A DNA stretch of 47,775 nucleotides from an uncultured Alphaproteobacteria bacterium (lineage in GTDB: Bacteria > Pseudomonadota > Alphaproteobacteria > Geminicoccales > Geminicoccaceae), in assembly GCA_902826935.1 (NCBI GenBank), contig CADEGR010000009.1, positions 1-47,775 of the forward strand, in the 5' to 3' direction. Numbering within the stretch: the stretch's first letter is position 1; each line of letters starts with the position of its first letter. The position numbers and the translations under genes are program-made. Under the pieces are notes generated by a model that worked only from the letters and a program-made list of their open reading frames with translations, did not search any database and had not been told where the DNA came from. Shown here one piece after another: positions 1-47,775 of this stretch.

Positions 1-249
1 TGCACTAGGCCGTAGCAACACGGAATTGGCTTCATGGCATCGGCGGCATGCTTGGGTCGGCGAGCACGCTATCGCAGACACCGTGGGTCAATCCGCCGGT
101 GAGGCAGAGGAGCACCTCAGGTGCGCTCGCAGGCGTGCCGCTTTTCGCAACGGATCTCGATCTGGATCGGCATCGAGGCTCGGTGGCCGGCTGGGTGCAA
201 TCGTTGATCCTGCATCGGCATCAGCTTGGTCCCAGGCGCGGATCGGGTC

Positions 250-357
250 GATCCCATTACGCACATGACGCATCGCCTGCGGCTGGTCCTGTTCCAGCAC
301 CGCGATCGTCTAATCGCGCAGCTGCTCGATCTGGGCGCCGGTGCGGCGGGCTCTCAT
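250..357 (-). pseudogene. Possible remnant of a phage/ICE-type hypothetical gene
   Basis: A short minus-strand stretch starting with an ATG at 357 reads RARRTGAQIEQLRD, then an in-frame TAG, then TIAVLEQDQPQAMRHV, after which the frame loses sense. From memory this resembles the N-terminus of a protein often found beside Toprim/AAA primase genes in alphaproteobacterial prophages and integrative elements (pattern: ...Q-I-E-x-L-R...x-H-P-Q-S-V-R-H-V-F-Y). The match is short and interrupted by a stop, so this is a weak call, supported mainly by the clearer primase/ATPase remnants next to it. Bases 1-249 and 358-545 hold nothing I can recognise. Confidence 0.22.
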
Positions 358-544
358 GGCCTCCTCCGGGCGCTTGACCGTACCGGCCGTGCGCTGGCGA
401 TCACGCGCAGCCGCGGGCCGACGCGGAAGCTGGCTGGCAGCTGCAGCGCCGGCCACCGATGCGGCGGACAGCCAGCCACTGGAGGCGCCGCGGCCAGCGT
501 GTCAAGGCATCGGGTGGTGGGCGCGCAGCCTGCCCGCCAGGCCT

Positions 545-1085
545 GCGGCCGACGCCCCCCAGCTCTACAATCCTGACATCCAGCCACCGTCGACCTTCCT
601 CCGTGTTCAGCGGCGGCATGTCCGGATGGTCTTCCCGGCTGAGGATGGCAAGACCGTCAACCTCGCCCCTCGACGCCGAACCAGCCGCAAGCGGTAAGGC
701 TGCGCTCCTTGATTAGGTCGGTCGGCATCTCGCCGTCGAGGAAGAGCACCCGCGCCTTGCGCCGCGCCCGCCAATGCAGGAAGTCGCGGCCGAGCGCAAT
801 CGCAAAGGCGATTCCGAGGGCGACCATGGTCTTGCCCAAACCAGTGTCCGCGGAGAGCAGAGTGATGCTCGAGGTGGAGAACACAGCGCCCAGCAGCCGA
901 TCCTCCGCCGCCGCCTCGCGCGCGCCACTCGGGGACCGTCAGGCAGGGGCCGGTGAGGTTGCCCCCGTGGCGGCGCGCTCGCCTGATCCCTCGCCACCAT
1001 GTCGGCGCTCGAAGTCGTCGAAGCCACCGGCGCCGTCGATGGTGGCGCGCAGTTCGTCATCGCTCGGAAGCCGCCGCGCGCTCAT
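545..1085 (-). pseudogene. Broken AAA (RepA/AAA_25-like) ATPase gene
   Basis: Reading leftward from an ATG at 1085, the frame gives an N-terminus rich in D and E (SDDELRATIDGAGGFDDFE), then hits a stop at 939-941. A neighbouring frame briefly gives CLTVPEWRAR. The first frame then resumes with a clear P-loop (SADTGLGKTMVALG) followed by GRDFLHWRARRKARVLFLDGE and M-P-T-D-L, typical of RepA/KaiC-like replication ATPases carried by phages and plasmids. A further frame change near 655 leads to DGLAILSREDHPDMPPLN and a conserved-looking stretch ending ELGGVG, after which similarity stops. At least two frameshifts and a lost 3' end make this a pseudogene. Its start overlaps the stop of the Toprim remnant by 4 nt (ATGA), so the pair was once a two-gene primase/helicase unit. 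Confidence 0.6.
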
Positions 1086-1390
1086 GGCGCCAGCGGCGCG
1101 GCTGCAAGATCGGCGAAGTCGCGGCCCTCAGCCGGCGCGGTCCAGATCCGGACCGATCGCTCAGGATCGAAGCCCGCAGCGACATAGCGCTGCGCCAAGG
1201 TCCGCGCCGCTTCGAGGCCGGCCCGCTTGCCGGACTTGCTGTTAACTCGATCGTGGTCGGCGATGATCGTCAACGCGCTTAGGCCTGGCAGCACCGGGAA
1301 GGCGGCCAGGTTACCGGCATGGATCAACGCCCAGGCCGGCTCAAAGCCTCGGCTTGCCGGCTCACGCTGACATTCCTCGGCAGCGCACCG
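1082..1390 (-). pseudogene. 3' remnant of a Toprim-domain primase gene
   Basis: The minus-strand frame ending in TGA at 1082-1084 encodes GFEPAWALIHAGNLAAFPV and LPGLSALTIIADHD, then a K/R-rich linker and GRDFADL. The WAL-x(4)-G...FPVLPGL-x-ALTI-x-ADHD pattern is the Toprim domain of phage/plasmid-type primases; ADHD supplies the metal-binding acidic residues and GRDFAD the C-terminal end. Nothing upstream of about 1390 continues the N-terminal zinc-binding half of such primases, so only the C-terminal third remains. The 5' break coincides with the 5' break of the apbE remnant on the other strand. Confidence 0.55.
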
Positions 1391-1392
1391 AC

Positions 1393-1700
1393 CTGAGCCC
1401 TGGCGGATCGGCATCCGCGGTCCTTCGGACGACAGCCCTCGCCGCGTTCTCGATCGACCTCGCGGACCAGGCGCTCGCCGCGTCGAGCGGAGCAGGCTTC
1501 CGCTTCGACCCGGGCGGCCGGTCCAACCATCTGTTCGACCTGCGCACCGGCACTTGCGCGGGCGCGCGGTCCAGCGTCTCGGTGCTCGCCCCGACCGCCA
1601 CCGCCGCGGACGCGCTGGCGACCGCCTGCTGCCTGCTGCCGATCGACCGCAGCGCGTCCAGCCTGCGCGCGGCCGGCGCGGGCCACGAGCATGACGGCCG
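1393..1700 (+). pseudogene. 3' remnant of apbE (FAD:protein FMN transferase)
   Basis: The plus-strand frame reads LADQALAASSGAG, then RFDPGGRSNHLFDLRTG, then SVSVLAPTATAADALATA. This matches the C-terminal half of ApbE flavin transferases: the AL-A-S/T-SG motif, the H-x-x-D-x-RTG motif and the SV-x-V-x-AP-x-A-x-x-ADALATA helix that shapes the FAD and Mg site. The N-terminal half is missing, and the frame after about 1690 no longer resembles the family. ApbE normally flavinylates exported or membrane redox proteins; here no function can be expected. It converges on the 3' end of hypB and abuts the primase remnant, so it marks one side of an old recombination junction. Confidence 0.55.
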
Positions 1701-1789
1701 ACGGCATCGCCCAGGTCATTGACGCCTGGAGCCTCGATCGCGCGGCTCGGGCCGGCTTCGCGCGCCGGCCCTCCAGGCTGCCGACACCA

Positions 1790-2662
1790 TCATTTGGCAG
1801 CGCGCTCAGGCGCACCGGCGGCGGAGGCGGTGCGGCGCAGCCAGTCGTACCAGGCGGCGAGGCCCTCGCCGGAGGTCGCCGAGACCTGCAGGATCTCGAG
1901 CGCGGGGTTGACCTGCCGGGCATAGTCGAGGCAGCGGGCGAGATCGAAGCGGAGATGCGGCAGAAGGTCGATCTTGTTGAGCAGGAGGAGCGAGGCGGCG
2001 CGGATCATGTGGGGATATTTGATCGGCTTGTCCTCGCCCTCGGTGACCGAGAGCACGGCGACCTTGGCGGCCTCGCCGAGATCGAACAGGCTGGGGCAGA
2101 CCAGGTTGCCGACATTCTCGATCATGACCACCGAGCCGGGCTCGGGCGCCAGGGCCGGCAAGGCATGGGCGATCATGTGGGCGTCCAGATGGCAGCCGGC
2201 GCCGGTGTTGATCTGGACCGTGCGGCAGCCGGTGGCGCTGATCCGCTCCGCGTCGTGCAAGGTCGCCTGATCGCCCTCGATCACCGCGATCGGCACGCTC
2301 TGCCCGACGTCCCGGATCGTGCGCTCGAGCAGGCTGGTCTTGCCGGCGCCGGGCGAGCTGACGAGATTGAGGGCGAGGATGCCGCGCTCGGCAAACCAGC
2401 GGCGATTGGCATCGGCCAGCCGGTCGTTCTTGGCGAGGATCGCCTGGCCCAGCTCGATCGAGACCGCATCACCGGCCACATGCCGATGCGGATGGTCATG
2501 GCCGTGCCCCTGGTCCTGCAGCTCGTGGCCGTGATCGTGGCGATGGTCGGCGTGGCCGTGCGCATGCTGATGGCCAGCCTGGTCCGCCGCCTTGGCCGGC
2601 ATCGGGCCGAGCGTCGTGATGGTCACCGGGTTGCCGTCGGAACATCCGCAATGGCCGCACAT
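1790..2662 (-). CDS. hypB: Hydrogenase maturation GTPase HypB
   Basis: HypB is the GTP-dependent nickel-insertion protein that works with HypA to load Ni into the hydrogenase large subunit. The 290-residue product begins MCGHCGC (N-terminal high-affinity metal motif), continues with a histidine-rich stretch of about 30 residues made of HGH/HDH units that probably stores nickel, and then the G domain with P-loop SSPGAGKTSLL, the ENVGNLVCP segment and NKIDLL base-recognition motif. Its start at 2662 overlaps the hypA stop by the ATGA arrangement. It is the last gene of the hydrogenase operon; downstream lies the decayed apbE region. Confidence 0.97.
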   Translation of the reverse strand: MCGHCGCSDGNPVTITTLGPMPAKAADQAGHQHAHGHADHRHDHGHELQDQGHGHDHPHRHVAGDAVSIELGQAILAKNDRLADANRRWFAERGILALNLVSSPGAGKTSLLERTIRDVGQSVPIAVIEGDQATLHDAERISATGCRTVQINTGAGCHLDAHMIAHALPALAPEPGSVVMIENVGNLVCPSLFDLGEAAKVAVLSVTEGEDKPIKYPHMIRAASLLLLNKIDLLPHLRFDLARCLDYARQVNPALEILQVSATSGEGLAAWYDWLRRTASAAGAPERAAK

Positions 2663-3000
2663 CACGCCACCTCCAATTCCATCTCGCGAATCAGCAGCTC
2701 CTCGCCGGCGACGCAGTCCGGGCCGCGGGCGCCGCAGGCCGGGCATGGGCTGACGAGGGTCGGCAGGTCGAACTCGGTGGCGCACTCACGGCAGCGGCCG
2801 CGGCCCGGCACCTGGTCGATCCGCAGCTCGGCGCCGGCGAGCGCGGTGCCCTCGCAGCAGACGTCGAAGCAGAAGCGAATCGCCTCCGGCAGCACCGCCG
2901 AGAGCTGGCCGATCTGCAGGGTCACGCGCCGGACCTTCTGCGCCCCGGCCCGCTCGGTCACGATCGCCACGATGCTGCGGGTGATGCTGAGCTCGTGCAT
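2662..3000 (-). CDS. hypA: Hydrogenase nickel incorporation protein HypA
   Basis: This 112-residue protein starts MHELSIT, the invariant HypA N-terminus in which the amino group and His2 bind nickel. The C-terminal half carries the zinc site C-x2-C (CREC) and C-x2-C (CPAC). HypA delivers Ni to the large subunit together with HypB. The gene sits 7 nt after hypE and overlaps hypB by 4 nt. Length and motifs are normal for the family. Confidence 0.97.
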   Translation of the reverse strand: MHELSITRSIVAIVTERAGAQKVRRVTLQIGQLSAVLPEAIRFCFDVCCEGTALAGAELRIDQVPGRGRCRECATEFDLPTLVSPCPACGARGPDCVAGEELLIREMELEVA

Positions 3001-3007
3001 GGCGGCG

Positions 3008-4072
3008 TCAGCAGATCCGCGGCAGCTGGTCGCCGACCAGCATGTCGACCACGCGCTGGCCGCCGAAGCCGGTGCGCATGATGACGGTCGCGATGGGTGC
3101 TGCCGCGACCTCGCCGATCGCCGCGGCCCGGCGGCCCAGCGGATGCGCCCGCATCGCCTCCTGCAAGCGGGCCGCAGCCGGTGCCGGCACGACCGCCACC
3201 AGCTTGCCCTCATTGGCGAGATAAAGCGGATCGAGCCCTAGGATCTCGCAGAACGCCTTGACCTCGGGGCGGATCGGCAAGGCGGTCTCGTCGATCAGAA
3301 TGCCGACGCCCGAGCTCTGCGCGAACTCGTTCAGGACGCTGGCGAGGCCGCCGCGGGTGGCGTCGCGCAGGCAGCGGATCTCGGGGCAAGCCGTCAGCAT
3401 CGCCTCGATCAGGCCGTGCAGCGCGGCGCAGTCGCTCTCGATCGGAGTCGACAGCGCCAGGTCGCCCCGGGCGTTCAAAATCGCAGCGCCGTGGTCGCCG
3501 AGCAGGCCGTTGACCAGGACCACGTCGCCCGGCCGGGCCCGCGCGGCGCCCAGCTCGCGGCCGGGCGGGATCACCCCGATGCCGCTGGTGTTGATGAACA
3601 GCTTGTCGGCCGCCCCCTTGTGCACGACCTTGGTGTCGCCGGTCACGATCTGGACGCCGGCCGCCTCAGCCGCATGGCGCATCGAGGCGGCGATCCGGCG
3701 CAGCAGGCCGACCTCCAGGCCCTCCTCGATGATCATGCCGCAGGACAGATACAGCGGCACCGCGCCGCCGACCGCGAGATCGTTGACCGTGCCATTGACC
3801 GCGAGCGTGCCGATGTCGCCGCCCGGAAAGATCAGGGGATCGACCACGTAGCTGTCGGTCGTGAAGGCCAGCCGGTCGCCGCTAGCCGCGAGGCTGGCGA
3901 GGTCGAGCCGCGCCTGATCCTCGAGCGGCGCCAGGGTCGGATTGGCGAAGGCGCCGACGAACACGTCGTCGATCAGATCACGCATCGCCTTGCCGCCGCT
4001 GCCATGGCTGAGCGCGACCTTGGCCAGGCCGACCCTGCCGCTGCGCTGGCGGATGGCGGCGCCGGCGCTCAT
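3008..4072 (-). CDS. hypE: Hydrogenase maturation protein HypE
   Basis: HypE dehydrates a carbamoyl group on its C-terminal cysteine to a thiocyanate, the CN source for the NiFe(CN)2CO centre. The 354-residue product has the AIR-synthase-like fold signatures (LSHGSGGKAM near the N-terminus, TTDSYVVDPLIFPGGDIG, GTVNDLAVGGA) and ends in the diagnostic PRIC, whose last cysteine is the modified residue. The start at 4072 overlaps the hypD stop (ATGA). Longer upstream reading in this frame is antisense to hypD and is ignored. Confidence 0.97.
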   Translation of the reverse strand: MSAGAAIRQRSGRVGLAKVALSHGSGGKAMRDLIDDVFVGAFANPTLAPLEDQARLDLASLAASGDRLAFTTDSYVVDPLIFPGGDIGTLAVNGTVNDLAVGGAVPLYLSCGMIIEEGLEVGLLRRIAASMRHAAEAAGVQIVTGDTKVVHKGAADKLFINTSGIGVIPPGRELGAARARPGDVVLVNGLLGDHGAAILNARGDLALSTPIESDCAALHGLIEAMLTACPEIRCLRDATRGGLASVLNEFAQSSGVGILIDETALPIRPEVKAFCEILGLDPLYLANEGKLVAVVPAPAAARLQEAMRAHPLGRRAAAIGEVAAAPIATVIMRTGFGGQRVVDMLVGDQLPRIC

Positions 4073-5226
4073 GCGGGCGTGGTCTCGGTCGGCGGCCGCT
4101 GAGCGAGCGCCGCCAGATCGAGATTGCCGAACTGGTAGTAGGCGGCGCAGGCCCCCTCGGACGACACCATCAGCGCGCCGAGCGGCGTCTCCGGCGTGCA
4201 GACCGTGCCGAACACCCGGCACTGCCAGGGCTTGATCACGCCCTTCAGGACGTCGCCGCATTGGCAGGCCTTGGGATCGGCGATCTGCAGCGCCGGCACG
4301 GCGAAGCGGCGCTCGGCGTCGTAGGCGGCATAGTCGTCGCGAATCCGCACGCCGGAATGGTCGATCGAGCCGAGCCCGCGCCATTCGAAGAACGGCCGCA
4401 GCTCGTAGACCCGCTCGACCGCGCCGCGCGCCGCTGCATTGCCGTCCTCCGGCACGATCCGCCGATACTGGTTCTCGATGACGTGGCGGCCGTCCGCCAG
4501 CTGGCGCAGCACCATCCACAAGGACTGCAGGATATCGAGCGGCTCGAAGCCGGCGATCACCATGGGCTTGTGGTAGTCCTCGGCGATGAAACGATAGGGT
4601 GCTGTGCCGATCACCATGGTGACATGGCCCGGCCCGAGAAAGCCGTCCAGCTGCAGATCCGGCAAATCCAGGAGCGCCTTCAGGGTCGGGATGATGGTGA
4701 TGTGGTTGCAGAAGACCGAGAAGTTGCGCACCCCCTCGGCCTCGGCCTGGAGGATGGTCAGCGCGGTGCTCGGCATGGTGGTCTCGAAGCCGAGCCCGAA
4801 GAACACGACGTCCCGCCCAGGATTGCGCCGCGCCAGATCGAGCGCGTCCAGGGGCGAATAGACCATGCGGATATCGGCGCCATCCGCCTTCGCCTGCATC
4901 AGGCTTTTGCGCGAGCCGGGCACGCGCATGGCGTCGCCGAAGGTGGTGAAGATCACCCCCGGCTGCTCGGCCAGGGCCACGCAGTCATCGACCCGGCCCA
5001 TCGGCAGGACGCAGACCGGGCAGCCGGGACCATGCACCAGCTCGATCGCGTCGGGCAGCATGCCCTCGATGCCGTAGCGGAAGATCGAGTGGGTATGGCC
5101 GCCGCAGACCTCCATGATCTGCAAGGGCTTGGCGCGGCCGGGCGCCAGCTCCAATGCCAGCTGCTCGATCGCGCCCAAGAGCGACTTCGCCTTCTCGGGA
5201 TCGCGGAACTCGTCGACATAGCGCAT
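4069..5226 (-). CDS. hypD: Hydrogenase maturation protein HypD
   Basis: HypD is the [4Fe-4S] scaffold on which, with HypC, the Fe(CN)2CO unit is assembled. The 385-residue sequence shows the three conserved motifs: EVCGGHTH near residue 40, HGPGCPVCV near residue 65, and GFETT with the later FCNHITIIP segment. C-terminal cysteines at about residues 325-350 (KACQCGDV, WQC, GTVC) supply the cluster. It lies 10 nt after hypC and overlaps hypE, in the fixed hypCDE order. Confidence 0.97.
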   Translation of the reverse strand: MRYVDEFRDPEKAKSLLGAIEQLALELAPGRAKPLQIMEVCGGHTHSIFRYGIEGMLPDAIELVHGPGCPVCVLPMGRVDDCVALAEQPGVIFTTFGDAMRVPGSRKSLMQAKADGADIRMVYSPLDALDLARRNPGRDVVFFGLGFETTMPSTALTILQAEAEGVRNFSVFCNHITIIPTLKALLDLPDLQLDGFLGPGHVTMVIGTAPYRFIAEDYHKPMVIAGFEPLDILQSLWMVLRQLADGRHVIENQYRRIVPEDGNAAARGAVERVYELRPFFEWRGLGSIDHSGVRIRDDYAAYDAERRFAVPALQIADPKACQCGDVLKGVIKPWQCRVFGTVCTPETPLGALMVSSEGACAAYYQFGNLDLAALAQRPPTETTPA

Positions 5227-5236
5227 GGCTGATTCC

Positions 5237-5518
5237 TCACGCCTGGCCGGAGGTGCGCATCGCTGCCAGCTCGGCCTGGACCTCGCCCAGCTCGGTCAGG
5301 ATCGCCAGCGTGGCGGCCGCCTCCTCGGCATCGATCCGGCTCATCGCGAAGCCGACATGGACCAGCACCCAGTCGCCGACGCAGGCCTCGACCGGATGGG
5401 CCGCATCGACGATGCAGGCGAGATTGACCTCGCGCTTGACGCCGCTGACATCGACCAGGCCGAGCTTGCGGGCGGGGTCGGTGATCGCCGTGATCTGGCC
5501 GGGAATGCCGAGGCACAT
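5237..5518 (-). CDS. hypC: Hydrogenase maturation chaperone HypC
   Basis: A 93-residue HypC/HybG chaperone. It starts MCLGIPGQI; Cys2 is the residue that binds the Fe(CN)2CO precursor and then the large subunit. The GDWVLVHVGFAMSRID segment is typical of the OB-like fold. The start overlaps the hypF stop by 4 nt. A single hypC copy is seen in this window, so it probably serves the single hydrogenase encoded here. Confidence 0.96.
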   Translation of the reverse strand: MCLGIPGQITAITDPARKLGLVDVSGVKREVNLACIVDAAHPVEACVGDWVLVHVGFAMSRIDAEEAAATLAILTELGEVQAELAAMRTSGQA

Positions 5519-7923
5519 CAGGCAGGCTCCTTTCGATCGGCAAGCAGCCGGGCGGCGGCAATCGCCGCCTGGCCGAGCGCCAGGCCGCCGTCATTGGCGG
5601 GCACCCGGGCGTGGGTCAGCACCTCGAGGCCAAGCGGCGCCAGACGGGTTAGGCACTGCTCGAGCAGGATGCGGTTCTGGAACACGCCGCCGGAGAGCAC
5701 GATGCGCTGGATCAAACTCTGGTCCGGCCGCTGCACGAGCTTCGCCACCATGCCAGCGATCGCCTTCGCCAGACCGCGGTGGAAGCGGGCGGCGATGACG
5801 CCCGCGGGTGTGCCGAGCGTCAGGTCGCCGAGCAGCGCCTGCCACATCGCGAGCGGCTCGACATAAGGCAGCCGGCTGCCCGGCAGCAGGGGCAGCGTGA
5901 AGGGATAGGCCAGCAGCTCGTCCTCGCCGTCGAGGGCGGCCCGATCGACCGCCGCCTCCAGCAGCATGGCCGCCTGGCCTTCGAAGCTCGCCCGCTCGAA
6001 GCACAAGTCCAAGGCGGCCGCGACCGCATCGAACAGACGCCCGGCCGAGCTGGCGGACGGACAGTTCAAACCTTTCGCCAGCATCGCCGCGATGGTGGCA
6101 GAAGGCATCGCCTGGAGCCGGCGATAGAGCGCCAGCTCCTGGAATTCCAGCTGGAAGCGGGCCCAGCCCAGTTCCGCCAGCAGATGGGCATGGAGATTGC
6201 GCCAGGGCTCGCGCGCGGCGGCAGCGCCGCCTGGCATGGCGACCGGCTTGAACGTGCCGAGCCGCTGATAATCCCGATAGTCGGCCAGCAGGAACTCGCC
6301 GCCCCAAAGCGCACCATCCTCGCCCAGGCCCAGCCCGTCCAGCACCACGCCCAGGACCGGCGCCGCCTCGAGCGGCGCGCCGTGCTCGGCGAGGCAGCTT
6401 GCGATATGGGCGTGGTGGTGCTGGACCTCGAGCACAGGCAGACCGTCGGCGCCGGCAAGCTCCTGGCCGAACGCGCTGGCGACATAGCCCGGATGTCGGT
6501 CGATCGCGATCGCTTCGGGCCGATGCTGGAACAGAACGCTCAGCCGCTCCAGCTGGTCGCGGTAGTCGGCCTGGACCCGCGCCTCCTCGAGATCGCCCAG
6601 ATGCGGCGAGAGCAGCGCCTGGCCGTCCTTGATCAGGCAGAAGGTCGCCTTCAGCTCGCCGCCCATGGCCAGCAGATCCGGCGCCTGCTCGAAGCCCGGC
6701 GGCAGCGGCAGGGGCTCCGGCGCCAGGCCGCGCGCGCGGCGCAGGACGCGCGGCGCGCCGGCCATGACGCGGAGCACCGAATCGTCGACGCGATTCAGGA
6801 TCGGCCGGTCGTGGGTCAGGACGTAATCCGCGATGCCGGCCAGGCGCGCCATGGCATCCGCATCGTCGGTGCATTGCGGCTCGTCGGAGCGATTGCCGCT
6901 GGTCATGACCACCGGCCGGTCGAGACGCTTGAGCAGCAGATGGTGCAAGGGCGTGTAGGGCAGCATCACGCCGATGGTCGCCATGCCCGGCGCCAGGGCC
7001 GCCGGCAGGGACCGACCGGCGGGCTCGACCAGCAGGATCGGTGCGGCCGGGCTCTGCAGCAGCTGGCGCTCGACCGGGCCCAGGCGGCAATAGCGCTCGG
7101 CCATCGCCAAATCGCGCAGCATCAGCGCGAACGGCTTGGCGTCCCGCTGCTTGCGCTGGCGCAAGCGCTCGACTGCCTCGGCATTGGTCGCATCGCAGGC
7201 GAGATGGTAGCCGCCCAGCCCCTTGATCAGGACGATCTCGCCCTTCTGCAGCAAGGAGCCGGCGGCGTCGACCGCATCCAGCATGCTATGCGCGCTGACG
7301 TCGAACACTCGGCCGTCCAGCCGGCGCAGCACCGCCTTCGGGCCGCAGGCATGGCAGGCGATCGGCTGCGCATGGAAGCGCCGGTCGGCGGGATCGGCAT
7401 AGTCGGCGGCGCATTCGGCGCATAGGGCGAAGCCCGCCATGCTGGTGCTGGCCCGGTCGTAGGGCATGGCCGCCATGATCGAGTAGCGCGGGCCGCAATC
7501 GGTGCAGTTGGCAAACGGGTAGCGGTAGCGGCGATCGAACGGGTCCTGAACCTCGGCCAGGCAGGCGGGACAAGTCCCGACATCGGGCGTGATCCAGCTA
7601 TGCAGCCCTTCGTTGCGGCTGGCGACGATCCGCAAGTCCGGATGGCGCTGCTGGACGGGCGCCGGCTGCCGCTCGATCCGATCGATCCGGGCAAGCGGCG
7701 GCGGTGCGGCCTGCAGCTCGCGCAGCAGCCGATCGATCGCGGCGGCCGGGCCGGTCAAGGTCGCGACCACGCCCTGCCCGTCATTGCGGATCTCGCCGGT
7801 CAGCCCTTCTGCCGCGGCCAGCCGCCACAAGGTCGGCCGGAAGCCCACGCCCTGCACGAGGCCTTGGATCCGGATGGTTTCGGCGACAATCGGAGCGTCG
7901 CGGCTGGCGGCGAGCCCGCTCAT
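5518..7923 (-). CDS. hypF: Carbamoyltransferase HypF
   Basis: HypF makes carbamoyl-adenylate from carbamoyl phosphate and transfers the carbamoyl group to HypE. The 801-residue product has an N-terminal acylphosphatase domain (IQGLVQGVGFRP, about 17-105), two zinc-finger repeats built from C-x2-C pairs (CPAC, CTDC, CAEC, CHAC, about 120-200), a YrdC-like domain (LIKGLGGYHLACDA onward) and a Kae1-like C-terminal domain (VQHHHAHIASCLAEHG, LSGGVFQNRIL). The ATG at 7923 overlaps the NHL gene stop by 4 nt and begins at the expected residue for the family; the longer open frame upstream is antisense noise. Confidence 0.96.
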   Translation of the reverse strand: MSGLAASRDAPIVAETIRIQGLVQGVGFRPTLWRLAAAEGLTGEIRNDGQGVVATLTGPAAAIDRLLRELQAAPPPLARIDRIERQPAPVQQRHPDLRIVASRNEGLHSWITPDVGTCPACLAEVQDPFDRRYRYPFANCTDCGPRYSIMAAMPYDRASTSMAGFALCAECAADYADPADRRFHAQPIACHACGPKAVLRRLDGRVFDVSAHSMLDAVDAAGSLLQKGEIVLIKGLGGYHLACDATNAEAVERLRQRKQRDAKPFALMLRDLAMAERYCRLGPVERQLLQSPAAPILLVEPAGRSLPAALAPGMATIGVMLPYTPLHHLLLKRLDRPVVMTSGNRSDEPQCTDDADAMARLAGIADYVLTHDRPILNRVDDSVLRVMAGAPRVLRRARGLAPEPLPLPPGFEQAPDLLAMGGELKATFCLIKDGQALLSPHLGDLEEARVQADYRDQLERLSVLFQHRPEAIAIDRHPGYVASAFGQELAGADGLPVLEVQHHHAHIASCLAEHGAPLEAAPVLGVVLDGLGLGEDGALWGGEFLLADYRDYQRLGTFKPVAMPGGAAAAREPWRNLHAHLLAELGWARFQLEFQELALYRRLQAMPSATIAAMLAKGLNCPSASSAGRLFDAVAAALDLCFERASFEGQAAMLLEAAVDRAALDGEDELLAYPFTLPLLPGSRLPYVEPLAMWQALLGDLTLGTPAGVIAARFHRGLAKAIAGMVAKLVQRPDQSLIQRIVLSGGVFQNRILLEQCLTRLAPLGLEVLTHARVPANDGGLALGQAAIAAARLLADRKEPA

Positions 7924-9101
7924 GACGCCAGGCGCCAGAGCAGGATGCGATTGTTGCCGCTGTCCGCGATCGCGACCAGGCCGTCCGCCACGGCGACCGC
8001 ATAGGGCCAACACAGCGAATCCCGCGCCACCGCCTGCCACCGATTGTCGCCCTTGGCGGCGAAATCCGGCTGGCCGGTCAGCAGGCTGGCCGCCGCCCCG
8101 GTCGCCAGCTCCTCGACGCGCCAGCCGAGCAGGCGGGAGTTGGCGGTGTCGGCGACGATCAGCCGGCCGCCGGCCGCGGCGACGCCATAGGGCATGTTGA
8201 GGGCGGCGGCGTCCGGCCAGTAGCGGCTGCGGTTGTGCTCGGTCGCGGCGGCATCGGCTTGGCCCAGGATGAGATCGGCGGGCTGGTTGCTGGCCGGCCG
8301 CGGGCTCCGCCACAGCAGGAGCCGGTTGTTGCCGGCATCGGCCACGGCCAGCCAGCCGCCGATCAGCGCGATCTGATGCGGCCAGCGCAAGCTGCCGGCG
8401 GCGGGTGCCGCGCCGCCATTCTCGTCATGGCTGGCAAAACCCGCCTGCCCCAGCACCGCATCCGCCGACTGGCCATTGACCACCGGCAGGCGGTCCCAGA
8501 TCAGGACGCGGCGATTGCCGGTATCAGCGACGTAGAGGCGATCGCCTTCGGCATGGACGCCGTAGCACCAATTGAGCGTATCGGCGCCCGCCTCCGCCTG
8601 GCCACGATTGGCGAGCACCTCCCCGAAGCCGGCTTGGCCCAGCACCAGATCGGCCGGCTGGTGGCTGGCTTGGGGGAGGTCCTGCCAGATCAGAACCCGG
8701 TGGTTCCAGGCATCCGCGACCGCGAGGCCCCGGCCGCAGCGAGCGATGCCGGTCGGCACGTTCAGGCTGGCAGCATTGGCGGGGCCTTGGCCGTTGCGCC
8801 CTTCGCGCCCGAACGCGGGCTGGCCGATCAGCCAGTCGGCCGGCGTGCCGTCCGCAGAGGGCGGCCGGCGCCAGCCCAGCAGGCGATGATGGCCGGTATC
8901 GGCAACCCAGAACGGCCGGTCGGGACCGGCCAGGCAGACGCCGCGCGGCCCGAACAGGCTGGTACGGCTGGGCGTCACCGGCACCGGCAGCTCGCTGGTC
9001 TGGCCGCCCAGCACGGTCGAAGGGCCGGCAGGATCGAGCAACGGCGCTGGCGGCGGCATGGGCAGCGCCGGGCGCGGTGCGGCCTGGAGCGACACCCGCA
9101 T
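7920..9101 (-). CDS. NHL-repeat beta-propeller protein of the hydrogenase operon
   Basis: The 393-residue protein contains six repeats of the form [VI]AD-x-x-[NH]-x-R-[LVI]-L-x-W (VADTGHHRLLGW, VADAWNHRVLIW, VADTGNRRVLIW, VADAGNNRLLLW, VADTANSRLLGW, IADSGNNRILLW). Between them are linkers with L-x-GQ-x-x-F/D, so it should fold as a six-bladed NHL propeller. No signal peptide or membrane segment is evident, so a cytoplasmic location is likely. NHL proteins are known from group 2a hydrogenase operons, but their role is not established; a scaffold or protein-protein contact role in assembly or docking is my inference. The ATG at 9101 overlaps the preceding gene's stop by one base, and the 3' end overlaps hypF. 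Confidence 0.88.
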   Translation of the reverse strand: MRVSLQAAPRPALPMPPPAPLLDPAGPSTVLGGQTSELPVPVTPSRTSLFGPRGVCLAGPDRPFWVADTGHHRLLGWRRPPSADGTPADWLIGQPAFGREGRNGQGPANAASLNVPTGIARCGRGLAVADAWNHRVLIWQDLPQASHQPADLVLGQAGFGEVLANRGQAEAGADTLNWCYGVHAEGDRLYVADTGNRRVLIWDRLPVVNGQSADAVLGQAGFASHDENGGAAPAAGSLRWPHQIALIGGWLAVADAGNNRLLLWRSPRPASNQPADLILGQADAAATEHNRSRYWPDAAALNMPYGVAAAGGRLIVADTANSRLLGWRVEELATGAAASLLTGQPDFAAKGDNRWQAVARDSLCWPYAVAVADGLVAIADSGNNRILLWRLAS

Positions 9102-9994
9102 CAGCCCGCTCCCGCCAGCTGGACCTCGACCATGCCGCCGATCACGCGCACCACGCGCGGCTCGAGCTGAACCTCCGGCGCGGTCAGGCACTCGCCGGAT
9201 GCGAGATCGTATTGGAAGCCATGGTGCGGGCAGGTGATCACGCCATCCGCGATTCTGCCGCCATCGAGCGGCATCGCCAGATGGGCGCAGGCATTGACGT
9301 AGCAGGCGACGCGCGACCCGGCGCGGCTGAGCAGCAGCGCCTCGCCGCGCAGCGCCAGCGGCAGCGCGCCGCCGTCCGGGACCTGATCGAGCAGGCAGGC
9401 CCGATGCCAGATCCCGGTCCGGTGCTGCACGAACGGGCTGACGAAATCGACCGCGGCCGCGGCCGGCCTGGCCACGCCCAGGCCGCTCGCCTGGCGGATC
9501 TCGGTGATCTCGGGACAGTGCTCGCGGATCGCGCGCTTGACGCCCGCGGTGAAGGTCAGGACCGAGGCCGGGCAATGGTCGCAATTGCCGAGGAAGCGGA
9601 CCTCGACCCCCGCCGGCGGCAGGAGCTGGACCAGCTCGACATCGCCGCCATGGCCGGCCAGCATCGGCCGGATCGAGGCCAGCGCCGTCTCGACCCGCTC
9701 CTGCAGGCTGGGCTTGATCAGGCCGTGGCGGCGCAGCACCGCATAGACGACCTCGTCCCCCGCCACCTCACGCAACGCTTGAAGGGCCACAGGTTCGGCC
9801 TGCAAGCCCTTGATCAGGCGCCGGATCGCCTCGCGCTGCAGCGCCGCCTCGGCGGCCCGCAGCTCGGCCAGCGCCAGACGCTGCGCCGGATCGGCCCAGG
9901 CTTCGGTCACCTGCTCGGCCAGCTGCAGCGCCCGCAGCAGACTGTCGAGGCTTTGGGCCTCTTCAGCGGCGGGCAAGGCTGCGGCCTGGGCCAT
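9101..9994 (-). CDS. NifU-domain / Rieske [2Fe-2S] fusion protein (HucE-like)
   Basis: The 297-residue protein combines three parts. An alpha-helical N-terminus (1-100) is followed by a NifU C-terminal-type Fe-S domain (about 102-165) with C138-x2-C141 in GNCDHCPAS. A C-terminal Rieske domain (about 195-295) has C236-x-H238 (NACAHLAMPLDGG) and C255-x2-H258 (CPHHGF), the four ligands of a Rieske cluster. A Rieske protein in the mycobacterial Huc operon has been proposed to relay electrons from the hydrogenase to the quinone pool; the same role fits here but is inferred. The fusion could both carry and deliver clusters. There is no Tat signal or membrane anchor, so it is cytoplasmic. Confidence 0.88.
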   Translation of the reverse strand: MAQAAALPAAEEAQSLDSLLRALQLAEQVTEAWADPAQRLALAELRAAEAALQREAIRRLIKGLQAEPVALQALREVAGDEVVYAVLRRHGLIKPSLQERVETALASIRPMLAGHGGDVELVQLLPPAGVEVRFLGNCDHCPASVLTFTAGVKRAIREHCPEITEIRQASGLGVARPAAAAVDFVSPFVQHRTGIWHRACLLDQVPDGGALPLALRGEALLLSRAGSRVACYVNACAHLAMPLDGGRIADGVITCPHHGFQYDLASGECLTAPEVQLEPRVVRVIGGMVEVQLAGAG

Positions 9995-10004
9995 GGTCGG
10001 TGGC

Positions 10005-10229
10005 CTAGCGGTATTTCAAGTCGCGGAACAGATAAGGCTGGAGCGCACCGCCGAGCCCGCCGGCCAGGATCGCCACCAGCCAGACCGGCAGACCCGCCAA
10101 TGCCAGGACCAGGGTCAGGAGCGCCGTCGCGCCCGCCCCGACGCCGATCTGGCGCAGGACCTTGGCATTGTCCTGGAACAGCTTGCCTTGCACGAAGAGC
10201 TGCATCGACTGGGCCGCCATCTGGAGCAT
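10005..10229 (-). CDS. Small hydrophobic glycine-rich protein, candidate membrane adaptor
   Basis: A 74-residue protein starting at an ATG with a good upstream GGAGG (spacing about 7). Residues 1-28 are amphipathic (MLQMAAQSMQLFVQGKLFQD). Residues 31-67 form one or two hydrophobic helices with G-x3-G spacing (ALLTLVLALAGLPVW, then LVAILAGGLGGALQPYL), ending in the charged tail FRDLKYR. I recognise no named family. It lies between the other small membrane protein and the Rieske gene, so it is probably part of the hydrogenase's membrane or quinone interface. Confidence 0.78.
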   Translation of the reverse strand: MLQMAAQSMQLFVQGKLFQDNAKVLRQIGVGAGATALLTLVLALAGLPVWLVAILAGGLGGALQPYLFRDLKYR

Positions 10230-10243
10230 CGTCGGTCCTCCGC

Positions 10244-10441
10244 TCAGGCGATCAGCGTGTAGAGGATGAGGCCCGCCAGGGCACCCAGGAAACCGCCCAT
10301 TGGCCCGTAGAAGGCGCCCATGAGGGCTGCCAGCTCGTTGCCGATATGCTTGCCGCCCACCAGGATGCCGCCGACCACGCCGCCCGCCAGCGAGGCGAGC
10401 AGCGCCAGAAGTGCTGCCAAGACAAATCCAGCCGCTGTCAT
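10244..10441 (-). CDS. Small glycine-zipper membrane protein of the hydrogenase operon
   Basis: A 65-residue, almost wholly hydrophobic protein predicted to have two membrane segments (about 6-28 and 36-64). Both are dense in G-x3-G and G-x2-G patterns (LAGGVVGGILVGG; GAFYGPMGGFLGALAG). The ATG overlaps the TPR gene stop (ATGA), so translation is probably coupled. In the mycobacterial group 2a enzyme, the separate protein HucM scaffolds the complex and forms a hydrophobic stalk to the membrane. By position and composition this protein and its neighbour at 10005-10229 could fill that role, but I see no sequence proof of homology. Confidence 0.78.
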   Translation of the reverse strand: MTAAGFVLAALLALLASLAGGVVGGILVGGKHIGNELAALMGAFYGPMGGFLGALAGLILYTLIA

Positions 10442-11475
10442 GCCGCGCCATTCTCCTGCTTGCCGTCCGCCAGACCGATCCCGGCCAGGGCCTGGCCGAA
10501 GCCGCCACCATGGTCGAGGCCGGCCGCACCCAGCTCGGCCAGCGCGTGCTCGACGATCTCCGCCTTGGCTGGCTCGCCCTGGGCCGTGAAGATCGCGCGC
10601 GCCTCGCGATAGAGGGCCACCGCCGCCGCGAGATTGGCCGGGTTGCCGGCCGCCGGCCGGTCCGGATCGTCCGGCAGATTGGCCAGGCAATTGGCCTTGT
10701 TGGCGATAGTATTCGCATAAGCCAGCGGGCTGTCCCGCCGGTTGCGAACCTTCAGCGCCTCATCGTAAGCCTCGATGGCGCGCAGATTGTTCGCTACCGG
10801 ATGCGCGCTCACCGCATATTGCAGCGCATTGCCAAGGTTGTTCTGCAGCATCGCATATTCGTTGGGGTGGTCGATCAGGTTGACCACCGACAGGCCCTCC
10901 TCGAAGGACTGCACCGCCAGCGCCTCGCGCATGCTGGCCCGGCCGTCGGCGAACGGCATGGCGAGGAAGGCAGTGGCGAGGTTGTTGTGCAGGATCGCAT
11001 AGTCCTTCGGATGCTTTGCCTTGTCGAACACCCGAAGGGCGCGCTGATAGGCCTTGATGGCATCGGCCAGCGGCGCCTTGCCCTGGCCCGCCAGGCTCTG
11101 CAGGCACAGGCCCAAATTCAGGTCCAGCTCCGCCAGCTCCAGCGCCTCGCCCGATGCGGCCACGACCGGGCGCGCCTCCTCGAACGCCTGGCGCGCCTGC
11201 TGCAGCGCGCCGCCATCCGGCTCGGGCAGCGCCTGCAAGGCGGTACCACGCCGCGCGGTGATCCGGGCGGCGGTGAGCCGGTCGTCGGCGACGAGCGCGA
11301 GCGCCCGATCGTAGAGCTCGATCGCCTGGTGCAGCTGATCCGGGGATTTGGGCCTGGTCTGCAGGCCGGTCGCGATCGCCACCAGCATCTCGGCGCGCTC
11401 ATGCTCCGGAATCGACGGCTCCGAAGCCGCCTGGATCGCGGCATCGACCTCGGCATCGGCGCGCGTCTTGTGCAT
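10438..11475 (-). CDS. Tetratricopeptide-repeat protein of the hydrogenase operon
   Basis: A 345-residue helical protein with TPR-like repeats: AIELYDRALALV near 48, AIKAYQRALRVFD near 140, a repeat around ALAVQSFEEGLSVVN near 195, AIEAYDEALKVR near 235 and AVALYREARAIF near 290, separated by L-x-x-NLG-x-x-L/A helices. TPR arrays bind partner proteins. Position inside the operon, between the endopeptidase and the small membrane proteins, suggests an assembly or docking factor, but this is inference. The ATG at 11475 has GGGAG about 7 nt upstream. The 110 nt gap before it is one of the larger gaps in the operon and contains a short hairpin (ATCGC-TTTT-GCGAT at 11564-11577) with no clear promoter. 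Confidence 0.85.
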   Translation of the reverse strand: MHKTRADAEVDAAIQAASEPSIPEHERAEMLVAIATGLQTRPKSPDQLHQAIELYDRALALVADDRLTAARITARRGTALQALPEPDGGALQQARQAFEEARPVVAASGEALELAELDLNLGLCLQSLAGQGKAPLADAIKAYQRALRVFDKAKHPKDYAILHNNLATAFLAMPFADGRASMREALAVQSFEEGLSVVNLIDHPNEYAMLQNNLGNALQYAVSAHPVANNLRAIEAYDEALKVRNRRDSPLAYANTIANKANCLANLPDDPDRPAAGNPANLAAAVALYREARAIFTAQGEPAKAEIVEHALAELGAAGLDHGGGFGQALAGIGLADGKQENGAA

Positions 11476-11585
11476 CGCGCTCCCTGACCTGGTAGGTGCC
11501 GGCGCATCCGGCCGGCCACCGCTTGCTTGACGCTGATGCTAACCGGTGGACCCGCTTCCGTCTATCGCTTTTGCGATGTGCAAAC

Positions 11586-12362
11586 TTAGTTTACAAAAAG
11601 CAGCGCCAGGGCAGCGACGTCCGGCCGCCAGCAGCCAACCATCGGTCGCTCGCTCTCGCCATCCAGCCCGTGTTCGTGGAAGAAGTCGGCGGCCTGGATC
11701 ACCCGGTCGCCGACGCGGTTGCGCTGCTTCAAGAGATAGCCGCCGGCCGCGGCGTGGCGGACCGGCATGATCAAGAGCTCGGGCGCGCGCCATTGCAGGA
11801 TCACGCCTTCGCAGCCGGAGAAATAGCGCGCGCAGAGCGCCGCCGGCAGATGTAAAGCGCTGCGCTTGAGCGTCACCCCGTCGCGCTGCCGGCGCGACCA
11901 GGCTTTGATGCGACGCTGCAGCTGCGCCTCGACGATGCCGGCGGCGCGCTCGACCGGCGGGCTCAGATTGAGGCCGAGGCCGGTATCGACCGCCTCGATC
12001 AGGCAGGCCGTGACATCGGCCGGAAACGCCTCCTTGAAGATCTGCCGGCCCGCGAACAGCGCGTGCTCCCAGCGGAAATCATGCAGGTTCAAGCTGGGCG
12101 GCGGCCGGGCGGCGAGCTCGCTGCCGGGCACCTCGAACACCGCACCCGGCTCGCTGCCGGAGCAGCAGGCATCGATCACCACCAGCGCCTGGGCGCCCCG
12201 CGCCTGGAACATCACCTCCATGCCGGCGGTGCCGCAGTCCAGCACCCGCACCGTCGGCTCTGGCGGCAGGCTCGCCAGCCAGCGCTGCAGCCGCTGCGCC
12301 ACCACCACGCCGACGCCATCATCAGAACGATTGAGATTGCCGCAGCCGATGATCGCCAGCAT
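11586..12362 (-). CDS. Hydrogenase maturation endopeptidase with C-terminal extra domain
   Basis: Residues 1-155 are a HyaD/HupW-type endopeptidase, which trims the large-subunit C-terminus after nickel insertion. The nickel-sensing ligands are visible: D15 (in RSDDGVG, equivalent to E16 of the E. coli family), D64 (VVIDACCSG) and H94 (LNLHDF). The usual family length is about 150-165 residues. This protein has 258, with an added domain (about 160-258; LKRSALHLPAALCARYF, RVGDRVIQAADFF, GCWRPDVAALALLF) that I do not recognise. The substrate is probably the HucL tail 16 residues long encoded at 13110-13157. The gene starts 7 nt after the second four-cysteine gene. Confidence 0.9.
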   Translation of the reverse strand: MLAIIGCGNLNRSDDGVGVVVAQRLQRWLASLPPEPTVRVLDCGTAGMEVMFQARGAQALVVIDACCSGSEPGAVFEVPGSELAARPPPSLNLHDFRWEHALFAGRQIFKEAFPADVTACLIEAVDTGLGLNLSPPVERAAGIVEAQLQRRIKAWSRRQRDGVTLKRSALHLPAALCARYFSGCEGVILQWRAPELLIMPVRHAAAGGYLLKQRNRVGDRVIQAADFFHEHGLDGESERPMVGCWRPDVAALALLFVN

Positions 12363-12369
12363 CGGCCGC

Positions 12370-12687
12370 TCAAATCCGCCAGAGGCGGCAGGACCATTCG
12401 GGCCGGACCGGCAGCATCAGCTCGGGCAGCTCGCAAAAGCGGCGATGGACCAGGTAGTACATGCAGGTTTCGCAAGCCTGCTCGAGGTCGTCCTGGACGA
12501 AGGGCTGCGCCGTGAAGCCGGCGATCCGCAGCCGGCCATCGAGGTCGCCCGGCGCCAGCTGCCGCAGCCGCTCCTGCACCGCCTGGATCTCTGCCAGATC
12601 GTTCGCGCGCGGCACGACCTCGACATCGCTCAGCCCCGGCAGCTTCTGCCCGATCTGGTCACGCAGCCGGTCATCGTCGGCGGCCAT
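12370..12687 (-). CDS. Four-cysteine protein, paralogue 2 (unknown function)
   Basis: A 105-residue acidic protein. Its last 35 residues carry CETCMYYLVHRRFCELPELM and end PEWSCRLWRI, a C-x2-C-x9-C-x14-C arrangement followed by the terminal RLWRI. The neighbouring gene at 12715-13029 has the same spacing and the same CMYYLVHR, LPEL, CRLWRI blocks, so the pair arose by tandem duplication. The N-terminal halves (about 70 residues) are less similar. Such a compact Cys set could bind zinc or an Fe-S cluster. The start has a strong GGGAGGGCGGAG leader. Located between the large subunit and its endopeptidase, it probably acts in assembly or electron transfer; I cannot tell which. Confidence 0.82.
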   Translation of the reverse strand: MAADDDRLRDQIGQKLPGLSDVEVVPRANDLAEIQAVQERLRQLAPGDLDGRLRIAGFTAQPFVQDDLEQACETCMYYLVHRRFCELPELMLPVRPEWSCRLWRI

Positions 12688-12714
12688 CTCCGCCCTCCCC
12701 GCCTGCTCGCCCGG

Positions 12715-13029
12715 TCAGATCCGCCAGAGCCGGCACCACCAGTCCGGCTCGACCGGCACCGCCAGCTCCGGCAGATCGCACCATTTGCGATGCACGAGAT
12801 AGTACATGCACTCCTGGCAGCGCTGCTGGTCCGGGCCATAGGGATGATTGACGAAGCCCGAGATCACCAGCTTGCCCTTCAGGTCCGCCCGATCGAGCGC
12901 CCGCAGCTCGTCGAGGATCCGGCCGAATTCCTTGTCGGTCTCCGGAAACGGCTCGGTCTGGGTCTCGAGGCCGTCCGAGAGCATCTGATCAATCAGCTTG
13001 AGCAATTCATGATGCGCCGCGCCACCCAT
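12715..13029 (-). CDS. Four-cysteine protein, paralogue 1 (unknown function)
   Basis: A 104-residue protein directly downstream of the hydrogenase large-subunit gene. The N-terminal 70 residues are charged and helical (LLKLIDQMLSDGLETQ, RILDELRALDRADLKGK). The C-terminus has CQECMYYLVHRKWCDLPELA and ends PDWWCRLWRI, i.e. C-x2-C-x9-C-x14-C as in its paralogue. ISGF and the terminal CRLWRI are also shared. No named family comes to mind. It is likely a metal- or cluster-binding accessory of the group 2a enzyme. An 80 nt spacer separates it from the large-subunit stop. Confidence 0.82.
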   Translation of the reverse strand: MGGAAHHELLKLIDQMLSDGLETQTEPFPETDKEFGRILDELRALDRADLKGKLVISGFVNHPYGPDQQRCQECMYYLVHRKWCDLPELAVPVEPDWWCRLWRI

Positions 13030-13109
13030 GATTCCGATCTTTCTGGTTCGTGCACGCCGTTCGGGTCAGGCTGCACCGACGCCGCCCGACCCGCAACCAG
13101 CCAGCGGAC

Positions 13110-14711
13110 TCAAGCCGTCCTGAACCGGGCCAGCTCCTGACCGGTCTTGGCGTCATGGGCGTGCACGGTGCAGACCAGGCACGAATCGTAGGAGCGGCAG
13201 ACATGGCCGACCTCGACCGGATCGGAGGCGTCCTTGATGGGCGTGCCGATCAGCGCCTGCTCGATCGGGCCGCGCTCGCCGTCCTGGGCGCGCGGCCCGA
13301 CATTCCAAGTGGTCGGCGCCACGATCTGGTAGTTCTTGATCTTGCCGCCCTGCACCTCGATCCAGTGGCACAAGGCCCCCCGGATCGCCTCCGTGGCACC
13401 CCAGCCGCGGCCATCCTTCTCGGTCGGCTTGATGTACCAGGGGTCCTTTAGGCGAAACTCCTTCAGGATCCGCTCGGCCTCGCGGTAGAGCTTCACGCCC
13501 TCATGCATCCGGGCAAAATGGCGCAGCAGCACGCTGGCACCGCCCATCTGCCGGTACATGTCGAGGACCAGGGGATCATGGTGCTGCCAGCTTTCGCCAT
13601 GCTGGCCGCCGGCGACCACCTGCCGAGCCAGCGGGCCCGCCTCGAGCCGGCCGTTGGCGGCATGGCGGACGGCGGTGCACCAGGAGTACTTGCCGTCGAA
13701 GGCGACGTCGTTCTTCTGGATCGGCTTGGTCACCCGGTCGAAGGGATGGACCTCGGGCGCATCCTCGTACCAGGCATGGGTCACGTCCTCCCGGGCGAAG
13801 CCCTGCTCCATCAGCACATGGCTGTCCGCCTGGCCGTCATAGACGCCGCTCTTCATGATCAAGGCGGCGTTGCGCCCGTCGATGGTCGGCTTCTGGTAGC
13901 GGTCCTCGTGCGGCAGGTAGCCCCAGCTCATATATTTGCCATGGCCGCGGCCGAACTGGTCCAGGCCGACATCGGTGCCCATGCGCCAATACATGCCGAG
14001 ATCGGAATTGGCATGCTCGGGCGTCTCGTTCAGCCAGACCATGAAGTCGTCGTAGGAGCGGATCTCCTCATAGCGCTCGAGCGAGCAGCCCAGCCACATC
14101 GATTCCAGCCAGTTCTGCCGGAAATATTCCAGGATCGAGCGGGCGCGGGTGACGTCGGTGAGCGTCGGCGCGCACATCACGCCGCCCGGCACCATGTAGC
14201 TGGAATGGGGCCACTGGCCGCCCAGGAGGGCGTAGATCTCGACCGGCCGGCCGGAGATCGTGACGCCCTGCTCGTAGTGGCTGCCGGTGAACGGCGCCCA
14301 GCGCTTGACCGCCTCCTCGTAATACGGGCTCTGCTGGTAGTTCTTGTTGGTCAGATCGATCATGAACAGGCCGTAATGGTGCCGGGGCAGGCTCTGCAGG
14401 CTCTCCGTGATCTGGCCGAGATTGCGGGCGAGGATGGCGTTCCTCGGGACTTCCGTGCCCCAGGCGGTATCGAGCGCCCAGGCGGCGCAGGTCAGATGCG
14501 AGGCGCCGCAGATGCCGCAGGCGCGCGGCGTCACCACCAGGCCGGCCTGCGGATCCTTGTCGCGCAGGATGACCTCGAAGCCGCGGAACAGCTCGGCCTG
14601 GGTCCAGGCGTCGACCACGACGCCGTCCTGCACATCGACCCGCACATCGAGATCGCCCTCGACCCGGCCGACCGGCGAGATGTCGAGGGTCTGAACTGCG
14701 GTTTGCGCCAT
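13110..14711 (-). CDS. hucL: [NiFe] hydrogenase large subunit, group 2a (Huc/HupL type)
   Basis: The 533-residue catalytic subunit binds the NiFe(CN)2CO centre and oxidises H2. L1 motif PRACGICGASH supplies C65 and C68. L2 motif DSCLVCTVH supplies C511 and C514, and H517 is the expected cleavage point, leaving a 16-residue C-terminal peptide (AHDAKTGQELARFRTA) to be removed by the endopeptidase encoded downstream. The DSCLVCTVH form rather than DPCxxCxxH, and the lack of a Tat-exported partner, place it in group 2, most like the Huc/cyanobacterial uptake enzymes. The ATG at 14711 has GGGAGG about 10 nt upstream and lies 14 nt after the small-subunit gene. Confidence 0.95.
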   Translation of the reverse strand: MAQTAVQTLDISPVGRVEGDLDVRVDVQDGVVVDAWTQAELFRGFEVILRDKDPQAGLVVTPRACGICGASHLTCAAWALDTAWGTEVPRNAILARNLGQITESLQSLPRHHYGLFMIDLTNKNYQQSPYYEEAVKRWAPFTGSHYEQGVTISGRPVEIYALLGGQWPHSSYMVPGGVMCAPTLTDVTRARSILEYFRQNWLESMWLGCSLERYEEIRSYDDFMVWLNETPEHANSDLGMYWRMGTDVGLDQFGRGHGKYMSWGYLPHEDRYQKPTIDGRNAALIMKSGVYDGQADSHVLMEQGFAREDVTHAWYEDAPEVHPFDRVTKPIQKNDVAFDGKYSWCTAVRHAANGRLEAGPLARQVVAGGQHGESWQHHDPLVLDMYRQMGGASVLLRHFARMHEGVKLYREAERILKEFRLKDPWYIKPTEKDGRGWGATEAIRGALCHWIEVQGGKIKNYQIVAPTTWNVGPRAQDGERGPIEQALIGTPIKDASDPVEVGHVCRSYDSCLVCTVHAHDAKTGQELARFRTA

Positions 14712-14725
14712 GTCCTGTGCCTCCC

Positions 14726-15688
14726 TCAGACCACGAAGATGTCTTGCTCGGCCCAGGCCGGAGCGGCTGCCTTGGCGGCGGCGGTCAGCTTGATGTAGCC
14801 GGTCTTGTCGACGCCGGTCGGCATGTCCTTGGGCACGCCCATCACGGTCTGGGTCTTGAAGACCGTGCCGGGCGCCAGGTCGAAGAACGGAAATTCCGGC
14901 TCGGTGCAGCCCAGGCAGGGCATGCCGGCGCGCGTCTTCGAGGACACGCGGTTCCACAAGATGCGGTTGCAGGGCGAGTGGGTCATCGGCCCGCGGCAGC
15001 CAAGATCGTAGAACAGGCAGCCCTTGCGCTGGCCGAACTCGGTCGCCGAGACCTTGTAGGCGAAGTGCATGTTCCGGGTGCAGCCGGTCTGGGTGAAGCT
15101 GGAGAAGAAGGTCTTGGGCCGCTGGAAGTCGTCCAGGCCGACCTCGCCGCCGCGCCCGGAGGCGACCGCCACCAGGATCTGGGTGACCCAGTCGGGATGG
15201 GCCGGGCAGCCCGGGATGTTGATCACCGGCAGGCCGGACTTGGCGCGGAACGCCGTGCCCAGATAGCCGCCATGGGCGCGCTTCAGGAATTGCAGGCCCT
15301 GGCTTTCGGACGGGTTGGGCGCGGTCGCCGGGATGCCGCCCCAGGTGGCGCAGTCACCGATCGCCACGACATACTGCGCGGCCGCCGCCAATTCGGCCAC
15401 CCAGTCCTTCATCGGCCGGCCGGCGAAGCGGTTCCAGGCGCCGGTGCCGTTGGGCGCGTTCACCACGGTGCCCTCGAACACGAAGATGTCGAGCGCCAGA
15501 TCGCCGGCGACGCAAGCGCGCAGCAGCTTTTGCAGGTTCTCGCCGAGCTCGACGCCTAGGGAGGGATGCCAGAGCACGTTGATGCCGAAATCAGTCACCA
15601 GATCGCAAGCGCTGGGCTCCTCGGCATTGAGGAACGACATGGTGTTGCCGGAGCAGGCACCGCCCTGCAGCCATAGCAGGTTCGCCAT
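14726..15688 (-). CDS. hucS: [NiFe] hydrogenase small subunit, group 2a (Huc/HupS type)
   Basis: The 320-residue electron-transfer subunit starts MANLLWLQGGACSGNT with no Tat signal, so the enzyme faces the cytoplasm. Cluster ligands are visible at C12, GDCATWGG, IPGCPAHPDW, TGCTRN, KGCLFYDLGCRGP, SPCN and GMPCLGC. The proximal site is C12-x-x-N15, whereas most small subunits have C-x-x-C here; that change is a hallmark of group 2a and fits a three-cysteine [3Fe-4S] proximal cluster as reported for Huc. The ATG at 15688 is preferred over an upstream in-frame ATG at 15757 because it has AGGGAGGG in the right place, matches the family N-terminus, and lies downstream of the sigma-54 promoter. 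It is the first gene of the operon. Confidence 0.95.
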   Translation of the reverse strand: MANLLWLQGGACSGNTMSFLNAEEPSACDLVTDFGINVLWHPSLGVELGENLQKLLRACVAGDLALDIFVFEGTVVNAPNGTGAWNRFAGRPMKDWVAELAAAAQYVVAIGDCATWGGIPATAPNPSESQGLQFLKRAHGGYLGTAFRAKSGLPVINIPGCPAHPDWVTQILVAVASGRGGEVGLDDFQRPKTFFSSFTQTGCTRNMHFAYKVSATEFGQRKGCLFYDLGCRGPMTHSPCNRILWNRVSSKTRAGMPCLGCTEPEFPFFDLAPGTVFKTQTVMGVPKDMPTGVDKTGYIKLTAAAKAAAPAWAEQDIFVV

Positions 15689-15734
15689 CAGACCCTCCCT
15701 GATCAGGTCTTCGTTGCTGATTGGTCGAGCTGGA

Positions 15735-15749
15735 GCAAGCGCCGTGCCA
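15735..15749 (-). promoter_or_regulatory. Sigma-54 (-24/-12) promoter of the hydrogenase operon
   Basis: On the minus strand the sequence TGGCAC-GGCGC-TTGC is an exact match to the sigma-54 consensus TGGCAC-N5-TTGC. It ends 47 nt upstream of the small-subunit ATG, giving a leader of about 35 nt. A sigma-54 activator gene lies immediately upstream in the same orientation, as in HoxA/HupR systems. Confidence 0.9.
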
Positions 15750-15840
15750 GCCGGCAACGAGATGATCTTATGCTGCTATGTCAGCAGGTTGGCGCTTGGA
15801 TGGCGGTGCCGGCCGAGGCTTGGCGCCCGCCGGGCGAAAG

Positions 15841-15867
15841 CAACTTTACACAGGCCCCGCAAAGTTG
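15841..15867. promoter_or_regulatory. Inverted repeat upstream of hydrogenase promoter, candidate activator site
   Basis: A perfect 7-bp inverted repeat, CAACTTT-N13-AAAGTTG, centred about 105 bp upstream of the -24 element of the hydrogenase promoter. Enhancer sites for sigma-54 activators commonly sit 80-150 bp upstream, so this is the best candidate binding site for the regulator encoded at 16101-17576. The 27-bp A/T-containing island stands out from GC-rich surroundings. The long spacer and lack of a T-run argue against a terminator. Confidence 0.5.
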
Positions 15868-15881
15868 GTTTGCAGCAGCGA

Positions 15882-16100
15882 TCAGCCCTTGCGGCTGCCG
15901 CAAGACGGGCACTCGACTTCCAAATGCAGCCCCTCCCAGATGCCCTGGCAGCGGCTGCACCAATGACCGGACAGCCCCGCCTCGTCGAGGCGGAGCGCCA
16001 CCACCAGACGGGAGCGGCCGAGGCGCCGGGCGGGCGCGCGCGCCGGCCGGACGGCCGCACGGGGGAACGGCAGGACGGCGGCGGGCGGCCGGTCGGACAT
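15882..16100 (-). CDS. Small zinc-ribbon protein
   Basis: A 72-residue protein with an arginine-rich N-terminus and a C-terminal zinc ribbon, C48-x2-C51 (HWCSRCQG) and C64-x2-C67 (ECPSCGS). Its ATG begins directly after the regulator's TAG stop, so it is co-transcribed with the regulator. It ends 133 bp above the hydrogenase promoter. It might act in metal handling or as a small regulatory partner, but nothing in the sequence decides this. Confidence 0.65.
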   Translation of the reverse strand: MSDRPPAAVLPFPRAAVRPARAPARRLGRSRLVVALRLDEAGLSGHWCSRCQGIWEGLHLEVECPSCGSRKG

Positions 16101-17576
<1,476 letters not shown>

Positions 17577-17738
17577 CCCGGCGGCCCTCTCTGGCTGCAT
17601 CATGCGCATTTAGCATACTTCATTAGCAGCCGGCGAGGATCGGCACAATCAGCCTGCGTCGTTCATGGCGAGGTTCGGTGGGTCAAGCGTGATCCGGCGA
17701 CCAAGCCCAGCGATTCGGCCGCAGCACGGCTGGCGCGC

Positions 17739-18230
17739 TCAATCTTCGGGTCCGCGCCGCCGCAAATTCTCATACGGCTTGCCGTCGCGATGCGTGTAGA
17801 TCGCCGGTTCGCCATCCGCCGGGGCCACCAGGTCCAGTCCCGGATAGTCGGTGGCGTCGCCGGCGCGCCGCGAGCCGATTTCCAGGACCAGGGCCGGCGC
17901 CGCGCCACGGTTCTGCAGGCAATGGCCGTCCGGATCGCCGGCCTTGAATCCGGCGGCGTCGCCCGCCCGCAAGCGCTCCTCGCCAGCCTCGGTGACCAGC
18001 GTCACCTCGCCTTCCAGGACATAGACGAACTCGTCTTCCTTGGTATGCCAGTGCCGCTGGCTCGACCAGGCGCCGGGCGGCAGGGTCAGGAGGTTGACCC
18101 CGAACTGGGTCAGGCCAGCGGCATCGCCGAGCGGCCGGCGCGCCCGCGCCCGGCAGGGCTGATCGTAGGGATCTGGATACAGCGTGCCGACGATCGAGGC
18201 GATCGCGGCGAGATCAAGCTTCTTGGCCAT
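17739..18230 (-). CDS. Cupin-domain protein
   Basis: A 163-residue single-domain cupin. The first metal motif is visible as H-W-H-T-K-E-D-E-F-x-Y-V-L-E-G and the second as GDPDGHCLQN. The N-terminal part (LYPDPYDQPCRARARRPLGDAAG) is typical of small mannose-6-phosphate-isomerase-like cupins of unknown substrate. The ATG at 18230 is chosen from the family-like N-terminus MAKKLDLAAIA; GGA lies about 10 nt upstream. It follows phaA by 129 nt on the same strand but has no obvious link to PHA synthesis. It could be a metal-binding sensor or a small isomerase. Confidence 0.8.
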   Translation of the reverse strand: MAKKLDLAAIASIVGTLYPDPYDQPCRARARRPLGDAAGLTQFGVNLLTLPPGAWSSQRHWHTKEDEFVYVLEGEVTLVTEAGEERLRAGDAAGFKAGDPDGHCLQNRGAAPALVLEIGSRRAGDATDYPGLDLVAPADGEPAIYTHRDGKPYENLRRRGPED

Positions 18231-18359
18231 GCGCCGGTCCCCGAAAAGGAGGTGCGATGGCCCTGCTTGTCGCCCGCCGCCCGGCGCTTGGCAAGGCGGC
18301 GGGCGGCGCAACCCGGCCCGACCAGCACTGCGGCGCTGGCCAGGCCGTCGGGTCTCAGC

Positions 18360-19544
<1,185 letters not shown>

Positions 19545-19666
19545 CTAGATGGCGGCTTCGACGAGCCCTCGGCCGACCGCAGGGCCGACCGCCTCGGCGC
19601 GGATCAAGCCCCGCTCCCCAACGATCCGCCCTTAAGATAGGAGATCGAGCCAGGCACCACTAGAAG

Positions 19667-20776
19667 CTATCTTTGCAACGCAGCAATCTGCCGCAACCAG
19701 CCATGCAGCGCGGTCTGGAGCGTCCGGCTGGCGCGCTGGCCGACGATCATGCCGAGATGGCCGCCCATGGGCTCGACCAGCTGCGGCGCTGGCAGCTGAC
19801 GGGCCAGGGCCAGGGCCGATTCGGGCGGCACGATCCGGTCCTCGGTCGGGATCGCCACCAGGCAGGGCATGGTCAGCCCGGCCGGCCGGATGGGCACGCC
19901 ATCGACTTCCCAGCAGCCGCGCGCCGGGCGGTTCTCGGCATACCAGTCGCGCAGGCAGCTGCTGGCCACCCCGGCGCCTAGCGGCACGCCATCGTTCAGC
20001 CAGTCCTCCAGGGCCACGAAGGCGGTGGCCGCCGGCCCGGCCGGATCGAGCTGGGCAAAGCGGGCGAACTTGCGCGGCACCTGGAGCGGCTCCAGGCTCG
20101 CGAACCAGCTCTGCAGCAGATCGACCGGCAGCCCGCCCAGGCCGCCCGCGACCTGCTCCAAAGCCTGCGCCGCGCTCGCCAGCAGGGCCGGCGGCCACTG
20201 GCCGGCATGGAAATCCCAGGGCGTCGCGAGCAAAGCCAGGCCGGCGACCTGATCCGGCTGGCGGACCGCCGCCGCAGCCGCCAGGAGGCCGCCCATGCAG
20301 TAGCCGAGCAGGATCGGGCGCCGGCCGCTCGTCTGACCGAGCCAGCCGAGCGCGGCTTCGATCCGCGCCACGATGTAGCGCGCCAGCGGCCAGCGCCGCT
20401 CCTCCGGTCGCGCCTCGCCCCAATCCAGCAGCAAGGGCCGCAGGCCGAGCGCCGTGAGCGGCCGCAGCAGGCTGGTCTCAGGCGTCAGATCCAGCACGTA
20501 GCCGCGGTTGATCATCGAGGGAACCGCCAAGATCGGCCAGCCATCGGCCGGGCCGTAGTCCCACAGCCGCGTGCTGCCGGCTTGCCACACCACCGCAGCC
20601 GCGGGCGGCGGGCGGCGGTAGCCATGGGCGCGATAGGCCTGGACGCCCTGCAAGAAGGCCAGGAGGTCCGGCCGCTGGCGCGCCCAGGCCAGCTGGGCCT
20701 GCAGGACATGCAAAGCGAGCGGCCGGGGTCCCAGGCGCTCGCCAGGCCGCGGCGCCGGCTCGAGCCGCAGCGTCAT
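19667..20776 (-). CDS. phaC: Class III-like poly(3-hydroxyalkanoate) synthase
   Basis: A 369-residue alpha/beta-hydrolase-fold PHA synthase. The lipase-like box GYCMGG places the catalytic Cys at C160; D313 (IPTEDRIVPPESAL) and H340 (MGGHLGMIVG) complete the triad. The length is near that of class III/IV PhaC catalytic subunits (about 355) rather than class I (about 590). Class III needs a PhaE partner and class IV a PhaR subunit; neither is seen next to this gene, so the partner is elsewhere or this is a divergent stand-alone form. It lies 131 nt upstream of phaA and is probably co-transcribed. The ribosome binding site at 20776 is weak. Confidence 0.85.
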   Translation of the reverse strand: MTLRLEPAPRPGERLGPRPLALHVLQAQLAWARQRPDLLAFLQGVQAYRAHGYRRPPPAAAVVWQAGSTRLWDYGPADGWPILAVPSMINRGYVLDLTPETSLLRPLTALGLRPLLLDWGEARPEERRWPLARYIVARIEAALGWLGQTSGRRPILLGYCMGGLLAAAAAVRQPDQVAGLALLATPWDFHAGQWPPALLASAAQALEQVAGGLGGLPVDLLQSWFASLEPLQVPRKFARFAQLDPAGPAATAFVALEDWLNDGVPLGAGVASSCLRDWYAENRPARGCWEVDGVPIRPAGLTMPCLVAIPTEDRIVPPESALALARQLPAPQLVEPMGGHLGMIVGQRASRTLQTALHGWLRQIAALQR

Positions 20777-20876
20777 CCAGAGCGGCGGCGGCTGGGAGGC
20801 TGATCGGCGTTAGCCAGACCTTTACCAATGTGCGCGAGCATGGCGGGATCAGTTCCTGGATTCGGGGTGGCGATCG

Positions 20877-22769
20877 ATGCTCATGCAAGCGGCCGCACCG
20901 GCCTTCGGCGCGCCGCCAGACCAAGGCCGGCTTGGCTGGCTCATTCTCGTGCCGCTCCTCTGCCTGGCGCTGCTGCAGGGCCTGATGGCCTGGACCGGCG
21001 CCCTGCCGGTGCACGGCGGCAAGTTCGCCGATCCGGACAGCTACATGCGGCTGACCCGGGTGCTGGCGCTCGATCAGGGGGGTGCCTGGTTCGACGCCCG
21101 CGAGCCGCGGATCAATCCGCCAGACGGTCACCTACAGCATTGGACCCGGCCGGTCGATGGCCTGCTGCTGGCCGGCGCCTGGGTCCTGCAGCCATGGCTC
21201 GGCCTGCGCGCCGGGCTGGAGCTGTGGGCGATGCTGTTCAGCCCGGTCTGCCTGGGCCTGACGCTGCTGGTGGTGGCCTGGGCGGCCAAGCCGCTGCTCG
21301 GCCGCGACGAGCGGATGATCGCCTGCTTCACGCTGCTGCTGCAGCCCTCGATCCTCGCCTATTGCAGCCTCGGCCGCGCCGATCACCATGCCCTTCTCCT
21401 GCTGCTGTGCGCCGGCTTCGTGGGCCTGGTGCTGCGGCTGGCCCAGCGGGCGCGCCGCCCAGCCCAGGCGATCGCCGCCGGCCTGCTCGCGGCGCTCAGC
21501 CTCTGGCTCAGCACCGAAAGCCTGGTGATGATCGCGCTCGGCCTAGGCACGCTCGGCCTGCTCTGGCTGCAGGGTCGCGACCAGCTGCAAGCGCCCCTGC
21601 AGCAGCTCTTGAGCGCCCTGGCGCTGGGCCTGGCGGTGGCGCTCGTGATCGAGCGGGGGCCGGCCGCGTTGGCTGCGACCGACAATGACCGCCTGTCCCT
21701 GGTCCATGTCGCATTGTTCGGGCTCCTGGCCGGCGGCTGGCTGGTGACCGGCCGCGTCCTGGTGGCCTGGCAGGGCCGTCGCTTCGGGCCGCTGCCCTGG
21801 CTGGCGCGGCTGCTGGTCGCGGGCAGCGCGCTGGCGCTGGTGGCCGGGCTCATGCTGTGGCTGTTTCCCAGCCTGCAGCAAGGCGTCCTGGGTCAGGTCG
21901 ATCCGACCTATGACCGCCTGCGGCTGCAGCGGATCCTGGAAATTCAGCCAGTGCTGGCGCTGGCGGAGCTCGATCTCGCCCATCTGGGCGAAGGGCTGCA
22001 TCGCTTCGTGCTGCTGCTCGGGATCAGCTGTGTCGCCCTGCCCTACCTCGCTTGGGCGTGGCGCGGCCTCGATCCGGCCGGGCGTCGGGCCTGGCTGGTG
22101 ATCCTGGCCGGCAGCCTCGCCTATGGGGCGCTGGCCTGCTACCAGGTCCGCTGGGCGGCCTATGCCGAGCTGTTCCTAAGCATTCCCTATGCCGCCGCGA
22201 TCGGCACCGGCCTGCGGCTGCTGGCGGCGCGCCTCCGGCCAGAGACGATGCCGCTGGTCAGGGCGCCGGCGATCGTGGTCGCCTTGCTGTGGTGGGCGCC
22301 GCTCGCGCAGGCGCTGCCTTCGCCCGCGATCGAGACGGCAATCGACCGCTGCCCGATCGGCGCCATCGCGGGCCAGCTGGCAGCGCTCGGCGAGGGCCGG
22401 CCGCGCACCATCATGGCGCTGGCCGACCACGGGCCGGAGCTGCTCTACCGCACCCCCCACAACGTGCTCTCGATCCCCAATCATCGGCCGCAGCCCGGCT
22501 TCGTCGCCACCCACGGAGTGCTGACCGCGACGAGCGATCCCGATGCCCGAGCGATGCTCGAGCAGCACCAGGTCGACTGGCTGCTGCTTTGTCCCGGCCG
22601 GGTCGAAGCGAGCTTCGCCCGGCCAGCGCAAGCGGGGCAGTCGACCTTCCGCGAGCGGCTGCTGACGGGCCAGCTGCCGCTCTGGCTGCGCCCGCTCTCG
22701 CTGACCACGCCACCCGATGCCGATATCCGGCTGTTCACCCGCGTCAGCCCGATGGAGGGCACGCCATGA
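20877..22769 (+). CDS. STT3-like multi-membrane-span glycosyltransferase
   Basis: A 630-residue integral membrane protein with about 12 hydrophobic segments. After the first segment comes HGGKFADPDSYMRL, an acidic metal motif like the first DxD of STT3/PglB oligosaccharyltransferases, and GRADHHALL, like the second-loop D-H-H motif. The C-terminal soluble part (LADHGPELLYRTPHNVLS) resembles the substrate-binding region of that superfamily, but the WWDYG signature is not obvious. It probably transfers a sugar or oligosaccharide from a lipid carrier. Its 3' end overlaps the GT2 gene by 4 nt (ATGA). The start could be at 20877 or the ATG at 20883; GGGGTGG lies upstream. Confidence 0.8.
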   Translation: MLMQAAAPAFGAPPDQGRLGWLILVPLLCLALLQGLMAWTGALPVHGGKFADPDSYMRLTRVLALDQGGAWFDAREPRINPPDGHLQHWTRPVDGLLLAGAWVLQPWLGLRAGLELWAMLFSPVCLGLTLLVVAWAAKPLLGRDERMIACFTLLLQPSILAYCSLGRADHHALLLLLCAGFVGLVLRLAQRARRPAQAIAAGLLAALSLWLSTESLVMIALGLGTLGLLWLQGRDQLQAPLQQLLSALALGLAVALVIERGPAALAATDNDRLSLVHVALFGLLAGGWLVTGRVLVAWQGRRFGPLPWLARLLVAGSALALVAGLMLWLFPSLQQGVLGQVDPTYDRLRLQRILEIQPVLALAELDLAHLGEGLHRFVLLLGISCVALPYLAWAWRGLDPAGRRAWLVILAGSLAYGALACYQVRWAAYAELFLSIPYAAAIGTGLRLLAARLRPETMPLVRAPAIVVALLWWAPLAQALPSPAIETAIDRCPIGAIAGQLAALGEGRPRTIMALADHGPELLYRTPHNVLSIPNHRPQPGFVATHGVLTATSDPDARAMLEQHQVDWLLLCPGRVEASFARPAQAGQSTFRERLLTGQLPLWLRPLSLTTPPDADIRLFTRVSPMEGTP

Positions 22770-23770
22770 CCGCGCCGGGCAGGCTGCTGATCATCCAGAT
22801 CCCATGCTTCAACGAGGCCGGGACCCTGGCGATCACCCTGGCAGCCCTGCCTCGCCAGCTGCCGGGCTTTGCCCGGGTCGAATGGCTGATCATCGATGAC
22901 GGCAGCACCGACAGGACGGCCGAGATCGCCCGCGCGGCCGGCGCCGACCACATCCTGCATCTCGGCCGCAACCGGGGGCTGGCCAGGGCGTTCACGGCCG
23001 GCCTCGCCGCCGCGCTCGAGCTGGGCGCCGACGTGATCGTCAACACCGATGCCGACAACCAATATTGCGCGAGCGACATCCCGAAGCTGCTCGAGCCGCT
23101 GGTAACGGGCGATGCCGACTTGGTGATCGGCGCCCGCCCGATCGCCGACACGCCGCATTTCTCCGCGCTCAAGAAGGCCCTCCAACGGCTCGGCAGCAAG
23201 GTGGTGAGGCATGCCTCGCGCACGGCGGTGGTCGATGCCTCGAGCGGCTTTCGCGCCTTTTCCCGCGCGGCCGCCCTCCGGCTGCGAGTCCATGGCGCCT
23301 ACACGTACACCCTGGAAACCGTGATCCAGGCCGGCAGCCAGGGGTTGAACATCGCGTCGGTGCCGATCCGCACCAATCCCGATCTGCGGCCATCCCGCCT
23401 GGTGCGCAGCATCCCGAGCTATGTGCTGCGCTCGGCCGGCACGATCATGCGCAGCCGGGCGATCTACTGGCCGGCCCGCATGCTGCTCGCCGCCGCCGCG
23501 GCGACCGCGACGCTGGGCCTGGCCAGCCTGGCGCTGCATGCCTGGCTGGCGCCTTCGGCCGATCCGGCGCTGGCCCTGGTCGGCGCGATCCTGCTCGGCA
23601 CCGGACCTGTGCTCGGCGCCCTGGCGCTGATCGCCGATTTGATCGCGATCAACCGCCATCTTTTGGAGAAGCTGCTCCTGGCGGAGCGCGATGTCGCGGC
23701 GCTCGATGCACGCATCCAGCGGCTGCCGATCGAGACCGAGCCAAGCCACTCGCACGCCTCGGCTGCCTGA
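22766..23770 (+). CDS. Family 2 glycosyltransferase (DPM1/undecaprenyl-sugar type)
   Basis: A 334-residue GT-A enzyme. N-terminal motifs are IQIPCFNEAGTL, WLIIDDGSTDRT (first acidic motif), LGRNRGLARAF, and VNTDADNQY as the DxD metal site. Two hydrophobic segments near the C-terminus (about 238-260 and 268-292) anchor it. This architecture is that of polyprenyl-phosphate sugar synthases, which would feed the STT3-like transferase encoded just upstream. Start overlap (ATGA) with that gene indicates coupled translation. Confidence 0.88.
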   Translation: MTAPGRLLIIQIPCFNEAGTLAITLAALPRQLPGFARVEWLIIDDGSTDRTAEIARAAGADHILHLGRNRGLARAFTAGLAAALELGADVIVNTDADNQYCASDIPKLLEPLVTGDADLVIGARPIADTPHFSALKKALQRLGSKVVRHASRTAVVDASSGFRAFSRAAALRLRVHGAYTYTLETVIQAGSQGLNIASVPIRTNPDLRPSRLVRSIPSYVLRSAGTIMRSRAIYWPARMLLAAAAATATLGLASLALHAWLAPSADPALALVGAILLGTGPVLGALALIADLIAINRHLLEKLLLAERDVAALDARIQRLPIETEPSHSHASAA

Positions 23771-23828
23771 TTCGCGCCGCCTGCCGCGCGCCTTGGCCTC
23801 CCGTCCCACCAGCTCGGAGATGCGTCCG

Positions 23829-24473
23829 ATGGTCGCCCAGCCTGTCCAACCCGGTGCTGATCCGGTCGCCGTCGATGACCAGGGCGGCAATCTCTATCCC
23901 AAATACACCAGCGCCAACCCGATCGCCCGCCTGCTGGTCGGCAACTTTCTGCGCTGCTTCGATGAGCTGGTGCGGGCCGCCAGTGCCGGAACCGTCCACG
24001 AGGTCGGCTGCGGCGAAGGCTTTCTCAGCGCCCGGCTCGCGGCGCAGGGCCATGCCGTGCGCGGCAGCGACCGCTCGGCCCGCGCGATCGCGCGGGCGCA
24101 GCAGCAGGCCGCGGCCGCGGGCGCCAGCATCGCCTTCGCGGCGCGGGATCTGTACCAGCTGGACCCGGCGCGCGATGCCGCCGAGCTGATCGTCTGCTGC
24201 GAGGTGCTGGAGCATCTGCCGGACCCGGCCGCTGCCCTGGCAATCCTGCGCCGCCTGGCGCGCCCCTATCTCCTGATCAGCGTGCCCCGCGAGCCGCTCT
24301 GGCGCGTGCTCAATCTGGCCCGCGGCCAGTATTGGCCGGAGCTCGGCAACACGCCTGGCCACCTCCAGCACTGGTCGACCGGCGCCTTGCGGCGGCTGTT
24401 GGCCGAGTTCGTGGTGATCGACCAGCTGCGCACGCCTTTGCCCTGGACGATGGCCTTGTGCCGCGTCGGCTGA
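23829..24473 (+). CDS. Class I SAM-dependent methyltransferase
   Basis: A 214-residue methyltransferase. Motif I is VHEVGCGEGFLSARLA, followed by an acidic residue at the end of beta-2 (VRGSDRS) and a later VCCEVLEHLPDPAAAL block, as in UbiG/glycan-modifying Methyltransf_11-like enzymes. The ATG at 23829 is preferred because GGAG lies about 9 nt upstream; an in-frame ATG at 23820 is too close to that site. It follows the GT2 gene by 58 nt in the same direction, so it probably modifies the sugar or glycan made by this three-gene set. Confidence 0.82.
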   Translation: MVAQPVQPGADPVAVDDQGGNLYPKYTSANPIARLLVGNFLRCFDELVRAASAGTVHEVGCGEGFLSARLAAQGHAVRGSDRSARAIARAQQQAAAAGASIAFAARDLYQLDPARDAAELIVCCEVLEHLPDPAAALAILRRLARPYLLISVPREPLWRVLNLARGQYWPELGNTPGHLQHWSTGALRRLLAEFVVIDQLRTPLPWTMALCRVG

Positions 24474-25080
24474 CGCATCGCTCGGCGCAGGCGACCTGCC
24501 CACCCTGACCGGATCGCCAGGCTTCCGTACCGGCCGCGATCGGTTTGGTTCACGTCCGGAGCTGCGCTAGCGCCCGAGCCGAGGGAATGCCCCCCGCTAC
24601 CGGCCGCGGCCGCGGCGATGCCGCCGGAGCCTCCGGCCGCCGTCAGCCAGCGTCATCAGCGGCCAGAGCAAGCAGCGTGCCGGTGCCATATGGAGATTGG
24701 CCGACCGCCGCGTTGCCCGACCGGCAAGCCAGCCATGTGCCGTCGCCACTGGCGCGCCGGCGCACAACCCCGTATGCCGAAGCGGCCAAGCAGGCCAACG
24801 GGCCAAGCCACGCCGGCGCAAGCAATCAGCCCACTGCGCCTGGTCAGCGGCCGGAGGCTTGCCGGCGGCGGCGGCGCAGAGCAGGATCGGCGCCGGGAGG
24901 TTGCGCCCGACGCCGCCAAGCTCTGCCCGGGCCGATTGATCAGGCCACTGCACCGCGCGGGCTGAACGAGCAATGCTTGGCCCATGACGCCGCCCGTGGC
25001 TGATGGCCCTGTCCGCGCTGTGGCTTGCACCGATCTGTGCCGGTGGCAGCGGCGGCGTGGGGGTTGGAGAGACGACGAGC
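24474..25080. other. 607-bp spacer with no recognised gene
   Basis: Open frames occur on both strands, but they are compositionally Arg/Ala/Gly/Pro-rich, overlap each other and match nothing I recognise. No tRNA, strong terminator or promoter was identified. The GGAG upstream of 25081 near its right end serves the sensor kinase gene. It could be decayed coding sequence. Confidence 0.5.
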
Positions 25081-28000
25081 ATGGCTCGTGATCTGATCGA
25101 GAAGGCCGGGCCGATGCTCGCCGAGGCACCGCTTGATGAACGCCGACCGACGCTCTGGCCGGCGCTCCAGTCGGCGCGCCCGTACTGGCTGCATCTCGCC
25201 CTGTTCTTCCTGGCGTACATCCTGGCCGCCGGCCTCGGCCAGCGGCTGGCGATCATCCCCGGTTACGTGATCTCGTTCTGGCCGCCCGCCGGCCTGTTCG
25301 TGGCGACCTTGCTGACCTGCCCCAGGGTCAGCTGGCCGTGGTGGGTGCTGGCCGGCTGCCTTGCCGAGCTGACCTGCAATGCGCTCTGGTTTCACAATCC
25401 AGTCCCGTTCGCCTTGATCTATTTCAGCGCGAACGCGCTGGAGGCGCTGACCGCCGCCTGGCTGATCAGGCGCTTTGTCGAGGGTCCCTTCCGGCTCGAT
25501 CGGATCGAGGAGGTGGGCGCGTTCGTGATCCTGGGTGCGGGCATCGCGCCGATGGTCGGCGCCACCGTGATTGCGCTCACCGATGCGCTTTTGGGCAAGC
25601 ACGCCTTCACCACCGCCTGGCTCCTGGTGTGGCTGGGCGACGGCACCGGCCTCCTGGTCTCGACGCCGTTGACCTTGGCGGTGGTCCGGGCCTGGCGCGA
25701 GCGGGCGCAGATCCCGCTCGGCCGGCTGATCGAGGTGGCGGTGCTGGTCGTGATCCTGCTCGTGGTCGGGGGCTTATCGTTCACCGGCTATCTGCCGACG
25801 CCCTTCATGACCATGCCGCCTTTGTTGTGGATCGCCGCGCGCTTCCAGCTGACCGGGGCCGCGGCCGCGGTGGCGCTGATCACCTTGCTGTCCGCGCTGT
25901 TCGCCGCCGCCGGCGATGCCCAGCTCGCCGCCCAGCCGGAAATTCTGCATGAGCGGATCGTCATGCTGCAAACCTTCCTGGGCCTCTCGGCGGTGTCGGC
26001 GCTGCTGGTCGCCACGGTCGCCTTGCAGCGGCAGCAGGCGCTCGATCGGCTGAACCAGACCAATGCCGAGCTCGAGACCAGGGTTGCCGAGCGCACCGCC
26101 AATCTACGCGACAGCGAGCGCCGGCTCGCGGCCGTGGTGGCGGCCATGCCGATCGGCCTGGCGCTGATCGACCGGGCCGGCCGCATGCTGGTCGGCAACG
26201 AGGTCTACCAGCGCTATGTGCCGGCCGCGGTGCCATCGCGCGACCCGGCCCAGCGACAGCATTGGGAGGGCTACGCCGCCGACGGCAGCCCCCTTGCGAC
26301 GCAGGATTTCCCAGCGGCGCGGGCCTTGCGCGGCGAGCGGGTGTGGCCCGGCCAGGTGTTCCTGTTCCATGGCGATGCTGGGCGCGGGCCGATCTGGCTC
26401 CGGGTCGCGGCGCTGCCCTTTCTCGACGATGGCGGCAGGATTGTCGGCGCCACCACCGTGATCGAGGATATCGACCAGGAGAAACGGGCAAGCGACGCCT
26501 TGCGGGCGAGCGAGGCGCGGCTGCGCTTGGCCAGCGAGGCGGCCGGCTTTGGCGTATATGAAGTCGATCTGGCGCGGCGGCGCGCGATCTGGTCGCCCGA
26601 GCTGCGGCGGATCGTGGGCCGGCCAGAGCTCGCCCGGGAAGTCAGCTTCGAGCAGGCCATCGCCATCATTCACCCGGAGGATCGAGCCCGGGTGCAGGCG
26701 GAGATGGTGGCGCGCGCCAGCCGCCCGGGCGCTTACGAGATGGAGTTTCGGATCCAGCGCCCCGATGGCAGCCAGCGCTGGGTGCTCGATCGAGGCATGA
26801 CCATGGCGTCGGCAGCGCCCCAGGCGGCCTTGCCGAGCCGCGGCATGGGCATGCTGATCGACATCACCGAGCGCAAGCAGGCGGAGGGGCGCCTGGCCGA
26901 GAGCGAGGCCCGCTTGCGCCATGCGATCGAAGCCGCGGCCTTGTGCGCCTTTGACTGGCAGGCCGACACCGATGGCGTAGTCCGAGCCATGCCGAGCGAT
27001 CCCGGCGCATTCGGCATCACGGCCGCCGAGCTCGGCACCACCGGCGCGCAGGCCGAGGAGCGCCTCCATGGCGACGATCGGCCACGGCTGCGCAGCCTGC
27101 TTGCGGGCCTGACGCCGACAGAGCCCAGCTACAGCGTCGAATACCGGCTGCTGCATCCGGATGGCTACCTGCTCTGGCTGCAGGAAACCGGCCGTGGCGA
27201 GTTCGACGGCTCGGGCCGGCTGGTGCGCCGCTTTGGCGTGCAGCGCAACATCACGGCGCAAAAGCAGCGCGAGGAGCAGGTCCAGCTGCTGCTGCGCGAG
27301 GTCAATCACCGCTCGAAGAACCTGCTGAGCCTGGTCCTGGCGATCGCCCGCCAGACCGCGGCGACCCGGCTGGACGATTTCCTCGAGCGCTTCACCCAGC
27401 GGGTCCAGGCCCTGGCGGCCAGCCAGGAGCTGCTGGTCCGGAACGAGTGGACCGGCAGCGATCTGGCCGAGCTGGTGCGCGCCCAGCTGGCCCATTTCGC
27501 CGATCTGATCGGCCCGCGCATCCAGCTTGGCGGACCACCGCTGCGGGTCACCGCCGCGGCCGCCCAGACGATCGGCATGGCCCTGCACGAGCTGGCGACC
27601 AATGCCGGCAAGTATGGCGCGCTGTCGACCAAATCCGGTCGGATCGCGATCACCTGGGACCTCGAGAGCGCCGGCCCGGACGAGCCCATCTTCACCATGG
27701 GCTGGACCGAGCAGGGCGGGCCGCCCGTCCAGCCGCCGACCCGGCGCGGCTTCGGCTCGACCGTGATCTCGAACATCGTGCGGCTGAGCTTCGATGCCGA
27801 GGTCGAGGTGAGCCACGCCCCGGCCGGCTTGAGCTGGCGCCTGCGCTGCCCCGGCGCCAAGGTCCTGGCGACGCAGGCGGCCAGCCCGCCCCGCGCGCGC
27901 CTGGCGACCGCCTCGTCAGGCCAGGCCGCGGCGCGCGCCCGCATCCTGGTGGTCGAGGACGAGCCGCTGGTGGCGCTCGATATCCTGGCCACGCTCAAGG

Positions 28001-28284
28001 CCGCCGGCTTCGCCGTGATCGGCCCGGCGACCTCGGTCGCTCAGGCCGTGGCCGCGCTGGCCGGCGACGGCTGCGACCTTGCAATCCTGGACGTCAATCT
28101 CGGTCAGGAAACCGCCGAACCGATCGCTGCCGACCTCAGCCGCCGCGGCATCCCCTTCATCATCCTGTCCGCCTACACGCCCGAGCAGCAGCCGGCCGTG
28201 CTCAGCAGAGCGCCTTGGGTCGCCAAGCCGCTCCAACCCGAGCACCTGATCGCCGCCCTCGAGCGCTGCCTCCGGCTCGCCTGA
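25081..28284 (+). CDS. MASE1-PAS-HWE sensor kinase with C-terminal receiver
   Basis: A 1067-residue hybrid. The N-terminal MASE1-type membrane sensor (about 35-310) has about eight spans and starts PYWLHLALFFLAYILAAGLG, with FWPPAGLFVATLL. A coiled segment (ERTANLRDSERRL) and three PAS/PAC modules (about 345-460, 480-600 and 605-730; the second and third end ITERKQAEGRL and NITAQKQREEQ) follow. The kinase core has LLLREVNHRSKNLLSL (phospho-His), HELATNAGKYGALS (N box) and GWTEQGGPP (the W-x-E of HWE kinases). A C-terminal receiver has VVEDEPLVALD and acceptor Asp in LAILDVNL. HWE kinases often govern light, redox or general-stress pathways in alphaproteobacteria. The ATG at 25081 has GGAG upstream. 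Confidence 0.9.
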   Translation: MARDLIEKAGPMLAEAPLDERRPTLWPALQSARPYWLHLALFFLAYILAAGLGQRLAIIPGYVISFWPPAGLFVATLLTCPRVSWPWWVLAGCLAELTCNALWFHNPVPFALIYFSANALEALTAAWLIRRFVEGPFRLDRIEEVGAFVILGAGIAPMVGATVIALTDALLGKHAFTTAWLLVWLGDGTGLLVSTPLTLAVVRAWRERAQIPLGRLIEVAVLVVILLVVGGLSFTGYLPTPFMTMPPLLWIAARFQLTGAAAAVALITLLSALFAAAGDAQLAAQPEILHERIVMLQTFLGLSAVSALLVATVALQRQQALDRLNQTNAELETRVAERTANLRDSERRLAAVVAAMPIGLALIDRAGRMLVGNEVYQRYVPAAVPSRDPAQRQHWEGYAADGSPLATQDFPAARALRGERVWPGQVFLFHGDAGRGPIWLRVAALPFLDDGGRIVGATTVIEDIDQEKRASDALRASEARLRLASEAAGFGVYEVDLARRRAIWSPELRRIVGRPELAREVSFEQAIAIIHPEDRARVQAEMVARASRPGAYEMEFRIQRPDGSQRWVLDRGMTMASAAPQAALPSRGMGMLIDITERKQAEGRLAESEARLRHAIEAAALCAFDWQADTDGVVRAMPSDPGAFGITAAELGTTGAQAEERLHGDDRPRLRSLLAGLTPTEPSYSVEYRLLHPDGYLLWLQETGRGEFDGSGRLVRRFGVQRNITAQKQREEQVQLLLREVNHRSKNLLSLVLAIARQTAATRLDDFLERFTQRVQALAASQELLVRNEWTGSDLAELVRAQLAHFADLIGPRIQLGGPPLRVTAAAAQTIGMALHELATNAGKYGALSTKSGRIAITWDLESAGPDEPIFTMGWTEQGGPPVQPPTRRGFGSTVISNIVRLSFDAEVEVSHAPAGLSWRLRCPGAKVLATQAASPPRARLATASSGQAAARARILVVEDEPLVALDILATLKAAGFAVIGPATSVAQAVAALAGDGCDLAILDVNLGQETAEPIAADLSRRGIPFIILSAYTPEQQPAVLSRAPWVAKPLQPEHLIAALERCLRLA

Positions 28285-28384
28285 AATGCGGCGCGGTGCG
28301 CGGCAATACCGGTCACTGAGCAGCATTCACCCGCCCACCCGGCAGCAAGCCCAAGCCGGCGGCATCTCGGAAGCCTGATTTGCT

Positions 28385-28459
28385 TGGTGCCGGAGAGAGG
28401 ATTTGAACCTCCGACCTACTGATTACGAATCAGCCGCTCTACCCCTGAGCTACTCCGGC
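28385..28459 (-). tRNA. tRNA-Thr (anticodon CGT)
   Basis: Read on the minus strand, the gene begins GCCGGAG and ends CTCCGGC-A-CCA, giving a perfect 7-bp acceptor stem, discriminator A and an encoded CCA. The D arm (AGCTCAGGGGTAGAGC), T arm (GTCGGAGGTTCAAATCCTCTC region) and anticodon loop TTCGTAA are canonical. Anticodon CGT reads ACG (Thr). 72 nt without CCA. It is a stand-alone tRNA between the sensor kinase and the glycosylase gene; no integrase is nearby. Confidence 0.95.
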
Positions 28460-28559
28460 GAAGCCGATGGCCGCTGGTGCCGCGGCGGGGCGGCGGTAGG
28501 GTAGCGGCTTCGGCAGGGTGCGGTCGATCTAGCATGTGGGCGGAGGGGGGGCAAGCGGG

Positions 28560-29270
28560 GTGACGGGGCAATTCGCGCAGGCGGGCGATGCGACCGAGGC
28601 TGGCGCGGACGGGCCGCTCTCCGCGCTCGACGGACCGCGCCTCGCGGCGGCGCTCGATCGGCTGGCGGCGCGCGATCCGGGCCTGGCGGCCGCTCTGGCG
28701 CGGCATGGCTATCCGCTGCCGCGCCGCCGCGCGGCCGGCTTTGCCACCTTGCTGCAGATCATGGTGGCCCAGCAGGTCTCGACCTCCTCGGCCGCTGCGA
28801 TCTGGCGCCGGCTGGCGGCGGCCTGCGGTGCGGCGGTCACGCCGGCGGCGTTCCTGGCGCTCGACGACGCGGCCTGCCGCCGGGTCGGCCTGTCCGGCCG
28901 CAAGGTCGACTATGGCCGCGGCCTGGCGAGCGCCGTGCTCGAGCAGCGGCTGCCGCTTGCGACCTTGGCCCGGCTGCCGGATCCGGAGGTGGTCGCAGCG
29001 ATCGCGAGCTTGCGCGGCTTCGGCCACTGGAGCGCCGAGATCTACCTGCTGTTCGCGCTCGGCCGGATCGATGGCTGGCCGGCTGGCGATCTGGCGCTGC
29101 AGATCGGCATGCAGCGCCTGCGCGGCTTGCCGGCCCGGCCGGACCGGCCGGCCATGATCGCGCTCGCCGAATCCTGGCGCCCGTGGCGCGGTGCCGGCGC
29201 CTTGTTCCTCTGGCACCTTTACGGCGCCACGACCCTCGAGCTGGCGGCTATGGCACGCTCGGCCCGCTAG
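28560..29270 (+). CDS. DNA-3-methyladenine glycosylase II (AlkA-like, HhH-GPD)
   Basis: A 236-residue base-excision glycosylase. The helix-hairpin-helix region is ASLRGFGHWSAEIYLLFALG, and the catalytic Asp follows in GWPAGDLALQIGMQRL. The N-terminal part (LLQIMVAQQVSTSSAAAIW) matches the Q-Q-x-S helix of AlkA/MAG enzymes. It lacks the N-terminal TBP-like half of E. coli AlkA, as is common in this shorter family. I prefer the GTG at 28560, with GGAGGGGGGG just upstream, over the GTG at 28536. The 3' end overlaps the convergent stress-protein gene by 23 bp. Confidence 0.87.
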   Translation: MTGQFAQAGDATEAGADGPLSALDGPRLAAALDRLAARDPGLAAALARHGYPLPRRRAAGFATLLQIMVAQQVSTSSAAAIWRRLAAACGAAVTPAAFLALDDAACRRVGLSGRKVDYGRGLASAVLEQRLPLATLARLPDPEVVAAIASLRGFGHWSAEIYLLFALGRIDGWPAGDLALQIGMQRLRGLPARPDRPAMIALAESWRPWRGAGALFLWHLYGATTLELAAMARSAR

Positions 29271-29838
29271 GCTCGCCGCGTTCCGCCGGCAGCCGATGCA
29301 GATGGACGTCGCGGCCAGAATGCTCCATCAGGATCCGCAAGGCCTGCTGCTCGCGCTCCTCGGTCGGCGTGCGCACCCAGAGCAGCAAGCCGCCATGGTC
29401 CAGCTGCTCCTGCAGATGCTCGGCATGGTGCTGGTCCAGCCAGCGCGTCAGAATCGTGCCGAGCGTGGCGCCGGCGAGCGCAGTGCCGGTGATCGCCGCC
29501 GCCACGATCCCGGCCGAGGCGACCACGGTGCCGGCGGCCAGCACGGTCGGCAGGAAGGTCAACGAGCCGATCACCAGATTGTCGGTGTCGTTGACCGCGG
29601 CGATGGTCCGATAGGCGACCCGCGGCGCGCCCGGATCGTCCTCCAGCTCCTGCACCCGCTCGTACCGATGGCCGAGCTTGCTCTGCACCGCCGCCTCGGT
29701 CGCCAGCAGGCTGAAATCGCCTTTGCCGAAGCCCGCCGCCTGCAGCGCCTCGACCGCCGCATCGAGATTGGCGACATCGTTGAACACCGCCACGGCTTCA
29801 GTGCTGCCGCCGGCCGGCGCCGCTTCGTCCTCGGTCAT
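29248..29838 (-). CDS. General stress protein with central glycine-rich membrane segment
   Basis: A 196-residue protein resembling the GSP17M/YflT-like and DUF1269-type stress proteins. Residues 15-50 (AVAVFNDVANLDAAVEALQAAG) form the typical N-terminal alpha/beta unit; residues about 90-130 are a hydrophobic Ala/Gly-rich hairpin (SLTFLPTVLAAGTVVASAG); the C-terminus has LLLWVRTPTEEREQQAL. Its function is not established. It lies downstream of the yciF-like gene in the same direction. The start has AGGGGA about 8 nt upstream. Confidence 0.75.
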   Translation of the reverse strand: MTEDEAAPAGGSTEAVAVFNDVANLDAAVEALQAAGFGKGDFSLLATEAAVQSKLGHRYERVQELEDDPGAPRVAYRTIAAVNDTDNLVIGSLTFLPTVLAAGTVVASAGIVAAAITGTALAGATLGTILTRWLDQHHAEHLQEQLDHGGLLLWVRTPTEEREQQALRILMEHSGRDVHLHRLPAERGEPSGPSVP

Positions 29839-29996
29839 CGCTGATCCCCTGTCCTATCGCCCGAGCGCACCGCGCCAAGACCCGCTGCCGCACCCTGATC
29901 ACGACCCGGTCCGCTCGCTTTGTCATGCATCAAAAACGCCGCGCCGCCTGGCCGCAAGCAAGAACGGCCCGCCCCATCGGAGGCGAGCCGCTCTGG

Positions 29997-30016
29997 CCGC
30001 AGGCGCAAGCCTGCGG
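29997..30016 (-). terminator. Possible terminator hairpin downstream of the yciF-like gene
   Basis: A perfect 8-bp stem with a 4-nt loop (on the plus strand CCGCAGGC-GCAA-GCCTGCGG) starts 17 bp past the ferritin-like gene's stop codon. There is no T-run after it, so it is at best a weak or factor-dependent terminator and may stabilise the mRNA 3' end. Confidence 0.4.
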
Positions 30017-30032
30017 GGTCGGCTGACCGGGG

Positions 30033-30521
30033 TCAGGCGGCCTTCTGGTTGACCATCTCCAGCGCCAGCTTGTTCAGGATCTGATCGGTCGCCTTCTCTT
30101 CCTTCAGCGTCTCCTGCAGCAGCTTGGCAGCGTCGCCGTGGCCGAGCTGCTTGGCCCATGCCAACAAGGTGCCATAGCGCGCGATCTCGTAGTGCTCGAC
30201 CGCCTGGGCGCCCGAGAGCAGGCCGGCGTCCAGGACCTCCTTGTCCTTGACGTCCTTCATCAGCTCGTCGCCTTCCTCGATGATGCCCTCGATCGCCGGG
30301 CACTCGGTGCCCTCAGCCTTTTGGCCGACCAGCTTGAAGACCTCCTTCAGGCGCTCGACCTGCTGCTTGGTCTCTTCCAGATGCTGCTCGAACGCCTGGC
30401 GGAGCTGCGTCGAGCCAGCCGCCTTGGCCATCTTGGGCAGCGCTTTGGTGATCTTGGTCTCGGCGTAGTAGATGTCCTTGAGCGTGTGCAAGAACAGTTC
30501 GTCCATCGTGCCGATGCTCAT
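30033..30521 (-). CDS. Ferritin-like DUF892 stress protein (YciF family)
   Basis: A 162-residue four-helix protein of the YciE/YciF group. The N-terminus TMDELFLHTLKDIYYAETKITKALPKM has the typical E/Y pattern with candidate metal-binding Glu residues, repeated in the second half at GAQAVEHYEIARYGTLLAWAK. YciF-like proteins are stress-induced and probably bind a di-iron centre. The ATG at 30521 is preferred over 30551 because GGAGG lies about 8 nt upstream and the alternative ATG falls inside the promoter described next. The promoter points to control by the EcfG general stress response. Confidence 0.9.
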   Translation of the reverse strand: MSIGTMDELFLHTLKDIYYAETKITKALPKMAKAAGSTQLRQAFEQHLEETKQQVERLKEVFKLVGQKAEGTECPAIEGIIEEGDELMKDVKDKEVLDAGLLSGAQAVEHYEIARYGTLLAWAKQLGHGDAAKLLQETLKEEKATDQILNKLALEMVNQKAA

Positions 30522-30551
30522 TTCCGCCCTCCAGGTGTTGTCGACCGGCAT

Positions 30552-30576
30552 AACGGGTCTGACCGGGGCCGGTTCC
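30552..30576 (-). promoter_or_regulatory. EcfG-type (general stress sigma factor) promoter of the yciF-like gene
   Basis: On the minus strand the sequence is GGAAC-N16-CGTT, an exact match to the alphaproteobacterial EcfG consensus GGAAC-N16/17-CGTT. It lies about 31-55 nt upstream of the ATG at 30521, and the downstream gene is a classic stress gene. Together these make a good call by both sequence and context. Confidence 0.78.
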
Positions 30577-30630
30577 GCTGCCGCGAGGCGAAGCTTGCTT
30601 GCCGATCACGGCAATGCAGCCTTGCCAAAC

Positions 30631-30655
30631 GGAACCTTTGGCTGCATTAGCTGTT
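30631..30655 (+). promoter_or_regulatory. Second EcfG-like promoter facing right
   Basis: On the plus strand GGAAC is followed 16 nt later by TGTT (GGAAC-N16-TGTT), one base off the EcfG consensus. It diverges from the yciF promoter 55 bp away and points toward the GT4 gene at 30962, leaving a leader of about 300 nt. Between 30660 and 30961 I see no gene or other clear signal. Confidence 0.4.
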
Positions 30656-30961
30656 GTCGCGACGATGTAGCTGCTGCTTCGGCCTCGTCGCCAAGAAAAC
30701 GCCAAGAGCGCGTCTTCGGCGGCCTCCGGCCGGCGATGCAACCAGCAGCGCGGCAATAGTCCGCGCTCAGCGGCGATCAGTGGTCTCTACTGACAGCTGA
30801 TCGTGACAATTAGGTGGGGACGCAAATGATAAGAATGAAACCGCACGCCACCGGCGATTGCTGCATCCAGCGTCATCGGGATGGGCCGGATTAGCCAGGT
30901 CAGATTTACGCCCAGGCAAAATCTCAGCCATCACGCTTGTCGTCCAGGAGAGATCATCCTC

Positions 30962-32041
30962 ATGCGGATCGCGCAAATCGCACCCCTCTACGAGGCGGTG
31001 CCGCCTCGGCTTTATGGTGGCACCGAGCGGATCGTCGCTTATTTGACCGATGCATTGGTGGCCATGGGCCACGAAGTCACGCTGTTCGCGTCCGGCGATT
31101 CGCGCACCCGCGCGAAGCTGGTCCATTGCCGGGATCAGGCGCTGCGCCTGGATCCGGAGCTGGGCTCCGATCTCGGCGCCCATCTGGCGCTGCTCGATGC
31201 GGTGCGCGCCCGCGCGCATCAATTCGACGTGCTCCACTTCCATCTCGACCTCGTGCATTTCCCGCTGTTCGAGGACCTGGCCGAGCAGACCCTGACCACC
31301 CTCCACGGCCGGCTCGACATGAAGGACGTCGGCGCCTGCTACCGGCGCTTCTCCAACTTTCCCCTGGTCTCGATCTCGGACAACCAGCGGCGCGGCATGC
31401 CCAATGCCTATTGGGCCAGCACGGTCTATCACGGCCTGCCGCCCGGCCTGCTGCGCTTCACGCCGTTCCCGCGCGGCGACTATTTGGCCTTTCTCGGCCG
31501 GGTGTCGGCCGAAAAGGGTCCGCTCGAGGCGATCGAGATCGCCAAGCGGGTCGGCATGAAGCTGAAGATCGCGGCCAAGATCGGCGAAGGCGACCGCGAA
31601 TATTTCAAGCAGTCGGTCGAGCCCTTGCTGGACCATCCTCTGGTCGAGTTCATCGGCGAGATCGGCGAGGCCGACAAAAGCGAGTTCCTGGGCAATGCCC
31701 GCGCCGTCCTGTTCCCGATTTCCTGGCCGGAGCCGTTCGGCCTGGTCATGATCGAGGCGATGGCCTGCGGCACGCCCGTGATCGCCTACCGCCACGGCTC
31801 GGTGCCGGAGATCATCGAGCATGGCCTGACCGGCCTGATCGTCGACGACGTCGCGGCCGCCGCCCAGGCGGTCCAGGATGTTCGCCAGCTCAACCGCGCC
31901 CGGATCCGCCGGCGTTTCGAGCAGCGCTTCTCGGTCGAGGTCATGGCACGCGGCTACCTGTCCTTGTACAACGGCCTGAGCAGCAGCGGCATGCTGCCGA
32001 TGCAGGCGGTCAAGCAGCGCCAGTCGCCGTTGGTCACCTGA
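30962..32041 (+). CDS. Family 4 glycosyltransferase
   Basis: A 359-residue GT-B enzyme. The N-terminus MRIAQIAPLYEAVPPRLYGG ends in the G-G loop typical of GT4. The C-terminal half has FLGRVSAEKGPLEAIEIA and the donor-binding E-x7-E motif (EPFGLVMIEAMACGTPVIA). This form, with GTERIVAYLTDALVAMGHEVTLFASG, is common in alphaproteobacterial stress or osmoadaptation loci. The ATG at 30962 has GGAGAG 8 nt upstream. A possible EcfG promoter lies upstream. Product unknown: glycolipid, exopolysaccharide or compatible solute are all possible. Confidence 0.88.
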   Translation: MRIAQIAPLYEAVPPRLYGGTERIVAYLTDALVAMGHEVTLFASGDSRTRAKLVHCRDQALRLDPELGSDLGAHLALLDAVRARAHQFDVLHFHLDLVHFPLFEDLAEQTLTTLHGRLDMKDVGACYRRFSNFPLVSISDNQRRGMPNAYWASTVYHGLPPGLLRFTPFPRGDYLAFLGRVSAEKGPLEAIEIAKRVGMKLKIAAKIGEGDREYFKQSVEPLLDHPLVEFIGEIGEADKSEFLGNARAVLFPISWPEPFGLVMIEAMACGTPVIAYRHGSVPEIIEHGLTGLIVDDVAAAAQAVQDVRQLNRARIRRRFEQRFSVEVMARGYLSLYNGLSSSGMLPMQAVKQRQSPLVT

Positions 32042-32256
32042 CCCAGCATCCGCCGGCGCCGCCCGCGGTCCCCGGCTGCGGGCAGCGCCGGCGTCCGGAT
32101 GACGCCAGCCGGCGATCCCGCGCCAACCAGAAACACCTCGCCTCACCGGAGCAAATGGCTTAGGTTGAGTTTGCGATTTAGAACAAAAATCAAGAGCTGC
32201 GCAGCAGCTGATCGATCAATCAGGGCGAGCTTGCGACCCCAGGAGGGAGACGAGCC

Positions 32257-32760
32257 GTGGTCGATATCATTTCCAAGCGGGATGGCCCCCGCAAAGAGGA
32301 TCTGGCAGCGCGCGACACGATCCGGCGCAATCAGGGCACCATCGATCGCCTGGCGGATCACCTCACCGGCGGCCGGTTGCGGCAGCGGCAGGCGGCAAGC
32401 GCAGCGGCGAAGCCGGTGGCGCAAGGCCTGATCATCCATGCCGGCAAGCCGACCGATCCCGGCCCCACGCTCACCCCCTATCTGCGCATCAGCGTCAATG
32501 GCCGGGTCGTGGTGGCCGACGAGACGAGCAGCCGGCAGCTGCACTTCCTGGGCGAGATCCGGGGCCACGGCGACGCTCGGCGCTTTGTCCTGGCGACGCA
32601 GGGCAATGGCTTCTTCGCCTGCGTCGAGGATGAGCTGCAGCCGCTCCTGGCCGAGCTGGATGGCTGGGCGCTGCCGGATGAGGCCGCGGAGGCGGCCCTG
32701 GCGACGGCGCTGAACGCGCGCCTGGGTCTCGCGGAGTCCGATCAAGCCAGCAGCGACTGA
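32257..32760 (+). CDS. Hypothetical protein upstream of the AcoR-like regulator
   Basis: A 167-residue protein read from a GTG with a strong AGGAGGGAG about 8 nt upstream. The first 65 residues are charged (RDGPRKEDLAARDTIRRNQGTI, interrupted only by short turns). Residues 75-125 look like two beta-rich strands (YLRISVNGRVVVAD, FVLATQGNGFFACVED), and the end is helical and acidic. I recognise no family. It is 16 nt upstream of the regulator and shares its direction, so they form one transcript. The 215-bp spacer before it has an A/T-rich patch (32161-32195) and a small inverted repeat AGCTGC-GCA-GCAGCT at 32195-32209, possibly the operon's promoter or operator region. Confidence 0.72.
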   Translation: MVDIISKRDGPRKEDLAARDTIRRNQGTIDRLADHLTGGRLRQRQAASAAAKPVAQGLIIHAGKPTDPGPTLTPYLRISVNGRVVVADETSSRQLHFLGEIRGHGDARRFVLATQGNGFFACVEDELQPLLAELDGWALPDEAAEAALATALNARLGLAESDQASSD

Positions 32761-32776
32761 CGCCGGCGCCACGTCG

Positions 32777-34846
32777 ATGCCGATGGCCGATCCGCCGCCG
32801 CGCCCGCGCCCGCCCAAGCCCGAGGGCGTGCCCCAAAAGCGTCCCTATGACGAGCGCGCCACCCGGCATGCCTGGGAACGCTTCGTGATCGGCAGCGACG
32901 AGCCGCCTGGCCTGTCGATCCGCCAGGTGATCGAGCAGTCCTGGGCGCGCAGTGCTGCGGCCGGCGTCGATGCGCGCGGCCGCGGGGCGCCCTTGTCCGC
33001 GACCGAGGACGCGCTGCAGCGCTTGCGCCATCGCCACCGCGACCTCCTGGCCGCGGCCGAGCCCACCTTCGAGCGTGCGGCGCGCCTGCTCGAAGAGACC
33101 GCGGCCATGGTCATCCTGACCAACCATGAGGGCGTGATCCTGGAAACCGTCGGCGATCGGCGGACCATCGATGCCGGCCGCGAGATCCATCTGGAGCTGG
33201 GCGGCAACTGGCATGAGGGTGCGGCCGGGACCAACGGCATCGGCACCGCGCTCTCGACCGGCCAGCCGGTCTTCGTCCATGCGGCCGAGCATTTCTGCGC
33301 GGGCGTCAAGAGCTGGACCTGCGCCGGCGCGCCGGTGCGTGATCCGGTCGATCGCAGGGTGATCGGGCTGGTCGACATCTCCGGCCCGGAATCGATCTTC
33401 CAGCGCCACAATCTGGCGCTCAGCGTGGTCGCGGCCGAGCAGATCGAGCGGGCGCTGGGCGAGCAGGCCAAGCTCGAGCGGCTGATGCTGCTGGAGGCGT
33501 GCCTGGCGACCATGCCGACCGGCGGCGGCTCGGATGGCATCATCGTGCTCGACCGTCAGGGCCGGGTCATCCATCTGACCGAGCGGGCGCGCGCCCTGCA
33601 TGCCGGCGGCGAGGCCAGCCAGCCGCTGCAGCTCGGCCAGCAGCTGGTCGATCTGGGCCAGGCCAGCTCGGACGAGGACATCCTCGGTCGCCTGCCCGCC
33701 AGCCTGCGGCCGCAATGGCTGCAGCCCTTGCTGATCGGCGGCGAGCTGTCCGGGGTGCTGCTGATCTATGCCGGCCGCGGCCGGCCGGCGAAGGCGGTGC
33801 CGAGCGCGCCTGGCCTGGCCTTGCCCAGCCTGCCGCGGGCGCCGGTGATCCTGGGCGAGAGCGCTACGCTGCAGCAGGCAGTCTGGCGGGCGCAGCGCCT
33901 GGCGCAAGGCCGCAGCTCGGTCCTGATCGAGGGCGAGACCGGCGTCGGCAAGGAGCTGTTCGCCCAGCTGATCCACAGCGTCGGCGGCCGGACCGGGCGC
34001 GAGCCCTTCATCGCGGTCAATTGCGGCGCGTTTGCCAAGGACCTGCTCGGCACCGAGCTGTTCGGCCATGTCGCCGGCGCCTTCACCGGCGCCACCCGCG
34101 AGGGCCGGCCCGGCCGGTTCGAGCTGGCCGATGGCGGCACCTTGTGCCTGGACGAGATCGGCGAGCTGCCGCTCGACCTGCAGCCCTATCTGCTGCGCGT
34201 GCTGGAGGAGCAGGTGGTCTACCGGCTGGGCGACAGCAAGCCCCGGCCGGTCGATGTCCGGCTGGTGGCGCTGACCAACCGCAACCTGAAGCAGGAGGTC
34301 GCCGCCGGCCGCTTCCGCCGGGATCTCTACTACCGGATCGGCGCCGCCACGATCACGATCCCGCCGTTGCGCGCGCGCTTGGCCGACCTGCCGCTCCTGA
34401 TCGAGCATTTCAACCGGCTGTTCGCGAGCCGCTACGGCCTGGCGCCGCTCCGGCTGGCGCCCGAGGTGCTGGCAGCGCTCGCCCGCTATGGCTGGCCCGG
34501 CAATGTCCGCGAGCTGCGCAACCTGATCGAGAGCCTGACCTTGATGTCGACCGATCGCATGATCACGCTGGCCGAGCTGCCGGCCGACATCACCGAGCCC
34601 TGGACCGAGCCCCCGACCGAGCCCTGGCCGCTGCCGGACGGGCTGGCGCCGCTCGCATCGGATCAGGCCGCCGTCACGCCTGGCCGCGCGGCCGTGGATC
34701 CGGTCAGCCTGGAGACCGCCGAGCGCCAGCTGATCGGCCAGGCCCTGGCGCGCTGTGCCGGCAACTGCTCCAAGGCCGCGCAAGCGCTTGGCATTTCCCG
34801 CAGCACGCTCTATCGCAAGATGCGGCACTATGGGCTGCAGCGCTGA
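32777..34846 (+). CDS. AcoR-like sigma-54 activator (GAF-AAA+-Fis), probable monooxygenase regulator
   Basis: The 689-residue activator has an N-terminal GAF-type effector domain (about 90-225; ILTNHEGVILETVGDRRTI, GTNGIGTALSTGQPV). The AAA+ core has Walker A GETGVGKE (386-393), GAFTGA (434-439), Walker B GGTLCLDEI and PGNVRELRN. A C-terminal Fis helix-turn-helix is CSKAAQALGISRSTLYRKM. Proteins of this type (AcoR, AcxR, MimR) switch on operons for small alcohols, ketones or alkanes when an effector binds the N-terminal domain. It converges with the di-iron monooxygenase operon, which has a sigma-54 promoter and paired palindromes upstream, so it is the obvious activator. No good ribosome binding site precedes 32777; an alternative ATG is at 32783. 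Confidence 0.92.
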   Translation: MPMADPPPRPRPPKPEGVPQKRPYDERATRHAWERFVIGSDEPPGLSIRQVIEQSWARSAAAGVDARGRGAPLSATEDALQRLRHRHRDLLAAAEPTFERAARLLEETAAMVILTNHEGVILETVGDRRTIDAGREIHLELGGNWHEGAAGTNGIGTALSTGQPVFVHAAEHFCAGVKSWTCAGAPVRDPVDRRVIGLVDISGPESIFQRHNLALSVVAAEQIERALGEQAKLERLMLLEACLATMPTGGGSDGIIVLDRQGRVIHLTERARALHAGGEASQPLQLGQQLVDLGQASSDEDILGRLPASLRPQWLQPLLIGGELSGVLLIYAGRGRPAKAVPSAPGLALPSLPRAPVILGESATLQQAVWRAQRLAQGRSSVLIEGETGVGKELFAQLIHSVGGRTGREPFIAVNCGAFAKDLLGTELFGHVAGAFTGATREGRPGRFELADGGTLCLDEIGELPLDLQPYLLRVLEEQVVYRLGDSKPRPVDVRLVALTNRNLKQEVAAGRFRRDLYYRIGAATITIPPLRARLADLPLLIEHFNRLFASRYGLAPLRLAPEVLAALARYGWPGNVRELRNLIESLTLMSTDRMITLAELPADITEPWTEPPTEPWPLPDGLAPLASDQAAVTPGRAAVDPVSLETAERQLIGQALARCAGNCSKAAQALGISRSTLYRKMRHYGLQR

Positions 34847-34885
34847 GCGGCTGACCGGCATGCGGCGCGCCTGGCGCAGGCGTCG

Positions 34886-36088
34886 ATGCGCTGGATCAAT
34901 CGTCTGGCATGCATCTTGATCGACCATGGCGAGCGGGCTGCGCCTGCACCCGAGGCGCCGGGCGATGATCCGGCGCTCGCGCGGCAGCGTAGCATGCTGA
35001 CGATATCCCGAGCCGGGTCGAGCATGGCGCCGATCAGTCTGTTCCTGCTGCTGGGTCCCAAAGGCGCCGGCAAATCGACGCTCCTGGCCGAGTTCGTCCA
35101 GCGCGCCGATCTGCCGGCGACCCTGGTGCTGGACCACGGGCTTGCCTGGTCGGTGCCGCCGGCGGCCGGCCAGCTCGCCCCGCCTGTGCCGCTGCCCCTG
35201 CCGACCGGCTGGGCGGCGCTGGCGGAGCTGGAGGATTTCCAGGCGTTGCTGCGCTGGCTGGCGGCCTCGCCTGCGGCCGGCGGCTGGCCTGCGCCCGCCT
35301 GGGTCGTGCTCGCGAGCGACCGGCCCGAGGCGCCGCGGCAGCTCCTGCAGGCGCTCGCGGCCGAGGCCGAGCTGGCCGGCCAGGTCCGCCTCGATGGCAT
35401 CACCTTGTGCCTCGATGCCGCGACCGGCGAAGGGGCGCTCGCCGCCGAGCCCGCCTTGCGCTGGCAGGCCGCCATGGCCGATCGGATCGTGCTGACCAGG
35501 ACCGACGGCGCGGCGCCCGCCCCGCTCCAGGCGCTCGCGGCCCGGCTCAAGGCGCTCAATCCCCCTGCCCCGATCTTGCGCGCCCGCCATGGCGATATCG
35601 GCCCGGCCCGCCTGGTCGACAGCGGCCTGATCGATCCGCTCACCGGCAGCGTCGACATCGACCGCTGGCTGTGCGAGGCGGCCTATGGCTTCGAGGCCAG
35701 CCGGCGCGGCGCGCTGGCCTCGCGCACCGGCCGCAGCCGGCTGCTCGAGCGCATGGCCGGGACCAGCGAGTTCCGCTCCTTCGCGCTCACCCTGGACACC
35801 CCGATCAGCAGCATGGCGCTCGCCATCTTCTTGAAGCTGCTGCTCGCCCAGGACGCCAACCTCTTGCGCCTGAAGGGCATCGTCGCGGTCGCCGAGCGGC
35901 CGGACCAGCCGGCGATCCTGGACGGCACCTTGCAGGTGGTGCAGCCGCCCCTGTGGCTCGCCAGCTGGCCGACCGCCGATCGCCGATCGCGGCTGGTGCT
36001 GGTCACCAGCGATCTGTCCGACCGTTGGGTCGACACCCTCCTTGGCACGCTGGAGGGCCAGCTCCAGCCCAGCCGCGCCGCGGTCTGA
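34886..36088 (+). CDS. Degenerate G3E (CobW/P47K-like) GTPase
   Basis: A 400-residue G3E-family protein. The P-loop is LLLGPKGAGKSTLL (about 54-67), the base motif is DRIVLTRTDG, and the C-terminal CobW-type domain (from FALTLDTPISSMALAIFLKLLL to LVTSDLSDRW, about 280-390) is complete. The usual ESTG switch is replaced by LASDRPEAP and the metal-binding CxCC motif is absent, so metal or nucleotide handling is probably altered. G3E GTPases load metals into target enzymes; being next to an iron-monooxygenase and a Zn alcohol dehydrogenase operon, it could insert metal into one of them. The start is uncertain: ATGs at 34994 and 35024 (MAPISLFLLLG) would give family-like shorter forms. Confidence 0.78.
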   Translation: MRWINRLACILIDHGERAAPAPEAPGDDPALARQRSMLTISRAGSSMAPISLFLLLGPKGAGKSTLLAEFVQRADLPATLVLDHGLAWSVPPAAGQLAPPVPLPLPTGWAALAELEDFQALLRWLAASPAAGGWPAPAWVVLASDRPEAPRQLLQALAAEAELAGQVRLDGITLCLDAATGEGALAAEPALRWQAAMADRIVLTRTDGAAPAPLQALAARLKALNPPAPILRARHGDIGPARLVDSGLIDPLTGSVDIDRWLCEAAYGFEASRRGALASRTGRSRLLERMAGTSEFRSFALTLDTPISSMALAIFLKLLLAQDANLLRLKGIVAVAERPDQPAILDGTLQVVQPPLWLASWPTADRRSRLVLVTSDLSDRWVDTLLGTLEGQLQPSRAAV

Positions 36089-36098
36089 ACAAGGGTGC

Positions 36099-37142
36099 CT
36101 AGGGCACGATCACCGCGCGGCCGACGATCTTGGCAGCTTTGAAGTCCGCGATCGCGTCGTTGATCTGGTCGAGCCGATACTGGCTGGAATGCATCTTGAC
36201 CCGGCCTTCCGCATTCAGCTCCATCAGCTCGACCAGCTCCGGATAGTTGCCGACCAGGCTGCCCGCGACCGAGATCTCGTTGATCACCATCTGCACGGTC
36301 GGGATCTCGATCTTGCCGCCATAGCCGACGATGAAATACTGGCCGCCCTGGCGCAGCATCTGCCAGCACAGATTCTCGACGCCCAGCTCGCCGACGAAGT
36401 CGATCACGACATGGGCGCCGCCGCCGGTCAGCTCCTTGACCTCCTCGACGATCTCCGGGCCGCCCGAGAGCACATGATGGGCGCCGAACTCCTTGGCGAG
36501 CTGCCGCGCATGCTCGCTCCGATCGATCGCGATCGTGCGCGTGCCGCACAGCTCGTGCAGGCATTGCAGCGCGATATGGCCGAGCCCGCCGATGCCGAGC
36601 AGCACCGCATAGCTGCCGGGCGGCAGGATCTTGGCCGCGCGCTTGGCGACCCGATAGGCCGTGATCCCGGCATCCGCCATCGGCGCCACGTCGACCGGCA
36701 TGACATTCGGGCTGAGCTTGATCAGCGCGCGCTCGCTGGTCAGGAAGTATTCGGCAAAGCCGCCATTGGCCCCCAGCCCCGGGAAGATGCCGTTGGCGCA
36801 GTACATGTCCTCGCCATGCCGGCAGCTGAGACAGATGCCGCAGGAGCGCAAGGGATGGCAGATCACCGCGTCGCCCGGCTTGAACGCGGTCACGCCGCTG
36901 CCGACATCCTCGACCCAGCCGGCGTTCTCATGGCCCATGATGTAGGGCAGCAGCTCGCCCTTGGGATCCATCGCGTCGCGCCAGACGCCTTCGATGATAT
37001 GCAGATCGGTGCGGCACAAGCCGGCGGCACCCACCCGCACCACCACCTCGTTCGGACCGTTCACGGTCGGCGGCGCCACGTCCTCCAGCTTCAGGCGCAC
37101 GTTCATCTTGGGGTCGTAGTCGTAGAGCCTGGCCGCTTGCAT
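36099..37142 (-). CDS. Zinc-dependent alcohol dehydrogenase
   Basis: A 347-residue MDR-family enzyme, NAD(P)-dependent oxidation of a small alcohol. Catalytic zinc ligands: C43 region (AAGLCRTDLHIIEG), GHENAGWVEDVG and the later Asp/Cys. Structural zinc: CGICLSCRHGEDMYC. The Rossmann motif is GIGGLGHIALQ, with D at the end of beta-2 (TIAIDRSE), favouring NAD. It is the last gene of the monooxygenase operon, 54 nt after the groEL-like gene, so it probably oxidises the alcohol the monooxygenase forms, e.g. 2-propanol or 1-propanol. The ATG has GGAG about 10 nt upstream. It converges with the G3E gene, ends 10 bp apart. Confidence 0.92.
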   Translation of the reverse strand: MQAARLYDYDPKMNVRLKLEDVAPPTVNGPNEVVVRVGAAGLCRTDLHIIEGVWRDAMDPKGELLPYIMGHENAGWVEDVGSGVTAFKPGDAVICHPLRSCGICLSCRHGEDMYCANGIFPGLGANGGFAEYFLTSERALIKLSPNVMPVDVAPMADAGITAYRVAKRAAKILPPGSYAVLLGIGGLGHIALQCLHELCGTRTIAIDRSEHARQLAKEFGAHHVLSGGPEIVEEVKELTGGGAHVVIDFVGELGVENLCWQMLRQGGQYFIVGYGGKIEIPTVQMVINEISVAGSLVGNYPELVELMELNAEGRVKMHSSQYRLDQINDAIADFKAAKIVGRAVIVP

Positions 37143-37196
37143 GGGCTTTCTCCGGACTAGGGGCTCCGTTGTTGTCTGGCCGGGGTCGGCGTCGGG

Positions 37197-38825
37197 TCAG
37201 GCGCGGCCGAGCAGCTCGGCCCCGCCGCCCAGCGCCGGCCCGGCGGTCGGGTCGTGCTGCTCCGGCAGATCGGCGATCAGGCTGTGGGTGGTCAGGATCA
37301 AGGCCGCGACCGAGCCGGCGTTCTGCAGGGCCGTGCAGGTCACCCGCACCGGATCGATCACGCCCGCCGCGACCAGGTCGGTGAAGCGCTCGCCCGCGGC
37401 ATCGAAGCCGGTGCCGGCCGGCGCCTGGGCCAGGCGCTCCAGGACGCTCGCCGGATCATGGCCGGCATTGCGCGCGATCCAGGCGGCGGGCTTGGTCAGC
37501 ACGCCCTGGACCAGCCGGATGCCATGCGCCACATCGCCCTCGGCGCCCCGCAGCAGCGCCGCCAGCGCCGGGGCCGCTTGCGCCAGCGCCGTGCCGCCGC
37601 CGGCGACGATGCCATCCTCGGCGGCCGCCCGGGCTGCGGCCAGGGCGTCGTCGATCAGCTGGATCCGCCGCTTCTGCTCGACCGGCGTGGCCCCGCCCGC
37701 CAGGATCACCGCCGAGCCACCGGACAATTTGGCCAGGCGCTCCTTCAGCTTGTCCTGCTCGATATTGGGCGGCGCCTCCTGCAGCTGGCGCGCCACCTGG
37801 ACCCGGCGCGCCCGGATCGCGTCCGGATCGCCGCCGCCCTTGGTCACGACCGTGCGGCTCGCGGCGGCGCGCACCTTGGCGGCGCTGCCCAGATCCTCCA
37901 GCCGGACATCCTCCAGCCGGCCGCCCAGATCGCGCGCGATCACCCGGCCGCCGACCAGGATCGCCAGATCCTCCAGCATGGCCTTGCGCCAATGGCCGTA
38001 TTCCGGCGGATGGACCACCGCGACCTGGCCCTTGCCGCTGCGGCCCAGCAGGCCGACGATGACCTCGGGCGCCACCTCCTCGGCGATGATCAACAGCGGC
38101 CGGCCGGTCGCCGCGACCGCCTGGCGGATGCCTTCGATCTCAGCCGGCTGCTTGATCTTCAGATCGGTCATCAGGATGTAGGGCTGGTCGAGCACCGCCT
38201 CCATGCGCTCGACGTCGGTCACCATGTGGTGCGAGAGATAGCCTCGGTCGAACGACATGCCCTCGACCACCTCGAGGGTGGTCTGCACGGTCATGCCGTA
38301 GTCGGAGGTGATGATGCCATCGGCCCCGACCCGCTCGATCGCCTCGGCCACCAGCGCGCCGATCTCGGGATCGGTCGCGGCGATGGTCGCGACCGACTGC
38401 AGGGCGCCATTGGCGACCGGCCGCGCCTGGCCGCGCAGATGCTCGATCAAGGCTGCGATCGCCTGCTGCATGCCTTTGGTCAGATCGACCGGGCTGGCGC
38501 CTTGCTCGAGCGCCTGCACGCCGTCCTGAACCAGCGCGTTGGCCAGGACCATGGCGGTGGTGGTGCCGTCGCCCGCGACCTCGTTGGTCTGCATCGAGAC
38601 CTCGCGCACCACCTGGGCGCCCATGTTCTCGAACCGGTCGGGCAGCTCGATCTCGTTGGCGATCGAGACGCCATCGCGCGAGACCAAGGGCGTGCCGAGC
38701 GGCCGGTCGATCATCGCGTTCATGCCCTTGGGCCCGAGCGTCGTCTCGACCGCAGCCGCCAGCTTCTGCACGCCGCGCGCCAGAGCGCGCCGCGCCTCGA
38801 CGTCATGCAGGATCATCTTGGGCAT
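37197..38825 (-). CDS. Dedicated GroEL-like chaperonin of the monooxygenase operon
   Basis: A 542-residue group I chaperonin. ATPase motifs are present: TLGPKGMNAMID, RDGVSIANEI (catalytic Asp), AGDGTTTAMVLA and EDGIVAGGGTAL. The C-terminus ends GGGAELLGRA rather than the GGM repeat tail of housekeeping GroEL, and there is no groES beside it. In mycobacterial mim clusters a homologous chaperonin (MimG) is required to fold the hydroxylase large subunit, so the same role is likely here. It lies 82 nt after the MIP18-type gene and has GGGAGG about 10 nt before its ATG. Confidence 0.93.
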   Translation of the reverse strand: MPKMILHDVEARRALARGVQKLAAAVETTLGPKGMNAMIDRPLGTPLVSRDGVSIANEIELPDRFENMGAQVVREVSMQTNEVAGDGTTTAMVLANALVQDGVQALEQGASPVDLTKGMQQAIAALIEHLRGQARPVANGALQSVATIAATDPEIGALVAEAIERVGADGIITSDYGMTVQTTLEVVEGMSFDRGYLSHHMVTDVERMEAVLDQPYILMTDLKIKQPAEIEGIRQAVAATGRPLLIIAEEVAPEVIVGLLGRSGKGQVAVVHPPEYGHWRKAMLEDLAILVGGRVIARDLGGRLEDVRLEDLGSAAKVRAAASRTVVTKGGGDPDAIRARRVQVARQLQEAPPNIEQDKLKERLAKLSGGSAVILAGGATPVEQKRRIQLIDDALAAARAAAEDGIVAGGGTALAQAAPALAALLRGAEGDVAHGIRLVQGVLTKPAAWIARNAGHDPASVLERLAQAPAGTGFDAAGERFTDLVAAGVIDPVRVTCTALQNAGSVAALILTTHSLIADLPEQHDPTAGPALGGGAELLGRA

Positions 38826-38907
38826 GCAGTGGTACCTCCCAATGCTCGGTCATTTCTCGGCGCGTTGCGCCGCGCCTCGTGCTGCCGTGACGGAACGGCT
38901 GCTCCGG

Positions 38908-39702
38908 TCACGCCGGGGCTGGCCTTGGCGGCACCCGGCCCGCCAGGAAGTCGATCAGCTCCGGCGCCCGCTCGACGTCGGCCTGATCGCGATAGCGCGC
39001 CGCGAGCAGGCCGCGGCACAAGGCACCGTTGAACTCCATGTTGATGCGCACGCTCTGCAGGGTCTGGATGTAGGCCTGAAGGTCGGCGGGCAGCGCTGCC
39101 CCGGTGACTGTGACCAGGGCCGGGTCCGCCGGTCCGGCCGCCAGCCCTAGCTCCATCAGGCTCGCCCGATAGCGGGGCTTCTGCTTGGCACCTTCGGGAT
39201 CAGCGAGGCTCAGCCGGTCGAACTCAGCCAGGCTCAGCGCTGCCAGCGCATCGCGCGTCCACCCGGCCTGACGCAACGCCCGGAGCACCGCCTCCTGGCG
39301 CCGCTGGAACGCTTTGTGCCGAAACTTCAGCCGGACCTCGGCCAGCTCCTCGTCGCTGGCGAGATCGCCGAACGAGGCCTTGAAGGAGCGGCCTTCGGCG
39401 ACCCCGCGATTGACCTCCTCGGCATACATGTGGTCCAGGAGCCGCGGCCGGACCTGCCGCACCCAGGGCAGGGCCAGGGCCGCGGCGCGCAGGTCATCGA
39501 CCATCAGGAAGGCGAAGTTCGCAGCGCACCAATAGGTCGGCAGGCGAAAGTCGATCACGACCTCGGCCTGCCCGGTGACCTCGACCCGCTCGACGAAGCC
39601 CAGCTCGGTGACCGGCTCGTCCAGCTCCGGGTCGGTCACCGTGCCAAGCGCCGCCCAGACCGCCGCCACGCGCGGATCGGCCGCCGCTGCAAGGTCGGCC
39701 AT
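38908..39702 (-). CDS. MIP18/DUF59-family protein of the monooxygenase operon
   Basis: A 264-residue protein. Residues 10-100 are a MIP18/PaaD-like domain: VTDPELDEPVTELGFVERVEV, then IDFRLPTYWCAANFAFLM with a conserved-looking Cys in the place where family members bind iron or a cluster. A 150-residue helical C-terminal extension follows (RQAGWTRDALAALSLAEFDRL and others) that I do not recognise. Such genes accompany prm/mim monooxygenase operons between the amidohydrolase and chaperonin genes, where they are thought to help assemble the metal centre; this is inference. The start is 5 nt past the amidohydrolase stop. Confidence 0.87.
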   Translation of the reverse strand: MADLAAAADPRVAAVWAALGTVTDPELDEPVTELGFVERVEVTGQAEVVIDFRLPTYWCAANFAFLMVDDLRAAALALPWVRQVRPRLLDHMYAEEVNRGVAEGRSFKASFGDLASDEELAEVRLKFRHKAFQRRQEAVLRALRQAGWTRDALAALSLAEFDRLSLADPEGAKQKPRYRASLMELGLAAGPADPALVTVTGAALPADLQAYIQTLQSVRINMEFNGALCRGLLAARYRDQADVERAPELIDFLAGRVPPRPAPA

Positions 39703-39707
39703 CGCGC

Positions 39708-40730
39708 CTACTCCGCGGCGACCGCGATGGTCTCGTTCGCGAGCTTCCGCTTCTGGCTCTCGATGTCGATATTGTAGAGCCGGGCGGCGTTCTGGCCGAG
39801 GATCTTGATCTTGGCCTCTCTGGTCAGATCGACGCCGTATTCCTGCTTGATGTCGTCCGGCAGCTCGAACGCCCAGAACTTCTCGACCAGCCAGCGCGGC
39901 GTCCAGATCGCGTAGTCGCTGGCGAACAACAGCTTGTCCGGGCCGAGCCAGGCCAGGAGGTTCGCCATGACCTCGGCGAAGTAGCGCGGCCGGCCGTGGA
40001 TGAACGGCAAGGCCACCGCGAGGCCGCCATAGACATTGCTCTCCTGGACCGCGATCCAGCAGAAATCGTCCAGCCGCGGCAGGCCGCAATGCTCGACGAT
40101 GAAGTTCAGATTCTGGAAATCGGTCGCGGCATAGTCGACGTCGTGGACGTCGAACGCGTCCTTGTTCAAGGGGATGATGGTCGGCCCCTTGTGGACATGG
40201 ATGTTCTTGATGCCAAGCTTCTCGCACAGTTCGAAGCAGCGATAGGCGCTGGCGTCGTTCAGCTTCCAGCCCTTGGAGTCGCCCTTCCACTCGGCGGTGT
40301 AGAGCTTCATGCCCTTGATGTCGAAGGTCTCTTTCATGAAGTGGATGTAGTCGAGCGCCAGCTCGCCGTCGCGCGGATCGAACGAGCCGTTCAGGATGAA
40401 CCGGTCGGGGTACATCCGGGCCACCTCGGCATTCTGCTCGACCGTGTTGAAGCCCTTCTTGTAGAAGTCCTTCAGGTAGGTCGACTGCAGGATCGCCATG
40501 TCGTCCGGGCCGTCGACGAACAGATCCTGGTACATCGTCTTGGCGCCGTAGTGCTCGAACTTGTCCTTCGGCCAGATCTGCTCCTTGGGACTGAGCGCCA
40601 TGTGGTAGCCGTAGAAGCAGTCGATGAACTGCTTGCCGTGGATATTGCGCTGGTTGTCCGGGCTGCCGTCCCAGAGATGGGTATGGCCATCGATCACGAA
40701 GATCTCGTCGCCGCTCTCGGTCTTGAACAT
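39708..40730 (-). CDS. Amidohydrolase-family (amidohydrolase 2) metalloenzyme
   Basis: A 340-residue TIM-barrel protein. The N-terminal metal motif is IDGHTHLWDG; downstream are IHVHKG, FIVEHCGLPRLDDF and FASDYAIW, giving the His/His/His/Asp set of the amidohydrolase-2 (decarboxylase/ACMSD-like) group. Homologous genes sit just after the coupling protein in prm/mim operons and are needed for, or linked with, monooxygenase activity, but the reaction is not established. The ATG has GGGAGGG 8-11 nt upstream. It is followed closely by the MIP18 gene, so they are translated from the same message. Confidence 0.9.
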   Translation of the reverse strand: MFKTESGDEIFVIDGHTHLWDGSPDNQRNIHGKQFIDCFYGYHMALSPKEQIWPKDKFEHYGAKTMYQDLFVDGPDDMAILQSTYLKDFYKKGFNTVEQNAEVARMYPDRFILNGSFDPRDGELALDYIHFMKETFDIKGMKLYTAEWKGDSKGWKLNDASAYRCFELCEKLGIKNIHVHKGPTIIPLNKDAFDVHDVDYAATDFQNLNFIVEHCGLPRLDDFCWIAVQESNVYGGLAVALPFIHGRPRYFAEVMANLLAWLGPDKLLFASDYAIWTPRWLVEKFWAFELPDDIKQEYGVDLTREAKIKILGQNAARLYNIDIESQKRKLANETIAVAAE

Positions 40731-40815
40731 GGTGCCTGGCCCTCCCTTTCTTTCGTGCCGAAGGCGATGCCGGCCGGGCGCGCCCGCGGTGGTGCGCGCC
40801 CGGCCCTGGCTCGGG

Positions 40816-41190
40816 CTACTCGATGTAGGCGAACACGTCGTCCATGTTGCCGAACAGGGTGATGGTGTTGTCGTCGACCTTGACCATCCGGCCGTAATGG
40901 GTCGAGGTGTTGACCTCGAACGTTTCGACCGTCATCTCCTTGCCCAGCATCTCGCTGATCTCGTCCATCTTGAAGGTCAGCGTGCCCTCGCCGTCGATCC
41001 GGATCAGGGCCGGCTGGTAGGTCACGGTGACGCCCGGCTTGGTCGCCATCAGCTCGGCGATCGCGCGCGCCTCGACGCTGTCGTTCATGGTCACGCCGCA
41101 TTGATGGGAGATCGTCTCCTCGAAGGTGATCTCGTTCATCTTCTTGAAGATCGAGTGCGCGCGCGGGCTCGTCTGGGCTTGGGTGGCCAT
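40816..41190 (-). CDS. prmD: Di-iron monooxygenase coupling (effector) protein
   Basis: A 124-residue MmoB/DmpM-family protein that lacks cofactors and docks on the hydroxylase to gate O2 and substrate. The sequence HQCGVTMNDSVEARAIAELM and the LIRIDGEGTLTFKMDEI segment are typical. Strong GGAG lies about 9 nt before the ATG; the gene is only 5 nt after the hydroxylase small-subunit gene. It completes the prmABCD (mimABCD) gene order large subunit, reductase, small subunit, coupling protein. Confidence 0.93.
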   Translation of the reverse strand: MATQAQTSPRAHSIFKKMNEITFEETISHQCGVTMNDSVEARAIAELMATKPGVTVTYQPALIRIDGEGTLTFKMDEISEMLGKEMTVETFEVNTSTHYGRMVKVDDNTITLFGNMDDVFAYIE

Positions 41191-41195
41191 CCTGA

Positions 41196-42263
41196 TCACT
41201 CCTTCGGCAGATTGAGGCCGAGCTCGCCCGCGATCGCGGCGAGGCGGTCCTGGGCGTGCGCCTGGGCGTCGGTGAACGGCACTGGCTTGGCGCGCGGCTC
41301 CGACCAGATCGGCTGGAGATGCTGGCCGGCGTCGCGGCCGAGCGGCACGTGCTTGGCGAGCCAGCCCTCGCACACCTGCTGGTTCGCCTGGCCGTGCTCG
41401 TCGTCGTGGCAGAGCAGATGGAACAGATCGACCGTGTTGGCGAGGTTGCGCTCGTAGTCCGCCTCCGCCGCCGACACCACCGCCGGGGTCACGAAGTCGC
41501 GGTTCGAGGACGCCACCTGCATGATGAAGCCGCTGCGGAACAGCTCGCCGACCAGGGGCTCGAACACGATGTTGGTCGCGAAATACTGCTCGAGCGGATC
41601 GGTCGCCCCCATGATCGTCTCGATCGCCTTCCGGGTCGGCTGCCAGATCGGGCTCTCCAGCCAGGCGGTCTTGCCGGCGCTGTCGTCGAAGCCCTCGATG
41701 TCGATGCCGATCTCGGCGAGATAGAGCGTGATGTCCTGGGCAAAGCGCAGCTTGTAGGAGGAATTGGTCAGGATCGCGTTATTGATCATCTGGGTATAGC
41801 CGTAGCGCTGGGCCTGCATCAGCGAGGTGCCCAGCCCGAACTCCGCATGCTTCCAGGCGCCCAGATGGGTCTGCAGCACCTTGACCCAGGCCTTGTCGAA
41901 ACGCGCCGGCGCCCCTGCCCGCCTGGCGTTCTGCACGACGTTCTGGATCATGCCCTCGATGGTCGACTGGCGCTGGTAATGGGTCCGCTCCCACTCCTGA
42001 TCGGGGGCCCGGAAGGCATGCCAGTTCGAGCTCTTGGCGGCGGTCCATTCCTTGACGTAGGCGCCCTTGCCGTCCGGAAAGGAGATGATCCAGTCCTGCA
42101 TCAGATAGCGTTCGGGATCCGGCTGGACGTCGACCGTGACATCCTCGTAATGGGTGGCGCGGCGGCCCCTCGGCTCGAAGTAGCGGAACTTGCGACTGTC
42201 GGAGTCGGCGAAGGTCGCGGCCCCGGCGGCGCCGGATTTCACGCTCGACATGTTGGTGGCCAT
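41196..42263 (-). CDS. prmC: Di-iron monooxygenase hydroxylase small (beta) subunit
   Basis: A 355-residue ferritin-like beta subunit that pairs with the large subunit in the (alpha-beta)2 hydroxylase. Typical features are RKFRYFEPRGRRATHYEDVTVD, QDWIISFPDGKGAYVKEW and LGAWKHAEFGLGTSLMQAQRYG. As in the family, it keeps the fold but not the full ExxH iron ligands. The ATG at 42263 is chosen for its GGGAGACAG leader; the longer frame starting at 42296 lacks one. The gene is the third of the operon. Confidence 0.94.
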   Translation of the reverse strand: MATNMSSVKSGAAGAATFADSDSRKFRYFEPRGRRATHYEDVTVDVQPDPERYLMQDWIISFPDGKGAYVKEWTAAKSSNWHAFRAPDQEWERTHYQRQSTIEGMIQNVVQNARRAGAPARFDKAWVKVLQTHLGAWKHAEFGLGTSLMQAQRYGYTQMINNAILTNSSYKLRFAQDITLYLAEIGIDIEGFDDSAGKTAWLESPIWQPTRKAIETIMGATDPLEQYFATNIVFEPLVGELFRSGFIMQVASSNRDFVTPAVVSAAEADYERNLANTVDLFHLLCHDDEHGQANQQVCEGWLAKHVPLGRDAGQHLQPIWSEPRAKPVPFTDAQAHAQDRLAAIAGELGLNLPKE

Positions 42264-42311
42264 GGCTGTCTCCCAATTGTTTGCTTGGCTCGCCACCGCA
42301 GGCGCGCTGCC

Positions 42312-43352
42312 TCAGCCTTGCGCCTGGGTGAACTTGTCGAAGAACAGTCGGTCGGATTCGAGGTCGCTCATCGAGCAGACCGGGATCAGGGCATCGATCA
42401 TCGGCGGCGGGCCGCAGGCATAGGCATCCGCCTGGTCGTCCAGCTCGAGCAGCTTCAGATGCCGCGCCACGGCCTCATGCACGAAGCCGCGCTCGCCCGT
42501 CCAGGCGGCATCCTCGGCCGCGTCGGACAAAACCGGAATGAAGCGGAAGTCGGGCAGCTCGGCCGCGATCCGCGCCATCTGCTCCAGGTAGAACAGATCC
42601 TTGGCGGTCCGCGCACCGTAGAAGAAATGGATCGGCCGCTGCTCGCCGCTTTGGATCTGGTCCTGCAGGATCGACCACAAGGGCGACATGCCCGAGCCGC
42701 CGCCGACCAGGATCATGGCTCCACGGCGTCCTTCTCGCCGGAAGCAGGTGCCGTAGGGTCCGCGCAGTCCGACGGCGGCGCCGGGGCGCAGCTCGCCGTC
42801 GAGCTGGCCGGAGAAGGCTCCGCCTGGGTATCGCTTGATGATGAACGCCAGTCTTTGCGCCTCGCTCGGCGGATTTGCCATGGAAAACGAGCGGGTAATC
42901 GCCGGCCCCGGGAGCGTGATGTCGACATATTGGCCCGCCCAGAACTTGAGTGGCTTGTCGATCGCGATTTCGAGGAGGCGGATGTCGTCGGTGAGCGCCG
43001 AGACGGCAGTCACCTCGCCCTGGTAATCGGTCACCGGAATCGAGCGCGCCAGCAGCTCTTCGTCGAAATTCAACAGCTCGATCGAGAGGTCGCTATAGGC
43101 GAGCGTGCGGCAGAGCAGGATGTGATCCTGGTCGCGCTCCATCTCGTTGAGCGCGAAGGTCGAGTATTTCTTGAGCTCGATCTCGCCGTCCAGGAGGATC
43201 GACTTGCAGCTGGCGCATTGCCCCTCCTTGCAGCCATGCATCACGGCGATGCCCTGGCGGAAGGCGGCTTCCAGGACGGTTTCGCCGTCCATCACGTCCA
43301 TCTCGATGCCGACCGGCTCGAGCCGGACCTTGAAGACCTCGTTCGAGCTCAT
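42312..43352 (-). CDS. prmB: Di-iron monooxygenase reductase (FAD, [2Fe-2S])
   Basis: A 346-residue NADH:monooxygenase reductase. The plant-type ferredoxin domain has C41-x4-C46-x2-C49 (GCKEGQCASC) and C81 (LLCRT). The FAD domain has RSFSMANPP, and the NAD domain has GGGSGMSPLWSIL and ACGPPPMID. It moves electrons from NADH to the hydroxylase di-iron site. The ATG at 43352 matches the family N-terminus; an upstream in-frame ATG at 43394 would add 14 untypical residues. Confidence 0.95.
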   Translation of the reverse strand: MSSNEVFKVRLEPVGIEMDVMDGETVLEAAFRQGIAVMHGCKEGQCASCKSILLDGEIELKKYSTFALNEMERDQDHILLCRTLAYSDLSIELLNFDEELLARSIPVTDYQGEVTAVSALTDDIRLLEIAIDKPLKFWAGQYVDITLPGPAITRSFSMANPPSEAQRLAFIIKRYPGGAFSGQLDGELRPGAAVGLRGPYGTCFRREGRRGAMILVGGGSGMSPLWSILQDQIQSGEQRPIHFFYGARTAKDLFYLEQMARIAAELPDFRFIPVLSDAAEDAAWTGERGFVHEAVARHLKLLELDDQADAYACGPPPMIDALIPVCSMSDLESDRLFFDKFTQAQG

Positions 43353-43438
43353 CTGGCTTCGTCCCCGCGCTTGGTTGGTCTTCAGGGGATGCACGCAGAG
43401 GCAAAATGGGGGCTGGCCGAAGCCAGCCCCCAGGCAGG

Positions 43439-45109
43439 TCAGTTGCAGGGATTGATGGCGAAGCCGGCCTTGTACTCGGCGATGTGCTTCTCACGCGCCT
43501 CGGGCGTCATCTCGCGCAGCGTGATCAGCGGGCTCTGCAAAGTGTGCCCGCGGACATCGTCGAGGGTCCACATCTCGCGGTCGTCGAAGCGGAGATGCGG
43601 CTGCGGGATCAGGGTCTTGCCGTCGGTGCGGACGAAGCCCAGGTCCTTGATGCAGTCGGCCAGATCCCAGCCGTGGTAGCAGCTCTCCCATTCGCGCCGG
43701 CCGCTGAACCGGCCCATGGCGGGCGTCGGCCGGCCCTCATACTCGCCGGCGAACGCGGTCTTGACGGTCCAGGCGTCGATCGGATGGGCGAAGGTGTGGA
43801 GCTGGCCGTCGATCTCCTCGACCGTCAGATCCTCGCGGATCAGGCACGGCACCAGGCAGCTCCAGCAGCGATGCGGATAGACATAGCCGACATCGCCATT
43901 GAACAGGATGTTGGTCTGGCCCTTGTGGCTGAGCTTCTCATACCACTTCCAGAACTCGCCGAACTGGGCGTACCAGCCCGGATATTTGTGCTCGAACCAC
44001 TCGAAGTCCTTGTCGGTCTGGGCCTCGATCCGCCAGAAATTGACCGGCCAGCCGACCGCGAAGAACTGGGCGACGGTGTGCACGTAGAACTTCTGCGTGA
44101 TCCGCTTCCAGGCCTCGTGGACGTCGTCGTGATGGATCTTGATGCCGTATTTCTCGAGCGGCAGCATGTAGGTGCGATAGTAGTCCTCGAAGATCCAGCG
44201 ATGCCACATCTCGGCATAGCTTTCCTTCGTCTTGTCGCGATTGGTCGTGCCGTATTCGATGAAGGTGCCGATCGCAGCGTCGACGATCGCGTGGTTCTGC
44301 CAGAAGGCGTATTTCAGGTCGCGCTCGAGCAGCAGATGATTCTCCGGCTCCTTCAGCATCGACATCAGCATCGAATGGCCGTTGCCGATATGCCGGCTCT
44401 CATCCGACTGGACCGAGAGGAACACGGTCGGCAGCGCATAGTCGCCATTGCGCGCCGCTTCCGAGGGCATCGCCACGAACAGGGTGTTGGTGAACGCGGT
44501 CTCGGCGACCACGGTGAGGTACACGTTGGCCGAGGTGATCGCGTCGCCGGTGATGAAGCCCTCGCCGAACTGGCGGCCGATGGTGGTGGCGTAGCACTTG
44601 CCGAAGGCTTCCTCGGTGATGTCGAAGCCGGCCGGGTCGATATAGTTCTCCATGTACCATTTCTTCAGGTTCATCTGGATGGTCGAGTGCCGGAACTCGT
44701 CGACCATCTGCATGGTGAACCCGGTGCGCAGATCCTCGCCCGGCGCCAGCCGGCCGACCATCGCCATCGAGCGCGCCGCGGAGATTTCCGGGAAGGGGAT
44801 GATCGCCAGGAACAGCTTCATCCACTCGACCCAGCGCGGCTCGACATTGCGGAACATGTCGCCGCGCAGCGCCGCGTCGAGGGCGCCATAGACCCGGTTG
44901 TCCTTCTCCTCCTGCATCGGGAAGTAGGAGCGCAGGACCTGCTTCATCGGGTCCTTGGGGGCCTTGGTGATCTTGTAGTCGGTCGGAAAGGTCATCGCCT
45001 CCTGCACGAAGGAGGGATTCCAGCCGAGATCGGCGATCTTCTTGGCCGCTTCGGTCACTGGAATGCCGCGCTGGGCGGTGATCTTGTTCAAGGTCAAGCC
45101 GTCAGCCAT
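43439..45109 (-). CDS. prmA: Di-iron monooxygenase hydroxylase large (alpha) subunit
   Basis: A 556-residue catalytic subunit of a group 5-like soluble di-iron monooxygenase (propane monooxygenase type). The six iron ligands are visible: E108 (PFPEISAARS), E138 and H141 (DEFRHS), E203 (VAETAF), E237 and H240 (DESRH). The spacings of 30, 65 and 34 residues equal those of methane monooxygenase MmoX. It likely inserts O into a short alkane such as propane; acetone, phenol or other small molecules are also used by relatives, so substrate is open. The ATG at 45109 has GGAGG about 8 nt upstream. It is the first gene of an eight-gene operon with chaperonin and alcohol dehydrogenase. Confidence 0.95.
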   Translation of the reverse strand: MADGLTLNKITAQRGIPVTEAAKKIADLGWNPSFVQEAMTFPTDYKITKAPKDPMKQVLRSYFPMQEEKDNRVYGALDAALRGDMFRNVEPRWVEWMKLFLAIIPFPEISAARSMAMVGRLAPGEDLRTGFTMQMVDEFRHSTIQMNLKKWYMENYIDPAGFDITEEAFGKCYATTIGRQFGEGFITGDAITSANVYLTVVAETAFTNTLFVAMPSEAARNGDYALPTVFLSVQSDESRHIGNGHSMLMSMLKEPENHLLLERDLKYAFWQNHAIVDAAIGTFIEYGTTNRDKTKESYAEMWHRWIFEDYYRTYMLPLEKYGIKIHHDDVHEAWKRITQKFYVHTVAQFFAVGWPVNFWRIEAQTDKDFEWFEHKYPGWYAQFGEFWKWYEKLSHKGQTNILFNGDVGYVYPHRCWSCLVPCLIREDLTVEEIDGQLHTFAHPIDAWTVKTAFAGEYEGRPTPAMGRFSGRREWESCYHGWDLADCIKDLGFVRTDGKTLIPQPHLRFDDREMWTLDDVRGHTLQSPLITLREMTPEAREKHIAEYKAGFAINPCN

Positions 45110-45301
45110 CTGGTTATTCCTCCAGAAGAGTTCGGTCTCGTCTTGCGCGCCGGCCAACCGCTTTGGCTGGCCAGCAGAGATCGCGTTGCGCCGGACGTGG
45201 CCGCAAGGGACACGGTCCGGCAAGTTCGGGGTGACGGCAAAGGTCGAGGGAGCGGCGTCTTGCGGCCAGGGTGCGGGCGATCGCGACATGCCGTTTTTGG
45301 G

Positions 45302-45316
45302 CAGGTGAGACACCTG
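45302..45316. repeat. Inverted repeat in the long leader of the monooxygenase mRNA
   Basis: CAGGTG-AGA-CACCTG is a perfect 6-bp inverted repeat with a 3-nt spacer, about 195 nt before the prmA ATG and about 115 nt after the sigma-54 promoter. It could be a hairpin in the leader RNA or an operator. The rest of the leader (45110-45420) holds no gene that I can support. Confidence 0.4.
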
Positions 45317-45431
45317 TCCTGACGCAGCAGCACGCGCGCAGCTTCGTCCCCAGCGTCAACGTCGGCTCCCGTCCTTCGTTCTTCTGTCAGCCCGTCGCTG
45401 CGACGAGCCGGCTTATTTGCCGCTTCTAAGG

Positions 45432-45446
45432 GCAACTCCCATGCCA
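45432..45446 (-). promoter_or_regulatory. Sigma-54 (-24/-12) promoter of the monooxygenase operon
   Basis: On the minus strand the sequence TGGCAT-GGGAG-TTGC is one base from the sigma-54 consensus, with invariant GG and GC at the required 10-nt separation. It gives a leader of about 310 nt before prmA. A partial IHF-like site (GCTCAA-N4-TTG at 45465-45477, 11 of 13 positions) lies between it and the paired palindromes, the usual layout for an enhancer-driven promoter. Confidence 0.8.
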
Positions 45447-45509
45447 AATTGTCGCGGAATGGCCGCTCAATTGGTTGCCGGGAAGTTTGGAAGGGATCCA
45501 AGCTGGACT

Positions 45510-45526
45510 TGTGTCAATTTGGCACA
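45510..45526. promoter_or_regulatory. Upstream activator palindrome, copy 1 (TGTGTCA-N3-TGGCACA)
   Basis: An imperfect 7-3-7 inverted repeat (TGTGTCA-ATT-TGGCACA, one mismatch) centred about 72 bp above the -24 element. It shares its right arm and spacing with copy 2, and the two centres are 32 bp apart, three DNA turns, so they lie on the same face. This is the pattern expected of sites bound cooperatively by a sigma-54 activator. Confidence 0.72.
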
Positions 45527-45541
45527 AACCCGTGCGACAGC

Positions 45542-45558
45542 TGTGCCAGATTGGCACA
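45542..45558. promoter_or_regulatory. Upstream activator palindrome, copy 2 (TGTGCCA-N3-TGGCACA)
   Basis: A perfect 7-3-7 inverted repeat, TGTGCCA-GAT-TGGCACA, centred about 104 bp above the -24 element of the prm promoter and 32 bp from copy 1. It is the likely stronger site of the pair for the AcoR-like regulator encoded at 32777-34846. A terminator is unlikely: the loop is 3 nt and no T-run follows. Confidence 0.75.
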
Positions 45559-45637
45559 TCTTGCAGCGATTGGCCGATCGACTGAACGAGGCCGGACGAT
45601 GACTTGAGAATGTCTTGCATTCTTCGGGCGGACGTCG

Positions 45638-45651
45638 TTGACTTAAATCAA
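45638..45651. promoter_or_regulatory. FNR/FixK-like box
   Basis: TTGACTTAAATCAA matches the FNR/FixK pattern TTGA-N6-TCAA and differs from TTGAT-N4-ATCAA by one base. It ends 31 bp upstream of the ATG at 45683, which is too close for a normal activator position on that gene, so it would more likely repress or be incidental. It lies about 210 bp upstream of the prm transcription start in the other direction. Confidence 0.4.
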
Positions 45652-45682
45652 TGTGCGCTTCGTCAGCCAATGGGCGGGAACG

Positions 45683-46168
45683 ATGGCGGAAGATCGGCCA
45701 CCGGCGGCGTTGCCGGCGTCGCTGCAGCCCGAGCCGACCGGGGTGGCCGCGCGGATCATGGCGCGGGCCGAGCAGGATCTGGTGTTCGTGCCGCAGCTCC
45801 TGAGCGAGAGCCAGCACATCCTGCAGCAGCATTTCCAGGCCTTCGTGCGCACCGAGCTGGCCGAGCGCGGCATCACCTTCGGCGACCATCCGCTGCTGTT
45901 GCCCTTCATCGAGACCCATGGCCGGGAGCTCGCCGACTTCGTGCTCACCAGCCTCGCCCTGCACCACCAGTTCCGGCTGACCGAGTTCGAGACGCTGGCC
46001 GGCGATCCGGCGCGGCTGCTGCGGCTGGACTTGTGGAACACGCTGCAGAGCCATATCGACCATGCCGAGCAGCATTTCCTGTCCGGCGTGGGCGGCCTGC
46101 CGCGCATCCTCCAGGCGGTCGAGGAGGCGCGCGCCTTGCTGATCGAGCGCATGGCTGACGGCCGATGA
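45683..46168 (+). CDS. Hypothetical helical protein, first gene of the rightward block
   Basis: A 161-residue, mostly alpha-helical, soluble protein (for example LVFVPQLLSESQHILQQHF, TLQSHIDHAEQHFLSGV, ILQAVEEARALLIERM). It is rich in His and Gln, with no signal peptide, membrane span or motif I can name. The ATG at 45683 has GGGCGGGA just upstream and is preferred over a GTG at 45653. The stop overlaps the next ATG by 4 nt. It diverges from the prm operon, sharing its upstream region, so the two may be co-regulated. Confidence 0.7.
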   Translation: MAEDRPPAALPASLQPEPTGVAARIMARAEQDLVFVPQLLSESQHILQQHFQAFVRTELAERGITFGDHPLLLPFIETHGRELADFVLTSLALHHQFRLTEFETLAGDPARLLRLDLWNTLQSHIDHAEQHFLSGVGGLPRILQAVEEARALLIERMADGR

Positions 46169-46413
46169 GCGAGGCGCTGCGCAGCCTGCTCGGCCAGCGC
46201 CTGGCCTTGGTCCAGCAGCTGGCGGTCCTGAACGCGCAGCAGCAGCGCGCCAGCCAGCAGCTGGGCGGCCTGGAGATCAGCCTGCTCAGCGATGCGGCTG
46301 ACGATCCGGCGGAGGTCGATCGTCTGCAGGCCCTGATCGCGACGATCGAAGCCGAGCAGGCGACGCTCGAAGCCGAGCTGGCCGCCCTTGATCTGCGGCT
46401 GGCCGCATCATGA
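46165..46413 (+). CDS. Small coiled-coil protein
   Basis: An 82-residue protein whose sequence is mainly heptad-like helix: LLGQRLALVQQLAVLNAQQQ, then a loop with DAADDPAEVD, then LQALIATIEAEQATLEAEL. It should form a helical hairpin or dimeric coiled coil. No family recognised. The ATGA overlap with the upstream gene suggests a 1:1 partner. The WD40 gene follows after 28 nt. Confidence 0.7.
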   Translation: MSEALRSLLGQRLALVQQLAVLNAQQQRASQQLGGLEISLLSDAADDPAEVDRLQALIATIEAEQATLEAELAALDLRLAAS

Positions 46414-46441
46414 AGAGCTGAATGATGAGCTGGGGGTGACG

Positions 46442-47557
46442 ATGGCGACGGCGAAAGCGCAGCTGAACCCGGGCCTGCTCGATCTGCTCGGCCGCGTCTG
46501 GCAGCTGGATCAGCCGGTGGCCGGGCTGGCGATCGCGGCGGGCGCGGTGACCTTCGCCCTGGCCGATGGCTCGGTGGCGCAAGCTCCCCTGGCCGACCCC
46601 GAGCCGCCCGAGCAGCGTCTTAGGGTCAGCGCCGAGGATGGCCGGAGCACCATCCGGCCGCGCCGCCATCAGCCGCCGCCGCTCAGCCGGCACAGCCTGG
46701 ACCCCGGCGCCCCGGTGCGCCTGGTCGCGGCACCGGGCCGGGGCTGCCTGCTCGGCGATGCGGGCGGCCGTCTCCACCACCTGGCCAAAGGCGGCACGCC
46801 CGAGCTCCTGGCCGAGCTGCCGGACGGGCCGATCAATGCCCTCGCTTATGCCGCCGATCGGGCCCTGCTCGCGGTCGCATCGGGCCATCAGGTCCGGCTC
46901 CTGGATCCGGCCGGCCGCGAGCAGGCGAGCCTCACGACCGAGCAGCCGACGCGCTGCCTCGCCTTTGCGCCAGGCGGCCGGCTTGCGATCGGTGCGGCCG
47001 ACCGCCTGCGGCTGTGGTCGCCCATGGGCGGCGATCCGATCATCGAGCTGGCGCTCGATGGCGAGCCGCTGACCCTCGCCTGGAGCGACGATGGCGCGCT
47101 GCTCGCCTGCGGCCTGGCACGCGACGGCTTGTGCATCTGGTGCGCCGCTGACGGGGGGGTGCGACGCATCAGAGGCTACCCGGCGCCGCTCGGCTGCGTC
47201 GCCTGGAGCGCCGGCACGGACGCGCTGGCGACCGCCGGCGCCTTTCGCCTGATCGTCTGGCCCACCGCCGAGCTCGCCCAGGCCGAGCCCCGCCAGACCC
47301 TGGCGACCGGCCGGCCCGGCCTGGTCCTGATCGAGCAGGTCGCCGCCGCCCCCAACCGCCGCCTGATCGCTGCCGGCTACGAGGACGGCCTCCTGATCCT
47401 GGCCGAGCCCGGCCAGCGGGACGAGCTGCTGGTGGCGCCGGCCGGCCAGGGTGCCATCACCGCGCTGGCCTGGTCCGCGGACGGCAGCCATCTGGCCTAC
47501 GGCACCGCCGCCGGCCGGGCCGCGATCCTCGCCTTGCCCAACCGGATGTTCAAATGA
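46442..47557 (+). CDS. WD40-repeat beta-propeller protein
   Basis: A 371-residue protein with about six or seven WD40-like blades of the bacterial type: INALAYAADRALLAVASGHQ, RCLAFAPGGRLAIGAADRL, LTLAWSDDGALLACGLARDG, GCVAWSAGTDALATAGAF and ITALAWSADGSHLAYGTAAG. Several blades end in a hydrophobic residue plus W (LRLWSP, LCIWCA, LIVWPT). It has no signal peptide, so it is a cytoplasmic scaffold. The ATG at 46442 is preferred over upstream non-ATG starts. Its stop overlaps the next ATG by 4 nt. Confidence 0.82.
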   Translation: MATAKAQLNPGLLDLLGRVWQLDQPVAGLAIAAGAVTFALADGSVAQAPLADPEPPEQRLRVSAEDGRSTIRPRRHQPPPLSRHSLDPGAPVRLVAAPGRGCLLGDAGGRLHHLAKGGTPELLAELPDGPINALAYAADRALLAVASGHQVRLLDPAGREQASLTTEQPTRCLAFAPGGRLAIGAADRLRLWSPMGGDPIIELALDGEPLTLAWSDDGALLACGLARDGLCIWCAADGGVRRIRGYPAPLGCVAWSAGTDALATAGAFRLIVWPTAELAQAEPRQTLATGRPGLVLIEQVAAAPNRRLIAAGYEDGLLILAEPGQRDELLVAPAGQGAITALAWSADGSHLAYGTAAGRAAILALPNRMFK

Positions 47558-47775
47558 CCAGCCGCGTCCCGACCCCAGCAGCGGAGAGCCCCATGGCGCC
47601 GACCCTGACGCCCGACGAGCAGAGCAAGGACCGGTTCTTCCTGCAGCTGGCCGAGCTCGCGACCTCGATGATCGAGGCCCATGGCCGCGATTTCGCCATG
47701 GGCGCCCTGGTCCTGGCCGCCCGCTTCATCGCCGAGAACAAGCCGCTCAGCCGAACCGCTCCGCCGCCCAGCTGA
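47554..47775 (+). CDS. Small hypothetical protein, last gene of the block
   Basis: A 73-residue protein that ends exactly with the window (TGA at 47773-47775), so it is complete. After a proline-rich, poorly ordered N-terminus comes a helix pair (LQLAELATSMIEAHG and FAMGALVLAARFIAENKP). No family recognised. It is translationally coupled to the WD40 gene by the ATGA overlap. An internal ATG at 47593 is an alternative start. Confidence 0.65.
   Translation: MTSRVPTPAAESPMAPTLTPDEQSKDRFFLQLAELATSMIEAHGRDFAMGALVLAARFIAENKPLSRTAPPPS

Follow-up and report, generated by a model that had tools for sequence, protein, structure and literature searches.

Two small membrane proteins as a candidate membrane dock of group 2a [NiFe]-hydrogenases that lack HucM

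A group 2a hydrogenase locus with two small hydrophobic proteins

The window analysed here is the whole stretch of 47,775 nucleotides from an uncultured Alphaproteobacteria bacterium (Geminicoccaceae; contig CADEGR010000009.1 of assembly GCA_902826935.1), and its minus strand carries a group 2a [NiFe]-hydrogenase locus. The HucL protein falls in the group 2a clade and is accompanied by HucS, HucE, TPR, NHL and Hyp proteins. The gene order is hucS, hucL, two genes for cysteine-motif proteins of ~100 aa, a maturation protease gene, a TPR gene, two small genes (here s1 and s2), hucE, an NHL-repeat gene and the hyp genes. The features are listed below.

14726-15688, minus strand: HucS small subunit; the conserved start is the ATG at 15688; no hydrophobic segment
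13110-14711, minus strand: place of hucL in the gene order
12715-13029, minus strand: cysteine-motif protein of 104 aa, after hucL
12370-12687, minus strand: 105 aa paralogue of the 104 aa cysteine-motif protein
11586-12362, minus strand: hydrogenase maturation protease (HycI/HupD type) with a C-terminal extension
10438-11475, minus strand: TPR protein, alr0691-like, 345 aa, upstream member of the portable block
10244-10441, minus strand: s1, 65 aa, predicted membrane hairpin of the asr0689 family (NF052670.1), from profile match, AF2 model and dN/dS
10005-10229, minus strand: s2, 74 aa, predicted amphipathic N-terminal helix and membrane hairpin, counterpart of asr0690 by position and features, from AF2 model and alignment
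9101-9994, minus strand: HucE, with a NifU domain (PF01106, E 2.9e-19) and a Rieske [2Fe-2S] domain (PF00355, E 8.5e-15)
7920-9101, minus strand: NHL-repeat protein, downstream member of the portable block

The original prediction placed two adjacent genes for hydrophobic proteins of 65 and 74 aa between the TPR and Rieske genes, and this arrangement was confirmed. The ATG of s1 overlaps the TPR stop codon, and a GGAGG lies a few bases 5' of the s2 ATG. The Kyte-Doolittle window test detected two hydrophobic segments in s1 and two in s2. No segment of HucS, HucL, TPR, HucE or NHL passed this test, and the prediction of an enzyme without a membrane anchor held for both hydrogenase subunits.

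Two further kinds of small proteins were observed at the locus. The cysteine-motif paralogues, in tandem right after hucL, share the motif C-x2-C-x-Y-[YF]-x3-H-[RK]-x-[WF]-C-x-[LI]-P-E ... W-x-C-R-L-W. They were seen in 64 of 90 loci, were absent from Nostocales-type and HucM-type loci, and gave no match in Pfam, NCBIfam or PDB. Both are likely to be small Fe-S or metal proteins; their W-x-C-x2-W end is reminiscent of HiPIP, an identity that was not confirmed. A 72 aa zinc-ribbon-like ORF with weak similarity to HypA (15882-16100, minus strand) lies between hucS and a sigma-54 regulator and is kept at the same place in most proteobacterial group 2a loci.

Conservation and distribution of the pair

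The GC-rich window holds many overlapping ORFs, a setting in which s1 and s2 might be spurious products of a high-GC strand. The chance of this is negligible, and the reading is ruled out by conservation. Both proteins could be aligned across Pseudomonadota, Cyanobacteriota, Nitrospirota and Myxococcota; the s2 alignment is nearly gap-free over the four phyla (length 73-76 aa). Invariant residues are G15, L17, G61, P65 and L67 in s2 and G21 and G42 in s1. Nonsynonymous change was lower than synonymous change in 13/13 pairs of relatives (dN/dS mostly 0.05-0.3), and the order TPR-s1-s2-HucE-NHL was kept in all five related Pseudomonadota genomes. By their sequences, s1 and s2 are real genes, conserved, under purifying selection and kept in one portable block. 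The two proteins were also said to be full of G-x3-G patterns. This is correct for s1 (8 against 2.7 expected from shuffles, P 0.00025), and the excess in s2 on its own is not significant (2 against 0.9, P 0.24), while the family averages exceed expectation for both (5.5 vs. 2.3 for s1; 1.6 vs. 0.65 for s2).

A HucL scan of species genomes gave 80 named loci, mostly from Pseudomonadota and Cyanobacteriota with some from Nitrospirota and Myxococcota. A profile search of other group 2a loci had been suggested as a test of the prediction, and the pair turned up in nearly all related loci. Among the 85 group 2a loci searched with profiles, s2 was detected in 68 and s1 in 66. For 12 of the 16 loci without s2 in the fetched stretch the gene was located elsewhere in the genome (the figure of 14/18 in the whole-genome search includes two positive controls), giving a total of 80/85 loci or their genomes with s2. 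These counts are not all independent, as certain genomes are represented by two loci (L042 and L090; probably L039 and L069). The locus L122 is cut after s1 by a contig end, and L085 and L086, without s2, are short contigs of MAGs. True absences were found in L080 (strain SYSU D60014) and L112, which retain hucSL and TPR-HucE-NHL and whose genomes are without DUF1641, the domain of HucM. The pair is therefore not universal, as this one small clade of two loci has neither the pair nor HucM. The loss of both small genes from these two related proteobacterial loci offers a natural test of the need for the pair. No natural s1-s2 fusion was found in the group 2a loci, and profile comparison of s1 with s2 gave no similarity of note.

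The pair is not new: it has its counterpart, for s2 by position and features, in asr0689/asr0690 from Nostoc sp. PCC 7120, a gene pair of nitrogen-fixing cyanobacteria that was described in 2008 with two TM regions in each protein (PMC2408588, PMC3126725). The Nostoc genes are cotranscribed with TPR, NifU-like and NHL ORFs and with hyp genes, and were found only in strains with an uptake hydrogenase; together with the neighbouring ORFs they were proposed to help HupS maturation, and those papers contain no mutant (PMC2408588, PMC3126725). Like s1 and s2, asr0689/asr0690 (Npun_R0366/R0365 in N. punctiforme) are adjacent small two-TM proteins. They form one block with the TPR, NifU-like and NHL genes between hupSL and the hyp genes, and s1 and s2 lie in an equivalent block. 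The alphaproteobacterial proteins likewise have two TM regions each and share this block near a group 2a hupSL; unlike the Nostoc pair, they sit in a pseudomonadote, after the TPR gene. By profile, s1 matched NCBIfam NF052670.1 (the asr0689 family) over residues 9-60 with an E value of 1.3e-8 and 34.7 bits, below the equivalog cut-off of 95 bits, and s1 is thus a family member in the wide sense. No library family was found for s2. HMMs of s1 and s2 found the pair in Nostoc, Scytonema, Calothrix and other cyanobacterial loci, where the s2 HMM matched the second protein of the pair in Nostoc linckia, Calothrix and Scytonema; the link of s2 to asr0690 is one of position and features. The original prediction considered such genes too short for many annotation pipelines, yet they are not always missed: the annotation of Sphingopyxis alaskensis lists both, under the name of hypothetical proteins.

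The TPR-s1-s2-HucE-NHL block was found on the opposite strand to hucSL in L040, L075, L078, L081, L107 and L114 and in cyanobacteria, and far from hucSL in Solimonas (L144), Rhodanobacter (L145), Nitrospirales (L146 and L151) and Burkholderiales (L149). By neighbourhood, s1 and s2 are therefore closest to TPR and HucE; the pair travels with TPR-HucE-NHL and not with hucS, the gene beside which hucM sits. Nostoc linckia (L148, G482:C1:155000-172000) has a second TPR-s1-s2-HucE copy away from hucSL, adjoined only by a 20-residue hucS-like fragment, and Brasilonema has two s2 genes. Among 399 Pseudomonadota genomes s2 occurs in five, four of them with a group 2a HucL; the fifth is G004, in which the contig breaks off within the protease gene immediately before the block, which is otherwise complete. 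The pair is therefore specific to the group 2a hydrogenase.

We also examined the distribution of HucM. In mycobacteria the product of the gene upstream of hucS is a DUF1641 protein, and its match to the Huc membrane subunit of PDB 7uus (E 2.9e-34) allows HucM to be searched for in genomes. As the original prediction had supposed, a protein of this form is missing: there is no DUF1641 gene in the genome to which the window belongs (94.7% complete). A search of 49 genomes that carry this hydrogenase type, 47 of them with the pair, likewise detected no DUF1641. HucM therefore cannot be the anchor in these organisms. DUF1641 is present in the Mycobacterium, Thermus and Sulfobacillus plasmid loci, and these three loci have no s2 and no small hydrophobic protein near TPR/HucE. 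They are the HucM-type loci that were read directly; a fourth, from Parageobacillus, is taken from the literature, where the Huc operon begins with a DUF1641 gene (PMC12976888). A Thermus protein of 125 aa at the place of the pair was considered as a counterpart and rejected since it is soluble and does not resemble the pair. The longer TPR proteins of HucM loci were considered as carriers of the hairpins; their extra length does not come from hairpins. A search of Myxococcota for more HucM-type group 2a loci added to L118 only two distant matches (45% identity). For the group 2a loci on Bacteroidota plasmids (L126 and L127; Runella and Hymenobacter), a search of the plasmids detected neither the pair nor DUF1641.

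The HucL tree unites the DUF1641 loci in one clade and the pair loci in one group, and it calls for only one loss of the pair, in the L080/L112 clade. The switch occurred once, so that the mutual exclusion of pair and HucM amounts to about one event. DUF1641 is also rare in Pseudomonadota (one of 399 genomes), and for both reasons the exclusion gives no independent statistical support to a replacement of HucM by the pair. The sole DUF1641 gene among these genomes (L168:4076-4504, minus strand) adjoins a sulfide:quinone oxidoreductase/NDH-2-like flavoprotein gene, a neighbourhood that fits a general role of DUF1641 as an adapter for quinone coupling (HucM, ForE).

Predicted structure and a possible membrane dock

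The AF2 model of s1 consists of two long helices (3-33 and 35-64; pLDDT 92.8), and that of s2 of a helix at 2-14 and a hairpin of helices 21-44 and 49-67 (pLDDT 92.4). The s2 helix 2-14 is called amphipathic from its sequence. In s2 the charges lie at the N-terminus and in the tail, in s1 they lie in the turn, and the membrane helices have almost none; the conserved charged parts are LF.GKLF.D (s2 N-terminus), QP.LFKDLKY (s2 tail) and GGK.LG.EL (s1 turn). Based on this charge distribution and the positive-inside rule, these parts probably face the cytoplasm, where HucSL and HucE are. Foldseek comparison of both models with PDB gave nothing significant, as expected for two-helix hairpins. Apart from the asr0689 family match, profile searches of s1 and s2 in Pfam, PDB and NCBIfam returned noise; a match of s2 to PspM/Rv2743c (E 0.0017) was far below the cut-off.

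We propose, with moderate confidence and on the strength of sequences and models, that s1 and s2 are dedicated integral-membrane accessory proteins that act as the dock of the HucM-less group 2a branch, a device that may work like HucM and is not HucM. The two proteins would assemble through their glycine-rich helices into a small membrane dock, whose cytoplasmic faces would hold HucSL at the membrane, directly or through TPR/HucE, so that electrons could reach the quinone pool. Such a dock would do the job of HucM with a different fold and without the 94 Å soluble tube. The pair is the best candidate for the missing membrane link because it occurs only with this enzyme branch, in genomes without HucM. 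S. alaskensis RB2256 oxidises H2 to sub-atmospheric levels (PMC10305171); its plasmid locus has a pair of 70 and 73 aa and there is no DUF1641 on that plasmid, so the HucM-less type works in vivo. Cyanobacterial HupSL was reported to be membrane-bound without TM segments, and a "third membrane-embedded subunit" was suspected (PMC6616624), for which the pair is an obvious candidate.

The main rival to the dock is an assembly platform, in which s1 and s2 are no part of the working enzyme and keep the TPR-HucE-NHL machinery membrane-bound during the building or insertion of the HucS Fe-S clusters. This is the role that the Nostoc papers proposed for the ORF block (PMC2408588, PMC3126725), and we regard it as a serious though rather unlikely explanation. 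The pair always lies inside the TPR-HucE-NHL block, the Nostoc block is cotranscribed with hyp maturation genes and was proposed to serve HupS maturation (PMC2408588, PMC3126725), and HucE carries a NifU domain. The departure of the pair from hucSL together with the block (L040, L075, L078, L144-L146) counts against the dock in that it fits assembly of HucE/HucS as readily as docking. On the other hand, HucM-type loci and L080/L112 have TPR-HucE-NHL and no pair, and the block therefore needs no pair for assembly as such; nor is there an obvious reason why cytoplasmic cluster assembly should employ two membrane hairpins exactly where HucM is missing. For the dock itself, the loci without pair and DUF1641 (L080, L112 and the two Bacteroidota plasmid loci) mean that the job can be done in another way or is not always needed.

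A literal split HucM, with s1 and s2 together forming a HucM-like hydrophobic tube or stalk as the original prediction had it, appears very improbable. The functional need is the same, HucM is missing and glycine-rich helices could oligomerise, but s1 and s2 have no profile similarity to HucM, a soluble protein of 188 aa (PMC10017518), whereas they measure 65-74 aa with most residues in membrane helices. What survives of this part of the prediction is functional replacement, which is plausible because nearly every related group 2a locus carries the pair and these genomes lack HucM; the stalk as a structure does not agree with the predicted membrane hairpins. A role as a small transporter or channel, for instance for nickel or protons as substrates of the hydrogenase system, seems improbable as well: each protein has two TM regions and the Nostoc paper names "possible ABC transporters" (PMC2408588), but there is no ATPase, no similarity to Pfam transporters beyond noise, no PDB match and no conserved charged residue within the membrane helices.

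Returning to the membrane dock, a wider and more tentative possibility is that the pair represents the long-sought third, membrane-embedded subunit of cyanobacterial and proteobacterial uptake hydrogenases, a two-protein integral-membrane quinone dock that replaces the HucM stalk. Electron transfer to plastoquinone/ubiquinone from HupSL/Huc enzymes, which carry neither signal peptide nor anchor, was stated to be unresolved for cyanobacteria (PMC6616624). The quinone link is solved only for mycobacterial Huc, by HucM, and the pair is specific to exactly the enzymes that have no answer. If the proposal is true, one enzyme core reaches the quinone pool by two unrelated ways. The pair turns the question of the quinone link into a two-gene deletion test in H2-consuming strains (S. 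alaskensis, Nostoc), and oxygen-insensitive hydrogenases of the HucM-less branch may need s1 and s2 when placed in other hosts.

Comparison with HucM and other quinone-linking proteins

The HupC/cytochrome b subunits of group 1 hydrogenases are likewise membrane subunits that link a hydrogenase to quinone. Unlike them, each of s1 and s2 has two membrane helices, and no histidine suited to heme binding is conserved in either. Small adapters that link an anchorless oxidoreductase to the quinone pool are known in ForE, of the menaquinone-linked formate dehydrogenase of B. subtilis, and YjlC, the NDH-2 coupling protein. ForE carries DUF1641 (PMC8808070) and YjlC is a weak match of HucM in PDB; both are peripheral proteins, unrelated to s1 and s2.

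The HucM protein combines a soluble scaffold, which holds the HucSL octamer, with an amphipathic coiled-coil tube that stands on the membrane, and its gene lies directly upstream of hucS (PMC10017518). The pair, in contrast, follows the TPR gene and is over 4 kb downstream of where hucS starts. Neither s1 nor s2 showed profile similarity to HucM (DUF1641/PF07849; 7uus chain Q), while the same tools found a real HucM homologue in another locus (L123). HucM is a soluble cage with a coiled-coil tube, and the models of s1 and s2 predict single membrane hairpins with no soluble coiled coil. Different as they are, HucM and the s1/s2 pair are candidates for the same job, namely membrane attachment and quinone access of an anchorless group 2a hydrogenase.
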